A DNA stretch of 42,345 bases from Byssovorax sp. (GTDB taxonomy: Bacteria; Myxococcota_A; Polyangia; Polyangiales; Polyangiaceae), in assembly GCA_025362495.1 (NCBI GenBank), contig JANYGI010000008.1, positions 1 through 42,345 on the forward strand, written 5' to 3'. A program made the position numbers and the translations under genes. This document shows positions 1-42,345 of the stretch, one piece after another (position 1 is the stretch's first letter; every line of letters starts with the position of its first letter). The notes below the pieces were generated by a model, which was not told the DNA's origin, did no database searches, and saw only the letters and a program-made list of their open reading frames with translations.

Positions 1-1
1 C

Positions 2-127
2 GGGCTCGACAGCGGATGGCTCGTGATCTTCGACCGTCGCCCCGGGCTCGCGCCGGTGGAAGAGCGGCTGGCGCACAGCGTGGTCACGAGCCCCGGCGCG
101 CGGCGCATCACGGTCATCCGGGCCTGA
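2..127 (+). CDS. C-terminal end of a probable AAA-ATPase-like / PD-(D/E)XK protein (partial)
   Basis: The window opens inside a gene. Reading from base 2 gives 41 residues (GLDSGWLVIFDRRPGL... ending ITVIRA) before a TGA at 125-127. The pattern of a glycine-Leu-Asp turn, a buried beta strand (WLVIFD), a short variable loop with PVEER, and a final Val-Thr-Val-Ile strand resembles the extreme C-terminus of the large myxobacterial AAA-ATPase-like proteins that carry a PD-(D/E)XK nuclease-type domain. No catalytic motif is inside the window, so the family call rests on this tail only. The next downstream gene in this orientation starts more than 600 bases later, so it ends a transcription unit. 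Confidence 0.5.
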   Translation, partial: GLDSGWLVIFDRRPGLAPVEERLAHSVVTSPGARRITVIRA

Positions 128-662
128 GCGCCGGTCTGCACAAAGGCCCGGAGCAGAAGAGATACTATTCAGATCATGATTCTGGTCCGGTTGCGTCTTC
201 GCGTCTGCCTGGCGTCTTTGCGTGAAATTCTGGGCTCCGTTCCCGTGATGCCATCACCGTAGAACCCGCCCATGATCGCTGCGGTGTCCCAGCCCTGCTC
301 GCTTGCTCGCTCTCCCATGCGACTCCCACTCCCGCCCGCAAGGCTCGCACCTCCGCGGCGCGGCGCAACCTCGTCGTGCAGAGGCGTGGCTGTCGGTCCC
401 CTCTCCGCGAAATATTCCGTCTGCCGCCGGGCGATCTCACCTGGTGCGTGGCGAGACGGGCCTGGAGCAGGCGCCGCTGCTGCGCGCGCTTTCGCCGGCT
501 CCTCCTGACCATCGCGCACCGTCGAGGGCAACACGGCAGGCAACTGCACCTCTTCGCGAGTCGCCGCCTTGAATGCTGGCCAGTCGAGCTCCGCGAGAAA
601 GAGCGACGTCGTCGTGCTGGTCAATCCGGCGATAGGGCCCCTCGAGCGAGCCCCTATTTCGA
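128..662. other. Gene-poor stretch, one REP-like half element
   Basis: No convincing gene here. A frame stays open on the - strand from about 669 to 169, but its translation is rich in Arg/Ala/Gly/Pro, has no recognisable domain and has no ribosome binding site, so it is not called. Bases 191-228 resemble one arm of the long hairpin near 14.8 kb (listed separately). The right end holds the promoter of the RNase T2 gene. Confidence 0.5.
191..228. repeat. Single arm of a REP-like element related to 14756-14858
   Basis: The run starting ttgcgtcttcgcgtct and ending gtctttgcgtgaaat matches the right arm of the hairpin at 14825-14858 with one small gap (roughly 30 of 35 positions by eye). Only one arm is present here, so it cannot form the same hairpin. 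It sits about 65 bases downstream of the first gene's stop codon, the usual place for such 3' extragenic elements. Confidence 0.5.
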
Positions 663-691
663 TTGACAACCCACCGCGGTGTCGCTCTTCT
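663..691 (+). promoter_or_regulatory. Putative sigma70-type promoter of the RNase T2 gene
   Basis: A perfect TTGACA at 663-668 is followed after 17 bases by TCTTCT at 686-691 (3 of 6 to TATAAT). Transcription would begin near 698 and give a leader of about 45 bases to the ATG at 743. The strong -35 and ideal spacing carry the call; the -10 is weak. Confidence 0.4.
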
Positions 692-742
692 GGGGGCCGC
701 GTTCGGCGTCACTGGGCGCGGATCCACGCCCCCTGGAGATCG

Positions 743-1759
743 ATGAGCCTCACTCGCCCCTTCCTCGCCTTCGCCCTCGTCACCGCGCTCGTGGGGTGTG
801 CCGAGCCGACTCCCACACCCGACAAGGCTCACCCGGCCTCCACGGGGCCCGCCAGGGGGCCCGACACCCGGACGAGCGGCGCCGGGGCCGACGCGCCGGA
901 TCGGCCTGCCGGCGGCGCGGCGTTCGGCCTCTACGTGCTCGCGCTCAGCTGGGCGCCGAACTTCTGCTGCGGCCACTCGAGCAAGGAAGAGTGCAGCGCG
1001 CTCCCCGGCTCGTTCGCCGCAACCCACCTGACGCTCCATGGCCTCTGGCCCAGCTACACCGACGCCGAGTCGAAGGGCGCGAAGGCCACGTATCCGCAGT
1101 TCTGCGGCGCCTACGAGCACTGTCGAAATTCGCCCGACAGGACCTGTGAGCCGAGCCCCGCGGCGATCCCGGCCGAGATGAAGCGGCTCGCGCCGGGCTA
1201 CGTCGGTGATGGGTACTTCCTCGCCGATCACGAGTGGCCGAAGCACGGCGGCTGCACTGGCCTCGACGCGGCCGCCTATTTCCGCGCGGCCCTCGACGCC
1301 ATGAAGAAGCTCCCCGGCGACGAGGGGACGCCCGGCGCCCTCCGCGCCGCAGTCGGCAAAGACATCGCGCTGGCGGATCTCCAGGGTGCCTTTGGCTTGC
1401 CCGAGAGCAGCGTACTCCTGAGCTGCGATCCGCAATGCCGCCTCGCCCAGGTGAGCATCTGCCTCGCTCACGGCGCGAGCGGCCTGCCGACGACGCCCGT
1501 CACCTGCCCCGGCAACACCACGAGCGCCGACTACGACAACGGGTGTGTCACCCACGGCTGCTCCAGGATCACCGTGCAAGCAGCAGGGAGCTGCGATATC
1601 GGAGGCGGCGGCCACCACCCTGCCCCGCCGGACCACGGGGGCTCGGCGACGACGTGCAACCACCCTGGTCAGGGGCCCGCGTGCACCGGCGATCGAGAGT
1701 GCGCGCAGGCGGGCTTCCGGCGGTGCGCGCGCTCCGGGTGCTGCACATCGGTACCCTGA
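743..1759 (+). CDS. Ribonuclease T2 family lipoprotein
   Basis: Predicted secreted, membrane-anchored endoribonuclease of the T2 family, which cleaves single-stranded RNA through a 2',3'-cyclic phosphate. The product is 338 aa. A lipoprotein signal ends at Cys19 (ALVGC), followed by a Pro/Thr/Gly-rich spacer to about residue 60. Both conserved active-site segments are intact: LHGLWP with His99, and HEWPKHGGC with His163, Glu164, Lys167 and His168. Many paired cysteines fit the disulfide-rich T2 fold. After about residue 260 there is an extra cysteine-rich tail (GCSRITV, TCNHPG, RSGCCTS) not part of the catalytic core. The ATG at 743 was chosen because GGAG lies 5 bases upstream and it begins the signal peptide; earlier in-frame starts would bury the signal. 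An extracellular RNase suits nutrient scavenging by a predatory or saprophytic bacterium (inference). Confidence 0.9.
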   Translation: MSLTRPFLAFALVTALVGCAEPTPTPDKAHPASTGPARGPDTRTSGAGADAPDRPAGGAAFGLYVLALSWAPNFCCGHSSKEECSALPGSFAATHLTLHGLWPSYTDAESKGAKATYPQFCGAYEHCRNSPDRTCEPSPAAIPAEMKRLAPGYVGDGYFLADHEWPKHGGCTGLDAAAYFRAALDAMKKLPGDEGTPGALRAAVGKDIALADLQGAFGLPESSVLLSCDPQCRLAQVSICLAHGASGLPTTPVTCPGNTTSADYDNGCVTHGCSRITVQAAGSCDIGGGGHHPAPPDHGGSATTCNHPGQGPACTGDRECAQAGFRRCARSGCCTSVP

Positions 1760-1877
1760 CGCCCCGACCCCTCGAATTTCATGACATGAAGAGCAGATCC
1801 CAATATGCGTCGACCCTGACCGTGCTAGGATCGCCCTGCCCTCGCGCGTTCTCCGGGGACGAGGGAAGGAGCCAATC

Positions 1878-2741
1878 ATGAAGCACGTCTCGAGACTTCA
1901 CGGCGCGTGGACGCTGATCGCCGGCGTCGCCCTCGCGTGCGGCTGCAACGCCGGCGGCGAGTCCGGCGGAAAAACGACGGGGACCGGCAGCGCTTCCGGC
2001 ACCCAGGCAACCACCGGCTCCGACTCCTCCGGCACCGGCGGCGATCTGGGCTTCACCGGCAGCGGCGGCGCGATGAGCAGCGGATCCGGCCTCGGATCCG
2101 GCGGCGCGCCCGACTGTAGCGGCATGCTCACCGTCATCATCCGCGACTTCACCACCAGTCACCCCGACTTCGAGCAGGGGAACAACGTCGACGATCTCGG
2201 CATCGTCGCGCCGGATCTCGGCGCCGACGGGAAGCCGGTTTACGCCGGCAACCCCACCACGCCGACGACCCACGGCAAAGCCACCTTCGACCAGTGGTAC
2301 AACGACGCCGCCGGGGTCAACCAGAACATCCCGATCAAGATCCAGCTCACCAAGGGTGGCAATGGCATCTACACCTACGATAACCAGGCCTTCTTCCCGA
2401 TCGACGGTCAGGGCTTCGGCAACGAGGGGAACGCGAACAACTTCCACTTCACCGACGAGGTGCACACCCAGTTCACCTACCAGGGCGGCGAGACGTTCAC
2501 CTTCAGCGGCGACGACGATCTCTTCGGCTACATCAACAAGAAGCTGGTGATCAACCTCGGGGGCATCCACTCGGCCGAGACGAAGGCCGTGCAGCTCGAC
2601 ACGGTCGCGACCGAGCTCGGCCTGAAGAAGGGTCAGACGTATCCGCTCGATCTCTTCGGCGCCGAGCGGCACGTGACTCAGTCGCACTATCGCATCGACA
2701 CCACCATCGACTGCTTCGTCGACGTCCCGCCGCCGAAGTAG
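1878..2741 (+). CDS. Fibro-slime domain lipoprotein
   Basis: 287-aa predicted exported lipoprotein. Its N-terminal signal has candidate lipid cysteines at Cys21 or Cys23, then a Gly/Ser/Thr-rich linker (about 24-82) and one globular domain (about 84-285). The domain opens with LTVIIRDF, includes HPDFE, and has the diagnostic stretch FTFSGDDDLFGYINKK followed by LVINLGGIHS, characteristic of the fibro-slime domain. The acidic GDDD turn is a likely calcium site, as in related PA14-like lectin folds. The family occurs in extracellular matrix and cellulosome-type proteins and in slime-mould prespore proteins; a role in surface adhesion or carbohydrate binding is inferred. AAGGAG sits 6 bases before the ATG. 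It lies 118 bases after the RNase T2 gene on the same strand, so it may be a separate unit. Confidence 0.85.
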   Translation: MKHVSRLHGAWTLIAGVALACGCNAGGESGGKTTGTGSASGTQATTGSDSSGTGGDLGFTGSGGAMSSGSGLGSGGAPDCSGMLTVIIRDFTTSHPDFEQGNNVDDLGIVAPDLGADGKPVYAGNPTTPTTHGKATFDQWYNDAAGVNQNIPIKIQLTKGGNGIYTYDNQAFFPIDGQGFGNEGNANNFHFTDEVHTQFTYQGGETFTFSGDDDLFGYINKKLVINLGGIHSAETKAVQLDTVATELGLKKGQTYPLDLFGAERHVTQSHYRIDTTIDCFVDVPPPK

Positions 2742-2802
2742 CCTGGCCGCCGATCGCGCCCGGGGGCTTGCGGTCCCCGGCCTAACGGGCGATCCTCCCC
2801 GC

Positions 2803-3753
2803 ATGGGCAGGCTCGTCGACGGCAAATGGACAACGCAGTGGTACACCCCCGACGCCGAGGGGCGCTTCGTCCGCGGGGAGACGGCCTTTCGAGACCGCAT
2901 CACGGCAGACGGCTCCTCGGGATACCCGCCCGAGGCGGGCCGCTACCACCTCTACGTCTCGTACGCTTGCCCGTGGGCCCACCGCACCGTCATCGCCCGC
3001 GCGCTCCTCGGCCTCGAAGACGCCATCTCGATCTCGGTCGTCAATCCCTTCATGGGCGACGACGGGTGGACGTTCGACGAGGCCCCCGGCGTCGTGCCCG
3101 ATCCCGTTCATCAGGCACGCTTCCTCTGGCAGGTGTACGTCGCGTCGGCGGCAGATTACACCGGCCGAGTCACGGTTCCCATCCTGCTCGACAAGCAGTC
3201 CGGGAAGATCGTCAACAACGAGTCACGCGAGATCCTGCGCATGCTGGAGACGATGCGCGGAGGCCGCCCATCGCTCGCGCCGGAGCCGCTGCGCGCCGAG
3301 ATCGACCGCACCATCGACGCCATCTACACGCCAATAAACAACGGGGTCTACCGCGCGGGATTCGCGGTCTCGCAAGGTGCCTACGAAGAGGGCGTGACCG
3401 AGCTGTTCGCCGCGCTCGATCGCTGGGAAGAGGTCCTGTCGACGCGGCGCTACCTCTGCGGCGCGACGCTCACCGAGGCCGATCTCTGCCTCTTCACCAC
3501 GCTCTACCGCTTCGATCCCGTCTATCACGGCCATTTCAAGTGCAATATCCAGCGGATCCAGGACTACCCGAATCTGTGGGGCTTCACCCGCGACGTGCTC
3601 CAGACGCCGGGCGTGGCCGCGACCTGCCGGCTCGACCACATCAAGGAGCATTATTATCGTAGCCACCCGACCATCAATCCGACACGGATCGTGCCTGTCG
3701 GGCCGAGGATCGATTACGCCACGCCGCACGGGCGAGACGCGCTCTTCAGGTGA
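2803..3753 (+). CDS. S-glutathionyl-hydroquinone reductase (Xi-class GST / ECM4-YqjG family)
   Basis: 316-aa cytoplasmic enzyme predicted to reduce glutathionyl-hydroquinones with glutathione, releasing hydroquinone and GSSG. The N-terminal thioredoxin-like domain holds the family signature GRYHLYVSYACPWAHR with nucleophilic Cys56. Also visible are the conserved GWTFDE loop, VTVPILLDK, and NNESREI, which matches the glutathione gamma-glutamyl binding loop (usually NNES). The C-terminal helical domain carries LTEADLCLFTTLYRFDPVY. Length matches the family norm of 310-330 aa. The start ATG lacks a strong Shine-Dalgarno sequence, but downstream Met codons are too late. It converges on the pseudokinase gene with 31 bases between stop codons. 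Confidence 0.93.
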   Translation: MGRLVDGKWTTQWYTPDAEGRFVRGETAFRDRITADGSSGYPPEAGRYHLYVSYACPWAHRTVIARALLGLEDAISISVVNPFMGDDGWTFDEAPGVVPDPVHQARFLWQVYVASAADYTGRVTVPILLDKQSGKIVNNESREILRMLETMRGGRPSLAPEPLRAEIDRTIDAIYTPINNGVYRAGFAVSQGAYEEGVTELFAALDRWEEVLSTRRYLCGATLTEADLCLFTTLYRFDPVYHGHFKCNIQRIQDYPNLWGFTRDVLQTPGVAATCRLDHIKEHYYRSHPTINPTRIVPVGPRIDYATPHGRDALFR

Positions 3754-3784
3754 CGGTGACGGGCTCGATCCGTCGGCGAGCGCG

Positions 3785-5944
3785 CTACTGGAGCTTGAAC
3801 ATCGCCATCGCCGAGCCGCCGCCGACGACGGTGACGCTCTTCGACTTGGTGGCGCCCGTGGAGGGCTTGCAGGTGACCGAGTAGGAGCCGGGCTTCACCT
3901 GGAGCTTCAGGGTCGACATCGTGCCTTTGGAGGCGCCGTTGACCGAGAACGCGCAGGTGCCGCCGACGGCGACAGCGACGATGGTCCCCATGTCGCCGCC
4001 GCTCGGAGGCGGGGGCGGAGGAGGCGGCGGAGGCGGCGTGACGACAGCGCCGGTCCCTTTGCCGGAGGTGGGTTTGGCCGTCGGCATCGGGCCGGAGGGC
4101 CGCGCGCTTGTCGCAGTGGGCGCGGTGGGCGCGTCGTTGACGGCGACCTTCGCGCTCGGCGTGGCGCTCGGTGATCCACCGGGATCCGCTGTTGACGGCG
4201 GGGGTGGATCGTTGACGGCGACGGCGACGCTGGCGGTGGGCGCGCCGCTGGCGGCAGCCAGCGTCGTGGGCGCGGCGCTGGCGACGACGGCCTCGCTGCC
4301 GATGGGCAGATCGCCGCCGGGGCGCCCCTTGATGATCACGAGGGCGGCTATCGCCGAGAGGACGACCACGGCGCCGCCCACGGCGATGAGCGCGATCTTC
4401 TGCCCCGCGGGCGCCGGCTTGGCGACGTTGGGCCCGCCGAGGACCGTCTGCATCGCCGCGCGCGGGAGGGCCGCCGGCATCCCCGAGCCGGGCGCGACGC
4501 CGCCGGGCGAGCTGCCAGGCGCCGAGCTCCACGGCGCGACCGACGCACGGTTGGCCTCGAGGTCCATCGACGGGCCGAGGAGCGAGCTCTGCGCCTGCTG
4601 CGGCGCTTGCTGCGGCGGAGGCGGTTGCTGGACCTGCATCCCCGAGGCGGCGCCGCCGAACATGGGCATCGCGCCTGTGGCGGGCCGGGCCGGAGGCGCC
4701 GAGGCCTGCCCGCCGCCCGCCGTCGGCGACGGGGGGACGAAGTCGGCGCCCATGAACATCGTGCGTTCGAACGGCGCGTCGGCCTCGGCCGCGGGCGGCG
4801 CGGGCAAGGGCTGCGGCGAGGAGGCGCGCTGCTGCGGCATCGGCACCGTCTGCGCGCGCGGAGGCCCGCCGGCAGCGGGCAGCGGCTTGTGGCCGGGCAT
4901 CGGCATCGGCGCGAGGTAGTCCGTGTGGACCATCGTCGGCTGATCGTCGGGATCGTCGTCGAGCTCGAGGAGATCTTCGCCGTCCATCGTGATCGGGTGA
5001 TCGCGATCGAGCTCCGGCTGCTTGCGGCGCTGCTTGGCGGCGTTGGTTATCTCGCCGATGCGCTGGATGAGCACCAGGCCTTCGGCCGACGCGAACGGGG
5101 TGAGCGCGTGCGCGAACGCGTGGACGCTGGCGAAGCGGCCGTCCGGATCTTTCGCCATGGCCCAGCCGATGATCTGATCGATTTCAGGCGGCAAATCGCG
5201 CCTGGATCGCGCGAGCGGCGGCGGATCGTCGCGCGAGATCTGGAGCATGAGCGCGGCCATCTCGCCGTCGAAGGGCGGCCGGCCGGCGAGCATCTGGTAG
5301 AGGATGGCGCCGAGCGACCACACGTCGGTGCGGACGTCGACGTGCTTGGCTTTGCGCACGAGCTCGGGCGACGAGTAGCAGGATAGCCCGAACATCGACG
5401 TCGCCGTCATCTCGCCGCCGACGCCGGGAGCCGCCGCGTCGCGCAGCAGCTTGGCCGTGCCGAAGTCGATCAGCTTGAGCGCGGTGCCGCCGCCGAGGCG
5501 CGTCGCGAGGAAGAGATGCGAGGGCTGCATCTCGCGGAGGATGATGTTGTGCGTGTGCGTCTCGGCGAGGGCCTCGCACGCCTGGAGGATGAGCCCCACC
5601 GCCTCGTTCAGCGCCATCGCCCCGCGCTTCTTCAGGTGCGCGGCGAGGTCGATGCCTTCGAGGTAGGGGCGCGCGAAGAAGAACGCGCCGTCGGGCAGCG
5701 TGCCCACGTCGAGGATGCGGGCGACGTGCTCCGACTCGAGCTTCGCGAGCGTGCGCGCCTCGCGGCGAAACCGGTCGACTTCTTTCTCGTCGCAGAGGGC
5801 GGGCGAGAGGATCCGCACCACGACGCGCTGGTCGAACTCGGTGTGGAAGGCCTCGACGAGGAACCCCCGCGTACGGCTCATTATCGCGCGGACGCGGTAC
5901 TTGCCCCCAATGACGTCGCCCGGTCTGATCGCATCGGAGCGCAT
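3785..5944 (-). CDS. Ser/Thr kinase-like protein, predicted pseudokinase, with TM segment and PEGA-like tail
   Basis: 719 aa. Residues about 12-285 have the bacterial eukaryotic-type kinase fold, but key positions differ from active kinases. The Gly-rich loop is degenerate (IMSRTRGFLVEA). The VAIK lysine is Arg44 (VVVRIL). HRDLKPxN reads LREMQPSH at 136-143, so the HRD His and Asp are Leu136 and Glu138, and the metal-binding Asn is His143. DFG (160-162), SPE (192-194) and DVWSLG are kept. Then come an acidic/Pro/Gln/Met-rich linker, one membrane helix (about 517-543), a Pro/Thr/Ala-rich region with a polyproline run, and a C-terminal PEGA-like beta domain (about 650-719). This suggests a membrane-anchored scaffold or ATP-binding sensor rather than a catalyst. 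It lies 81 bases downstream of the lipoprotein/barrel operon on the same strand. Confidence 0.88.
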   Translation of the reverse strand: MRSDAIRPGDVIGGKYRVRAIMSRTRGFLVEAFHTEFDQRVVVRILSPALCDEKEVDRFRREARTLAKLESEHVARILDVGTLPDGAFFFARPYLEGIDLAAHLKKRGAMALNEAVGLILQACEALAETHTHNIILREMQPSHLFLATRLGGGTALKLIDFGTAKLLRDAAAPGVGGEMTATSMFGLSCYSSPELVRKAKHVDVRTDVWSLGAILYQMLAGRPPFDGEMAALMLQISRDDPPPLARSRRDLPPEIDQIIGWAMAKDPDGRFASVHAFAHALTPFASAEGLVLIQRIGEITNAAKQRRKQPELDRDHPITMDGEDLLELDDDPDDQPTMVHTDYLAPMPMPGHKPLPAAGGPPRAQTVPMPQQRASSPQPLPAPPAAEADAPFERTMFMGADFVPPSPTAGGGQASAPPARPATGAMPMFGGAASGMQVQQPPPPQQAPQQAQSSLLGPSMDLEANRASVAPWSSAPGSSPGGVAPGSGMPAALPRAAMQTVLGGPNVAKPAPAGQKIALIAVGGAVVVLSAIAALVIIKGRPGGDLPIGSEAVVASAAPTTLAAASGAPTASVAVAVNDPPPPSTADPGGSPSATPSAKVAVNDAPTAPTATSARPSGPMPTAKPTSGKGTGAVVTPPPPPPPPPPPSGGDMGTIVAVAVGGTCAFSVNGASKGTMSTLKLQVKPGSYSVTCKPSTGATKSKSVTVVGGGSAMAMFKLQ

Positions 5945-5960
5945 TCGTTCGAGGCCCGCA

Positions 5961-5990
5961 TTGTTACACTTCCGGAGCCGAGCCGCGCAA
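5961..5990 (-). promoter_or_regulatory. Putative promoter of the pseudokinase gene
   Basis: On the - strand TTGCGC (5990-5985) is followed by an 18-base spacer and TAACAA (5966-5961). Predicted transcription starts about 10 bases before the ATG at 5944. If used, the kinase-like gene can be expressed apart from the operon upstream of it. Confidence 0.33.
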
Positions 5991-6025
5991 CAATCTTGGT
6001 CCGCGCAGGCAGCAACTCCTGCGCG

Positions 6026-6577
6026 CTAAAGGCCGCCGAGCGCGGCCTGGCAGTGCGGCGCGACGTCGGCGAGCTTGTCGCCACGCAGCCAGCCGAGGAG
6101 GCAGTCGTCGCCCGGTGTGCCTTGCGCGACGATGGTGCCGCCCTTGTGGCCCTCGACGCCGCGCGCCTTCTGCAAGATGAGGAGCTTCTCGGCGGACTGG
6201 CCGAAGTCGGCCGCGGCCTTGTCCATCTGCTCGGGCTCGACGTTGCACACGGCGCTGTAGTTCTGGTCGATCTCTTCGTGCGTCGTGGGCGCGCCGCCGG
6301 TGATGTTCTTCGACGCGGGATCACGCAGACCGAACTTGCCGAGGAGGCGCATCGGTCGGAGCGTCGAGCCGTGGCAGTCGAGGGTGCCGCAGCGACGCTC
6401 CATGAACGCCGACACCGCGAGCACGTCGGCGCCGCCGTCCGGGGACTCGCCCGTGAACGACGCGCGGCTCGGGCATTTGAAGGTCTGCGTCGCGGTGGCG
6501 TCGGCGCCGAGGCAGCCCGAGGCGAGGCTCGCGATCGCGGCGAGGAGGACAGCAACGATGGCAAAGCGCGGGTTCAC
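6026..6577 (-). CDS. Lipoprotein with one Cys-x4-Cys-His motif
   Basis: 183-aa predicted lipoprotein. The signal ends in LASGC with lipid Cys22. At 63-69 it has CGTLDCH followed by GSTLRPMRL, a pattern common in myxobacterial lipoproteins that resemble cytochrome c-like domains; CX4CH is a rare but documented heme c spacing, so heme attachment is possible, not proven. Further cysteines (VCNVEPEQ, DDCLLGWLRG, PHCQAAL) could form disulfides or metal sites. The start is GTG at 6577, overlapping the previous gene's TGA (GTGA), with AGGAGG just upstream; this fits translational coupling. It is the last gene of the four-gene operon that begins at 9748. Electron transfer or sensing at the envelope is inferred from the motifs and neighbours only. 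Confidence 0.75.
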   Translation of the reverse strand: MNPRFAIVAVLLAAIASLASGCLGADATATQTFKCPSRASFTGESPDGGADVLAVSAFMERRCGTLDCHGSTLRPMRLLGKFGLRDPASKNITGGAPTTHEEIDQNYSAVCNVEPEQMDKAAADFGQSAEKLLILQKARGVEGHKGGTIVAQGTPGDDCLLGWLRGDKLADVAPHCQAALGGL

Positions 6578-7122
6578 ATTCCTCCTGGGCACGCGGAGCT
6601 CGCGGCGGTGCGGCCCGCGATGATCACCCCGGGAGAACCGTGTCCGGCCCCCGTGATCGGATCCTCGCTCGTCCTGTCGGGGAGCTTGTGGCAGCTCCCG
6701 CACGAGCCGTCGCGACCGATGAGCGAGCTCATCCCGCGGTTGTCCGCCTGCGCGTTGAGGGGAAAGGTGATGTCGACCCAGTCGTCTCGCTTCACAAAGA
6801 AATTCCCTGCGGCGTTGGTGCAGGCCTTGCGAAGCCCGGAGGCGGAGTCGGAGACGATCACGTTGATGCCCACGGAGGGGACGAGCGAGCCGTCCATCGC
6901 CCTGTCGAACACGGTGCCGGCCACCGCGAAGGCCGGCGTCGCGCCGCCGTAGTTGTCGTGGCAGACGAGGCACGGCTCGCCGGGGCGGTGCGTCGCGCTC
7001 GGCGTCCCGACCTCGGGCCCGAGATCGTCGATGATCTTCTGCGGCACCGGATCGTAGCGACAGCCCACCGAGAGCGGGAGCGCCGCGGCGAGCGCGATGG
7101 CGAGGGCTGTGGCGCGCATCAT
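6574..7122 (-). CDS. Lipoprotein with two c-type heme motifs (CXXCH)
   Basis: 182-aa predicted lipoprotein (LSVGC, lipid Cys21). It has two canonical heme c motifs, CLVCH at 51-55 and CGSCH at 141-145. Between them is a beta-rich stretch (AGTVFDRAMDG, INVIVSDSASG, NAAGNFFVKRD) that looks like a carboxypeptidase-regulatory or transthyretin-like domain, so each end of that domain is flanked by a potential heme. The ATG at 7122 overlaps the stop of the barrel gene by four bases (ATGA), and its own TGA overlaps the next start (GTGA). This is the strongest cytochrome-like member of the operon. Without biochemical data, zinc or structural use of the Cys/His sites cannot be excluded. Confidence 0.8.
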   Translation of the reverse strand: MMRATALAIALAAALPLSVGCRYDPVPQKIIDDLGPEVGTPSATHRPGEPCLVCHDNYGGATPAFAVAGTVFDRAMDGSLVPSVGINVIVSDSASGLRKACTNAAGNFFVKRDDWVDITFPLNAQADNRGMSSLIGRDGSCGSCHKLPDRTSEDPITGAGHGSPGVIIAGRTAASSACPGGM

Positions 7123-9221
7123 TCCACTCCGATTTCCAGCGTCGTCGCGGTGAACAGGCCCCAGCGATCGAAGACGTAAATGTGATCGAGGAACTGCGTG
7201 TAGACGCCATCGATCTGGACGTTGATCGCGAAGATGTCGCTCAGCGCGAGGTGGGCGCCGCCGCCGACGGTGACGCCGAAGAGCGGGCCGAGCTCGCGAT
7301 CGCCGGCGCGGTACTTCGGCAGCGTCCAGCCGTCGCTCGTCTCCGTGGCGACATAGGCGCGCTGCCAGAAGTCGACCGGCCCCTGGATGTTGAAGCGCGC
7401 GTGCGGCCCGACGCGCACGGACTTCGACAGATCGAGGAGGTAACGCAGATCCGTGGTGCTGGCCTTGAGGCCCCAGGAGTCGATGTAGACGCGCTCGTCG
7501 GCGCGGAGCGTGGACGCCTCGAAGCGGTGCGCCCAGCGGCCGAGGAGTGCGAAGCGCTGGCGGTTGTCGGGGAGCTGCTCGAACGGCGCCGGCGCGAGGC
7601 GCACGCTGCCGACGAGGGCCGGCGTGGCGCCGCGCGGGATCTGCGGGGCGATGACGTCGCTGAACATCGGGATGTGCCGGTAGGGCTTCGAGGTGTCGCC
7701 CATCTCGAGCTCGGCCGTGGCGCCGATGACGACGAGCGTCGTCGGGCTCTGCACGATCGACGCGCCAGCGTCGATCGTGTGCGTGAGGATGCTGCGGGAG
7801 AACACGTCGTACGGCGTGTGCCCGCGGCCGAGCGTGTCGAAGCTCAGGTGGTACGAGAGCGTCGGCGTGACCTGCTTGTTGACGAGGTCGGCGCTGACCG
7901 AGGCGCCGACGGTGCGCGCGAAGTAGTCCGGCTCGATCGAGACGCCGCCGTCGAGGCCGACGCGCGCGGGCCCGACCTTCACTTCGGCCGAGAGCGTGCC
8001 GGCGTTGCGGACCTCGTCGAAGCGCCGCGTCGCGGTGGCGACGATGTCCGGCGAGGCGTTGGAGACGACGTCGACGGTATAGCTGCCGCCGACGCGCCAG
8101 CCCGCGGTGGGGTTCTCGGCCGAGAGGAACAGCGTCGGCGAGAAGACGTCGACCTCGCTGGTGTCGTTGTACGACGCGACCTCGAGCCCGCCGCGGATCG
8201 TGAGGCCGCGGCCCTTGCCGCCGGTCTCGATGCAGGTGTTCACGTCCGACGGCGTGCGCGCGTTCAAAATGCACTGCAAAACGGCGCTGTTGTTCGACTT
8301 GTCGTCGGTGGCGTTGACGGTGATCCGCTCGCCGCGATCGAACGACTCGGTCGACTTGAACGTGTACGGGTACGGGCCCTTCTTGCCGCCTACCTCGATC
8401 GTCGCCTTGCCCGGGTTGTGCGGGATCGGCTTGTCGGCCTTGTCTCTCGGGACGACGACGCCGTCGATCTTGATCTCGACGTTGTCGATGGTCTTCGGCA
8501 CGACGACGACGATGGTGGGCGTGTCGTTGCCGAGGCGCGTGAGGAGCTCGTCGGCCTTCTTCTTGACGTCGCCGTTGATCTCTTCCTCGGCGTATTTCTG
8601 CGCGAGCTTGGCGTCGCCCGAGGCCTCGAGGATCAGACCGCCGGTGTCCTCGCACTGCGCGAGCACGAGCTTCGCCGAGGCGAACTCGCTCTCGGCCATC
8701 GCCGCGATCGTGCCCATGCAATCGCTCCAGTTCTTCTGGGCGAGCTGTGATTGCGCCGCGGCGAGGGCGTCGAGCTGCGGCTTCGTGGGGCCGGCCTTGG
8801 TCGGCGTGGGGCCGCTGCCGGCCTTCTTCACGTTGGCCCTGGCTTCGGCGAAGATCTTGTTCAGATCCTTGGTCATGAACTGCCGATCGGGCGCGACCTT
8901 CGGGTCCTCTCGGACGGCGTTCTCGAACGAGAGGCGGGCCTTGCCGAGGTCCTTCAGGCCGGCGCCCTGCACGATGCCGATCGTCACGAGGAGCTGGGCG
9001 CGCGAGCTGCCTTCGCAAGCGGCGCCGCCGCAGGCCTTGAGCGCGTCCTCGAGCTTCTTCAACGCGCCTTCGTTCTTGCCCTCGACGAAGTCGTTGAGCG
9101 ACTCGGCCACGGCGACGAGCGCGTCGGTGTCCTTGTCACCGGCCGCCGCGAGCGCGGGCGACAGGGCGAGCGCCGCCGCGAGGACCGCGACAAAACGCTT
9201 CAATTCTCGGGGGCGCCGCAT
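7119..9221 (-). CDS. Outer-membrane beta-barrel protein with helical N-terminal domain, DUF3570-like
   Basis: About 700 aa. A signal peptide (LAAALALSPALAAAG) is followed by an alpha-helical TPR-like region (about 28-215), a short beta domain with a Val-rich strand (TIVVVVPKTIDNVEIKIDG), and a C-terminal region (about 300-700) of alternating polar/apolar strands ending in an aromatic-rich LFTATTLEIGVE, as in outer-membrane barrels. The stretch VDVVSNASPDIVATATRRFDEVR is close to the DUF3570 signature. DUF3570 barrels are known beside thioredoxin/ApbE/DUF4266 genes; the partners here are Cys-His lipoproteins instead. ATG at 9221 was chosen (GGAG 8 bases upstream); a GTG at 9230 is the alternative. 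It overlaps the upstream gene by 22 bases, so coupling is likely. Export or electron-conduit function is inference. Confidence 0.8.
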   Translation of the reverse strand: MRRPRELKRFVAVLAAALALSPALAAAGDKDTDALVAVAESLNDFVEGKNEGALKKLEDALKACGGAACEGSSRAQLLVTIGIVQGAGLKDLGKARLSFENAVREDPKVAPDRQFMTKDLNKIFAEARANVKKAGSGPTPTKAGPTKPQLDALAAAQSQLAQKNWSDCMGTIAAMAESEFASAKLVLAQCEDTGGLILEASGDAKLAQKYAEEEINGDVKKKADELLTRLGNDTPTIVVVVPKTIDNVEIKIDGVVVPRDKADKPIPHNPGKATIEVGGKKGPYPYTFKSTESFDRGERITVNATDDKSNNSAVLQCILNARTPSDVNTCIETGGKGRGLTIRGGLEVASYNDTSEVDVFSPTLFLSAENPTAGWRVGGSYTVDVVSNASPDIVATATRRFDEVRNAGTLSAEVKVGPARVGLDGGVSIEPDYFARTVGASVSADLVNKQVTPTLSYHLSFDTLGRGHTPYDVFSRSILTHTIDAGASIVQSPTTLVVIGATAELEMGDTSKPYRHIPMFSDVIAPQIPRGATPALVGSVRLAPAPFEQLPDNRQRFALLGRWAHRFEASTLRADERVYIDSWGLKASTTDLRYLLDLSKSVRVGPHARFNIQGPVDFWQRAYVATETSDGWTLPKYRAGDRELGPLFGVTVGGGAHLALSDIFAINVQIDGVYTQFLDHIYVFDRWGLFTATTLEIGVE

Positions 9222-9748
9222 GCGATCCACTCCGCGAGGGTGTCGAGCTGCTTCTTCGTCAGCTTCGTCGCAGCGGAGCCGAAGGGCATCGCCGTCCCGC
9301 AGGCGCCGTAGGGGTTGTCAGCGTCCGAGATCGCCGTGTTGCAGAGCAGCCGCGAGTCCGTCGCGTCGCAGGGCGCGATGTACGCGCCCGCCGGCCCGGG
9401 CGACTTCTTGAGCTGGTAGTTGATGAACTCGGTGTAGGCGCCGTGCGAGTCGCCGGGCTTGAGGATCATGTCGCCCTGCGGGGTGTCGCCGCCGTGGCAG
9501 AGCGCCGCGCCGGTGCAGCCCGCGGGGCCGTCGATGATCGCCGTGAAGATGTCCTTCTTGAAGCTCACCTTGCACGTGGCGGCGACGGTGCACATGCCGC
9601 CCGACGTGGCGCCGCTCGACGGGATCGGGCCCGCGTCGGGGAGGCCGAACTTGATCGACTCCTCCGACGCGCACGAGGCGATCGTCACCGTGAGCGCGAC
9701 GAGGCCGACGAGCGCGGTGGCGCGGGCCGCCACATGTTCAAGCGTCAT
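9200..9748 (-). CDS. Cys-His motif lipoprotein, first gene of the barrel operon
   Basis: 182-aa predicted lipoprotein (VTIASC, lipid Cys26). The core begins FKKDIFTAI, contains CTGAALCHGG and ends with LTKKQLDTLAEWIACGAP. This order (an xxDIxxxI helix, a Cys...Cys-His-Gly turn, and a closing W-I-x-x-G-A-P helix) is that of planctomycete/myxobacterial cytochrome c-like lipoproteins. The spacing is CX5CH, not CXXCH, so covalent heme is uncertain. More cysteines (MCTVAATC, APCDAT, LLCNTA, YGACG) suggest disulfides. It leads the operon; a promoter candidate overlaps the accC stop codon. It is related in style, not obviously by sequence, to the two lipoproteins at the operon's far end. Confidence 0.78.
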   Translation of the reverse strand: MTLEHVAARATALVGLVALTVTIASCASEESIKFGLPDAGPIPSSGATSGGMCTVAATCKVSFKKDIFTAIIDGPAGCTGAALCHGGDTPQGDMILKPGDSHGAYTEFINYQLKKSPGPAGAYIAPCDATDSRLLCNTAISDADNPYGACGTAMPFGSAATKLTKKQLDTLAEWIACGAPEN

Positions 9749-9787
9749 CTGGCTTCGTCGCCTGGGGTTCGATCATCGGAGCCGCTC

Positions 9788-9815
9788 ATCCTAGGAGGAA
9801 GCGCCCGCCGTTAAA
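9788..9815 (-). promoter_or_regulatory. Putative promoter of the lipoprotein/barrel operon, overlapping the accC stop
   Basis: On the - strand TTTAAC (9815-9810) is followed by a 16-base spacer and TAGGAT (9793-9788). The -35 hexamer overlaps the TAA stop of accC (9813-9811). Transcription would start near 9781, about 33 bases before the ATG at 9748. Read-through from accC is also possible. Confidence 0.4.
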
Positions 9816-11157
9816 AGCCCTTCGCCACGAGCCGCTCGATGGTGCGCGTCGACATCCGACCCGAGAGCACCTCGGGGTCTTGCAACAAGGCCTGGTGCAG
9901 CGGGATGTTGGTGCGGATGCCGCCGATGATGAACTCTTCGAGCGCGCACCGCATCTTGGCGATGGCCTCGGCGCGGTTCGCTCCGTGCGTTATCACCTTG
10001 GCGATGAGCGCGTCGTAGCAGCTCGGCACGCGCCAGCCGCCGTAGACGCCGCTGTCGACGCGGACGCCGCCGCCGCCGGGCGCGTGGTACTCGGTGATCA
10101 GGCCCGGCCACGGCGCGAACGAGCGCGGATCCTCGGCGTTGATCCGGCACTCGATCGAGTGGCCGCGGAAGCTCCACGGGCGCGTGTCGGGGAGGCTGAG
10201 CTTCTCGCCCGCGGCGGCGCGGATCTGCTGCTCGACGAGATCGACGCCGGTGACCATCTCCGTCACGGGGTGCTCGACCTGGACGCGAGTGTTCATCTCC
10301 ATGAAATAGAGGATCCCCTTCTCGTCCATGAGGAACTCGAGCGTGCCGAGCGTGGTGTAGCCCGTCTCGCGCACGGCGCGGCGGATGACCTCGCCGAGGT
10401 GCGCGCGCTGCTCGTCGTTCATCGAGGGGCTGGGCGACTCTTCGATCACCTTCTGGTGACGGCGCTGGAGCGAGCACTCGCGCTCGCCCAGAGTCCACAC
10501 GCCGCCGTGCTGATCGGCGAGGACCTGGAACTCGATGTGCTTCGGCTCCTCGATGAAGCGCTCGAGGTAGACGTCGGGGTTCTTGAAGCCCGTCATTGCC
10601 TCGTGGCTCGCCGTCTCGTAGGCGCGCGCGACGTCCTCGGCCTGGCGGACGATGCGCATCCCGCGCCCGCCGCCGCCGCCCGAGGCCTTGAGGATGATCG
10701 GGAAGCCGACAGCCTGCGCTTGCTCGGTCGCGTCCTTGCCGTCGGCGAGGACGCCGGTGCCGGGGAGGAGCGGCAGGCCGTACGTCTTCGCGACCGCGCG
10801 CGAAGAGACCTTGTCGCCCCAGAGGCGCATCGCCTCGGGCGTGGGGCCGATGAACGAGAGGCGACACTTCTTGCACACCTCGGCGAACTTCGCGTTCTCG
10901 GAGAGGAAGCCGTAGCCCGGGTGGATCGCGTCGGCGCCGGTGATCTCGGCCGCGGCGATGATTTGCGGGATGTTGAGGTAGCTCTTGGCGGCGTCGGCGG
11001 GGCCGATGCACACGGCCTCGTCGGCGAAGCGCACGTGGAGCGCGCCGGCGTCGACCTCCGAATGGATCGCGACCGATTTGATCCCGAGCAGCCGACACGC
11101 GCGGATGACGCGCATGGCGATCTCGCCCCGGTTGGCGATGAGGACCTTGCTGAACAA
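9811..11157 (-). CDS. accC: Biotin carboxylase subunit of acetyl-CoA carboxylase
   Basis: 448-aa cytoplasmic enzyme that carboxylates the biotin on AccB using ATP and bicarbonate, the first half-reaction of malonyl-CoA synthesis. The N-terminal biotin-carboxylase domain starts MFSKVLIANRGEIAMRV; the ATP-grasp domain has the Gly-rich loop KASGGGGGRGMR; catalytic and binding segments IEFQVLAD, EHPVTEMVTGVDLVE and the C-terminal GHSIECRINAED are all present. Length is exactly that of stand-alone AccC. It follows accB by 7 bases, so the pair is one unit. The carboxyltransferase subunits are not in this window. Confidence 0.97.
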   Translation of the reverse strand: MFSKVLIANRGEIAMRVIRACRLLGIKSVAIHSEVDAGALHVRFADEAVCIGPADAAKSYLNIPQIIAAAEITGADAIHPGYGFLSENAKFAEVCKKCRLSFIGPTPEAMRLWGDKVSSRAVAKTYGLPLLPGTGVLADGKDATEQAQAVGFPIILKASGGGGGRGMRIVRQAEDVARAYETASHEAMTGFKNPDVYLERFIEEPKHIEFQVLADQHGGVWTLGERECSLQRRHQKVIEESPSPSMNDEQRAHLGEVIRRAVRETGYTTLGTLEFLMDEKGILYFMEMNTRVQVEHPVTEMVTGVDLVEQQIRAAAGEKLSLPDTRPWSFRGHSIECRINAEDPRSFAPWPGLITEYHAPGGGGVRVDSGVYGGWRVPSCYDALIAKVITHGANRAEAIAKMRCALEEFIIGGIRTNIPLHQALLQDPEVLSGRMSTRTIERLVAKGF

Positions 11158-11164
11158 GGGGAGC

Positions 11165-11623
11165 TCAGGCCTTCCGGACTTTGAAGAGCTTTTGCCCGAA
11201 CTCGACCGATTTGCCGTTCTCGGCGAGGATCTCGACGATCGTCCCGGCGCAGTCGGCCTCGATCTCGTTCATGAGCTTCATCGCTTCCACGATGCAGAGC
11301 GCCTGCCCTTCGCGGACGACGCTGCCCGGCTCGACGAACGACGGGGCGTCCGGCGAGGGCGATCGGTAGAAGGTACCGACGAAGGGCGAGGTGACGAACA
11401 CCACGCTCGCGTCGTCGACGACGAGGGGTGCCGCGGGGGACGCCGCGGCCGACGCGGCCGCGAGGGGCGCCGGGGCGACAGCGAAATGCGCCGGAGCCGA
11501 GGAGACGACGCCGCCGCGCACGAGGCGCAGACGCATTTTGTCGTCTTCGAGCTCGAACTCGGACACGTTGCGCTTTTCGAGGATGCGGAGGAGCCGCCGG
11601 AGATCGTTGAGGTCGAGGTTCAT
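11165..11623 (-). CDS. accB: Biotin carboxyl carrier protein of acetyl-CoA carboxylase
   Basis: 152-aa carrier protein. The N-terminal helix ([21 protein letters not shown]) is the typical BCCP dimer/docking region. An Ala/Pro-rich linker (about 42-68) precedes the biotinyl domain (about 74-152), with the biotinylation motif EAMKLMNEI and acceptor Lys116. The usual BCCP thumb region is present ([22 protein letters not shown]). It is followed at once by accC. The usual efp gene between aroQ and accB is absent: 102 non-coding bases separate accB from aroQ upstream. Confidence 0.96.
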
Positions 11624-11725
11624 GGTCGTCGAGCCCCGAAGGGCGGCTCGCTTTCTACCGAAGGGGATGGAAAGAAGGAAGCCTCATCGCCCTGCCGCAG
11701 CGCGTTCGCGCGGAGACGCGGCGCT

Positions 11726-12193
11726 TCAAGGGTGCGACGCCGGCTTCGCAGCGGCGCGTAAATGTCCGACCAGACCCGCGAGGCCGAGCACGTACGAGGC
11801 CGGGCCGAAGCCCGCGACGCGTCCGAGGCACGCCGGGGCGATGCGCGAGCGCCGCCGGAACGGCTCGCGCGCGTCGGGGTTCGAAAGATGAACCTCGATC
11901 GTAGGCGCCGAGCCGGCCTTGATCGCGTCGTACAGCGCGATCGACGTGTGCGTATACGCGCCCGCGTTGAGCACCACGCCCGCGAAGCCGTCGTCGCCCG
12001 CGCGGCCGATCCACGTCACGAGGTCGCCCTCGTGATTCGACTGGCGGCACTCGACGTCGACGCCCTCACGGCGCGCCGCCTCTTCGACGAGGCGGTGGAC
12101 GTCGGCGAGCGTCGCCGTGCCGTAAATCGCAGGCTCGCGCGTGCCCAGGCGGTCGAGGTTCGGCCCCGAGAGCACGAGGACGCGCAGGCCCAC
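11726..12193 (-). CDS. aroQ: Type II 3-dehydroquinate dehydratase
   Basis: 155 aa, third step of the shikimate pathway (3-dehydroquinate to 3-dehydroshikimate). All type II hallmarks are visible: GPNLDRLGTREP with Asn12, the lid-loop Tyr24, QSNHEGDLVTWI, NAGAYTHTSIAL with Asn76 and His82, and VHLSN with His102. Length fits the dodecameric enzyme (about 145-160 aa). It is encoded 8 bases after the roadblock protein and so probably shares its transcript. Confidence 0.96.
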   Translation of the reverse strand: MGLRVLVLSGPNLDRLGTREPAIYGTATLADVHRLVEEAARREGVDVECRQSNHEGDLVTWIGRAGDDGFAGVVLNAGAYTHTSIALYDAIKAGSAPTIEVHLSNPDAREPFRRRSRIAPACLGRVAGFGPASYVLGLAGLVGHLRAAAKPASHP

Positions 12194-12201
12194 GGCGAGG
12201 C

Positions 12202-12561
12202 CTACGTGAGCTCCTTGAGCAGCGTCGGCACGCGGGTGCGGAGCATGTACCTCGCCTTCCCGAGGTTGGCGCCCGGCGCCATCGAGAACGCGACGAAGTA
12301 CGTGTCGTTCACCACGCGGATGAGCGTCGTCATCTTCTCGGCCTGGATGGCGACCTCGGCGGTCTCACCGGCTTCGAGCATCTGCGCGGCGCGCTGGATC
12401 GACTTCAGCACGACGCTGAACTCGGCGCCGATGGTGGTGATGTCGAAGACGGCACCCGGCTTCGAGTAGCTGTCCACAGCGATCCCTTCGAAGTCCATCA
12501 GCAGGGTCGCGATGCCCCCTTCGGTACCCTCGACGACTTCTTTGAGCACGGCCTGGAACAT
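12202..12561 (-). CDS. Roadblock/LC7 domain protein (MglB-like fold)
   Basis: 119 aa forming a single roadblock/LC7 domain: N-terminal helix (MFQAVLKEVVEGTEG), hydrophobic strands (GIATLLMDFEGIAVDSY), central helix (EFSVVLKSIQRAAQMLE), and a final beta-meander/helix (TTLIRVVNDTYFVAFSMAP, NLGKARYMLR). Bacterial members regulate small Ras-like GTPases, as MglB does for MglA in polarity and gliding. It is shorter than MglB and no GTPase gene is adjacent, so it is not called mglB. On the - strand TAGTCT at 12575-12570 lies 8 bases before the ATG with no Shine-Dalgarno sequence, so the mRNA may be leaderless. Confidence 0.88.
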   Translation of the reverse strand: MFQAVLKEVVEGTEGGIATLLMDFEGIAVDSYSKPGAVFDITTIGAEFSVVLKSIQRAAQMLEAGETAEVAIQAEKMTTLIRVVNDTYFVAFSMAPGANLGKARYMLRTRVPTLLKELT

Positions 12562-12853
12562 GGCTAGGCAGACTAACCAACCCTGGCGGAATCGAGAAAG
12601 AAAATCTCCGCGGCGCGCAAGTCGCGCTTTTAACCCTCTTGCTTCCTGCGTGCAGCCGGTCCATTCCCGCCCCTACGGGCCCGCCCCAAAGCACGCCTTG
12701 ACCCTCGTCCCGACGAGCGGCTAACGTGCGCCTTGCTTTGCCCGTCCGCCCTCTGGCCGCTCTGCGGCTCGGAAGGCGGGCGGCCCAAATCCACGGCATA
12801 AAAAGGACGGCCCAACCATCATGCGCGCACGAGCCGGGGATCCTCCCCGCACG
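12562..12853. other. Divergent intergenic region between the roadblock and aconitase-like genes
   Basis: 292 bases with no gene. The left edge holds the TAGTCT -10-like hexamer of the roadblock gene (12575-12570, - strand). On the right, an in-frame ATG at 12821 is a possible earlier start for the aconitase-like gene. No operator or strong hairpin was recognised. Confidence 0.4.
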
Positions 12854-14728
12854 ATGCCCCAGAAGATTCTCGCTGGACGCGCCTCGGATCCGCAGCTCCG
12901 CGGGGACGTCGTTCTGGTGAAGGTCGATCAGGTGATCCTCTCGCGAGCGCCCTCCCGCGCGCTCGCCGAGGCCCTGGCCGCGGGAATGAAGAAGACCTCG
13001 GTCGAGGCCGCCGTCGCTTACGACGGGACGTGCATCACCGACGGAGCCTCGCTCATCGACGTGGACGAGGGCGGACATGCCTCGGTCTCGCCCGAGCTGC
13101 CCGCTCACAACGTGCCGATCGCTCGGCCCGGGATCGGCTTCCCCGGCCCCGTGCACCTCGAGCGGTTCGCCGCGCCGGCGCGCCTCGCGCTGACGGACGA
13201 TCCGCGCCTCGCGACGGTCGGCGGCATCGGCATGCTGTCGCTCGTCGTGTCCGCCGCGCAGCTCGGCCAGGCGCTCGCCACCGGCACCGCGTGGGTGCGC
13301 CCGCCTCGCAGCGTGCAAATCCACCTGTCCGGCCGCGTGCGCCCGTTCGTGTGCGCGCGCGACGTGGCGCTCGAGCTGCTCCGCAAGAACCTCGACGAGA
13401 TCGTTCGCCGCATCGAGGAAGAGCATCACGCTCCCGTCGTGCTCGAGTTCGCGGGGCCGAGCGCGCGGCTGCTCTCGGTCTCCGAGCGCGCCGTGCTCTG
13501 CGGCATCGCGCCGCAGGTCGGCGCGGCCGCGGCGCTCTTCGTGAGCGACGAAAAGACGGAGGTGTTCCTCCGCGATCAGCGGCGTTCCAAGGCCCATCGC
13601 GCCCTCGTCCCCGATCCCGGCGCGCCCTGCGAAGAGGTCGTGTCCATCGATCTCGCCGCGGTCGATCCGCTGCTCATGGACGAGCTCGGCGTCGTGCGCC
13701 CGGTGCGCGATCTCGCCGGCAAGCCGGTGAGCCAGGTCGTCCTCGGCGGCGACTCCGGCGTCACGCTCCGCGACATGCTCGCCGCGGCGATGCTGCTGAA
13801 GTCGAAGCGCGTGCCGTCGCGGCTCGATCTGCTGGTGGCGCCGCCGTCGCGCCAGGTGCTCGAGGTGCTCGCGCAGTCGGGCGCGCTCGTCGATCTCGTC
13901 GCCACCGGCGCGCGGATCCTCGAGCCCGATCGCCGGATCATCGGCGCTGAAATCTACCCGCCGCCTCCGGGTGGGATCTCGATGCGCACGGCCGATCCCG
14001 AGCCGCGCGTGAAGGGTACGCCGGGCTTCGTCGTGGCCTCGGCCGAGACGCTCGCCTACGCCGTGGCGACGGGCGTCGTCGGCGATCCGCGCTCGTTCAA
14101 GCGGCCGGTGCGCGTCACCGTGCCGCGCGCGCTGCCCACGGACGACGTGCTCATCCTTCGCGACAAGAAGGGCGAGCAGGTCAGCGCGAAGAAGCCGCCG
14201 CTGCTGCCCACGGCTCAGCCGTGGAAGGCCGCGACGACCCTCGATCTCCACGAAGGCCTCCCCGCGGGCGGCCTCGGGGCCCTCGCGCGCTCGGCCACCG
14301 CCGGCCGCGCTCGCGCCGCCGTGGCGCCCTCGACGGGCGGCATCCCGGCGCCACCGCCGAGCAACGCGGCCGAGCCCACCGCCGGCCTCGCGCTGGTGCT
14401 CACCACGCTCGACGAGGTCCGATCGGTCGTGCAAAACGCCACCGAGATGCCCTCGCTGCGCGCGGTGCTCGCGCCGTTCATCCCGAGCAGCGCCGTCGCC
14501 ACGCTCGCGAGCGAAGGCATCGCGGCCTTCTCGATCGACGCCGCGGGCCTCGAGGCCCTCAAGGGCGAGAAGATCCTCGCCCTGCCCGCCCCGGCAAAAT
14601 GGGCCGACACCGTCCTCGCCACCGCGGGGAAAGCGAAGGTCGATCTGACGTGGCTCGCCATCGGCGCCGAGCGCACGTGGACGCACGCAGGGACGTCACG
14701 CGCTCCTGCCAAGGCTTCTGCTCGCTGA
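12854..14728 (+). CDS. Aconitase-family protein lacking all Fe-S ligand cysteines (predicted pseudoenzyme)
   Basis: 624 aa, co-linear with the short (about 640-aa) bacterial aconitases. Conserved scaffolding includes QKILAGR, VHLERF (100-104), GGIGML, LSGRVRPFVCARDVALELL, FAGPSARLLSVSERAVLC, APPSRQVLEVLAQSGALVDL, TGARILE, and a swivel-like C-terminus with AVLAP and LEALKGEKILAL. Each catalytic block is changed: the GSCTNS cluster-ligand motif reads GGDSGV (298-303); the ACGPC motif after GARILE reads PDRRI; GNGICHQVHLERF is GIGFPGPVHLERF; SDSHTPTGG reads TDDPRLATVGG; the SSREH segment before ALAP is gone. With none of the three cluster cysteines it cannot be a normal aconitase. The frame is long and intact, so it is retained. 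An RNA-binding (IRP-like) or structural role is speculation. ATG at 12821 is an alternative start. Confidence 0.82.
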   Translation: MPQKILAGRASDPQLRGDVVLVKVDQVILSRAPSRALAEALAAGMKKTSVEAAVAYDGTCITDGASLIDVDEGGHASVSPELPAHNVPIARPGIGFPGPVHLERFAAPARLALTDDPRLATVGGIGMLSLVVSAAQLGQALATGTAWVRPPRSVQIHLSGRVRPFVCARDVALELLRKNLDEIVRRIEEEHHAPVVLEFAGPSARLLSVSERAVLCGIAPQVGAAAALFVSDEKTEVFLRDQRRSKAHRALVPDPGAPCEEVVSIDLAAVDPLLMDELGVVRPVRDLAGKPVSQVVLGGDSGVTLRDMLAAAMLLKSKRVPSRLDLLVAPPSRQVLEVLAQSGALVDLVATGARILEPDRRIIGAEIYPPPPGGISMRTADPEPRVKGTPGFVVASAETLAYAVATGVVGDPRSFKRPVRVTVPRALPTDDVLILRDKKGEQVSAKKPPLLPTAQPWKAATTLDLHEGLPAGGLGALARSATAGRARAAVAPSTGGIPAPPPSNAAEPTAGLALVLTTLDEVRSVVQNATEMPSLRAVLAPFIPSSAVATLASEGIAAFSIDAAGLEALKGEKILALPAPAKWADTVLATAGKAKVDLTWLAIGAERTWTHAGTSRAPAKASAR

Positions 14729-14755
14729 AGCAGGCGCGATTGAAGATCAGAATTT

Positions 14756-14858
14756 AACGCGGAGACGCAGAGGCGCAAAAAGGCGCGGAGGAGATCCGGA
14801 GTTTTTTGACTCCGGATCTTTTTTTTGCGTCTCCGCGCCTCTGCGTCTTTGCGTTGAA
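14756..14858. repeat. Long imperfect inverted repeat (REP-like) enclosing a terminator
   Basis: The left arm (aacgcggagacgcagaggcg) and the right arm (gcctctgcgtctttgcgtt) are near complements, with a perfect inner hairpin between them. The whole can fold into one extended stem across the gap between two convergent genes. A related single arm occurs at 191-228, so this is a dispersed element, not a unique terminator. Similar CTCTGCG-type extragenic repeats are, to my recollection, scattered in many bacterial genomes. Confidence 0.75.
14792..14826 (+). terminator. Intrinsic terminator (bidirectional)
   Basis: A perfect 11-bp stem, AGATCCGGAGT (14792-14802) with ACTCCGGATCT (14809-14819), closes a 6-base TTTTTG loop and runs into eight T residues (14819-14826). 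It ends the aconitase-like gene on the + strand. On the other strand the outer repeat arms supply an A-rich/T-rich flank, so it can also serve the DUF4139 gene, whose stop is at 14890. Confidence 0.88.
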
Positions 14859-14889
14859 TCTCCGATCTTTTCCGGCGTTCGCGAAGCGC

Positions 14890-16998
14890 TCAGAGAACCG
14901 GGAGCGGCTTCACCATCTTGATCGGGTTGATCAGATCGCGGAAGCGGATCGACTGCTCGCTCACCTGCATGTCGAGCACGATCACGCGCTTGGTGATCTC
15001 GTCGATCCGCGTCGACGCCGTCGCGAGGCGCGCCGTCAGCGTCTTGCGGAGCTCGTCGGCGAGCTTGTTCTTCTCGATGGCGTGCAGGCTGGTGTTGAGC
15101 TGATCGATCTGCGCGTCGAGCTGCCCGCGCTCGGCGTTGAGCTTGTCACGCTCGTCGAGCGACGTGCGGAGCTTGGCGCGCGCCTCCCACGCCTGGCGCA
15201 GCTGCGCGACCACGGCCTGATCGGCGCGGGGATCGGCGAGGTAGGCCTTCACCGCGTCGTCCGCGAGCTGATCGAGCCAGTCGATCTGCCGGCGCGTCTC
15301 CTTGCGCTCGTCGACGTCGAGCACCGCCGTCCCGTGCTTCGGGATGTCCATCGGCACGAGCGCGCTGCTCGTCCCGGTGTTGTCCTCGGTGCCCTTCGGC
15401 GCGTTGTTGAGGCGCGTCCCCCACTGGCGCGCGTGCTTGATCAGCGCCTTGGCGTCGGCGTCGCCGCCGTTCTTCACCGTGTACTTGGTGTGCGTCACCC
15501 AGTCGCGGTTGATCTCGAGGCGGCCGCCCTCGATCGCCGCGACGCGCGCGCCCTCCTCGTTCGAGGTGCTGTTGCTCTCGACGGCGAGGCTGCGCTCGAG
15601 CGCGAAGGGCACCGTCGCGGTCGCGCCGGGCGGGAGCGGATCCACCATTCCCTGGCCGAGAAATGCCCCATTTTCGAACACGGCGATCGGCCCGCGCTCG
15701 AGCAGTCCCTTGCCGTCGTTGGTGAAGCGCACGACGCGGAACGGGTGCGCCGTCGATCCGGGTACGCCGCCGTCGGGCGCGAAGAGGAAGATCGACTCGC
15801 CCGGCACCGGGCGCGCGACGAGCAGCACCATCGTCGCGCTGTTGTTCGGCACGTCGACGGGGAACGGCAGATCGTAGTGCGTCGTCCCCGACTCCATCGC
15901 CACTGCCGCGAGCGCGCGGACGTCGCGCGGTCCTGACGGGTTACTGCGCGGCGGGGGGGGCGGCGGCGGCGGCATCATCGACGGTCGCGGCGCCATCGGG
16001 CGTGTCGGGCTCGCCGCGGTCGCCGGCGCAGCGGACGCCCGGCCGCCCGGCCCGCTCTTCTTGTCGGCGCTGCGGGTGCCCCCGGCGAAGTCGCCCTTGG
16101 CGGTCTTGCGAGCCAGCGCGGCGCGCCCGGAGCCTCGTGCGTCGCTGTCTCCGTCCTTGGGGCGAGCCTCGTCCTTCTGCTGCTCGAGGAGCCCATCGAG
16201 CGTGTACCCCTGCCCTTCGCCGGCCTTCGGCGCCGGCATGTCGGCCGGCGGCGGCGCGGGCGGGCTCATGTCCGAGTTGAGGCTCGTCTCGCCGGTCGGC
16301 ACCGAGTTGATCACCTCGCCCTGATCGGTGACGATCGGTCGCTCGGGGATCACCGCCTTCTCGAGCGTCGACTGGAACGCGAGCGGCGCGCCCGCGACGA
16401 GCGAGAGCGTGATCCCCTTCCAGTCCTCGCCGGAGAGGTTCTGCACGATGCCCCAGGCCTGCAGATCGGCCGTCGATCCCGCCTTCGCGCCGCCGACGCC
16501 GGGGTTGATCACCAGCCGATACGAGGGCCGCCATACCGGCGTCTCGGCGACATAACCGACGATGAGATCATGCTCCTTGCCGTCGAGCGTGAGCTTGACC
16601 GTCTCGAGCTTGTCCTTCTTCTCTTTCTTCTTCGCCGGCGGCGGCTTGAGCAGCACCTGGAAGCGCGCGTCCTGCGCGTCGTCCTCGTCGTCGTCGGCCT
16701 CGTCGTGCTTGTCGACGGCGACGGGGAACGAGGCGCTGCGCACGCTGCTCCCGCCCTTCTCGATCACCGCGAGCGTCGCGAGGAAATCACCGACCTTCTC
16801 GTTGCGGACCTTGAAGCTCACCGCGTCGGCGTCGACGTGGCCTTCGCGCTCGAAGTACCCGACGCCGTTGCGGTAGATGACCACGCGCTTGAGGCCGAGC
16901 CCCGTGGCCTCGATGTCCGGTCCGCGAGCGCAGCCCAGCGAGAGGCCGGCGCCGAAGAGCAGCGCAGCGACCGAGATGAAGCGAGCTTTCGTCGACAT
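14890..16998 (-). CDS. DUF4139 domain lipoprotein
   Basis: 702-aa predicted lipoprotein (LSLGC, lipid Cys23). The N-terminal part (about 30-110) has the VVIYRNGVGYFER entry strand and a FKVRNEKVGDFLATLAV segment. The DUF4139 core includes GYVAETPVWRPSYRLVI and LQAWGIVQNLSGEDWKGITLSLVAGAPLAF, the signature of this family, which also occurs in MuiA-like proteins. A Pro/Met/Gly-rich insert with nine consecutive prolines (about 320-370) interrupts the domain. A second beta region (about 375-560) leads to a long coiled coil (about 565-690, LRQAWEARAKLRTSLDERDK...). Function is unknown; an envelope location is supported. ATG at 16998 starts the signal peptide; an upstream in-frame Met (17037) would add a non-signal extension. 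Confidence 0.85.
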   Translation of the reverse strand: MSTKARFISVAALLFGAGLSLGCARGPDIEATGLGLKRVVIYRNGVGYFEREGHVDADAVSFKVRNEKVGDFLATLAVIEKGGSSVRSASFPVAVDKHDEADDDEDDAQDARFQVLLKPPPAKKKEKKDKLETVKLTLDGKEHDLIVGYVAETPVWRPSYRLVINPGVGGAKAGSTADLQAWGIVQNLSGEDWKGITLSLVAGAPLAFQSTLEKAVIPERPIVTDQGEVINSVPTGETSLNSDMSPPAPPPADMPAPKAGEGQGYTLDGLLEQQKDEARPKDGDSDARGSGRAALARKTAKGDFAGGTRSADKKSGPGGRASAAPATAASPTRPMAPRPSMMPPPPPPPPRSNPSGPRDVRALAAVAMESGTTHYDLPFPVDVPNNSATMVLLVARPVPGESIFLFAPDGGVPGSTAHPFRVVRFTNDGKGLLERGPIAVFENGAFLGQGMVDPLPPGATATVPFALERSLAVESNSTSNEEGARVAAIEGGRLEINRDWVTHTKYTVKNGGDADAKALIKHARQWGTRLNNAPKGTEDNTGTSSALVPMDIPKHGTAVLDVDERKETRRQIDWLDQLADDAVKAYLADPRADQAVVAQLRQAWEARAKLRTSLDERDKLNAERGQLDAQIDQLNTSLHAIEKNKLADELRKTLTARLATASTRIDEITKRVIVLDMQVSEQSIRFRDLINPIKMVKPLPVL

Positions 16999-17064
16999 AG
17001 GCCGGGCAGGATACACAGGACCCGCCGCCTCGCCCACACCGTCCGGGGCCGCTCGGCTCCGAGC

Positions 17065-18195
17065 TCAGCCGGTGCGCCAGTCGAGCGGCAAATCGAGGAA
17101 GCCCTCGTTGCAGAGGAACTCGTACAGGCCCTCGCACAGCTCGCCGAGGATCATGCTGAAGACGCGAGGATCGGTGATGAACTGCACCGTCTCTTCGCGC
17201 TCGGTGCCGGCGGTGTCGGCGAGGCGCGCGAGGAGCTGATCCTCGGCGAAGCCCACGAGGCGGACCATCAAGCGCCGCTCGAAGGCCGCGCGAAACCGCG
17301 GGAACGCGTCGGCGCTGATCTTGTACGCGAAGGCGCGCCCCTCGAACGTCGCCGACTGGTGGATCACCTCGCGCGCGAGCTCGGGCGCGACGGCGTGGAG
17401 CTGCTTGCAGAAGAAGTCGACGAGCACGCCGTGGAAGGCCGACACGATGCGCTTGAGCTCGCTTGATCGCCTCGAAAGAAAGGCGTCCTGCATGTCTTTG
17501 CCGATCTTCGCGAGCAGATCGACGGCGCGCTCTTTCACCTCGTCGGAGGCGTAGTCGAAGCCCCCGAGCTCGTTCTTGAGGCGGTTCTCGTAGCGCGCGA
17601 GCAGGTAGAAAATCGCCTGCTCACCGTGCTGGATCACCTTGGTGCTGCCGTCTTTTCCGCGGGTCTTCTCGTGGAGCTCCGACTGGAAGAACAGGCGCGC
17701 CAGCTTGCGGTGGATCTCCTTCAGCCGCCGCTCGACGAGCAGCGACGGCGCCCCGGCCGGGAACACCCGCTGGAGCAAGCCGCGGAAAATCTTCTCGTGC
17801 GACTCGCGCACGGCGTCGCGCGCGGCCGCTCCGTGCGACGCCGCCGACGACTGCGCCTGGATCTCCTTGAGCTGCGCGACCACCTCGGCGGTGATGGCGT
17901 CGAGCTCGGGGTTGGTCTCGAGATCGGCCTTGTAGTGAACGATCCGGGCCTGAACCTGCTCCTCCAGCAGGCCGAGGGCCATCTCGCAAATCTGGTCCTT
18001 GATCGCCTGACTGGCGTGCTCTCCCTGGGCCGGCGTCCGCATCGGCGATCGCATCGGAGGCGGCGCGGCGCCCGTGGGAGGCGGGAGCCTCTGCGACGAG
18101 ATCGTCGGCGCGGACATGGCCCGGAGCGGCGGAGGCGGAGGCGGTTTACGCGGCGGTCCGGGGGGTCCGGCAGTCATGGGGGCTCGGCGGAGCAT
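17065..18195 (-). CDS. Hypothetical protein, Pro-rich N-terminus and all-helical body
   Basis: 376 aa (from ATG 18195; ATG codons at 18177 or 18117 are alternatives). No family was recognised. Residues 1-55 are low-complexity Pro/Arg/Ala/Ser (PPRKPPPPPP). The rest is a continuous series of amphipathic helices, for example QAIKDQICEMALGLLEEQVQARI, LLVERRLKEIHRKLARLFF, VIQHGEQAIFYLLARYENRL and EGLYEFLCNEGFLDLPLDW. No signal peptide, membrane helix or catalytic motif is visible, so it is probably cytoplasmic. Its start region is divergent to the sulfatase-like gene with 72 bases between. It follows the DUF4139 gene in the reverse sense and is read toward it (66 bases between), so co-transcription is possible. 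Confidence 0.75.
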   Translation of the reverse strand: MLRRAPMTAGPPGPPRKPPPPPPLRAMSAPTISSQRLPPPTGAAPPPMRSPMRTPAQGEHASQAIKDQICEMALGLLEEQVQARIVHYKADLETNPELDAITAEVVAQLKEIQAQSSAASHGAAARDAVRESHEKIFRGLLQRVFPAGAPSLLVERRLKEIHRKLARLFFQSELHEKTRGKDGSTKVIQHGEQAIFYLLARYENRLKNELGGFDYASDEVKERAVDLLAKIGKDMQDAFLSRRSSELKRIVSAFHGVLVDFFCKQLHAVAPELAREVIHQSATFEGRAFAYKISADAFPRFRAAFERRLMVRLVGFAEDQLLARLADTAGTEREETVQFITDPRVFSMILGELCEGLYEFLCNEGFLDLPLDWRTG

Positions 18196-18267
18196 ATCCG
18201 AAGCCTTTCGAGCAGGTGCAGTTTTGGGCGCCCGGCACCGGCGTTTGGAGGTAAAGAGCGCGTTCCC

Positions 18268-19668
18268 ATGCAGATCGCCACTCCCTCCTTCGCCCTCGCC
18301 GCTGCGGCCGCCCTCGCTTGCTCGGCCTGCTCCGGCGATCCCGCCCCCGCGACGATCGCTCCGCCCCCTGGCCCGCCGATCGCGAGCGCGCCTGTCGCCT
18401 CGGCGTCGCCGCCGATCGCGAGCGCTGCCCCGAGCGCCACGCCGATGGCGAGCGCCGTCGCGACCGCGGAGCCGGCGGCAGGCCCGCTCACGGCGCCTCC
18501 TGGCAAGCTCAACGTCCTGTTCCTCACCATCGACAGCCTGCGCGCCGACATGCCCTGGAACGGGTACGAGCGCGACATCGCCCCGGTGATGACGGCCTTC
18601 GAGAAGAAGGCAGTCAGTTACACCCGCGCTTACTCCATCTCTTCGTACACCGCGATGAGCCTCGGCGGCCTCCTCGGCGACCGCTATCCCGGTGAGATGG
18701 AGCGGAGTGGCTACTTCTTCTCGAGCTACCCGGACAGCGTGCTGATGTTCCCCGAGGTGCTCCAGAAGGCCGGAGTCCGCACCCTGGCGGGGCACGCGCA
18801 CTTTTACTTCGATCAGAAAGCAGGCTTTCGCCAGGGGTTCGACGACTACGAGATGGTCGCCGGGCTCTCGGCCGACAACAAGACCGACAAGAACATCACC
18901 AGCCCTCAGCACCTCGAGCTGGCCAAGAAGATGCTGTCGGACAGGGCCAACACCGGCAAGACGTTCTTCGCGTGGTTCCATTTCATGGATCCGCACGACC
19001 AGTACATGCCCCACGAGGGCATCGGTCCGTACGGCAAATCGGCTCGCGACAAGTACGACGCCGAGGTGACGTTCATCGACCAGCACCTCGGAAAGCTGCT
19101 GGAGTTCGTCGATCAGCAGCCCTGGGGCAAAGACACCGCCGTCATCATCTCGAGCGATCACGGAGAGGCCTTTGGCGAGCACAAGATGCATCGCCACGGC
19201 TTCGAGATCTACGAGATGCTGGTGCGCGTCCCGCTGATGATCCGCGCGCCGGGCATCACCCCGCGTCGCATCGACACGCCTCGCAGCGCCATCGATCTCC
19301 CGGCGACGTTCCTCGAGCTCACGGGCACGCCCCAGGAGCCGAGCTTCCAGGGCAAGAGCCTCGTCCCGGAGCTGTACGGCAAGGCCGCGGAAGAGCGCGA
19401 CGTCATCGTCGATCTGCCGCGCACGAGCGACAACGATCGTCGCCGCGCGCTGATCCACGGCAAATACAAGCTGCTTTCGTTCGGTGACGACGACGCCTAT
19501 GGCCTCTACGACGTGGTCGCCGATCCGCTCGAGAGTGACGATCTCAAGCGCAAGGAGCCGGCCCTGTTCGAGGAGATGAAGAAGCGCTACAAGGGCCTTC
19601 CGCTCAAGGACATCTGCCCCAAGCACACCGAGAAGCTCAAGGACAAGAAGAAGGGCAAGAAGTGCTGA
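18268..19668 (+). CDS. Sulfatase-fold lipoprotein without the formylglycine motif
   Basis: 466 aa. An exported lipoprotein-type N-terminus (Cys18 or Cys21) is followed by an Ala/Pro/Ser linker to about residue 78, then an alkaline-phosphatase/sulfatase-fold domain. Metal-binding segments are intact: LFLTIDSLRAD (Asp89) near the start, the FMDPHDQYMPHEG segment in the middle, and SSDHGEAFGEH with a following RHG. The active-site loop reads AYSISSYTAMSLGGLLGDRYPG (about 121-142). No C/S-x-P-x-R sulfatase motif is present, so formylglycine-dependent sulfatase activity is doubtful. A Ser or Thr nucleophile, as in phosphoethanolamine or phosphoglycerol transferases, fits better. GGAGG is about 17 bases before the ATG. 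Envelope glycan or lipid modification is inferred. Confidence 0.85.
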   Translation: MQIATPSFALAAAAALACSACSGDPAPATIAPPPGPPIASAPVASASPPIASAAPSATPMASAVATAEPAAGPLTAPPGKLNVLFLTIDSLRADMPWNGYERDIAPVMTAFEKKAVSYTRAYSISSYTAMSLGGLLGDRYPGEMERSGYFFSSYPDSVLMFPEVLQKAGVRTLAGHAHFYFDQKAGFRQGFDDYEMVAGLSADNKTDKNITSPQHLELAKKMLSDRANTGKTFFAWFHFMDPHDQYMPHEGIGPYGKSARDKYDAEVTFIDQHLGKLLEFVDQQPWGKDTAVIISSDHGEAFGEHKMHRHGFEIYEMLVRVPLMIRAPGITPRRIDTPRSAIDLPATFLELTGTPQEPSFQGKSLVPELYGKAAEERDVIVDLPRTSDNDRRRALIHGKYKLLSFGDDDAYGLYDVVADPLESDDLKRKEPALFEEMKKRYKGLPLKDICPKHTEKLKDKKKGKKC

Positions 19669-19741
19669 GCAGCTGAAGGGCGAGGCTCTGGCCCGGCCCG
19701 GCCGCCTCGCTCGGCTCCTCGACGGCTCGCGAATCGACCGC

Positions 19742-21031
19742 TCACGCCGGCGTGGGCGGCGGCGGCGCAGGCTTGGCGGAGAGGAACGTCACGGTGCTGT
19801 TGTGCCAGTCGACGAGCTGGCGCGAGGTGCCGTCGCGGTAGCCGAGATCGCGGTAGTGCGCGGCGCCATGGCGCTTCAGGCGCTGCATCGCACCGATGCC
19901 GCGGAACGCGGTGGGCACCATCTTCGCGGCGACGATGTTCGTGCCGCGGAGGGGGACCAGCCACGAGCTGCCGTGCATCGGGAAGAGATCGTCGAAGGCG
20001 TGCAGCGCGGTGCGGACCTCGTGGAACGGGACGCCGGTCTGCTCGGAGAGCCACCCGAGCTCCTGGTCGGCGCGATCGGCCAGGTAGAAGCCGCCGAAGC
20101 CCCAGAGGAAGACCTGCCAGAGCAGCGCGTAGCGACGGAAGCTCGGGCGCGTGCGGAGGATGCGCAGGCCGTCGCGGAACGTGGCCGGCAGCGTCGGGCT
20201 CGGCGGCGCGGAGTCGTGGCAGAAGAGATCGATGGCGGCCTTGAGGATGGAGAGGCGCCCGCGGTGCTCGACGTAGAACGAGGCCTGCACCGGCGGATGC
20301 TTCCCGTCGTGCAGCGCTTCGGCGAGGATCGTGCTGCACGGCGGGGGCGCGCTCGGCTCGAACGGCGCTCCGGCGAGCTCCCCGGCCAGCGCCAGCGAGA
20401 GCTTGGGGTGATCGCGATACGCCTTGTAAAGCAGGGCCAGGCGCTCGCTGCGCGACTTGATGAAGAAGACGTGATCGTGGATGAGGTCGTGATAGCCCAG
20501 CACGGCCGCAGGGCCCGCGAGGCGCGGCGCGGCGCGCCTCAGGGCGCGGAGGCGATCGAGCAGCGCGCGCTCGACCCAGAACGAGTACCGCCACAGATCC
20601 GGGAGGAAGACGTCGTTGATCGCGCCGAAGCCTCCGGCCTCGAAGCGCGCGTGAGAGTCGCGAAAGTCGGCGAGATCGACGAGCGAGATGCCGAGAGGAG
20701 CGACCTTGTCGTGGACACGGGGCACGTCGCGCGGGGTGTTGTCGCGGGCGATGAAGAACCCGCCGTGCTCGATGCCGAGGTAGCGCATCCAGCCGACGAC
20801 CTTGAAGAGATCGGGGAAGCCCCAGTGGCCTCCCTTCGCCTCGACGAGCACGGACCGCGGCGTCCCACCGTCGTAGCGCGTCGCCACGACGTCGAGCTCG
20901 AGCACGTCGGTGAACGCGCGCTCGTGGATGCCACGCTCCACGAAGTACCCGGCTGCCTGAAACAGGCCGGCCACGTAATCTTCGAGCTCCGTGCCAGAAC
21001 CAGGAACCGCGGCCAACCCGATGTGCACCAT
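19742..21031 (-). CDS. Predicted PD-(D/E)XK-fold nuclease-like protein with large C-terminal region
   Basis: 429 aa. The N-terminal ~95 residues look like a restriction-endonuclease-type (PD-(D/E)XK/Mrr-like) domain: a helix with conserved Glu (GTELEDYVAGLFQAAGYFVERG), then TDVLELDVVA with Asp47, and VLVEAKGGHWGFPDLFKVVGWMRYLG with the E-A-K pair Glu64/Lys66. The remaining 330 residues are not recognised; they mix helices and aromatic-rich strands (LLWQVFLWGFGGFYLA). ATG at 21031 has a strong GGGAGG 4-5 bases before it; an ATG 24 bases earlier is less likely. It begins 73 bases past the 3' end of tRNA-Gly in the same orientation. No methyltransferase or helicase partner is adjacent, so restriction is not supported; RNA or DNA processing remains open. 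Confidence 0.7.
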   Translation of the reverse strand: MVHIGLAAVPGSGTELEDYVAGLFQAAGYFVERGIHERAFTDVLELDVVATRYDGGTPRSVLVEAKGGHWGFPDLFKVVGWMRYLGIEHGGFFIARDNTPRDVPRVHDKVAPLGISLVDLADFRDSHARFEAGGFGAINDVFLPDLWRYSFWVERALLDRLRALRRAAPRLAGPAAVLGYHDLIHDHVFFIKSRSERLALLYKAYRDHPKLSLALAGELAGAPFEPSAPPPCSTILAEALHDGKHPPVQASFYVEHRGRLSILKAAIDLFCHDSAPPSPTLPATFRDGLRILRTRPSFRRYALLWQVFLWGFGGFYLADRADQELGWLSEQTGVPFHEVRTALHAFDDLFPMHGSSWLVPLRGTNIVAAKMVPTAFRGIGAMQRLKRHGAAHYRDLGYRDGTSRQLVDWHNSTVTFLSAKPAPPPPTPA

Positions 21032-21103
21032 GCTGCCTCCCCCCAAAATCGACACGGCGTTAGCGCGTCAGAGCGGGAGGTTACACGGCTTGGAATGAAA
21101 GGA

Positions 21104-21178
<75 letters not shown>

Positions 21179-21513
21179 AAGCGTCCGACCCGGGGACCGG
21201 GAACATGCCCGATCCGTCCAGGTTCGCCGTGGGGACCGGAACTCCCCGACAAGCGACGGGGACTAGGTATCCCCCACGTCAGGAACTGTCAAGGGCTCGG
21301 GGAAAAAAGATTGGTTGCCCGTGTTTTCTACTAGTCCTGAACGGTTGCCACGACGCTCTGGTCGAGTATGGTTGACCGAACGCGGACAGCGCGACGCGGC
21401 GTCAGCCCCGGGCAGCTCTCAAATGGGGAGAGAGCGTGCCCTGCTCGTTCGGGAGGGGGGGCAGTCGACCTTCGGGGCCGGCGCCGCGCGGCATCTGCAA
21501 TTGGGGGGGAAAA
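21179..21513. other. Intergenic region between tRNA-Gly and the FHA gene
   Basis: 335 bases without a gene. It must hold the tRNA promoter (- strand) and the FHA gene promoter (+ strand). A candidate for the latter is TTGCCA (21345-21350), 16 bases, TATGGT (21367-21372). The leader of the FHA mRNA would be about 135 bases. No clear riboswitch or attenuator was seen; short GGGGAC repeats (for example 21232-21265) may pair with each other. Confidence 0.4.
21345..21372 (+). promoter_or_regulatory. Putative promoter of the FHA-AAA-Fis gene
   Basis: TTGCCA at 21345-21350 and TATGGT at 21367-21372 with a 16-base spacer. Four of six -35 positions and four of six -10 positions match the sigma70 consensus. 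No GG-N10-GC sigma54 pair was found in this region. Confidence 0.35.
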
Positions 21514-22782
21514 ATGAGCGATCATCAGGCGCTGAGGATCAGCGGTGTGGAGTCGGGCGCGTCCACTCCGCAACAAACCAAGGAATACCGGTCGGGCGTC
21601 TTCACGAAAGCGCGGCGAGAAGGGGGCGGTGGCTGGGGACTCGTCGCAATCGACCTGGTCGAGCCGCCCAACCCCGTCACGCTCGGGGATGGCGCGGTCG
21701 TGGGGTCCGCTTCGCGCGAGGCTCGCGTCGAGGGCCCGGGCGTGGCGGCCGAGCACATGCGCGTCACGGTGCGCTCGGACGGCTGCTACTTCGAGGATCT
21801 CGGCGGCGCCGAGGGCACGTTCGTCGGCGGGGTCCGCGCGCGGCGCATCAGCGTCATGCATGGCGATGTCGTCCGGCTCGGCCGCCAGCTCGCCATCTTC
21901 GTCGAACGCGATCTTGCCTCGTATGCAGGCTCGATCGAGCGATCGGGGGATCTGGTGCACGGCCCGAAGCAGCGCCGCGACTGGATCGATCCCGTGCTCG
22001 ACATGGTGCGGTCCGGGTCGTCCGTCTGCATCGAGGGGCCGCCGGGCGTGGGCAAACGCACCCTGGCCAGGCTCGCTGCCGCGCTGCGCGAGGCGGCCGG
22101 CGAGGTCGTCACGATCGACGGCTCGGCCGAGGTGAAGCCGACGACGGCCGCGGCCCCGGGCGCCCGCCCGACGACGTGGCTGGTGTTCGACGCCGACAAG
22201 CTGCCTCGACCGATCCAGCTCGAGATCGCGCATTCCGTCGGCCGATCCAGCGGCGTGGTGATCATCGCGACGATGAGCCAGCCGCTCGAACGAGCGACGG
22301 GCGACGGGCTCGTCGCGCCGTGGTTCGCGTCGCTCTTCTCCGGCAAGCGCGTGCCGATCCCTGCCCTCGAGGCGCGCCGCGAAGACGTGCCCGCCATCGT
22401 GCGCGACATCGCGGATCGCCGCGGGATCGCCCTCGATCGCATCACCCCCGAGCTGCTCGAGGCCCTGGTCCGCGCGGGCTGGCCCGGCGGCGTACCTCAG
22501 CTCGAGGCTACGCTGGTCGCGGCGGCCGAGGCCTCGCCCGAAGGGCCTCTGCTCGTCTCGACCGTCTCCGGGACGCTCGCGCGGGCCACGCGCCTCAAGC
22601 CTTCCTTGCCGCCTTCGGCCGATCCCGCGCTCGCGCGCGCGCGCCTCGAAGACGCGCTCGCTCGCGCCAACGGCTCGGTAGCCTCGGCCGCTCGCTCGCT
22701 CGGGATGTCCCGCCAGGCCATCTACCGCGAGGCCGATCGGCTCGGGCTCGACATCGCGCGACGCAAGCTCCCGCGCGGCTGA
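21514..22782 (+). CDS. FHA domain / AAA+ ATPase / Fis-type HTH regulator-like protein, no GAFTGA motif
   Basis: 422 aa. A degenerate FHA domain (about 55-132; AEHMRVTVRSDGCYFEDL, MHGDVVRLGRQLAIFVE) comes first. An AAA+ domain follows (about 150-360) with Walker A GPPGVGKRT (175-183) and a weak Walker B (TWLVFDADKL). The sensor/lid part IPALEARREDVPAIVRDIADRRG is typical of bacterial enhancer-binding proteins. A Fis-type helix-turn-helix lies at the C-terminus (ARANGSVASAARSLGMSRQAIYREADRLGL). Myxobacteria have many FHA-containing sigma54 activators, but here the GAFTGA sigma54-contact loop and its ESELFG lead-in are absent. It probably binds DNA and ATP without activating sigma54, perhaps as a repressor or co-regulator controlled by a phosphoprotein partner. 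A G-rich Shine-Dalgarno-like run precedes the ATG. Confidence 0.85.
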   Translation: MSDHQALRISGVESGASTPQQTKEYRSGVFTKARREGGGGWGLVAIDLVEPPNPVTLGDGAVVGSASREARVEGPGVAAEHMRVTVRSDGCYFEDLGGAEGTFVGGVRARRISVMHGDVVRLGRQLAIFVERDLASYAGSIERSGDLVHGPKQRRDWIDPVLDMVRSGSSVCIEGPPGVGKRTLARLAAALREAAGEVVTIDGSAEVKPTTAAAPGARPTTWLVFDADKLPRPIQLEIAHSVGRSSGVVIIATMSQPLERATGDGLVAPWFASLFSGKRVPIPALEARREDVPAIVRDIADRRGIALDRITPELLEALVRAGWPGGVPQLEATLVAAAEASPEGPLLVSTVSGTLARATRLKPSLPPSADPALARARLEDALARANGSVASAARSLGMSRQAIYREADRLGLDIARRKLPRG

Positions 22783-22784
22783 TC

Positions 22785-22803
22785 GACGCCCCCCACGGGC
22801 GTC
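22785..22803. terminator. GC hairpin between convergent genes, possible bidirectional terminator
   Basis: GACGCCC (22785-22791) pairs perfectly with GGGCGTC (22797-22803) across a CCCAC loop, in the 27-base gap between the FHA gene stop (22782) and the MEMO-family gene stop (22810). There is no T tract, so Rho-independent termination is uncertain. Confidence 0.4.
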
Positions 22804-22809
22804 CGGACG

Positions 22810-24048
22810 TCACGCATAGTAAGCGAGCGAGGCGTGGCTCACGATCGATCCCTCGTCGGGATCGACGTGCTGCGCATAGTGAAGCCTCGCTCCCTTCGTC
22901 GCCGGTAACACCCTCAACATCGTGTAAATCGGCCCGAGCCCGCACACGCGGCGCGTGTCGAGATCCGATTGCACCTGGGTGAAGAACCCGGAGGCGTCGC
23001 GATCCACCGCCAGCGCGATCGACTCGGCGTCGCGTCGCGCGAGCCGCTCGCGGCCTCGATCGTCGAGCGGGGCCGCGTCGCCGAAGCGTGGTCCGACGTG
23101 CGCGAGATCGGCGCCGGCGACGACGAGCACGCGCCCGCCGCGGCGCTCGACGAGCTCGCCGAGCGCGGCGACGAACGACTCGGCGTCTGCGTCGAGCGCG
23201 GGATCGCGGCCGCTCGACTGCGCGTCGCCGAGCCCGCACAGGATCGGCACGATCCGCGGCTCGGGCGCGCGTTTCCCGGCGAAGCGAGCGTCGATCGCGT
23301 GGCGAAGGAACACCGCCTGAAACTCCAGCGAGTGCTCGCCCTTGTGGAGATACTCGTCGGCGCGCACGTCGAAGCGGCTCGCCTTGCCGAGCGCCGCGCA
23401 CGCCTCGCGATCCGGCTCGAGCGCGCCGAGCGGCGTCGCGAACGCCTTGGCGCAGACAGCGAACGGGCGGCGCATCAGCGCGTGCGACGTCCCGAGGAGG
23501 ATCACGGTGTCGACGCCGTCGGGGAGCGCCTCGGCGAGGGCGCGGTACGCGTGGCCATAGCCGGCCGCAGCGCGCCACAGATCCATGTGCGGCGCCGTGA
23601 GACCGACGAGCGCCGAGGCTGCCTTGCGCGCGGGCGCGCGGGCGAGGCACTCGTCCTCGATGTAGCGACGTAGCGCCGTCGCTTCGCCGGGATACGCGCC
23701 GCCCGCGTGGTGCGCCGGCCGCACCTCCGCCGCGCGGAACGCCGCGACCACCGCGCTTCGGCGCACGCGAAACGCCGGGGAATCGAGCATCCCTGCTGCG
23801 TCGAGCTCCGCCGCGAGATCGGCCACGAGGCTCGCTTCGACGGTGCGCCCGGTGGCGAGCGTGGCCTCGGCCGCGATCGTCTCTACCGATCGCACGCCGT
23901 CGAAACGAGCCAGGATCGGCGCGAATTTCGTGGAGAACACCACCGGGCTCGGGGCGATCCCCTCGGTGTCGCGGAGCATCAGCGCGCGCCCGCCGCCTTC
24001 TGCCGGCACGTAGACACACTCGAGCTGGCGCAGCTTCGGATGGAGCAA
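22810..24048 (-). CDS. MEMO1-family protein (AmmeMemoRadiSam system protein B-like)
   Basis: 412 aa in two parts. Residues about 1-105 resemble a small winged-helix/PqqD-like domain often fused to this family in myxobacteria (DGVRSVETIAAEA...LDAAGMLDSPAFR). Residues about 110-412 are a MEMO1 domain. The metal/active-site positions match: APHMD with His154, LLGTSHA with His189, GEHSLEFQAVFLRH (Glu238, His239), VAGADLAHVGPRFG, and VCGLGPIYTML with Cys369. In other genomes this protein is encoded with an AMMECR1 protein and a radical SAM enzyme; neither is adjacent here, so the system is split or incomplete at this locus. The biochemical role is unresolved, although human MEMO1 binds iron or copper. 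The gene is divergent from the YkgJ-type gene. Confidence 0.88.
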   Translation of the reverse strand: MLHPKLRQLECVYVPAEGGGRALMLRDTEGIAPSPVVFSTKFAPILARFDGVRSVETIAAEATLATGRTVEASLVADLAAELDAAGMLDSPAFRVRRSAVVAAFRAAEVRPAHHAGGAYPGEATALRRYIEDECLARAPARKAASALVGLTAPHMDLWRAAAGYGHAYRALAEALPDGVDTVILLGTSHALMRRPFAVCAKAFATPLGALEPDREACAALGKASRFDVRADEYLHKGEHSLEFQAVFLRHAIDARFAGKRAPEPRIVPILCGLGDAQSSGRDPALDADAESFVAALGELVERRGGRVLVVAGADLAHVGPRFGDAAPLDDRGRERLARRDAESIALAVDRDASGFFTQVQSDLDTRRVCGLGPIYTMLRVLPATKGARLHYAQHVDPDEGSIVSHASLAYYA

Positions 24049-24143
24049 GGCGGCGTTCTCCCTCGATCACGGTGCGGCGGCGCCTCGACAGAGGACCGCA
24101 ACGATCGTTTGGCGCACGAGGCTTTTCTTGGCAAGCTCCGCCG

Positions 24144-24674
24144 ATGGCGCGACCTTCTCGGATCTCCAGGACGATCGAACCGACGAGCGATCTCCTGGTT
24201 GCCCTCGAGGCCGCGCTGGCGTCGGCCGATCAAGTGTTCGCGGGGTGGACGTGCCCGGCCTCGACGGAGTGCTGCCGCTTCGGCGTCACCGGGCGCGAGC
24301 CCTACGTCACCTCGATCGAAATCGCCTTGATTCGCCGGGCGATCGCCGCCCGCGGCGGCGCGAAGAGCTGGAAGCGAGCGGGCGCGATCGCGCCGGAGCG
24401 CGACGACGCGGGCAAGCGCTCGCTGCCGCTGGCGGTCGACGAGCGTCGCTGCCCGATGCTCACCGACGCGGGGCGCTGCGCGATCTACGCGGCGCGGCCG
24501 CTCGGCTGCCGCACCTTCTTCTGCGATCGCGCGTCGCCCGCGGGGCGCGTACGCCACCGCGAGATCAGCGCGCTCGTCCGGGAAATCCAGGCGATCGCCG
24601 CCAGCCACGAGCCCGCGGGCGATCAGGGTCGCCCGCTCACGCGCGCCCTCACCGATCTCGTCGGCAAGGGCTAG
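24144..24674 (+). CDS. YkgJ-family cysteine cluster protein
   Basis: 176 aa with the Fe/Zn-chelating cysteine set of the YkgJ (UPF0153) family: TCPASTECC (Cys37, Cys43, Cys44), RRCPMLTDAGRCAIYAARPLGC (Cys103, Cys112, Cys122) and FFC (Cys127). The RCAIYAARPLGCRTFFC segment is the family signature. The substrate is unknown; members are thought to hold iron or zinc. ATG at 24144 was chosen because the conserved part begins soon after; a Met 72 bases earlier gives a non-conserved extension. It converges on rel with 10 bases between stops. Confidence 0.88.
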   Translation: MARPSRISRTIEPTSDLLVALEAALASADQVFAGWTCPASTECCRFGVTGREPYVTSIEIALIRRAIAARGGAKSWKRAGAIAPERDDAGKRSLPLAVDERRCPMLTDAGRCAIYAARPLGCRTFFCDRASPAGRVRHREISALVREIQAIAASHEPAGDQGRPLTRALTDLVGKG

Positions 24675-24684
24675 CGCGCCCGGC

Positions 24685-26853
24685 TCACGTCCGCTCGACC
24701 GCCATCACGCCGGGGATGCGCTGGAGCTGACGGATCACGTTCTTGAGCTGCGCGAGGTCCGAGCAGAGGAACGTGAAGGTGTTCGTCGCGCGCCCGTCGT
24801 CGCTCGCGCGGCACGTCGCCTCGCTGATGTTGATCCCCTGCTCGTGGAAGGTGTGCCCCACCGTCGCGAGGATCCCGGGGCGGTTCGCCGTCATCACCTT
24901 CACCTGCACCGGGCGGTTGATCTTGGCGCGCGCGTCCCACGAGATCTCGACGCGACGCTCGGGATCGGTGTCGAACGCCTTCGGGCAGTTGCGACGGTGC
25001 ACCGTGATGCCGCGCCCGCGCGTGATGAAGCCGATGATCTCGTCGCCCGGCAGCGGGTTGCAGCACTTGGTGTAGCGGACGAGCACGTCGTCGATGCCGT
25101 TGAGGCGGATCCCGTGCGTGTCGCGCCCCGTCACCTTGCGGACGAGAGACTCGATCCGGCCTTCCTTGATCGAGCTCGGAGCCTCCGATTCCTTCTCGCC
25201 CTCCTTGGAAGGCGGGACGAGGAACTCCGTCACCGAGCGCGGCGCGAGCTTGCCGTAGCCGAGCGAGACGTAGAGCTCGTCGGCCGAGGAGACGCCGAAC
25301 TTCTCCGTCACCTTGCGCATCTCGGCTTCGTTCTTGCCGAGCTTGGCGAAGCTGAGCCCGCGCGCGTGCATCTCTTTTTCGAGGAGCTCGCGGCCGAGCT
25401 TCAGCGATTTGTCGCGCGACTCGGCGCGGAGATAATTGCGGATCTTCGAGCGCGCGCGGCCGGTGACGGCGTAGTCGAGCCAGTCCTTCGACGGGTGCTG
25501 CGTCGGGTTGGTCATCACCTCGACGACGTCGCCGTTGCGGAGCTTGGAGCGCAAGGGAGCGATGGCGCCGTTCACGCGCGAGCCCGAGCAGTGCTCGCCG
25601 ACCTGGGTGTGGATCGCGTACGCGAAATCGATCGGCGTCGAGCCGCGCGGGAACACCCGGACGTCGCCCTTGGGCGTGAAGACGTAGACCTCGTCCTGGA
25701 AGAGATCGACCTTCACGCTCTCGAGGAACTCGGCCGGATCCTTCAGATCCTTCTGAAACTCCATGAGCTGGCGGAGCCAGCCGAAGCGCGCCGCGTCCTT
25801 GGGATCGACGCCGCCGGAGTTGTTCTCCTTGTATTTCCAGTGCGCGGCGATGCCCTGCTCGGCGACGCGGTGCATGTCGTGGGTGCGGATCTGCACCTCG
25901 ATCCGCTCGCGCCCGGGGCCGATCACCGTCGTGTGGAGCGACTGGTACATGTTGGGCTTGGGCAGCGCGACGTAGTCCTTGAAGCGGCCCGGCACCGGCG
26001 TCCATTGCGAGTGGATGACGCCGAGCGACGCGTAGCAATCGGCGACCGACTCGACGAGCACGCGGAAGGCGATGACGTCGTAGACCTGATCGAACTCGCA
26101 CTGCTGCGACTGCATCTTGCGCCAGATCGAATAGAGGTGCTTCGCTCGCCCGGTGACGTCGGCGGCGAAGCCCTGCTCGGCCAGCTTGCCGGCGAGGATC
26201 TTGTTGACCTCGGAGATGTACTTGTCGCGCTGGGCCGAGGTGGTCTGGATCTGCTTCTCGAGGTCGGCGTAGGCCTGGGGCTCGACGTAGCGAAAGGAGA
26301 GATCTTCCAGCTCGCTCTTGAAGCGGGCGATGCCGAGGCGGTTGGCCAGCGGCGCGTAGATCTCCATCGTTTCGCGGGCGATCCGCTCCTGCGCCTCGGG
26401 CTTCATGAACTCGAGCGAGCGCATGTTGTCGAGGCGGTCGCAGAGCTTGACCAGGAGCACGCGGATGTCGCGGGCCATGGCCACGAGCATCTTGCGGAAG
26501 TTCTCCGCCTGGCGGTCTTCCTTCGAGGCGAAGTTGATCTTCGAGAGCTTGGTGACGCCGTCGACCAGGAAGGCGACCTCTTGCCCGAAGTCGCGCTCGA
26601 TGTCGTCTGTCGTCGCGAGCGTGTCCTCGACGACGTCGTGCAGGAGGCCGGCGCACACGCTCGCCGTGTCGAGCTTCAGCTCGGTGATGATGCCGGCGAC
26701 GCTCGCCGGGTGGGAAAAGTAGGCATCCCCGCTCTTGCGCGTCTGCCCTTCGTGGTACTTCTCGCCGTAGGCATAGGCCCTGGCGATGAGGTCCACGTCC
26801 GCGCCGGGCTGGTAAACCCTGACGCGGTCGACGAGATCATTGATCGTGAGCAT
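24685..26853 (-). CDS. rel: Bifunctional (p)ppGpp synthetase/hydrolase (RelA/SpoT family)
   Basis: 722 aa with the full long-RSH architecture. The HD hydrolase domain (about 20-170) has LLHDVVEDT (His72, Asp73). The synthetase domain (about 230-345) has GRFKDYVALPKPN and YQSLHTTVIGPG. Then come TGS (about 385-450, VYVFTPKGDVRVFPRGSTPIDFAYAIH), a helical/zinc-finger-like region with RYTKCCNPLPGDEIIGFITRGRG, and a C-terminal ACT domain (about 645-722). Both HD and synthetase motifs look intact, so it should make and degrade (p)ppGpp in the stringent response, which in myxobacteria triggers development. It is divergent from hemW; a promoter is listed. Confidence 0.97.
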   Translation of the reverse strand: MLTINDLVDRVRVYQPGADVDLIARAYAYGEKYHEGQTRKSGDAYFSHPASVAGIITELKLDTASVCAGLLHDVVEDTLATTDDIERDFGQEVAFLVDGVTKLSKINFASKEDRQAENFRKMLVAMARDIRVLLVKLCDRLDNMRSLEFMKPEAQERIARETMEIYAPLANRLGIARFKSELEDLSFRYVEPQAYADLEKQIQTTSAQRDKYISEVNKILAGKLAEQGFAADVTGRAKHLYSIWRKMQSQQCEFDQVYDVIAFRVLVESVADCYASLGVIHSQWTPVPGRFKDYVALPKPNMYQSLHTTVIGPGRERIEVQIRTHDMHRVAEQGIAAHWKYKENNSGGVDPKDAARFGWLRQLMEFQKDLKDPAEFLESVKVDLFQDEVYVFTPKGDVRVFPRGSTPIDFAYAIHTQVGEHCSGSRVNGAIAPLRSKLRNGDVVEVMTNPTQHPSKDWLDYAVTGRARSKIRNYLRAESRDKSLKLGRELLEKEMHARGLSFAKLGKNEAEMRKVTEKFGVSSADELYVSLGYGKLAPRSVTEFLVPPSKEGEKESEAPSSIKEGRIESLVRKVTGRDTHGIRLNGIDDVLVRYTKCCNPLPGDEIIGFITRGRGITVHRRNCPKAFDTDPERRVEISWDARAKINRPVQVKVMTANRPGILATVGHTFHEQGINISEATCRASDDGRATNTFTFLCSDLAQLKNVIRQLQRIPGVMAVERT

Positions 26854-26892
26854 GCACCCGATCCATGGGATCGCGACGACCCCGCAGCATTT

Positions 26893-26921
26893 ACGGTATC
26901 ACCGCGATCTTCAGGCGGCAA
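26893..26921 (-). promoter_or_regulatory. Putative rel promoter
   Basis: On the - strand TTGCCG (26921-26916), 17-base spacer, TACCGT (26898-26893). It sits about 40 bases before the rel ATG, in the 116-base region shared with the divergent hemW. Confidence 0.4.
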
Positions 26922-26969
26922 TTCCGTGACCATGACGGCGAGGGTCAGGAGCGCTAGGACGACGCCCCC

Positions 26970-28145
26970 ATGAAGCCGATCGGCGTTTACATCCATTTTC
27001 CGTGGTGCCTGAAGAAGTGCCCGTATTGCGACTTCGTCTCGTTCGCGAAGGACCGCGCCGACATCGATCACGCAGGCTACGCCGAGGCGGTGCTCGCCGA
27101 GCTCGCGCTGCGGCGAGGCGAGCTCGCGGGGCGGCCTCTCCGCAGCGTGTTCTTCGGCGGGGGCACGCCGTCGCTGTGGTCACCGAGCGAGCTCGGCCGC
27201 GTGCTCACGGCGGTGCTGGAAGCGGCGGGCGGAGGCGAAGGCGCGGAGATCACCGTCGAGTGCAACCCGACGTCGCTCGACGAGGATCGCGCGCGGGCGC
27301 TGCGCGATCACGGCGTGAACCGCCTGAGCGTCGGCGTGCAGGGGCTCGATCCCGCGCGGCTGAAGTTCCTCGGGCGCCTCCACGATCCGGATGGCGGGCT
27401 CGCGTCGGTCGAGGCCGCGCTGCGATCCGGGATGCCGCGCGTCAGCGCCGATCTGATCTACGGCGTGGCCATCGGGGCCGAGGCGCCCTCCCCGATCGAG
27501 TCTGCCGCCGAGGTCGATCGCGTCGCCGCGACCGGCGTCACGCACGTGTCGGCGTACAGCCTGACGATCGAGCCGGGCACCCAGTTCGGCGAGCTCGCGC
27601 GCAAGGGGCGGCTCCCGATCGCGCCCGACGACGCCGTGGCCGAGGCCTTCTTCGCCATCGAGGAGAAGCTCCAGGCCCGCGGGCTCGTGCACTACGAGAT
27701 CTCCAATTACGCGCGCTCCGGCGACGAGGCGCAGCACAACCTCGGGTACTGGCGCGGGACGGACTACCTCGGCCTCGGGTGCGCCGCGTACGGGACGATC
27801 GGCGACGCCGCGGGCCACGCGGTCCGCTATCGCAACGTCCCCGATCCCGCGCGCTACGCGAAGGCGGCGCGCGACGGCGATCTCGCCGCGCTGGTCGAGA
27901 GCGAGGAGCCGCTCGATCCGGAGACGCGGCTGCGCGAGCGGATCATGCTGGGGCTGCGCCTGCGCGACGGCTTCGATCTCGAGGGCTCGGCGCGCGAGCT
28001 CGGCATCTCCGCGTGGACCGCCGATCGACGCCGCGCCGCCGATCGCCTGATCGCGCGCGGCGATCTCACGCTCGAGGGCGGCCACCTGCGGCTCCCGCCG
28101 CACGCGCGCGTCCACGCCGACGGGATCACCGCGGCGCTGTTCTGA
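26970..28145 (+). CDS. hemW: HemW-like radical SAM heme chaperone
   Basis: 391 aa. The HemW-type radical SAM motif with an extra cysteine is clear: PWCLKKCPYCDF (Cys13, Cys17, Cys20). GVYIHFPWC at the start, FFGGGTPS, ECNPTS, GVNRLSVGVQ, YEISNYAR and GLGCAAYG are diagnostic; the YEISNYAR segment distinguishes HemW/HemN-like proteins from oxygen-independent coproporphyrinogen oxidase. It is thought to insert heme into respiratory enzymes. No Shine-Dalgarno sequence is visible; TAGGAC lies 9 bases before the ATG with ATGACG 17 bases further up, suggesting a leaderless mRNA. Its TGA and the next gene's TGA on the other strand abut in the palindrome TGATCA. Confidence 0.95.
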   Translation: MKPIGVYIHFPWCLKKCPYCDFVSFAKDRADIDHAGYAEAVLAELALRRGELAGRPLRSVFFGGGTPSLWSPSELGRVLTAVLEAAGGGEGAEITVECNPTSLDEDRARALRDHGVNRLSVGVQGLDPARLKFLGRLHDPDGGLASVEAALRSGMPRVSADLIYGVAIGAEAPSPIESAAEVDRVAATGVTHVSAYSLTIEPGTQFGELARKGRLPIAPDDAVAEAFFAIEEKLQARGLVHYEISNYARSGDEAQHNLGYWRGTDYLGLGCAAYGTIGDAAGHAVRYRNVPDPARYAKAARDGDLAALVESEEPLDPETRLRERIMLGLRLRDGFDLEGSARELGISAWTADRRRAADRLIARGDLTLEGGHLRLPPHARVHADGITAALF

Positions 28146-29414
28146 TCAGAAGCGACCCACGATCGATCCACCGTAAAATCCAGGCCCGATCGCCGGTGCG
28201 GCCGAGATCTCCATCGGGGCGTCCTTGATCGGCGGCGCGGCCGGCCCGGGTTTGCTGTCGCTGCGCGTGGCGCGGACGTCGAGCGAGGGCTGGTCGAAGA
28301 AGAACAGCACCGCGCCGGTGGCCGCGACGACGCCGCCGGCCGTGAGCGCCGTCGTGGCGATGGGGCGGAGGCCGTCGCGGCGATTGACCGCGTCCTGATA
28401 GGCCTTCGTGGGGCACGCGGAAGCGGGATCGGTGCAGTCGTACGACTTCGTCTGGCGCTGCAGATCGATGTCGTGCGCCAGGCTCTGCTGCTGGCCGGCG
28501 AGCGCGGCGAACACGCCTCCGACGAGGATCCCCGCGGCGCCCGCGCCGAGGAGTACGTACGACGCGACCCGCTGCTTCGTCGCGTGGAGATCGACCTCGA
28601 CCGTCTTCGTCTCGGCGCGACCGACGTCGATCTCCTCGGTGAAGGCACGGTATCCATTGCGGGCGACGGCGATGAGGTGATGGCCGGGCTCGATCTCGAG
28701 CGGGCGCGGCAGCGGCGTGGTCGCGACGTAGCGACCGTCGATGGTGAGCTGGGCGCCGGAGCTGGCCTTGATCACCAGCTGGCCCGGGCGCTCGCGCAGC
28801 GCGATGTCCAGGGCCGCGACGCCGCCGGCCGAAGCGTCGATGTCGCGATCCTCGTCGAAATAGCCCTCGGCGGTGAGGTGGAGCGCGTGCTTGCCGGGCG
28901 TGATCTCGGTGATGAGAGGGGCCTCGAGCGCCTTGCCCTTGTCGACCGACACCGTGGCTCCCCGCGTCGGGGAAGAGACCATGAGTCGAGTCTCGGGGGG
29001 CGCGGCCGGCGCGGGCGCGGGCGGCGGCGAGCCGGAGCTGCCGAGTCGCTCGGCGATGGGCTCGAGCTCGGAGAGGGCCTGAGCCGCGTCGGCGCGGCGG
29101 CCGCCCTCGGCGACTTTACCGAGGTAGTCGCGGTAATTCTGGATCGAGGCCTTGAGGTGCTCTGGCCGCTTGTCGACGTAGTATTGCCGGCGGTGCGCCT
29201 GGGCCACCGAGAAGAGCACGCCCGGGCGCGGCGAGAGCCGATAGGACTCGTCGAAGGCCTGGATGGCGGCGTTGAACTGGCCTGCTGCGTAGGCTTGCGC
29301 GCCGGCGTTGAAGAGCGTCTTGCCCTGATCCTGCGGATCGGCCGCGGAGGCCACGCCGCCGAGGAAGAGCGGCGCTGCGAGGGCGAGGCCGAGCCAGAAT
29401 GCGCGCGTTTTCAT
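28146..29414 (-). CDS. TPR/PEGA-domain envelope protein with C-terminal membrane helices
   Basis: 422 aa. The signal peptide (GVASA-ADPQ, cut near 24) leads to a TPR-like region (about 28-112; FNAGAQAYAAGQFNAAIQAFDESYRLSP). After a Pro/Ala linker come two PEGA domains (about 142-212 and 213-280; the second has LTIDGRYVATTPLPRPLEIEPGHHLIAV). A hydrophobic helix (about 287-310, VASYVLLGAGAAGILVGGVF) and a second one (about 350-372) follow. PEGA domains are exported beta-sandwiches common in myxobacterial kinases and surface proteins. It is the third gene of the kinase/FG-GAP operon, its ATG overlapping the preceding stop by four bases. An envelope scaffold role is inferred. Confidence 0.85.
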   Translation of the reverse strand: MKTRAFWLGLALAAPLFLGGVASAADPQDQGKTLFNAGAQAYAAGQFNAAIQAFDESYRLSPRPGVLFSVAQAHRRQYYVDKRPEHLKASIQNYRDYLGKVAEGGRRADAAQALSELEPIAERLGSSGSPPPAPAPAAPPETRLMVSSPTRGATVSVDKGKALEAPLITEITPGKHALHLTAEGYFDEDRDIDASAGGVAALDIALRERPGQLVIKASSGAQLTIDGRYVATTPLPRPLEIEPGHHLIAVARNGYRAFTEEIDVGRAETKTVEVDLHATKQRVASYVLLGAGAAGILVGGVFAALAGQQQSLAHDIDLQRQTKSYDCTDPASACPTKAYQDAVNRRDGLRPIATTALTAGGVVAATGAVLFFFDQPSLDVRATRSDSKPGPAAPPIKDAPMEISAAPAIGPGFYGGSIVGRF

Positions 29415-32400
29415 CGGGCGACCCCCTGGAAGAGGCGGACTCCGCCCGCCACCGCGACGGCGACGTCGTCGACGCCGTCACCGTCGAAATCGCCGCCGAC
29501 GATGGCCTTGGGCCCCTCGAGGACCGATCCGGTGATGGCCAGCGTGGAGCTCGCGCTGGAGAGCAAGGTCTTGAACGGGTGCGCGGCGTCGGGTGGCGCC
29601 GGGTCCCAGCCGACCACGAACAGCGCCGCTCCCTCGCCCGCGCCCTTCCGCTCGGCGACGACGACGATCTCGGGGTTACTGTTCCCGTCGGCGTTGACGA
29701 GGGTGAAATCGACGGGGAAGCCGTCGACCGGGACCTCGACCGCGTCGGCGAACTTGCCGTCGCCGTGGCCGCGGAGCATGACAATCGAGGTGCTGAGCGG
29801 GTGGACGTTGTCGAGATCTTCGGTGGTCTTCAGGGCCACGATGTCCTGGTTCCCGTCGCCGTCGACGTCGCCGACGTGGAGGTGAACGAGGAACTGCTTG
29901 GGTCCGACGGACTCGATGATCCGGGTCACGGTCGGCTGCCCGGACGCGTCGAATCGCGCGAGGTAGAGCTCGCCATAGCCATCCATCTTTCCCAGCTCCT
30001 TGCGGCAGTTGTGGAAGGATGGGAAGGCTACCACCACCTCTTCGGCGCCTCCGGAGATGTCGATCGGGACGGCCTCGACGAGGCGGCGAATCGGGAGCAG
30101 CGGCTCGAGCGGGCCGCCCGGCGTCGCCGAGATCGGCGCGTAGCGGGGCGAGTCCGCGGGAGGCTCGATTGTCCCCTCGCCCGTCGCCTGGAGGAACCAC
30201 AGCTCGGCGGCGTAGTCGCAGAGAGGGGACTCGGACGGCGCGTCGTCGAACTTCTTCGAGAGCGCGCGGCGCGTGATCAGCTGCGCGATGTCGGGGTGGG
30301 TGCTCGACGCGGTGGGCGCCTTGGCGTCGTCGCCGTCGAAGCGGCCAATCGCCGCGACGAGGGGTACGCCGCGGAGCGCTATCGAGTTGTCGTCGAAGAA
30401 CACCATCGGCGCCGTGAGCTGCCGGTAGCCGTTGCCGAGCGACAGGCCGATCTTCCAGTCGCTGCCCGGAGCAGTCCTGGTCTCGACGCCCATGGGATCG
30501 ACGCTGAACTGCGCGGGTACGCCGGAGATCAGGACGATGTCGGTGGAACCGTCGTGGCCGAGCGAGGTGACGTTGCCGGCCGCGAGGCGGACCAGACTGG
30601 GCACCTCGCCCATGTCGGCCGGGGCCGATGGCGCGCCGCTCGGGCTCCCGAAGGCGACGAAGAGCTTGTGAACGTCGAGCAGCTTCATCTGCTTGTTCAC
30701 CTTGTCGATCTCGGAGACGACGCTGTCGAAGGCGAGGTCGCCCACGAGATCGCCGTCGAAATCGCCGACCACGAGGCCCCGCGGCTCGCCCTCGGTCGGC
30801 AGCGAGAAGGTGTTGAAGACGCCGGATCCCGTGCCGTTGAAGAAGTCGATTCCCCGGATCCCGGGCGAGATCGCCGCCACGTCGGCGCGGCCATTGGCGT
30901 TGAAATCGAGGATGCGCGCCTCGGACCAGAGCCGGCCAATCGACGGCCCATCCGCGCGACAGTAGCCGTTCCAGGTGTTGTCGCACTGGAGGAGCTGAGA
31001 CGCGTTGCTGACGTAGATGCCAAACGCGTTGACGAAGTCGATCGTGGTATCGGTGGTGTTGAGTCGGCCGATCGAAAGCGGCAGGTGCGGGCCAATATCG
31101 GCCTCCAGCACGGGCGGCTGCATCGGCTTCTCGATCGGGTAGGTCTGGACGAGGAGCGAGGACTTGCTCTTCGCCGCGGGATCCCAGCCCATCGGCGTCT
31201 GTTCGACCGCGTAGAAGTCGCCGTTGCCGTCGCCATAGGCGACCGCGAGATCGGCGACGTCGCAGAGCGATTGCGGCGGCATCATGCCCAGTGTCACGGT
31301 CTTGCACCGCGCGCCGCCGACGATGACGTCGGTGAAACCATCGGAGTTGACGTCGAGGAAGAAGGCCGAGCCATGCACGGTGAAGGCGGCTGGAAGAGCG
31401 ACCTTGGTCACCACGAGCGGTGAGGTCTGGGGGGGCTTCGGCGCGGTGATGTCGACGACGAAGACCGAGTCGGTACCCTCGTAGGCGAGGGCGAAGCGCT
31501 GGCGATCGCCCTGGTTCTTCAGGAACGCGACAGGGACGCTCCCGAGCAGCGTCTTTCGACCGAAGCCGGTCGTGGTGCCGAGGACACCGTTGCCGGCATC
31601 GGCCGAAGCGTCGATGACCTGCACGACGTCGTCGAGGTTGGCGAGCACGAGGGGCTTCGGGCCGCTGCCGGCGTCGAAGAGGAAGAGCCGCATGTCGTCG
31701 GGCGCGCTGCCCCCGTAGCGCTTGGCGATGTCGATCGAGAAGTACGCGAGCGGATCGAGGGTCTGGCCGATACCGCCGCGCATCACCCCCGTCCCCCGGG
31801 AGACGTCGACCGTGAAATCGTCGGCGGGGCTCGAGGTGAGCTTGCCTATCGCCGGCGGCTCGGGGGCCGCGGGGACGGTGATGGACTTGGACTCGGCGCC
31901 GTCGCGCCCGAAGTAGTGGAGCGCGAAGCCGGCCTCGCTCATGGCGAGGATATCCTTGCGGCCATCGCCGTCGAAATCACCCGTGAAGAGCTGGTCGGCG
32001 TTGCCTCCGACGAGGCTGGTCACCGGGGCGAAGAAGGGGCCTTTGCCGCGATTGTCACCCTGCGGCTGCCGACAGACATGGTCGGTGCCGCAGCGCCAGC
32101 CGGAGCCGTCTCTCACCTTGCCACCGGCGGGCGGCGCCTTGCCCGCGTCGGCCGGATCCGCCGTGGTGACCACCGGGAAGGTCTGACACTGCACGTCGCT
32201 GGCGCAGCGCCAGTGGCAGGCGTCGACGGTGCCCGGGAGGTTGCAGGTGGCCGCGGTCGAGGTCCCGGCGCTCTTCGGCGGGGTGAAATAATCGCAGTCC
32301 TCGCCGGGCTCGATGAAGCCGTTGCCGCAATCGTTCTCCGCGATCACCGGGAGATCGACGCAGGAGAGCGCCGCCACCCCGAGGAGCGGGAGGAGAAGAA

Positions 32401-32419
32401 AAGGTCGTCGTCCACGCAT
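29411..32419 (-). CDS. Large FG-GAP/VCBS beta-propeller lipoprotein
   Basis: 1002-aa predicted lipoprotein (AALSC, lipid Cys20). Residues 30-120 form a cysteine-rich module including CGNGFIEPGEDCD, the repeat signature of myxobacterial surface proteins. The body shows repeated calcium-loop motifs of FG-GAP/VCBS repeats: GDFDGDGRKDIL (about 147), DVNSDGFTDV, DFNANGRADV, DFDGDLVGDLA, DVDGDGNQDIV, NADGNSNPEIV and DFDGDGVDDVAV (near 980). Seven or so repeats would make an integrin-like beta-propeller on the cell surface, a platform for ligand or partner binding. It is encoded between a membrane Ser/Thr kinase (29 bases upstream) and the TPR/PEGA protein (4-base overlap), so it may be the extracellular sensor for that kinase (inference). 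Confidence 0.88.
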   Translation of the reverse strand: MRGRRPFLLLPLLGVAALSCVDLPVIAENDCGNGFIEPGEDCDYFTPPKSAGTSTAATCNLPGTVDACHWRCASDVQCQTFPVVTTADPADAGKAPPAGGKVRDGSGWRCGTDHVCRQPQGDNRGKGPFFAPVTSLVGGNADQLFTGDFDGDGRKDILAMSEAGFALHYFGRDGAESKSITVPAAPEPPAIGKLTSSPADDFTVDVSRGTGVMRGGIGQTLDPLAYFSIDIAKRYGGSAPDDMRLFLFDAGSGPKPLVLANLDDVVQVIDASADAGNGVLGTTTGFGRKTLLGSVPVAFLKNQGDRQRFALAYEGTDSVFVVDITAPKPPQTSPLVVTKVALPAAFTVHGSAFFLDVNSDGFTDVIVGGARCKTVTLGMMPPQSLCDVADLAVAYGDGNGDFYAVEQTPMGWDPAAKSKSSLLVQTYPIEKPMQPPVLEADIGPHLPLSIGRLNTTDTTIDFVNAFGIYVSNASQLLQCDNTWNGYCRADGPSIGRLWSEARILDFNANGRADVAAISPGIRGIDFFNGTGSGVFNTFSLPTEGEPRGLVVGDFDGDLVGDLAFDSVVSEIDKVNKQMKLLDVHKLFVAFGSPSGAPSAPADMGEVPSLVRLAAGNVTSLGHDGSTDIVLISGVPAQFSVDPMGVETRTAPGSDWKIGLSLGNGYRQLTAPMVFFDDNSIALRGVPLVAAIGRFDGDDAKAPTASSTHPDIAQLITRRALSKKFDDAPSESPLCDYAAELWFLQATGEGTIEPPADSPRYAPISATPGGPLEPLLPIRRLVEAVPIDISGGAEEVVVAFPSFHNCRKELGKMDGYGELYLARFDASGQPTVTRIIESVGPKQFLVHLHVGDVDGDGNQDIVALKTTEDLDNVHPLSTSIVMLRGHGDGKFADAVEVPVDGFPVDFTLVNADGNSNPEIVVVAERKGAGEGAALFVVGWDPAPPDAAHPFKTLLSSASSTLAITGSVLEGPKAIVGGDFDGDGVDDVAVAVAGGVRLFQGVAR

Positions 32420-32448
32420 GCTCTGCTCTCCGCCAGGCCCGGAGGCCG

Positions 32449-34044
32449 TCAGTACTCGAGATCTCCGCCGCCCGGCTTCTTCTTCGTGGCGCCCGCGAGC
32501 TTCACCAGCGCCACGGCGACGTGGGCGTCGGTCGCGGGGGAGATCTCGACGTCTTGCGTCGCGTAGCCAGGAGCCTTGAAGGTGAGCTTCACCTTCTCGT
32601 CACTGCGCTTGAGGCGAAGGGGCTTTGCCGAGCTGCCGAGCCTGTCTTTGCCCAGATAGACGTCGACGTCTTTCGGCGTGGTCTCGAGGGTGAGCTCGAC
32701 CTCGGCCGGGAGCCCGCTGGGCGCCGGAACGACGGTGGCGGGCGGCGCGGCGACGAGCGGCGCAGAGGCGGTGACGCTCGCGGCGACAGCCGACGCGACG
32801 ACGGGGACCGGCGCCGGCGTGCCCGGGCGCAGGACGAACATGGTGGCGACCATCGCGCCGATCCCCGCGACCGCGGCCACGACAATCAGCGGTGTGCGCG
32901 ACGGAGCGGGCTTGTTCGCGCCGTCGGCGGCCGGGAGCGTGGGTGTGGCGTGGGCGCCCTGCACCATCGTGCGCGCGGTGGAGATCTCGTGCTCGGCCGG
33001 CGTGAGCGAGTTGCCCACGGTGCGCACCGAGCCGGTGCCGGGCGGCAGCGGATCCGGCTGCTTGCGCAACCCGGTCTTGACGTCGTAGCCCGCGCTCTGC
33101 GCCGCGGCGGCGAGCGCGTCGAGAGCTGCCGTGAGCGACTCCGGCCGCTTCGACGGGTCTTTCTCGAGCATGTGGAGCACGGGGTTGTCGAGCGCGGCGG
33201 GGAGATCCGGGCAGACCTCCGACACCCGCGGCGCGGGCGCGCTGGTCTGCTTCAGCAGCAGGTCCATCACGTCCTCGCCGTCGAACGGGAGGCGGCCCGT
33301 CAGCGTCTCGAAGACCACGATGCCGAACGAGTAGATGTCGGTGCGCTGATCGACGTTGCGCCCGCGGCACTGCTCCGGGGACATGTAGTGAGGCGTGCCC
33401 ATCGGCGCGCCGGTGCGGGTTTTGTGGCCGAGGCCCGCCTCGCCCATCAGCTTGGCGATGCCGAAATCGAGCAGCTTGGGGAAGACGTTACCGTCGTCTT
33501 CCATGACCAGGAACACGTTCTCGGGCTTGAGATCGCGGTGCGCGATGCCGGCCGCGTGGGCCGCGCCGAGAGCCCGGGCGATGCCGCGGAGGATCGGCAT
33601 CGCGTCCTCGGGGGCGAGGCGGCCCTTCTGCTTGAGGTAGGCGTCGAACGTCATCCCGTCGAGCAGCTCCATCACGTAGTACTGCCGGCTGTCCTCGAGC
33701 TGGCCGAACGAGAAGATGTCGATGATGTTGCGGTTCCTGATCTGGTTGACCGCGCGCGCCTCGGCGATGAAGCGCGACACCATCTGCGGGTTCGACGAGT
33801 ACTGGCGGTTCAGGACCTTGATCGCCGCGGCCTTGCCGATCAGCGGGTGAACGGCGCGATACACTGTGCCGAAGCCGCCCTCGCCGATCTTGCCCTCGAT
33901 GACGTATTCGCCGACGACGAAGCCCGCGGGGAGATCGGGATCGACGCCCGCGAACGCCTCGTCGGGGAGGAGCGTGGTCCCGTCCGCAGCACAGACTTTG
34001 TGCTCGTTCGGGTACGTGATCCGGCAGGTGGGGCAGGTGGCCAT
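32449..34044 (-). CDS. Receptor-type Ser/Thr protein kinase with N-terminal Cys motif, TM helix and PEGA-like tail
   Basis: 531 aa. An N-terminal CPTC (4-7) with a later Cys18 resembles half a zinc ribbon. The kinase domain (about 46-315) is fully active-looking: GEGGFGTVY loop, AIKVL with Lys76, HRDLKPEN with His169 to Asn176, DFG 193-195, SPE 222-224, DIYSFG. A Thr/Pro linker, one TM helix (about 385-405) and a C-terminal PEGA-like domain (about 448-520; EVELTLETTPKDVDVYLGKDRLG) follow. Transmembrane kinases with extracytoplasmic PEGA domains are common in myxobacteria. It heads the operon with the FG-GAP and TPR/PEGA genes. Compare the predicted pseudokinase at 3785-5944, which shares the layout but lacks catalytic residues. 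Confidence 0.95.
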   Translation of the reverse strand: MATCPTCRITYPNEHKVCAADGTTLLPDEAFAGVDPDLPAGFVVGEYVIEGKIGEGGFGTVYRAVHPLIGKAAAIKVLNRQYSSNPQMVSRFIAEARAVNQIRNRNIIDIFSFGQLEDSRQYYVMELLDGMTFDAYLKQKGRLAPEDAMPILRGIARALGAAHAAGIAHRDLKPENVFLVMEDDGNVFPKLLDFGIAKLMGEAGLGHKTRTGAPMGTPHYMSPEQCRGRNVDQRTDIYSFGIVVFETLTGRLPFDGEDVMDLLLKQTSAPAPRVSEVCPDLPAALDNPVLHMLEKDPSKRPESLTAALDALAAAAQSAGYDVKTGLRKQPDPLPPGTGSVRTVGNSLTPAEHEISTARTMVQGAHATPTLPAADGANKPAPSRTPLIVVAAVAGIGAMVATMFVLRPGTPAPVPVVASAVAASVTASAPLVAAPPATVVPAPSGLPAEVELTLETTPKDVDVYLGKDRLGSSAKPLRLKRSDEKVKLTFKAPGYATQDVEISPATDAHVAVALVKLAGATKKKPGGGDLEY

Positions 34045-34271
34045 GGTGCGAAGGAAGGGCGCCCGGATCGGTCCGCCGAGGGGCTCCGGCGGCAGCCTAC
34101 ACGAGGGCGCGGAGGGCAGACCAGCAAGACGAAGACCACCGCAGCGAGAAGGTCGAAGAGCGCAGCGGGGCGCGGGATCGCGATCGACGGGCGGCGAGCA
34201 GGCGCCTGGGCGTGGCGCCGGCGCTACGCACCGCCGTTGACGACGCGGGTCCCGTCCGGCCCGGGATCGTT

Positions 34272-34277
34272 TACAAT
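34272..34277 (+). promoter_or_regulatory. -10-like TACAAT directly before a GTG start
   Basis: TACAAT, one mismatch to TATAAT, ends 6 bases before the GTG start at 34284. With initiation about 6-7 bases after a -10 element, the transcript would begin at or next to the start codon. No -35 with normal spacing was found; a TTGACG at 34236 is too far (30 bases). Confidence 0.35.
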
Positions 34278-34283
34278 CGTCGG

Positions 34284-34934
34284 GTGACGAAGCTCTGGCC
34301 GGTGACGCTCGTGGTGGTCCTCTCCGCCCTCGTCCCCTGCCCTGCCCGGGCCGACGACGGCGTGAGCTGGGCTACCACGCAGGCCGTGGAGCTGACGCGG
34401 CAAGGCCACGAACACGCCGGGCGCGGAGAGACCGAGACGGCGATCCGGCGGTATCTCGATGCCATCAAGCTCGATCCCACGTACGGAGCGGCGTACCTGA
34501 GCCTGGGGGCTTTGCAGGAGGCCGCGGGGGATCCGCGGGAGGCCGAGAAGACGTACTCGACCGGGCTCGATCACGTGACCGGGTTCGGTGAGGGGCACCG
34601 GGCGCGGGCGCGGCTGCGGATCCGGCAGCAGAGGGGGAGTGAGGCTGTCGCGGATCTGGAAGCGGCGGTGGGGTATCAGGCCGGGGATGTGGGCGTGCTG
34701 CGGGAGCTGGCGAGTGCGTACGTGGGGATCGGGGCGCTGCCGGCCGCGCTCGGCGTGATGCGGAGGGTGGTATCGGCGTCGGAGGCGGCGGGGGAAGCGA
34801 AGAACGCGGCCGAAGCGAAGGTGAGCGCGCGGGCGCTGTCGCTGCTGGTGGGGGCGGTGGATCCGGTGGCGGCGGGCGGGGTCGGGCGAGGCGCGGTGAG
34901 AAGCGCTCTAGCGACGACGATGCGACGGCGTTGA
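34284..34934 (+). CDS. Exported TPR-repeat protein
   Basis: 216 aa. The signal peptide (VTKLWPVTLVVVLSALVPCPARA) is followed by tandem TPR motifs: ELTRQGHEHAGRGETETAIRRYLDAIKLDP, then YGAAYLSLGALQEAAGDPREAEKTYSTGL, and further degenerate helices. Such proteins usually form scaffolds for other proteins. GTG at 34284 is preferred because the signal starts there; an ATG 72 bases earlier would hide the signal. The Cys in LVPCPARA could suggest a lipoprotein, but PARA-DD looks like a signal peptidase I site. Its 3' part is very G-rich and less conserved looking. It is divergent from the receptor kinase. Confidence 0.78.
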   Translation: MTKLWPVTLVVVLSALVPCPARADDGVSWATTQAVELTRQGHEHAGRGETETAIRRYLDAIKLDPTYGAAYLSLGALQEAAGDPREAEKTYSTGLDHVTGFGEGHRARARLRIRQQRGSEAVADLEAAVGYQAGDVGVLRELASAYVGIGALPAALGVMRRVVSASEAAGEAKNAAEAKVSARALSLLVGAVDPVAAGGVGRGAVRSALATTMRRR

Positions 34935-34939
34935 GCGAC

Positions 34940-35140
34940 TCAGTCTGAAAAGCCTCGCAAAGCCTTCTCGACCAAAGGCACCCATCGCTGCTGTTGTTCA
35001 TACGTGAGACGCGAAGTCTCATTCAGCTTTACCAAGATGGTGTGAGCACGACCCAGCAAATCGCGCGCTTCGTTACAAAACTTCGGGGAGCTTGCATCGG
35101 GGGTGCGAGGGCCATCGCAGAGCGCTGGGAGGATTCCCAT
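34940..35140 (-). CDS. Short hypothetical protein or 3' remnant of a larger gene
   Basis: 66 aa if the ATG at 35140 is used. The frame stays open much further upstream, but that part translates to Arg/Gly-rich sequence and holds a repeat array. The C-terminal stretch EARDLLGRAHTILVKLNETSRL and YEQQQRWVPLVEKALRG reads like a real amphipathic helical domain. Codon choice is unlike the neighbours (many A/T third positions), suggesting either foreign origin or decay. No ribosome binding site is visible. A truncated gene remnant is at least as likely as a working small gene. Confidence 0.3.
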   Translation of the reverse strand: MGILPALCDGPRTPDASSPKFCNEARDLLGRAHTILVKLNETSRLTYEQQQRWVPLVEKALRGFSD

Positions 35141-35886
35141 CAAGCTGCGCGCACGAGAAGGGCTGTAGAAGCCCCTTCGAGAGAGGGCGCTAACAGCACC
35201 TTCATGTGCTCGACCACAGCGCCGGCATCGATCACGTTCGTCACGCTGCTTCTCTCCGCATCGCTCTTCGAGCGGCGCACCATAGCCGATACGGCGAACG
35301 CTCACGGAGATCATCCGCACCTCGCCGAGGCGGGGGCGCGGCTGCGATCTTCCGCCAGTCCGCGTCGCACGGGGTGCACGAACATCCGAGCGAACCGCTC
35401 CGCGGTCGCTCACGCCCGAGACCCTCGATCCTGGCGCGGTCCGTCGCTGACTCACTCCCCGCCACCGCAGGCCGCGGAGCCCGGTCCCGCCGCATGCGCT
35501 GGCTCCCGCCGCCTCGACGCACCCCCCGTCGGCGACCGCCACTCCATCCCGAAGGTCCGGCGGAAGCTCCGTCGGCGCCTCGCGCGGTGCTCCGCGCACC
35601 GGGAGAAGCCTCGTCGGCGCCGGTCGCCGACGCCCGCCACGCCGGCGGAACCCACGTCGGCGACCGCCCCACGTCACCGCCATCGCCGGGAGCCGCCGTC
35701 GGCAACCAACCGCCCTTCCCGGGCCTCTTGCTGTCCCGGATCCCTCATCGGCGCCGGGTGCTCGCAGAAGCCTACGGCTCGCCATCACCGCAATAGATGC
35801 ATAATTCTGAATACTTGCAAACAATCGGAGGCGCTTCTCATCCCACCCTTGAACTACAAACGCCACACCCGATAGCTTGCCCCACC
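35141..35886. other. Gene-poor stretch with degenerate tandem repeats
   Basis: About 750 bases without a convincing gene. The left part has lower GC than the surroundings. From 35364 the region consists of about ten diverged ~42-base units (listed separately). The right end (35797-35830) is A/T-rich and could hold the promoter of the gene at 35887; CATAAT at 35800-35805 is a weak -10 candidate. Confidence 0.5.
35364..35783. repeat. Degenerate ~42-bp tandem repeat array, about ten units
   Basis: Units begin with GTCG(G/C)(C/T/A)... at 35364, 35405, 35443, 35484 (here GTCCCG), 35528, 35571, 35613, 35656, 35698 and 35747 (ATCGGCG). The spacings are 41, 38, 41, 44, 43, 42, 43, 42 and 49. The five best units start GTCGGCG(A/C)CC or close and end with CCGG followed by a GAAGCCTC-like tail. 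Most spacings are not multiples of three, so this is not a protein repeat. The match is by eye; the first units are weak. Confidence 0.5.
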
Positions 35887-36771
35887 ATGCCCGCACCTAC
35901 TCTCACCGCTGACTCCTCCCTCACCTTCCTCCTCGACGAGGCCATCTACACCCACGCTCGCGCCAAGGCTCACCCACTCGCCGTCGCACTCGCCGCGGAC
36001 TTCGACAATTTCTTCGTCGACTGGAAGATCGTCAACGAGCAGGAGATCAACTTCCACACGAGCATCATCCAGCACAACGCCCTCATCGCCGCGTGCGACG
36101 ACGAGCTCGATTCGCTGGTGGACGCGGTCCAGCAAGCCGTTCTGCTCGAAACGAAGAACGACCGCAAAGCCCCGCTGTTCCTCCTCTACTTCGGCGCCAA
36201 GCGCCCTCACGAGCTGAAGCGCCCCGTCCTCGGAGGTCAGCTCGAGACGATGCGCGGGTGGATCTCCTCCCTCCTGGCCTCCTCCAATCCGGTGCTCGGC
36301 TCGCTCGGCGCAAAGGTAGGGCAGAAGGTCGCTGCAGCAGACGCCGCCGTCGCGTCGCAGGCCAAAGCCGAGCAGCAGAATCGCGACTTCCGCACCATCG
36401 GCGCTCGCAAAGCGCTGCTCGACAGCCTGAACGCGCTCCGCAAAGCCATCTATGGAAAGCTCTCCGAGCTGCCCCACGCCACCCCGGCGGAGCATTTGCC
36501 GGCCACCTTCGCCGAGCCGTTCTTTCGCCACGACAGCGGCGGCAAGAGCGGTCCGCTCACGTCCGCCGAGCTGGGCACGCAGGTGGAGGCACTGAAAACG
36601 CAGCTCGCCGTGGCAGAGGCGCAGCTCGCCAAGGCGCTCGCGGATGACGCGGTCGTTGCCAAGGCAAAATCGGACTCCGACGCGGCGGCGTCTGCGCTGG
36701 CGCAAGCCGAGAAAGAAGCCGCCGACGCTCTGGCCAGGGTCGCGGCGCTCAAGGCCAAGAAGAAGAGTTGA
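35887..36771 (+). CDS. Hypothetical protein with C-terminal coiled coil
   Basis: 294 aa, family not recognised. Residues 1-215 look like a globular helical domain (LTFLLDEAIYTHARAKAHPLAVALAADFDNF, ACDDELDSLVDAVQQAVLLE, LFLLYFGAKRPHELKRPVLGGQLETM). Residues about 230-294 are a strongly Ala/Lys/Glu heptad coiled coil (LGTQVEALKTQLAVAEAQLAKAL, ASALAQAEKEAADALARVAALK). There is no signal peptide or membrane helix. ATG at 35887 follows no clear Shine-Dalgarno sequence. Codon use matches the genome, so it is native and probably expressed. A structural or partner-binding role is the most that can be said. Confidence 0.75.
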   Translation: MPAPTLTADSSLTFLLDEAIYTHARAKAHPLAVALAADFDNFFVDWKIVNEQEINFHTSIIQHNALIAACDDELDSLVDAVQQAVLLETKNDRKAPLFLLYFGAKRPHELKRPVLGGQLETMRGWISSLLASSNPVLGSLGAKVGQKVAAADAAVASQAKAEQQNRDFRTIGARKALLDSLNALRKAIYGKLSELPHATPAEHLPATFAEPFFRHDSGGKSGPLTSAELGTQVEALKTQLAVAEAQLAKALADDAVVAKAKSDSDAAASALAQAEKEAADALARVAALKAKKKS

Positions 36772-37079
36772 TCTCGCTCGCGCCGCCGCGCTCGGTCATG
36801 CGCCCTGCTCTTCCGCTCGCTGCGGGGATCACGCGGCGGCAGCACGACGCGAAACGCATGCGGGTCCCGCTTGCCCTGAGGATCTCGGGCGGTCCGCATA
36901 CGTGATCCGGACACGTCTTTCGTCTTCGTCTCTCGTCCTCGTGCTTGTCTTACGTGCACGTGGACGAGCACGAAGACGAGGGACGAGGGACGAGGGACAA
37001 TGTTGACACGAGACGCGTATTGAGATCGTTCGGGAATCGCTCAAATGACCACCGGGCGAAGAGCCCTCGAGAGGGATCC
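36772..37079. other. Intergenic region with a large hairpin and GAGGGAC repeats
   Basis: 308 bases, no gene. It holds the inverted repeat at 36928-36984 and three tandem copies of ACGAGGG-type heptamers (about 36975-36998). A GAGAGGG Shine-Dalgarno sequence for the next gene is at its right end. Confidence 0.5.
36928..36984. repeat. 22-bp imperfect inverted repeat with palindromic loop
   Basis: GTCTCTCGTCCTCGTGC... (36928-36949) and GACGAGCACGAAGACGAGG... (36963-36984) pair with three mismatches out of 22. The 13-base loop itself contains the palindrome ACGTGCACGT. GACGAGGGACGAGGGAC repeats follow on the right. It lies about 157 bases after the stop of the coiled-coil gene and could act as a 3' extragenic element. 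Confidence 0.6.
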
Positions 37080-37316
37080 ATGTCTGCATTCGTCATCGGC
37101 ACTCCGGCTCCCGAAGGGATCGACTCGAAAATCTACCGCGTCCGCATCGTCGTGGATCGCGTCGACGGCGCCGAGCTGACGCCGGAAGATCTGGAGCGCA
37201 TCGAGGGCGCGTATCCGAGCAGGCCCGGCAAGGCCGCAAAGCCACGCTTCAAAGCACCGATGCCGTCGGCGACGCGAAAACGCAAGGCGACCCGCAAGCC
37301 GGGGCGGGCGGCCTGA
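37080..37316 (+). CDS. Small hypothetical protein with basic tail
   Basis: 78 aa. The first ~50 residues look like a small folded domain (SKIYRVRIVVDRVDGAELTPEDLERIEGAYP). The last ~28 are very basic and Pro/Ala-rich (RKRKATRKPGRAA), as in DNA- or RNA-binding tails. GAGAGGG lies 5 bases before the ATG, a good ribosome binding site. The family is not recognised. Nucleic-acid binding is only a guess from the tail. Confidence 0.6.
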   Translation: MSAFVIGTPAPEGIDSKIYRVRIVVDRVDGAELTPEDLERIEGAYPSRPGKAAKPRFKAPMPSATRKRKATRKPGRAA

Positions 37317-37356
37317 GGGCGTTCGGGGGAGCGAGGACAGCTCCGTCTGTTCCCGC

Positions 37357-38070
37357 TCAGCTCGCGGGAGCAGGCGCCGGCGCGGGCTCGGGAGCTCCGA
37401 TCCTTCCGAACGCGAGAGGCCATAGCCCATTGGCACCGTTCACCACGAGCACGGCCTCGCGCGACAGCCACCCTCGCGCGTGGAGCATCAGAGAGCCGAG
37501 CAGCACGGCATGGACGACGCCCCCTGTCGCCACGATCCGCGGGATCTGCCGCCGCTCGACGACTCCCGCCTTCAGCACGGTGTGAAGCATCCAGGCGCTC
37601 ATCGGCGCGAACAGGATCACGCTCGTGAGCACACCGGGGTTGTAGGCGCCACGCGTGATCGCCGAGGCCACGTGGGTGAAGGCGTTGACGAGCGGAATGC
37701 CCCACGCGCACGCGGCGACGAGCGGCCGCCGGCGACGAAACGCCACACAGAGCGCGAACGCGATCTGGCAGCCGACGGCGTTGACGGCAAAGATGAACGC
37801 CGGATCCGCGGGGCAGCCGCCGGGATCGCCCGCGTGGCCGAGCACGGCGCAGAGATCGCCGAGGAACGCGTAGCGGCGGCCGAGCAGATCGCGGCCGTGC
37901 TCCTCGAACTGGTGCACGAGGTACATCGGCCACAGCAGCGGGAGCACGAAGGCCGGATCACGCAGGAGCGGCGGCGCGTCGGCCGCGCGGCGCTCGAGGG
38001 CGAACGCCACGAGCAGCAGCGGCGCGACGCAGAGGCCGAGGTACGGCCAGTCGAAGAGAATGGCACCCAT
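37357..38070 (-). CDS. HXXEE domain membrane protein
   Basis: 237 aa, polytopic. The signature HQFEEH (in MYLVHQFEEHGRD) is the HXXEE motif, and NAFTHVASAITRGAYNPGVLTS fits the family's second conserved block. About six hydrophobic helices are visible (for example YLGLCVAPLLLVAFAL, FVLPLLWPMYLVHQF, CQIAFALCVAF, SVILFAPMSAWML, VHAVLLGSLML). The His/Glu cluster may bind metal in or near the membrane; no function is established. It ends with a Pro/Ala-rich tail. The gene runs toward 37316 with 40 bases between convergent stops. Confidence 0.85.
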   Translation of the reverse strand: MGAILFDWPYLGLCVAPLLLVAFALERRAADAPPLLRDPAFVLPLLWPMYLVHQFEEHGRDLLGRRYAFLGDLCAVLGHAGDPGGCPADPAFIFAVNAVGCQIAFALCVAFRRRRPLVAACAWGIPLVNAFTHVASAITRGAYNPGVLTSVILFAPMSAWMLHTVLKAGVVERRQIPRIVATGGVVHAVLLGSLMLHARGWLSREAVLVVNGANGLWPLAFGRIGAPEPAPAPAPAS

Positions 38071-38100
38071 CGAGGGGAGCGTAACGCGAGCGCGAGGACG

Positions 38101-38334
38101 TCAGGCAAACGTATCGAGCAGCGTACCGACCATGTCCGAGGCGGCGCGCGCGACCTTCACCGATGCGGCCATCTCGATCGGCGCCGTGGCGACGGCGACC
38201 ATCGCCGTCACGGGATCTCCATCCGCCCCGGGAACCGAGCCGCGCGCGATCTGGCTCGCCGCGGCGTCGAGGTGCTGTTCGGCCCGGTGCATCCCTGTCA
38301 ACGCCGACGACATCGCATCCATCGTGCTGTCCAT
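38101..38334 (-). CDS. Small flagellar-rod-like protein (FlgC/FlgG terminal motifs)
   Basis: 77 aa if ATG 38334 is used; GTG at 38403 is an alternative start. The N-terminus AMSSALTGMHRAEQHLDAAASQIARG matches the FlgC/FlgG/FlgE rod-hook N-terminal motif (usually ALSGLRAAQTRLDxxANNIAN). The C-terminus ASVKVARAASDMVGTLLDTF matches the flagellar rod C-terminal domain (usually ANVKVLKTADEMLGTLLDI). The middle rod domains are absent, so the two helices that pair in rods are joined by a short linker. Such ~100-aa proteins occur singly in many bacteria without nearby flagellar genes; function is unknown. No flagellar gene lies in this window. Confidence 0.65.
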   Translation of the reverse strand: MDSTMDAMSSALTGMHRAEQHLDAAASQIARGSVPGADGDPVTAMVAVATAPIEMAASVKVARAASDMVGTLLDTFA

Positions 38335-38473
38335 CGGCGGGTCCGCGCGAGGCTTGAGCAAGGAGGCCTCTCCGGGCTCGGCCGGCTGACCCGTCTCAGC
38401 CACGGCTGCGCCCGTTTTCCCCCGCTTCCCCTCGCAAGCTGCACGCTCTTCGATGCTAGTCTGCGCGCCCTCG

Positions 38474-39571
38474 ATGACCCTCGCCCAGATGGATCCGAAC
38501 GATCTCACCCCCATTCCCCCGACCGGCCTCGCGTCGCTCGGCGAGGATTTTCCCGCCCTCCTCGGGCAGGTAAGGCCGGCGATCGAGGCGCGCCTCGACG
38601 CGATCTGGACGGCGAAGCTCGCCGCGATCCATCGCCACGGCCCCGCCGTCGTCGCCATGGCCAGCGCCGCGCGCGAGCTGACGATGCGCGGGGGCAAGCG
38701 CTTCCGCGCCGCGCTCCTCGCCGCCGTGCACGCCGGGGTCGCGCCCGAGGCCTCGCTCGAGCCGGCCCTCCAGTGCGGCGCCGCGCTCGAGCTCCTGCAA
38801 ACGTACCTGCTGATCCAGGACGACTGGATCGACAACGACGCCACGCGCCGCGGTGGGCCGAGCGTCCACGTGATCCTCGGCGCCGAGCTGGGCGAGCGCT
38901 TCGGCGCCGCGTCGGCGATCCTGGCCAGCGATTTCACCTGGGGCATGGCCCTGGCGACGATCGCGGCGATCGACGTCCCGCCCGCCCGCGTCGTCGAGGT
39001 GATGGCGCTCTACCTGCGCATCCACGAGGACGTCGTCATCGGTCAGCAGATCGACGTGCTCGGCCGCGCCGAGGACGTCGAGGCGATGCACGATCTCAAG
39101 ACCGGGAGCTACACCGTGCGCGGGCCGATCGCCCTCGGCGCGGCGCTCGCGGGAGCGTCCCCGTCGGCGCGTGCGGCGCTCGATCGCTACGCCGCGCCGC
39201 TCGGCGTGGCCTTCCAGCTCCGCGACGATCTGCTCGGCACCTTCGGCACCACCGAGGAGACGGGCAAGCCCCTCGGCAGCGATCTTCGCACCGGCAAGCG
39301 CACGGCGATCCTGGCCGAGGCCGAGCACCGGCTCGACGCCGCGGGGCGCGAGATCCTCGACCGCGCCTTCAATCATCTCGACGCGAGCGAGGCCGACGTC
39401 GCGGCGGCGACGGCGGCGCTGCAGACCTGCGGCGCGCGCGCCGAGGTCGAGCGTCGGCTCGCCAGCTTGTGCGACGACGCCGAGGCGCTCGCCGCGGATC
39501 TCCCGCTCGCGCCCGCCGCGAAGGAGATGCTGGCCGGAGCGGCGCGCGCGCTGCGAAAAGGCCCTGAATGA
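38474..39571 (+). CDS. Polyprenyl diphosphate synthase (short-chain, likely GGPP or FPP synthase)
   Basis: 365 aa. It has the head-to-tail prenyltransferase motifs: RGGKRFR (72-78), first Asp-rich motif DDWID (116-120), KT (209-210), and second motif DDLLG (251-255, reduced from DDxxD as is usual in bacteria). The residue five positions before the first Asp is Tyr111; an aromatic there usually limits products to C15-C20. ATG 38474 was taken; an ATG at 38453 lies inside a TAGTCT -10-like element (38457-38462) and is less likely. No Shine-Dalgarno sequence is visible, so the mRNA may be leaderless. It heads the mevalonate operon: its last bases overlap the mevalonate kinase start (ATGA). Confidence 0.9.
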   Translation: MTLAQMDPNDLTPIPPTGLASLGEDFPALLGQVRPAIEARLDAIWTAKLAAIHRHGPAVVAMASAARELTMRGGKRFRAALLAAVHAGVAPEASLEPALQCGAALELLQTYLLIQDDWIDNDATRRGGPSVHVILGAELGERFGAASAILASDFTWGMALATIAAIDVPPARVVEVMALYLRIHEDVVIGQQIDVLGRAEDVEAMHDLKTGSYTVRGPIALGAALAGASPSARAALDRYAAPLGVAFQLRDDLLGTFGTTEETGKPLGSDLRTGKRTAILAEAEHRLDAAGREILDRAFNHLDASEADVAAATAALQTCGARAEVERRLASLCDDAEALAADLPLAPAAKEMLAGAARALRKGPE

Positions 39572-40515
39572 GCAGAGCTCACGGCGCTGCCCACGGTAAG
39601 GTGATCCTCCTCGGTGAGCACGCGGTCGTGTACGGCGCGCCGGCGCTCGCGGCGGGGATCGAGCGCGGCGCGACGGCGACCGCGACGACGCTCGCGCCCG
39701 GCGAGGCGAGCCGGCTCGTGCTCGGCGGCGACACGATCCTCGCGGATCCGGCCTCGACCGACGATCGCGCCCGCGCCTTCGCCGCGCTGCTGGCCGAGGG
39801 ACGCGAGGCGCCCAGCGTCCTCGTCGAGGCCGCGAGCGAGCTGCCCGCGGGCGGCGGCCTCGGCAGCTCGGCGGCGATCGGCGTCGCCGCGGGGCGCGCC
39901 GTGGCGAGCCTCTTCGACCCGGAAATCGAGGGCGAATCGGCTGCCCGCGCCGTGGCCTGGGAGCGGATCTTTCACGGCAACCCGTCGGGGATCGACACCG
40001 CGGCGGCGGCGATCGGCGGCTGCTTCCGCTTCACGCGCGAGCACGGCGCGCACCCGATCCCGGTGGCGCGGCCGCTGGTGCTCGCCATCGGCTGGAGCGG
40101 CAGCTCGTCGTCGACGCGGACGATGGTCGAGGGCGTAGCCCGCCTCCGCGCGCGCAAGCCCGCCATGGTCGACAAATCGATCGCCGGCATCGCCGCGCTC
40201 GTCGACAACGCGGCGCTCGCCGTCGAGGCCGGCGATCTGCTCGGCCTCGGCCGCCTCTTCGATCTCAACCAGATGATCCTCGCCGGCCTCCTGCTCTCGA
40301 CCGAGGCCATCGAGGACATGTGCGCGACGGCCCGCGCCGCCGGCGCGCTCGGCGCCAAGCTCACCGGCGCCGGCGGCGGCGGCTCGGTGATCGCCCTCGT
40401 CGGAGCGAGCCAGAGCGCCGACGAAGACGCCTCCGCCGCCATGATCCTCGCCGCGTGGCGCGCCGCCGGCTTCAGCGGGTTCGTCACCCGCGTCGGCATC
40501 CCTCAAGGAGTCTGA
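39568..40515 (+). CDS. mvk: Mevalonate kinase
   Basis: 315 aa GHMP kinase phosphorylating mevalonate to 5-phosphomevalonate. N-terminal GKVILLGEHAVVYGAPALA contains the mevalonate-kinase signature GEHAVVYG. The ATP-binding loop is LPAGGGLGSSAAI. HGNPSGIDTAAAAIGG holds the catalytic Asp. The C-terminal GAKLTGAGGGGSVIALV is the third GHMP motif. Order in the operon (after a prenyl synthase, before the decarboxylase) agrees. A four-base ATGA overlap at the start and a one-base TGATG overlap at the end indicate translational coupling. Confidence 0.96.
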   Translation: MSRAHGAAHGKVILLGEHAVVYGAPALAAGIERGATATATTLAPGEASRLVLGGDTILADPASTDDRARAFAALLAEGREAPSVLVEAASELPAGGGLGSSAAIGVAAGRAVASLFDPEIEGESAARAVAWERIFHGNPSGIDTAAAAIGGCFRFTREHGAHPIPVARPLVLAIGWSGSSSSTRTMVEGVARLRARKPAMVDKSIAGIAALVDNAALAVEAGDLLGLGRLFDLNQMILAGLLLSTEAIEDMCATARAAGALGAKLTGAGGGGSVIALVGASQSADEDASAAMILAAWRAAGFSGFVTRVGIPQGV

Positions 40516-41516
40516 TGAACACCGCACCCGGGCGGGCCACGGCCGTCGCTCACCCCAACATCGCCCTCTCGAAATACTGGGGCAAGCGCGACTTCGGGCA
40601 CAACCTGCCCGCCGTGCCGAGCCTCTCCGTCACGCTCGCCGGGATGGCCACCACGACGACCGTCGTCTTCGATCCCGCGCTCGCGACCGACGCGTTCACC
40701 CTCGGCGGACAGCCGGCAAAAGAAGGCGATCTCCGCCGCGTCACCTCGCTCCTCGATCGCGTCCGCGCCGCCGCGAGCCTCACCACCCGCGCGAATGTTT
40801 TGAGCTCCAACGATTTCCCCACGGCGGCCGGCCTGGCCTCGAGCGCCTCGGCCTTCGCGGCGCTGGCGCTCGCGGCGACGTCGGCGGCGGGGCTCGCGTG
40901 GGACGGCGCGCAGTGCAGCGATCTGGCGCGCAAGAGCTCGGTCTCGGCGGCGCGATCGGTCTTCGGTGGCTTCGTCGAGCTCCGCGACGGGCACCCCGGC
41001 GACGAGGATCTCGCGGCCGCGAGCGTCGCTCCGGCCGATCATTTCCCGCTGCGGGTGCTCGTCGCCGTGACGCGGGAGGGGCCCAAATCCACGCTGTCCA
41101 CCGAGGGAATGCTCCACACGCAGCGCACGAGCCCGTTCTACCCGCCGTGGGTCGAGACGGCTCCGGCGCTCTTCGCCCGCGTGCGCGCCGCGGTGCTCGC
41201 CGGCGATCTGCCCACGCTCGGCGTCGCCGCCGAGGAGAGCGCGCTCCGGATGCACGCCGCGGCGATCGCCGCGTGCCCGGGCCTGATTTACTGGGCCGGC
41301 GCCACGGTCGAGGTGATCGAAGAGGTGAAGCGCCTCCGCGCCGCGGGGCTCCCCGCGTGGTTCACCATCGACGCCGGGCCGCACGTCAAGGTCCTCACCA
41401 CGCCCGAGCGCGAAGACGACGTCGCCCTGGCCCTCGCCGCCGTGCCCGGCGTGAAGCGGACGATCCGCACGCGCCCGGGGGGCCCCGCGATCCTCGTCCC
41501 CGAAGCCACGCCGTGA
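40515..41516 (+). CDS. mvaD: Diphosphomevalonate decarboxylase
   Basis: 333 aa. It makes isopentenyl diphosphate from diphosphomevalonate with ATP. Diagnostic segments: HPNIALSKYWGKRD near the N-terminus, PSLSVTL, SSNDFPTAAGLASSASAFAAL (the ATP loop), ARKSSVSAARSVFGGFVELRDG, and AWFTIDAGPHVKVL with the catalytic Asp. ATG 40515 has AAGGAG 5 bases upstream and shares one base with the mvk stop (TGATG); an earlier in-frame ATG lies inside mvk in the wrong reading context. The stop overlaps the next gene (GTGA). Confidence 0.96.
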   Translation: MNTAPGRATAVAHPNIALSKYWGKRDFGHNLPAVPSLSVTLAGMATTTTVVFDPALATDAFTLGGQPAKEGDLRRVTSLLDRVRAAASLTTRANVLSSNDFPTAAGLASSASAFAALALAATSAAGLAWDGAQCSDLARKSSVSAARSVFGGFVELRDGHPGDEDLAAASVAPADHFPLRVLVAVTREGPKSTLSTEGMLHTQRTSPFYPPWVETAPALFARVRAAVLAGDLPTLGVAAEESALRMHAAAIAACPGLIYWAGATVEVIEEVKRLRAAGLPAWFTIDAGPHVKVLTTPEREDDVALALAAVPGVKRTIRTRPGGPAILVPEATP

Positions 41517-42345
41517 TCGCGCGCGCCCCGGGGAAGATCGTGCTCTCCGGCGCCTACGCGGTGCTCGAGGGCGCGCCGTCGATCGTCGCCGCCGTCGATC
41601 GTGGTGTCGTCGCCGACGCCTCGCGCCCCGCGGCGTTCGTGACCGACGAGGTGCGCGCCGCGATCGAGGCCGGCGTCATCGATCGCGCGCCGTGGTTCGA
41701 CGCCTCGGCCCTGCGCACCTCGCTCCCCGACGGCACGAGCCGCAAGCTCGGCCTCGGCTCCAGCGCGGCGATCCTCGTCGCCTCGATCGCGGCCGTCGCC
41801 GGCGAGCGCCTGCTGCGCGGATCGACGGGCTCCCTCGCGTCGGAGGTCTTCCCCCTCGCGTATGCCGCGCATCGCGCCGCCCAGCCGGGCGGGAGCGGGA
41901 TCGACGTCGGCGCCAGCGCGCACGGCGGGGTGATCACCGCGAAGATCCGCGAAAATAAGCTCGAGATCGCGCCCCATCCGCTCCCCGCGGGCACGGTGGT
42001 CGAGGTCTTCGCGAGCCCGGTCTCGGCCTCGACCGGCGATCTCATCCGCAAGGTGCGGGCCTTTGCGGCCGCGGATCCCGCGCGCTACCGCCGCCTGCTC
42101 GACGCGGCCGCGCGCGGCTCGCACGCCGCGATCGCCGCGAGCACCACGGCCGAGCTCGTCGCCGCGATCGGCGTCCAGCTCGACGCGCTGGCCGAGCTCG
42201 GCGACGCCTCGGGCGCGGGGATCGTCACGCCGGAGGTCGCCGCGATTCGCCTCGAAGCGGCGGCCGAAGGCGCGATCTTCGGCCCCAGCGGCGCGGGCGG
42301 CGGCGACATCGCCGTGTACCTCGGCGGCGCGCCGTCGAGCGAGCG
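41513..42345 (+). CDS. Phosphomevalonate kinase (partial, runs off the window)
   Basis: The first ~277 residues of a GHMP kinase. GTG at 41513 overlaps the mvaD TGA by four bases. Motifs: RAPGKIVLSGAYAVLEGAPSIV at the N-terminus, KLGLGSSAAILVA as the ATP loop, GGSGIDVGASAHGG, and FGPSGAGGGD near the window end as the third GHMP motif. The phosphomevalonate-kinase call follows from the GAYAVLEG signature and the operon position. With the preceding genes it completes mevalonate to isopentenyl diphosphate. HMG-CoA synthase/reductase and an isomerase are not in the window and may lie beyond it. Confidence 0.92.
   Translation, partial: MIARAPGKIVLSGAYAVLEGAPSIVAAVDRGVVADASRPAAFVTDEVRAAIEAGVIDRAPWFDASALRTSLPDGTSRKLGLGSSAAILVASIAAVAGERLLRGSTGSLASEVFPLAYAAHRAAQPGGSGIDVGASAHGGVITAKIRENKLEIAPHPLPAGTVVEVFASPVSASTGDLIRKVRAFAAADPARYRRLLDAAARGSHAAIAASTTAELVAAIGVQLDALAELGDASGAGIVTPEVAAIRLEAAAEGAIFGPSGAGGGDIAVYLGGAPSSE

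Follow-up and report, generated by a model that had tools for sequence, protein, structure and literature searches.

The four minus strand genes at positions 6026-9748 of the window (the whole 42,345-nucleotide stretch analysed here, from Byssovorax sp. contig JANYGI010000008.1) are read here, with modest confidence, as an outer-membrane redox conduit. A DUF3570 barrel (B), possibly flavinylated, would work together with c-type heme lipoproteins (A, C and D), i.e., as a heme-equipped variant of the DUF3570 flavin system. This reading draws on a predicted barrel, conserved heme-type motifs with candidate ligands, linkage of B, C and D across genomes, kinship with ApbE/DUF4266/thioredoxin loci, retention of the residues that would accept flavin, and the presence of Ccm and ApbE in the same genome. 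The modification of DUF3570 barrels by flavin is already known; the heme-type lipoprotein partners have no counterpart in the papers searched.

Gene order and the barrel protein

The initial annotation of this DNA had described four overlapping minus strand genes, three of them encoding lipoproteins with CX5CH, two CXXCH and CX4CH motifs and the fourth a TPR-like domain followed by a DUF3570-like barrel, and all of these features were recovered (Table 1). Genes D and C share GTGA at 6574-6577 and genes C and B share ATGA at 7119-7122, each an overlap of 4 bases. The overlap of B with A is 22 bases when B starts at ATG 9221, or 4 bases when it starts at TTG 9203, the start picked by a codon-usage gene caller. 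Lipobox-like signals on A, C and D were judged by eye. A search of NCBIfam gave sub-threshold matches only, and a promoter and terminator scan returned no promoter and one terminator-like site on the plus strand, fewer than in shuffled sequences. A Ser/Thr protein kinase gene (3785-5944, minus strand, Pfam) begins about 80 bases after D; because five sister loci (L038-L041 and L043) likewise have a related, co-oriented kinase gene after D, it may belong to the unit in the window's clade.

Table 1 Features of the operon. Residues of gene C are numbered as in P0003, counted from ATG 7119.
Feature	Position	Strand	Basis
Gene A: lipoprotein predicted to be a class I-like cytochrome c with one heme (CX5CH, Met154, C-terminal helix)	9200..9748	-	Homologue alignment and weak profile relatives
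A, CTGAALCH heme-type motif (CX5CH)	9494..9517	-	Sequence, homologue alignment
Gene B: signal peptide (by eye), TPR-like/beta domain and DUF3570 16-strand barrel	7119..9221	-	Pfam, AlphaFold2; alternative start TTG 9203
B residues 31-303: TPR-like helices and small beta domain, presumed to lie in the periplasm	8313..9131	-	AlphaFold2 secondary structure
B residues 341-699: 16-strand barrel	7125..8201	-	AlphaFold2 model, PDB barrel matches
B, DVVSNAS (384-390): DUF3570 flavin site 1 position, degenerate	8052..8072	-	Alignment with [S/T]GA[S/T] sites of ApbE-linked DUF3570
B, DIVATAT (392-398): DUF3570 flavin site 2 position, degenerate	8028..8048	-	Alignment with ApbE-linked DUF3570
Gene C: lipoprotein, two CXXCH flanking the middle part; H44 and M130 candidate distal ligands	6574..7122	-	Alignment, profile
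C, CLVCH	6958..6972	-	Sequence, homologue alignment
C, CGSCH	6688..6702	-	Sequence, homologue alignment
Gene D: lipoprotein with CGTLDCH (CX4CH) and invariant H144 (HKGG)	6026..6577	-	Alignment, genome scans
D, CGTLDCH	6371..6391	-	Sequence, homologue alignment

B matched DUF3570 (PF12094) at 64.1 bits against a Pfam cut-off of 25 (E 1.4e-17, residues 382-675). Its AlphaFold2 model, generated from a 37-sequence alignment, had a mean pLDDT of 88 and a pTM of 0.57, and comprises ten helices (31-233), a small beta domain (236-303) and 16 strands between residues 341 and 699, i.e., a predicted barrel and no soluble fold. According to the strand list of the model, the eight loops after odd strands have 2-44 residues each (121 in total) and the seven turns after even strands 2-6 residues each (25 in total), which is the pattern expected when both ends of the barrel lie in the periplasm. 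Matches in the PDB were generic barrels (OmpG, CymA, a PgaA-type barrel, PelB, BcsC and BamA). No Pfam TPR model matched B itself, and TPR and PEGA matches were found only on a B-related protein (L041:10507-11616). No CXnCH motif is present in B, and plasmid records searched for relatives of B yielded none.

The same gene order was found widely in other myxobacteria. Loci of relatives were picked by hand from the listed matches, and 40 were fetched around hand-picked relatives of B; 39 passed the filter, with C and D near the barrel in 37 of them (the exceptions being L053, with C only, and L063, with C further off). Junctions in these loci are often short or overlapping, and A lies nearby on either strand in many. 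When the GTDB species genomes were scanned with a single close D pattern, 107 stretches came up, of which 100 were confirmed and the best 80 of 100 kept; these come, several per genome, from entries titled myxobacteria or, for some MAGs, delta-/proteobacteria. Minicystis rosea and Polyangium fumosum are among the relatives found to have D loci. Among these best 80 of 100 loci, C lies directly upstream of D in 79, B lies upstream of D within 3.5 kb in 73, and both C and B are upstream in 72. The other eight consist of three at contig ends, two with B downstream, two without B (L170 and L222) and one whose C and D matches overlap. D-like proteins are encoded in 38 of the 235 genomes that make up a phylum sample; 49 of 59 D-like places are within 10 kb of a DUF3570 match, as is a D-like protein in 35/38 genomes and, outside the window's own family, in 27/30 genomes spread over 11 families. 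The four-gene set is conserved in myxobacteria of the Polyangium group and is no oddity of one strain.

Three more DUF3570 barrels are encoded in the same genome (L045, G000:C13; L116, G000:C159; L117, G000:C123), one accompanied by A, DUF4266, C and D, another by DUF4266 and D-like genes, and one by DUF4266 with no match to A, C or D. The genome also carries two tandem C-family matches (G000:C163:14673-16162; L228 and L229), each with one internal stop codon.

Kinship with flavinylated DUF3570 barrels

ApbE is described as flavinylating DUF3570 proteins at two [S/T]GA[S/T] sites (Meheust et al. 2021, PMC8238504), and DUF3570 genes are reported to sit with DUF4266 and thioredoxin-like genes, sometimes also with DsbD; the function of the barrels is called uncertain there. 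This was the only paper found in our literature search that names DUF3570 or DUF4266. The string "Myxoco" is absent from its main text, while its supplementary gene-cluster lists may tabulate a myxobacterial DUF3570 cluster. Iron transporters are reported in 25 DUF3570 clusters (eLife report), which we take as a lead only.

In other families of the phylum, most loci contain a thioredoxin-like gene, DUF4266, a DUF3570 barrel with two strict motifs, and ApbE. Many Polyangiales loci retain DUF4266 and the thioredoxin-like gene, both Pfam-confirmed in the own-genome paralogue L045, and the presence of these genes in sister loci and in the paralogue ties the window's system to the published one. 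A DUF2271-type protein was found between the barrel and C or D in L063, L065, L071 and L075 (Pfam-checked in L065), and that of L071 has a TGAT-type flavin motif. The window locus itself has no ApbE, DUF4266 or thioredoxin match. In a quick tree of 60 of 61 barrels (SH-aLRT support only, some long branches, fragment L075 omitted), the B-C-D label required two changes versus 17.4 in shuffles. The window barrel belongs to a supported clade of seven without any DUF4266 or thioredoxin match, and seven barrels of a neighbouring clade of eight keep both. Judged by these sequence relationships, the locus branched off from the ApbE/DUF4266/thioredoxin DUF3570 system and is no separate pairing. DUF4266 lipoproteins (L045:9383-9631, L046:9770-10009 and others) have a near-fixed GCGCN end after a Gly-rich stretch.

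A search for the strict [S/T]GA[S/T] motif found none in B (P0002). At the aligned site positions, B reads SNAS (putative acceptor S390) and ATAT (putative acceptor T398), with Asn and Thr where the flavin motif has Gly. D384, A389, S390, D392 and A397 are invariant in the 37-row alignment of B. Site counts were made after two non-barrel TPR rows were dropped, on an alignment that omits barrels shorter than 300 aa or with E above 1e-15. Among the 57 heme-linked barrels (those whose locus has a match to C or D), the acceptor Ser/Thr is present at both sites in 57/57, the pattern D..[ST].A[ST] at site 1 in 55/57 and D..[STA].A[ST] at site 2 in 57/57. The strict Gly motif is retained in 3/57 at site 1 and in 2/57 at site 2. 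ApbE-linked barrels without C or D (n = 14) have the strict motif in 14 cases at site 1 and in 13 at site 2, and one of four barrels with neither ApbE nor C/D lacks site 2. The tandem motif occurred in 0/822 control genes versus 131/158 barrel ORFs, a set that includes duplicate loci of the same genomes; the 27 barrel ORFs without it comprise fragments, canonical barrels, of which many have E or Q for the first Asp, and a few real departures such as L128 and L136. The Pfam match of B starts only at about profile position 100, and an N-terminal DUF3570 deletion was considered on that ground; the idea was dropped, as the alignment shows both acceptor positions to be kept.

In the model of B, both site positions are placed in the loop that joins strands 3 and 4 (387-402), which is extracellular by standard barrel topology. 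This loop is the least confident part of the barrel (mean pLDDT of 53 for residues 391-400).

Flavinylation of B in trans by the ApbE of the genome appears plausible from these alignments, since Gly-to-Ala exchange is reported to lower flavinylation to about 50% in one target and loss of the Asp from the motif to matter little (review PMC12052999). The genome's single ApbE match is on contig C118, a lipoprotein-like gene as judged by eye. Scans of its neighbours identified a kinase and a methyltransferase and, 5-7 kb away, a Fur-family regulator and a pyridine nucleotide-disulphide oxidoreductase. ApbE has at least one further candidate target in the genome, an FMN_bind protein with DIDIVSGAS; NqrB/RnfD and DUF2271 were searched for as targets and not found in the genome. 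In the phylum sample, ApbE is present in 73/74 genomes with DUF3570 versus 114/161 others (p 4.5e-8), and in the window's own class in 31/31 versus 8/17, a co-occurrence that may stem from genome size or descent.

Loss of flavin offers the best surviving alternative, in which heme replaced it: the Polyangiales barrel would have lost flavinylation and would work with heme lipoproteins only, the D-x-x-S-x-A-S repeats being a structural relic. This was first favoured because the strict motif search came up empty, and was demoted to a rival because the alignment showed both acceptor positions to be kept. The near-complete loss of the motif Gly among heme-linked barrels speaks for it, as do the absence of ApbE from the window locus and the flavin/heme swaps described in other systems (PMC8238504). 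Against it stand the invariant residues and the acceptors retained in every heme-linked barrel, the near-universal presence of ApbE in DUF3570 genomes, and the loci that combine D with ApbE. ApbE occurs in 8/57 heme-linked loci (Pfam-confirmed in L066, L121 and L120), five of which lack the Gly motif at either site (L066, L119, L120, L121 and L128) and three of which have it at site 1 (L133, L134 and L137). In the rival's favour, a C-and-D type locus with ApbE was seen only once, in L066, where ApbE sits on the opposite strand about 4 kb away from the barrel; the other seven have D without C. On balance, we consider loss of flavinylation doubtful. The combination of a heme-type lipoprotein, a strict flavin motif and ApbE in L133, L134 and L137 suggests that flavin and heme parts can meet at one barrel.

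Heme-type motifs in the lipoproteins

Alignments of A, C and D comprised 19-20 members each, hand-picked as near full length, and shorter calls of gene C with one motif left were kept out. C78, C84, H85, M154, P155 and W174 of A are invariant in 20 aligned homologues; both CXXCH motifs, H44 and M130 of C in 19; and C63, C68, H69 and H144 of D in 20. The invariance of the motifs in aligned homologues, together with the wide recurrence of the gene order, places them beyond chance. From the same invariance, M154 of A, H44 and M130 of C, and H144 of D are candidate distal heme ligands. By these sequence features, A, C and D look like c-type cytochrome lipoproteins, with one or two CXnCH motifs each (A one, C two, D one).

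Profile and structure searches gave weak matches. The best solved relatives of the A profile were FoxE (E 0.004, a sum over two domains, each insignificant alone) and hydrazine synthase alpha (E 0.01), both of them c-type heme proteins. FoxE aligned with A over the heme motif, the Met-Pro pair and the last helix, and hydrazine synthase alpha over the heme motif and the last helix. The best matches of the C profile were cytochromes, also weak (SoxA, E 0.014), for which the CXXCH of C may by itself account. The AlphaFold2 model of D (pLDDT 83) had no match among solved structures (best Foldseek E 1.4, with a like result in a second structural search), nor did the D profile, an absence that rules out no family. 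No cytochrome Pfam model scored above its cut-off on A, C or D. CcmF and CcmH are encoded next to each other in the genome, and a CcmC-like PF01578 protein is encoded at another place, so cytochrome c maturation genes, which the initial annotation had proposed to look for, are present.

The motifs could in principle serve another purpose, with A, C and D acting as disulfide- or metal-binding lipoproteins in assembly or in the handling of copper/iron. The unusual CX4CH and CX5CH motifs, together with the missing Pfam matches and the unmatched fold of D, lend this explanation some weight. We nevertheless regard it as improbable, given that the His and a second candidate ligand are invariant together with both Cys, that the A profile leads to heme proteins, if weakly, and that some linked loci in other families have long multi-CXXCH proteins. 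Literature on the CX4CH motif touches iron oxidisers.

In loci of other families (L119-L124, L131, L132, L134 and L137), the neighbours of a D-like protein and a barrel include long proteins of about 700-990 aa that have CXXCH and CX4CH motifs. Pfam scans of three such proteins gave beta-propeller-type matches in all, HZS_alpha in one and di-heme peroxidase in one. These loci are possibly a larger version of the system.

A putative conduit and its relation to known systems

From the features above, we infer that A, C and D would carry covalently attached heme, that B may carry flavin, and that B may form a physical complex with the lipoproteins. In the conduit we favour, the barrel of B would sit in the outer membrane with its N-terminal domain in the periplasm, and A, C and D, located at the outer membrane, would together bear about four covalently bound c-type hemes and either give electrons to the barrel or take them from it. 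The strand 3-4 loop of B would probably still bear one or two covalent FMNs, added in trans by the single genomic ApbE. The conduit would link electron carriers of the periplasm to a partner located at the outer membrane or outside it. A single electron hop would not span the distance from periplasmic hemes to flavins in an extracellular loop, so a lipoprotein would have to reach into the barrel or the loop would have to bend inward. A more specific form of this proposal, i.e., a new class of outer-membrane conduit with a 16-strand barrel showing two covalent FMNs in an extracellular or lumen-facing loop and fed by about four hemes on three lipoproteins, is put forward tentatively, as possible at best. 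If true, flavin and heme would be joined in one transmembrane wire, which would explain the purpose of DUF3570 barrels.

The closest described relative is the ApbE/DUF3570/DUF4266/thioredoxin (DsbD-type) system (PMC8238504), with which the window shares the DUF3570 barrel and a pair of aligned acceptor sites; in addition, its sister loci and an own-genome paralogue have DUF4266 and thioredoxin-like genes, and the genome encodes ApbE. In contrast to that system, the window operon has dedicated heme-type lipoproteins (C and D, and also A) and degenerate flavin motifs, its ApbE lies outside the locus, and its clade is without DUF4266 or thioredoxin matches. Cyc2, an Fe(II) oxidase, is described as a predicted 16-strand barrel plugged by one fused heme domain (PMC8406198). 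Like Cyc2, the window operon is predicted to pair a 16-strand barrel of the outer membrane with small cytochromes of few hemes; it differs in having separate lipoproteins instead of a fused mono-heme domain, a DUF3570 barrel and possible flavin sites. With MtrCAB and other porin-cytochrome complexes, the window shares a barrel and (here predicted) c-type cytochromes at the outer membrane, but the MtrCAB barrel has 26 strands and a deca-heme insert (PMC8406198), as against 16 predicted strands and about four hemes on three small lipoproteins in place of deca-heme proteins. Dedicated heme-type lipoproteins, conserved in Polyangiales and represented by D-like members in 11 further families of the phylum sample, point to outer-membrane electron transfer unlike that of MtrCAB or Cyc2.

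The initial annotation had offered two readings of the operon, a minimal porin-cytochrome or an export system with redox-active lipoproteins. The former fits the evidence assembled here, and export has little in its favour beyond the generic likeness of a TPR region and a 16-strand barrel. Exporters of exopolysaccharides such as BcsC, PgaA and PelB have a periplasmic TPR region followed by a 16-strand barrel, as B does with its TPR-like region. That B is a channel secreting a polymer or protein, with structural or metal-binding Cys-His lipoproteins, is very improbable: BcsC, the PgaA-type barrel and PelB are among its nearest folds, but any 16-strand barrel is expected to yield such matches, many short relatives of B (about 360-450 aa) keep the B-C-D order without the TPR part, sister or related loci hold thioredoxin, DUF4266, DUF2271 and ApbE, the conserved partners look redox-active, and no polymer synthase is encoded among the 11 neighbouring genes scanned. 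By Pfam, these neighbours include RNase T2, PA14-like, GST, kinase, biotin carboxylase, biotinyl carrier, dehydroquinase and aconitase, among others, and no glycosyltransferase, a result that concerns the locus only, as a synthase may be encoded elsewhere in the genome.

The initial annotation had also stated that no described system has this composition. Our literature search, which covered myxobacterial outer-membrane cytochromes and the pairing of flavinylated barrels with cytochromes, likewise found nothing on this gene set. What the initial annotation had missed is the descent of the locus from the ApbE/DUF3570 lineage and the retention of both putative flavin acceptor positions in degenerate form.

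Further along the window (38474-42343, plus strand) lies a row of isoprenoid genes, consisting of a polyprenyl synthetase, a GHMP kinase, a diphosphomevalonate decarboxylase and a further GHMP-kinase-like gene that scored just under its cut-off.
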